Part shown: piece by piece, positions 1 through 5,810 of the stretch
Position numbering within the stretch: the first letter of the stretch is position 1
Layout of the letters: the number at the start of each line of letters is the position of its first letter
Source of the DNA: Candidatus Zixiibacteriota bacterium
Lineage (GTDB): Bacteria; SM23-81
DNA: 5,810 bases
Assembly (NCBI GenBank): GCA_030628225.1
Contig: DAOVRJ010000164.1
Location: forward strand, 1 to 5,810
Reading direction: 5' to 3'
Made by a program: the position numbers and the translations under genes
The notes under the pieces: generated by a model
What the model was told of the DNA's origin: nothing
Database searches by the model: none
The model's input: the letters and a program-made list of their open reading frames with translations, nothing else

Positions 1-303
1 CTAGCCCATCCGGGAAGCATGGACAGGGATGATTTGATTCCCTACCTGGTGGATTTGGGCCTGGATGGGTTGGAGGCCTTTCACTACCGGCACGGCAAGG
101 AAGCTGCTAAACACTACGTTTTGTTGGCCCATCACCATGGCCTGCTGTTTACCGGCGGCTCTGATTGTCATGGAAACCGATTTGGCCAGGGTGCTATAAT
201 GGGTCGGGTTCGGGTTCCCTACCACTGTGTCACTGCCCTGAAAAAGCGCAAGCATTGGCTGCAGCTGAGATTGTCAAGCTCCTCGAAGGAGGATACAACC
301 TGA
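1..303 (+). CDS. PHP-domain phosphoesterase, C-terminal part (5' end outside window)
   Basis: The frame is open from the first base and gives 100 residues before TGA. It begins LAHPGS, the 'AHP' motif of PHP-family metal-dependent phosphoesterases, and later has TGGSDCHG (encoded around 151-174), matching the family's C-terminal metal-binding 'GSD.HG' motif. Between them, GLDGLEAFHYRH resembles the 'G.dGiEv....h' stretch of the TrpH/YciV group, whose members hydrolyse 3',5'-nucleoside bisphosphates or similar small phosphoesters in the cytoplasm. The N-terminal metal ligands lie outside the window, so the exact substrate cannot be assigned. The last four bases overlap the next gene (CTGA), and that gene's Shine-Dalgarno lies inside this frame, so the two are probably translationally coupled. 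The PHP fold is a confident call from the paired motifs; the nucleotide-phosphatase role is inferred from family resemblance. Confidence 0.85.
   Translation, partial: LAHPGSMDRDDLIPYLVDLGLDGLEAFHYRHGKEAAKHYVLLAHHHGLLFTGGSDCHGNRFGQGAIMGRVRVPYHCVTALKKRKHWLQLRLSSSSKEDTT
286..302 (+). promoter_or_regulatory. Shine-Dalgarno deciding a CTG start
   Basis: AAGGAGG at 286-292 is followed by 7 nt and then CTG at 300-302. This frame offers no ATG, GTG or TTG at a usable distance from it. The CTG starts a lysine-rich n-region and hydrophobic core typical of a signal peptide, and it forms a CTGA overlap with the upstream stop. The in-frame ATG at 165 lies deep inside the PHP gene and would put 45 implausible residues before the signal peptide. 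Confidence 0.75.
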
Positions 304-2183
304 AAAAACTAAAGGGGTTCTATTTCTGCACCCTGGTTTTAATCCTCCTTTTGTTCTCTCCTTTGCGGATGATAGCCGAGGCAGGGGAATCAAGCTCCCT
401 GGATGTGATTCGCCGGGCCCAGCTCAGGGGAGAGCTGGACGACGAGACAGCGCTGGTGTATCGGGTTTGGGCCGTTCTGGACCCGGAACGGCTCCCGCCT
501 GAATTCTCCGGCCAGCCTCAGAGGCTGGTCAAATCGCTGACCCCGTTGTTCCTGGAGGTTCGCTCCCGCTGGGATGAGCTTCGTCCGCAGGCCAAGGCAG
601 CGCTGGCTCCCTATCTGCTGCGGCCCACCGAGCCCGGTCAGGAGCCCCTCCTCTACGGCCACTCCTATTCCGTTCCGGCGGTCTATCACGACAGCCCGGG
701 CGGCCACTTGCGCATCTGGTACGTCACCTCCACTAACGACAGCCCGGATCTCGTCTATACTTACGGGGACACCATCCCCGACTGGATCCACATCTGCGCC
801 GAGGTGTTCGACCACGTCTGGGAAACGGAGGTGGATTCCCTGGGTTACAGGTCGCCTCCGGCCGACGGCTCCTGGTATGGCCAGGAGGACTACGGAGGCG
901 ATTCCCGCTACGACATCTACGTCGAGGATCTGAACCGCCATCGGGTTTACGGTTACGCCATGAGCGAGTTCAACACGCCGGGTGTAGCTCCCCGCGCCTA
1001 TACCAGCTACATCGTGGTGGACAACGATTACTCCAGCACCCTGTATCCGACTTCCGGGGAGGACGGCTTGATGGTCACCGCCGCCCACGAGTTCTTCCAC
1101 GCCATCCAGTTCGCCTACGACACCTTGGAGGAGAGATTCTTCATGGAGATCTCCTCCACCTGGATGGAGGATGTGGTCTATGATGCGATCAACGACTATT
1201 ATAACTATCTCTCCCATTCCGGGCATTCCTCCATTTTCAGCCGTCCGGAGCTCTCCCTGACCACCTTTGATGGATTTTACGAGTACAGTAGCTGTGTGTA
1301 TGGCCATTATCTCTCCAAGAGATTTGATCGCCTTATCATGAGGGAGATCTGGGAGGGTTGCGTCCAGCAGACGGCGTTGGCAGCCATGGATGAGGCCTTG
1401 AACGCCCGGGGCAGCGATCTGGCCTCGGCCCACAACGAGTTTGCCGTCTGGAACTATTTCACCGGTTCCCGGGCCGACACGGCCCTCTACTATCCAGAGG
1501 GGGACCGATATCCTCAGGTCAAGATCTATTCCGACAACCTGCATTCCAGCTATCCCGTGGAGATGGATTCCGTGTCTCATCCTCCCCAGCCTCTGGGAGC
1601 CAGCTATGTTTGTTTCTTGACCCAGGATACCCCGGGTGGTTTCCGGGTCGAGTTTAATGGCCGGCCAAAGGTTACCTGGAATGCCGCCCTGCTGGGCGTT
1701 GGACCGCCCCATGAGGTGGTGCAGATTCCCCTGGATGGTTTCGGGCACGGCCAGGGGCAGATGTTCAACTGGAGCGGTTATCAGCAGGTGGCCCTTGTGG
1801 TCACGCCGTTCGCTCTCTCGGGTTCCAGCGTGCAGTATGCTTACCAGGCGATGCCTGACTCCAGCCTGATCGGGCCGGACCAGTTCGTCACCGCCTTGGG
1901 CCAGAACTATCCCAGCCCCGTGGCCGGGGACAGGACGGTGATTCCCTTTTCCATCGCCCGGGGGGGAGAGGTTTCCATGCGTATCTTCACCCTGGAGGGC
2001 CAGTTGGTGCGCCGGTTCGACTGGGGTTACCTGGACCCCGGACAGTACTATGGGCCTGATCGGGGGACGGGAGATTGGGACCTGACCAATACCGCTGATG
2101 AGCTGGTGGCCGCCGGGGTGTACCTCTATCAACTGCGCCTGGGAGATCACGTGGAGACCAGGAAGATGGTGGTGGTGAGATAG
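300..2183 (+). CDS. Secreted HExxH metalloprotease with C-terminal FlgD-Ig/sorting-like domain (MXAN_6640-like)
   Basis: 627 residues from the CTG start. Residues 2-28 are a Sec signal peptide: KKLK n-region, core LVLILLLF, probable cleavage after AEA before G29. The middle carries a zinc metallopeptidase motif, HEFFH at residues 263-267, followed by WMEDVVYD (288-295), whose E290 (or E283) could be the third zinc ligand as in gluzincin-type enzymes. The surrounding YDIYVEDLN and YIVVDNDY recall the MXAN_6640-type putative metalloproteases; this is recall, not a search. From about residue 535 (QNYPSP) to the end the protein has the FlgD-like Ig/'Por secretion' tail pattern: VSMRIFTLEGQLV, GVYLYQLR, terminal KMVVVR. 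That tail suggests export followed by surface attachment or type IX-like sorting. The protein looks complete. The stop TAG at 2181-2183 coincides with the edge of the downstream inverted-repeat cassette. The peptidase fold is well supported; its substrate is unknown. Confidence 0.85.
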   Translation: MKKLKGFYFCTLVLILLLFSPLRMIAEAGESSSLDVIRRAQLRGELDDETALVYRVWAVLDPERLPPEFSGQPQRLVKSLTPLFLEVRSRWDELRPQAKAALAPYLLRPTEPGQEPLLYGHSYSVPAVYHDSPGGHLRIWYVTSTNDSPDLVYTYGDTIPDWIHICAEVFDHVWETEVDSLGYRSPPADGSWYGQEDYGGDSRYDIYVEDLNRHRVYGYAMSEFNTPGVAPRAYTSYIVVDNDYSSTLYPTSGEDGLMVTAAHEFFHAIQFAYDTLEERFFMEISSTWMEDVVYDAINDYYNYLSHSGHSSIFSRPELSLTTFDGFYEYSSCVYGHYLSKRFDRLIMREIWEGCVQQTALAAMDEALNARGSDLASAHNEFAVWNYFTGSRADTALYYPEGDRYPQVKIYSDNLHSSYPVEMDSVSHPPQPLGASYVCFLTQDTPGGFRVEFNGRPKVTWNAALLGVGPPHEVVQIPLDGFGHGQGQMFNWSGYQQVALVVTPFALSGSSVQYAYQAMPDSSLIGPDQFVTALGQNYPSPVAGDRTVIPFSIARGGEVSMRIFTLEGQLVRRFDWGYLDPGQYYGPDRGTGDWDLTNTADELVAAGVYLYQLRLGDHVETRKMVVVR

Positions 2184-2204
2184 TATCATATGACCCTATG
2201 AGGG
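2183..2204 (+). repeat. Left terminal inverted repeat (IRL)
   Basis: Starts GTATCATATGACCC and continues TATGAGGG. It matches the reverse complement of 3905-3926 at 19 of 22 positions: 7 matches, mismatch, 6 matches, mismatch, 5 matches, mismatch, 1 match. It overlaps the last base of the metalloprotease stop codon and the TAG stop (2196-2198, minus strand) of the second cassette gene. It also contains most of a small hairpin, ACCCT-ATG-AGGGT (2193-2205), poorly conserved in the right repeat. Confidence 0.75.
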
Positions 2205-3053
2205 TATGGTTTGTGCATTAGCCTGTTGTTGGATTTGAGAGATAGTCATTTGTTTGCTCTTTGGCAACTTGTTTTTTTCAGGTATCAGGTCCAGATACTG
2301 TTGGACGACTCGTTTGCTGAGTTTGGTGATATGGACGATTTGGTCAAGTTCAGTGATGCGGTGTTGGTAGACGGTTCGGACTGCCTCGAAGTCGCGGATG
2401 TATCGGTCCACGGATTCTTTGGCGTGGTGGGTTTTGCTGGCGATGGTGGGGGTAAGATAGCCCTGCAGGTACAGGGCGATGATCTCTCTTTTATGGGTGA
2501 TGGCACCGGAGAGGTCGTGGATGTTGCCTCTGGTGGGCAGGATGCGGCCGGTGGTTCTTTGATATTCGTTGACATAATCGCTGACCACCGCGTCGCAGAC
2601 ACCCAGCAGGACTGCCAGGTCCAGTTGTGAGAGCAGGGCGCCCTGGTCATAGGTTTCATCACACCAGCGGACCATGCGTCTGATGCGCAGCCGGCGAGAG
2701 GAGAAGCCCTCTTTGAGCGATTCGATGTCCTCATCGGCTAGGAAGGTCAACAGCACAGGTTTGAGGCGGGTGGTGGCGATGCATTGGCCCCGTTTTGGTC
2801 TGTCCTCGATGTCGACGGCCATCCAGACCAGCTGGCCGTAGTTTATATAGATGCCTTCTTTTTGGGGTTTGGCCAGGATGAAGTAGTGCTGGATGAGGCC
2901 CAGGATGTCATCGACGATGGCCTTGGCGCTGATTTCTCCTTTGTCGTAGCCATAGTGGTTGAGGAAGCGGTAGATCAGCAGTTGTCTGAGGGATTTATCG
3001 TTGATGCGCCGGAACTTCTTCAGGTTGATGTCTGTTTTGGTCATTTTCTGCAC
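2196..3053 (-). CDS. DUF1670-like multi-HTH protein B, paralog of protein A (second gene of the element)
   Basis: 285 residues from the GTG at 3053; the open frame extends upstream to 3185, but that part is the shadow of gene A. It follows gene A's order: helical N-terminus, strand-rich middle, then ETYDQGA (133-139), DLAVLL (145-150), TRG (174-176), D180, ITHK (185-188), LYLQGY (194-199), SKTHHAKESVDRYIRDF (206-222) and a last helical HTH-like part (about 233-256). Residues shared with A include YDQGA, DLAV, TRG, D, HK, LYL.GY and KT.H...SV.RY.R.F. The spacing from YDQGA to HK is nearly identical in both (about 50 residues). The C-terminus (SKQMTISQIQQQANAQTIPS) is Q-rich, and its last codons and stop lie in the left inverted repeat. 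Equal length and common ancestry suggest a heteromeric pair made in similar amounts. Function is unknown; an element-mobility role is inferred. Confidence 0.75.
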   Translation of the reverse strand: MQKMTKTDINLKKFRRINDKSLRQLLIYRFLNHYGYDKGEISAKAIVDDILGLIQHYFILAKPQKEGIYINYGQLVWMAVDIEDRPKRGQCIATTRLKPVLLTFLADEDIESLKEGFSSRRLRIRRMVRWCDETYDQGALLSQLDLAVLLGVCDAVVSDYVNEYQRTTGRILPTRGNIHDLSGAITHKREIIALYLQGYLTPTIASKTHHAKESVDRYIRDFEAVRTVYQHRITELDQIVHITKLSKRVVQQYLDLIPEKNKLPKSKQMTISQIQQQANAQTIPS

Positions 3054-3852
3054 GGTTTTCTCCTTTTTTTCCCGCCGCTTCTGGGTGAAGCAGCAGTTGG
3101 AGTCTTTGGTTGTTCGGTGATTGGAACTGTTTGAAAAGCTCGATGTATTCGGTGATGAGTTTGTCGGAGAAGCCGGTGACCACACGGATCTGCCCTGGTG
3201 AGAAGTTTTGGTTACACAGTCCGATGATCTGAGTGAACTGCCTGAGGTAGCGGAGCACAGAGGTTTCGGAGTGGTTGGTTTTGTGTTCGATTTCGGTGAA
3301 CTGGTAGCCTTTGAGATACAGGTCGATGATCTGGGTTTTGTGGGATAGTCCCGGTCCCATGTCTTGTTTCCAGCCTCGGGTGATGACGAAGTAGCCTTTT
3401 TTGCGTAGGGCTCGGATGTCGCGTTTGACGGTGGCTGGGCTGGTGGTGAGCATCACAGCCAGGTCTTCGTAGCAGAGCACGGCCCCTTGATCGTAGGCTT
3501 CTTTGGACAGCCGCAGGAGACGGTGGCGCCTGAGACCGGCCAGGCCACTGGTGGCCAGCACCTGAAGGTCCGAGCCCAAGTCGTTGAGGGTGAGGGTGAC
3601 GGTGATCTTTCGAGCCAGGGCGATGTGTTTGTTGGGTGGTTCATCGGCGGCGACGGCTTCGTAGGCGATCTGTCCGGATCTAAGCTTGATGTTCAGGTGT
3701 TCGTTGAAGTAGGCTGAGATCTGTCTGAAATAGGCCTCAGCGATTATCGGGGTGAGATTGAAGTCCTGGGCGATCCTTTGAATGATGGCGCTTTTGACAT
3801 TTTTCGACTGCAATCTCTTGATTCCATAGGCGTCTCTTTCTGGCACTTTCAT
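2995..3852 (-). CDS. DUF1670-like multi-HTH protein A (first gene of the element)
   Basis: 285 residues from the ATG at 3852 (one more if the adjacent ATG at 3855 is used). I recognise it from memory as DUF1670-like; its biochemical activity is unknown to me. A helical N-terminal region (about 1-60) is followed by a strand-rich piece (75-100), then the signature EAYDQGA (118-124), a winged-HTH-like segment with EDLAVML and TVKRDIRAL (129-150), TRG (158-160), DMGPGLSHK (164-172), a second HTH-like segment (173-206) and a third (about 217-242). The last 25-30 residues are charged and low in complexity. No DDE/RNase H, HUH, or serine/tyrosine recombinase motif is evident, so it looks like a DNA-binding protein. 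It is a paralog of the next gene, which starts inside it (59-bp overlap). Placement between inverted repeats suggests a transposase subunit or an element regulator; that role is inference. Confidence 0.75.
   Translation of the reverse strand: MKVPERDAYGIKRLQSKNVKSAIIQRIAQDFNLTPIIAEAYFRQISAYFNEHLNIKLRSGQIAYEAVAADEPPNKHIALARKITVTLTLNDLGSDLQVLATSGLAGLRRHRLLRLSKEAYDQGAVLCYEDLAVMLTTSPATVKRDIRALRKKGYFVITRGWKQDMGPGLSHKTQIIDLYLKGYQFTEIEHKTNHSETSVLRYLRQFTQIIGLCNQNFSPGQIRVVTGFSDKLITEYIELFKQFQSPNNQRLQLLLHPEAAGKKGENRAENDQNRHQPEEVPAHQR
3060..3065 (-). promoter_or_regulatory. Shine-Dalgarno deciding a GTG start for the second cassette gene
   Basis: AAGGAG (minus strand, 3065-3060) lies 6 nt before GTG at 3053-3051. 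The in-frame ATG at 3044 is 15 nt away, too far for this site. The site sits at the end of an A7 run (3070-3064) within the 3' end of the first gene, so translation of the pair is probably coupled. Confidence 0.7.
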
Positions 3853-3857
3853 CATGA

Positions 3858-3862
3858 CCTCC
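3858..3862 (-). promoter_or_regulatory. Shine-Dalgarno of the first cassette gene
   Basis: GGAGG on the minus strand precedes two consecutive ATG codons. The first (3855-3853) is only 2 nt away, the second (3852-3850) is 5 nt away, so the second ATG is the likelier start. Confidence 0.7.
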
Positions 3863-3890
3863 GTGAGAAAAGATTCACTTTCTGACTCCT

Positions 3891-3919
3891 AATATACAAC
3901 ACATCTCTCATGGGGTCAA
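3891..3919 (-). promoter_or_regulatory. Sigma70-type promoter of the cassette genes
   Basis: On the minus strand, -35 TTGACC (3919-3914) and -10 TATATT (3896-3891) are separated by exactly 17 nt. Transcription should start near 3884, leaving a leader of about 30 nt before the first start codon. The -35 lies within the right inverted repeat. Confidence 0.7.
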
Positions 3920-3926
3920 ATGATAC
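3905..3926 (-). repeat. Right terminal inverted repeat (IRR) carrying a -35 box
   Basis: Read on the minus strand it starts GTATCATTTGACCCC and continues ATGAGAG, pairing with 2183-2204 at 19/22 positions. TTGACC at 3919-3914 inside it serves as the -35 element of the cassette promoter, so protein binding to this end could also repress transcription. Confidence 0.75.
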
Positions 3927-4018
3927 GAACTTACGGTAGGCTGGAGTCAGCGAACAGCGTTTTGAGTCCTTTTGAAAGGCGATTATGGCTTTAGCACGCC
4001 CAGATTTTAGAAAAAACG
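3927..4018. other. Intergenic stretch between the element and the operon terminator
   Basis: No gene is supported here. It probably contains the sequence that followed the metalloprotease stop codon before insertion. I see only short direct repeats (GAGTC at about 3945 and 3964, CAGCGAA/CAGCGTT) and no convincing plus-strand terminator. The shift from G+C-richer to A+T-richer sequence falls around its right end. Confidence 0.5.
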
Positions 4019-4053
4019 AAAAAAGCCACCCACTTACATCGTGGATGGCCTTT
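4019..4053 (-). terminator. Intrinsic terminator of the minus-strand operon
   Basis: On the minus strand, stem GCCATCCAC (4049-4041), loop GATGTAA and stem GTGGGTGGC (4033-4025) form 9 pairs, one of them G-U, followed by TTTTTT (4024-4019) and soon another T run. The G-U pair becomes an A-C mismatch in plus-strand RNA, so the minus orientation is favoured. Confidence 0.85.
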
Positions 4054-4097
4054 CTAAAGGTGATTATATACTTCCCAAATTCAAAAGGGGAAAGGGA

Positions 4098-4128
4098 AAG
4101 GCCACCTGCAAGGCGTGCAGATGGCCTT
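4098..4128 (-). terminator. Second hairpin upstream of the terminator, related in sequence
   Basis: On the minus strand AAGGCCATCTGCA (4128-4116) pairs with TGCAGGTGGCCTT (4110-4098) around a 5-nt loop: 13 pairs including one G-U. The following TTTCCCTTTCCCC is pyrimidine-rich rather than a clean U tract. It lies 22 nt after the membrane-protein stop and may act as a first, weaker terminator or protect the mRNA 3' end. Confidence 0.6.
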
Positions 4129-4149
4129 AAATAATGTTAAAAGATTCTA

Positions 4150-4929
4150 TTAGCTATCCTTTTTTGTAATACTATTCTGCTTCTTGGTTTGGCCAGTATG
4201 GAAGTCCTCTTGTACAATGTCAAAAGCGGGAGGTTGAACTTCCCTATTTGGTTCTGTTACGACATCAAAATCTGGAGGTTTAACATTTTCATCTGGTTTC
4301 GGATCTGGAATACCTTGTGCGTCGTTGGTTTGTTGAGACAAATCTTTGGATTCAGCCATTGTCTCCGTCCTCCTTTCTCGAAAATTAGTTATCTTCGCTT
4401 CTGACCATTTATTGATGGTAACAAGAATTGATAGAGCAAGAATTAGAATGAATACAATGCGAATGAAAAAGCGGCTGCGTTTGAGGCTCTGAACCTTATG
4501 ATCTATCTGTTTGCGGTTTATATTTAAGTTGTCTTTCATCCCCTCTGACAACTTATAATAAATAGTTATCAGCTCATTATTGTCGAAGAATTCGAGATTT
4601 ATCGGTATCTTAATAAGATCAAGAAGCTGTACTGCGTTGAAAAGGATATTCCATGCAATAGTGAGGCAGAACAAAAGTAAACCGCTGACAATAATTATCA
4701 GCCATTCGAGAAAAGCTGTTGGTGGCAAAATTGAATCAAAAATACGATTTCCAAAGAATGCAAATGCACCGAATAGAAAGGTAAGCGCTGTAAGATATTT
4801 AAAGGCTTTGTCTTCAAGCTTTGTTGAGCGCTTTATCTCTTCCGAAAAAACATCTTTGGAGAGATAATAAAGCTCCTTGTATTTTTCAAAGTTCCTTTGT
4901 TTGGTTTTGTCTTCAGGTGAATTGTTCAT
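4150..4929 (-). CDS. Three-helix membrane protein with duplicated cytosolic tail motif
   Basis: 259 residues; I do not recognise it as a named family. A charged N-terminus ends in KRSTKLEDKAFKYL and leads into hydrophobic helices at about 43-62, 74-97 and 153-172. A soluble linker (about 100-150) and a hydrophilic C-terminal tail (about 173-259) complete it. The 'LxDKAxxxL' stretch entering the first helix weakly resembles SLATT or Pycsar-type membrane effectors; this is a resemblance only. The tail has two copies of a 13-residue motif (ENVKPPDFDVVTE and REVQPPAFDIVQE) and an internal ribosome-binding site. It lies 28 nt after the M78 peptidase gene in the same direction, so they are probably co-transcribed; its own Shine-Dalgarno is weak, suggesting dependence on upstream translation. 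A membrane location is well supported. A role as peptidase substrate or partner is inference. Confidence 0.75.
   Translation of the reverse strand: MNNSPEDKTKQRNFEKYKELYYLSKDVFSEEIKRSTKLEDKAFKYLTALTFLFGAFAFFGNRIFDSILPPTAFLEWLIIIVSGLLLFCLTIAWNILFNAVQLLDLIKIPINLEFFDNNELITIYYKLSEGMKDNLNINRKQIDHKVQSLKRSRFFIRIVFILILALSILVTINKWSEAKITNFRERRTETMAESKDLSQQTNDAQGIPDPKPDENVKPPDFDVVTEPNREVQPPAFDIVQEDFHTGQTKKQNSITKKDS
4207..4290 (-). repeat. Duplicated 13-residue motif in the membrane-protein tail
   Basis: Residues 214-226 (ENVKPPDFDVVTE) and 229-241 (REVQPPAFDIVQE) repeat with a 15-residue period and share PP.FD.V..E. The DNA copies also resemble each other (AACCTCC…TTTTGA…), consistent with a tandem duplication followed by drift. 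A short proline-anchored acidic repeat of this kind could be a docking motif. Confidence 0.65.
4359..4376 (-). promoter_or_regulatory. Internal Shine-Dalgarno and ATG inside the membrane-protein gene
   Basis: On the minus strand AAAGGAGG (4376-4369) precedes an in-frame ATG (4359-4357) by 9 nt. It is much stronger than the site before the gene's own start. Initiation here would give a 69-residue soluble product (MAESKDLSQQ… to the common stop at 4150) made of the tail only. Confidence 0.6.
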
Positions 4930-4957
4930 ATAACATCATGCCAAGCGTTATTTGGAG

Positions 4958-5608
4958 TTAAGTTAACAAAATCTTCTCGGGAACATCGTCATTTCTAATA
5001 CGAATTTCAACCACCTGTGGATTCACATCGAAACTCTTGGCAATTTCACCAGCCATAAATGACCAAGCGTCTTTTACTGGTATCGTTAAGTCTTTAAATT
5101 TTTCTTTGAGTTCCGCTGAGAACTTGGCGACGGCCTTGCGACATTCTCTCTCAAGCTCCGTACGTGGCACAAGAACATAACCCGCAAAATTATTTGCGTG
5201 GGTCTCATACCAACCTATTTCGCTCGTTGGAATAGAATACATCCAGTTAATATACTTTTCCATAGTTCCAATACCAGCCAACTCGTCATTTTCAAGATCA
5301 GCCAATTCGTAAAGATCGGCATGTAAAACATAATGGCTGATTTCGTGAGCAAGTGTGAATCTGCACTTTTTGTCAAGATGATCCCATTGATATTTATCGA
5401 TCCATATTTCTGTACGATTACGACTTAAAAATCCGTTCACACCGTGGAAATACAATCCAGGCATGGGAACAATGTTAAGCCCCATGCCTACGTCTATTAT
5501 GTCTTCAATGGGGATAGGCAAACTTCGGGAAGGATGATATTGAGAGAGAAATTCATCTGCTATGGATTCTATCTTTTCGGGCGGGAGAAAAGGTGCTTTC
5601 CAATTCAA
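4958..5608 (-). CDS. ImmA/IrrE-type (M78) metallopeptidase
   Basis: 216 residues from a TTG start. The zinc motif HEISH is at residues 88-92 in the context FTLAHEISHYVLH, and the family's second motif, ETHANNFAGYVLVP (135-148, pattern E..A..FA...L.P), supplies the probable third zinc ligand E135. Residues about 31-50 (IPIEDIIDVGMGLNIVPMPG) match the N-terminal pattern of these peptidases, and the C-terminal MAGEIAKSFDVNPQVVEIRI resembles the short helix-turn-helix common there. Relatives cleave repressors or antitoxin-like partners in the cytoplasm (ImmA in ICEBs1, IrrE/PprI with DdrO). The TTG is the only usable start: an in-frame TGA lies three codons upstream, and the preceding gene stops 1 nt before it. 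No Xre-type repressor, the usual partner, is visible in the window; the adjacent membrane protein may be the functional partner instead. Confidence 0.88.
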   Translation of the reverse strand: MNWKAPFLPPEKIESIADEFLSQYHPSRSLPIPIEDIIDVGMGLNIVPMPGLYFHGVNGFLSRNRTEIWIDKYQWDHLDKKCRFTLAHEISHYVLHADLYELADLENDELAGIGTMEKYINWMYSIPTSEIGWYETHANNFAGYVLVPRTELERECRKAVAKFSAELKEKFKDLTIPVKDAWSFMAGEIAKSFDVNPQVVEIRIRNDDVPEKILLT

Positions 5609-5609
5609 T

Positions 5610-5810
5610 TCAACTCAAATCCCTTCTAATTGCTTCAATGAGTTTTCTCAAACCATCTTTGTCTGTTTCCGTTTCGCGAAGCGTTCTAAAAATAATGGGC
5701 AAAGAGAGAAGAAGTCTGTCATCGCTTATTACATCGGTTGGTATTGTTCCGGAACAAATTGCAGCAAGATCAAAAAATGTCAACCAATCATCAGTACCCT
5801 TCTTGATACC
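5610..5810 (-). CDS. Unknown protein, C-terminal 66 residues (5' end outside window)
   Basis: An open minus-strand frame enters from the right edge and ends at TGA (5612-5610). The visible part has a hydrophobic, aromatic stretch (DDWLTFFDLAAICSG), then DDRLLLSLPIIFRTLRE, and a charged helical end (GLRKLIEAIRRDLS). I do not recognise a family. It is separated from the peptidase TTG by a single base (TGA-A-TTG), and a Shine-Dalgarno-like AGAAGGG (5627-5621) for that gene lies within its last codons, 12 nt before the TTG. This argues for a real gene translationally coupled to the peptidase. Its base composition matches the rest of the operon. Confidence 0.65.
   Translation of the reverse strand, partial: GIKKGTDDWLTFFDLAAICSGTIPTDVISDDRLLLSLPIIFRTLRETETDKDGLRKLIEAIRRDLS

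Follow-up and report, generated by a model that had tools for sequence, protein, structure and literature searches.

A DUF1670 gene pair between terminal inverted repeats: a candidate small mobile element at the last codon of T9SS-tail genes

Background

Among the closest described counterparts of the element presented here are insertion sequences that have terminal inverted repeats and encode a DDE transposase; these share with it the size, the repeats, genes that fill the unit and, in one copy of the element, a short target duplication. In contrast to them, the element has no recognised DDE, HUH, serine or tyrosine recombinase and encodes two paralogues instead of one transposase. Tn7 employs several unrelated proteins at attTn7, lands downstream of glmS and generates a 5-bp duplication. 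Both harmlessly target a protein-coding gene at its conserved 3' end, and the 5-bp duplication is a further resemblance, but the border of the present element lies inside the last codon, and its target is a large gene family. The ISA1214 group (ISNCY in ISfinder) comprises elements of small size that have inverted repeats and two ORFs; at ~1.2 kb, judging by the name, ISA1214 would be too short for two DUF1670 proteins of ~280 aa. The element is considered here a kind of insertion sequence, its newness being judged without a comparison to ISfinder.

Both proteins of the element are clear members of DUF1670 (PF07900), a family without a stated function. In the open-licence literature searched, no paper mentions DUF1670 or PF07900, and none combines element targeting with type IX secretion (T9SS). 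The reading favoured here, to which we assign a probability of about 0.62, is that the unit constitutes a small mobile element with insertion-sequence architecture, moved by its DUF1670 pair and homing to the last codon of T9SS-tail genes. If true, an unannotated bacterial and archaeal family would consist of transposition proteins that lack any known catalytic fold. The element would then also be a case of mobile DNA landing safely in a protein-sorting tail that exists in many copies, and rebuilding the gene end; annotators could find many missed elements.

Gene pair and unit boundaries

The window (the whole analysed stretch of 5,810 nucleotides from a Candidatus Zixiibacteriota bacterium, contig DAOVRJ010000164.1) contains two terminal repeats that match at 19/22 positions: the left one (2183..2204, + strand, GTATCATATGACCCTATGAGGG) on the 3' side of the gene pair, and the right one (3905..3926, - strand, reverse complement GTATCATTTGACCCCATGAGAG) on the promoter side. 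It is the only inverted pair of at least 19/22 in the window (in two overlapping registers), and none of 60 dinucleotide shuffles of the window yielded any such pair; a chance origin of the repeats is therefore rejected. Alignment of the window ends with 14 other ends from relatives moves the probable full ends slightly outward from 2183-3926, placing the element at 2180..3930 (- strand, 1751 bp) with the tips ATAG (left) and CGAAC (right). For comparison, the full copies in genomes G061 and G002 measure 1731 and 1855 bp.

Gene 1 (2995..3855, - strand, 286 aa) and its paralogue gene 2 (2196..3044 from its ATG, - strand, 282 aa) overlap by 50 bp and match PF07900 with 198.5 bits (E 1.2e-58) and, for the longer ORF of gene 2, 205.9 bits (E 6.7e-61), far above the curated cut-off of 25 bits. 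Apart from this pair, there is no coding content between the element ends, and no Rfam match was found in the window. The stop codon of gene 2 (2196-2198) lies inside the left repeat, and gene 1 starts 50-70 bp inward of the right end. The only promoter-like match found (TTGACC-17-TATATT, 3891..3919, - strand), identified by consensus only, has its -35 box within the right repeat; as 1.1 such matches are expected by chance, it is weak alone, and this chance-level match counts against the main reading.

The preliminary description had claimed a DUF1670 gene pair within 19/22 inverted repeats, with no spare DNA, the last stop codon in one end and the promoter at the other. The first claim held (PF07900 matches, shuffle test), as did that of the stop codon; the lack of spare DNA is only approximate, considering the distance of gene 1 from the right end, and the promoter claim held in position, but the match is no better than chance. 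Its insertion-sequence reading is largely supported by the present analysis, with the suggested new mechanism remaining unproven.

Relatives and probable horizontal spread

Among 98 genomes, a single strong DNA match was found, in G061 (CP070758.1, Gemmatimonadota bacterium), which is placed in a different phylum from the window. The two elements are 76% identical at the DNA level, and the match stops exactly at the right-hand repeat of the window; the G061 copy bears the same repeat pair at its two ends, with other neighbours. The repeats thus occur at the exact unit ends in both genomes, and further ends are present in G002, G041, G397 and G401, which harbour more distant DUF1670 pairs. Protein identity to G061 amounts to 76% for gene 1 (dN 0.161, dS 1.35) and 80% for gene 2 (dN 0.132, dS 1.31); the dN/dS of ~0.1 demonstrates purifying selection on both genes. 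For the DUF1670 proteins of G002, which is in the same phylum as the window, identity to those of the window is just 32-33%. As the copy from another phylum is much closer than that of the same phylum, the element appears to have spread horizontally.

Window-like copies comprise those of the window, G061 and G003, as well as a decayed one in G201. Besides its full copy, G061 contains element ends at two more places (loci L007 and L015), which run into 100-N assembly gaps and are 98-100% identical to the full copy; they could represent two further copies or the two ends of one. The DUF1670 pairs of several assemblies lie at contig ends, and G041 carries 94% identical pieces on two contigs, as would be expected of a repeated sequence. 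The genome of the window yielded no further copy, and this single copy speaks against the main reading. Vertical inheritance, by which homologous pairs would lack the repeats and keep the same neighbours, was not borne out for the pairs: in relatives, homologous pairs retain the repeats at their ends, and the neighbours differ elsewhere.

Searches of plasmid and phage records, as well as an IMG/VR protein search, revealed no relatives, and phylum searches around G061, G201 and G021 (covering 1, 6 and 2 genomes, respectively) yielded no new carriers. Matches to 16-base end patterns in IMG/VR (5 and 16 contigs, uninspected) were taken as chance, with ~28 expected per pattern by a rough estimate. 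A match in G334 (5.9e-9) lies within a frame of 1226 aa and was disregarded because it is probably spurious.

Sequence of the element ends

Sixteen ends from 10 genomes, aligned from outside to inside, have in common a TATA[AG]-like tip and a palindromic CANNTG core (e.g., ATAG-TATCATATGACCC in the window, ATAAG-GTCAATTGACCCC in G002, ATAAG-GGCAAATGCCC in G041, and ATAG-TGCCACATGACC in G397). At the opposite end of the window and G061 copies, GTTCG replaces the tip. By inference, the palindromic core is of the type that a dimeric binding protein would recognise.

The cores allow another interpretation, namely that the unit is not mobile and the repeats are operators by which a two-gene operon regulates itself, the operon having spread through ordinary horizontal transfer. 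Its support comes from the palindromic cores, one of which overlaps the -35 box, and from solo DUF1670 genes that have palindromes on both sides and conserved neighbourhoods. Several observations make it very unlikely: the repeats form the exact limit of similarity between the window and G061; a promoter has no use at the left repeat, which sits at the 3' end of the gene pair, where genes converge; one copy shows a 5-bp duplication; and in several genomes the border is located within the last codon of T9SS genes.

A separate repeat, TTTTGCA[CG]GAAA... (L100, 4418-4638; L101, 4563-4784; L105, 4670-4736; L106, 2903-2970), adjoins the ends of DUF1670 elements in G401 and G391, and it is also present at other places. 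It is possibly another mobile repeat that serves as a landing site.

Insertion site and target duplication

Insertion-site specificity is new relative to the preliminary description. In the window, the target gene (369..2183, + strand) encodes a putative metalloprotease of the MXAN_6640 type (NF045524, 1.9e-74), which ends in a T9SS type A sorting tail (TIGR04183, 27.2 bits). The 5 bp that flank the element on the left, GTGAG (2175..2179, + strand), fall within the last two codons of this gene; AG of the flank and A of the element together form AGA (Arg), followed by the stop TAG made by the element tip. Five flanking gene ends of window-like copies are readable (window, two in G061, G003, and the decayed G201), and all five pass the curated cut-off of 23 bits for the T9SS type A sorting domain (TIGR04183; 49.1, 23.4, 37.6, 28.0 and 27.2 bits, the last being the score of the window gene). 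The element border lies inside the last codon; the tip, A-TAG or A-TAA, completes this codon to Lys or Arg and supplies the stop. In the decayed G201 copy, the reading frame is now shifted. The tails number 64 in G000, 86 in G003, 144 in G002 and at least 150 in G061, and unguided insertion at tail ends would have a chance of ~3 in 10,000 (estimated from 150 sites of ~10 bp in 5 Mb). The preference for this site is shown by these copies.

Native T9SS tails carry the same terminal bases as the element borders: 37/40 of the native G061 tails are Lys-terminal, with ATGAA before the last codon base in 25/40, and those of G000 and G003 are similar. Both right flanks in G061 start with ATGAAGTAAT, which corresponds to a native MK-stop end. 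An uninterrupted paralogous tail at L139 (GTGTTG ATGAAG TAA TAAATAGGATTC) resembles the right flank of the full G061 copy (ATGAAG TAA TACATAGGATTC) and is on this account regarded as a paralogous empty site. A search for empty sites revealed only such paralogous uninterrupted tails and no true empty-site allele, which weighs against the main reading; the empty site of the G002 copy had no match in the genus-mate G003.

ATGAA stands on either side of the full G061 copy, an exact 5-bp duplication, and the flanks of the G002 copy (AAGCG / AGGCG) match at 4/5 positions. No target duplication was found at the window copy, a further point against the main reading, and no clear one in G397 and G401, the edge in the latter being blurred by the bordering repeat. 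Since ATGAA is so common in the tails, it is conceivable that the apparent duplication joins two different tail genes; a single insertion is the simpler explanation.

In G002, a polysaccharide-deacetylase-like gene, rather than a T9SS gene, has the element's 3' end in its last codon. Gene 3' ends could possibly represent a wider target, a suggestion that rests on one case, with the original ...SD-stop reconstructed from the flanks. The last-codon pattern is absent from G397 and G401. Beside the decayed element of G201, a long gene (L061, 2504-4091) contains about a dozen tandem units of ~123 bp, which are 75-80% alike.

DUF1670 proteins and their solo relatives

Pfam and NCBIfam searches assigned both window proteins to PF07900 and gave no match above the cut-off to known transposase families, i.e., DDE, HUH, serine or tyrosine recombinases/transposases; neither protein contains a nuclease or recombinase recognisable by sequence. 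Confidence is low for the AlphaFold models, which were built from alignments of four sequences (mean pLDDT 65 for gene 2 and 60 for gene 1). A fold search with the gene 2 model (PDB and a viral library) returned nothing at E < 0.001 and barely covered the N-terminal 110 residues; residues 114-258 resemble winged and ordinary helix-turn-helix domains, with Z < 6. Missing fold matches for this model are not evidence of absence, and the gene 1 model was too poor for a search. That no catalytic domain was recognised in either protein is an objection to the main reading.

An alignment of 25 members revealed a D-x(1,2)-G-x4-[STC]-H-[KRA] motif between two DNA-binding regions. Its D-x-G-x4-H form is present in nearly all paired DUF1670 proteins that reach it and in 0/4 solo proteins; exceptions are gene 1 at L058, with G for D, and gene 2 of the window and G061, with one extra residue as judged by eye. 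The solo genes (L062, 4064-4915; L103, 2893-3708; L104, 1350-2165; L107, 2899-3327) occur in G030, G392, G390 and G389 next to what we take, from names read from sequence, to be flagellar, sigma-factor and chemotaxis-like genes, in a partly conserved order, and are accompanied by palindromes such as GTATGTGGTGAACACCACATAC on both sides. As their neighbourhoods are partly conserved, the solo genes, which the preliminary description had not seen, look immobile and vertically kept; that they seem ordinary counts against the main reading. Possibly they are domesticated regulators, and the motif might be needed for movement and have been lost on domestication, which is inferred.

These observations bear on a real, though less likely, alternative, namely that the element is mobile in trans: the DUF1670 proteins would only bind the ends, as a repressor or target selector, and an unrelated recombinase would perform the chemistry. 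This possibility is favoured by the DNA-binding-like character of both proteins (e.g., the helix-turn-helix region at 114-258 in gene 2) without a recognised nuclease, and by the regulator-like solo relatives with palindromic sites on both sides. Against it, the pair has remained associated with its bounding ends in several phyla, and no other gene is encoded between the ends.

Proposed mechanism

In the main reading, with the DUF1670 pair as the mover, mobility is well supported; catalysis by DUF1670 is inferred, with no recognised catalytic domain. The two paralogous proteins would attach to the terminal repeats at their palindromic cores, where they probably repress their own promoter, a role that is likewise inferred. 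They would then draw the ends together, and staggered cuts, also an inferred chemistry, would insert the element and leave the 5-bp duplication. The window-like lineage would target the last codon of T9SS-tail genes, with 64 to at least 150 sites per host genome. Insertion would do little harm because the tip ATAG rebuilds the last Lys/Arg codon and the stop.

A bolder reading, which we consider tentative and on balance doubtful, combines three proposals: that DUF1670 is a new recombinase class acting as a paralogue pair; that the centre of its catalysis is the D-x-G-x4-H-K segment, which has a helix-turn-helix region on each side; and that its members range from T9SS-tail-homing elements to domesticated flagellar-locus regulators without the motif.

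Flanks of the window copy

The right flanking 5 bp of the window copy, TTACG (3931..3935, + strand), are not a copy of the left 5 bp; together with GTAG they read Leu-Arg-stop, a T9SS-tail-like end. For this copy only, the two flanks might stem from separate T9SS genes, brought together when two copies recombined or when the assembly was joined across a repeat, an explanation that we consider possible but less likely than not. In its favour, GTGAG and TTACG are not duplicates, yet read Val-Arg-stop and Leu-Arg-stop in the same register; the G+C content drops from 0.52-0.57 in the element to 0.35-0.41 beyond it; and the source assembly is fragmented (306 contigs). Against it, the genome contains one full copy only (though a collapsed repeat would look alike), and the right flank could simply have drifted. 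Recombination between two copies, drift of an unselected right flank and an assembly join each remain possible.

The low-G+C block beside the window element (4958-5608, 4150-4929 and 5610-5810, all - strand) includes an IrrE/M78-type peptidase gene (PADLOC capP match, 2.5e-13), with a membrane-protein-like gene downstream of it and a partial gene upstream. It may be part of a defence-linked regulatory locus. The left flanks of the window and L007 copies are T9SS genes, and their right flanks (4150-4929 in the window and 1610-2140 in L007 of G061) consist of AT-rich DNA with a small membrane-protein-like gene; copies of the element possibly border accessory islands.
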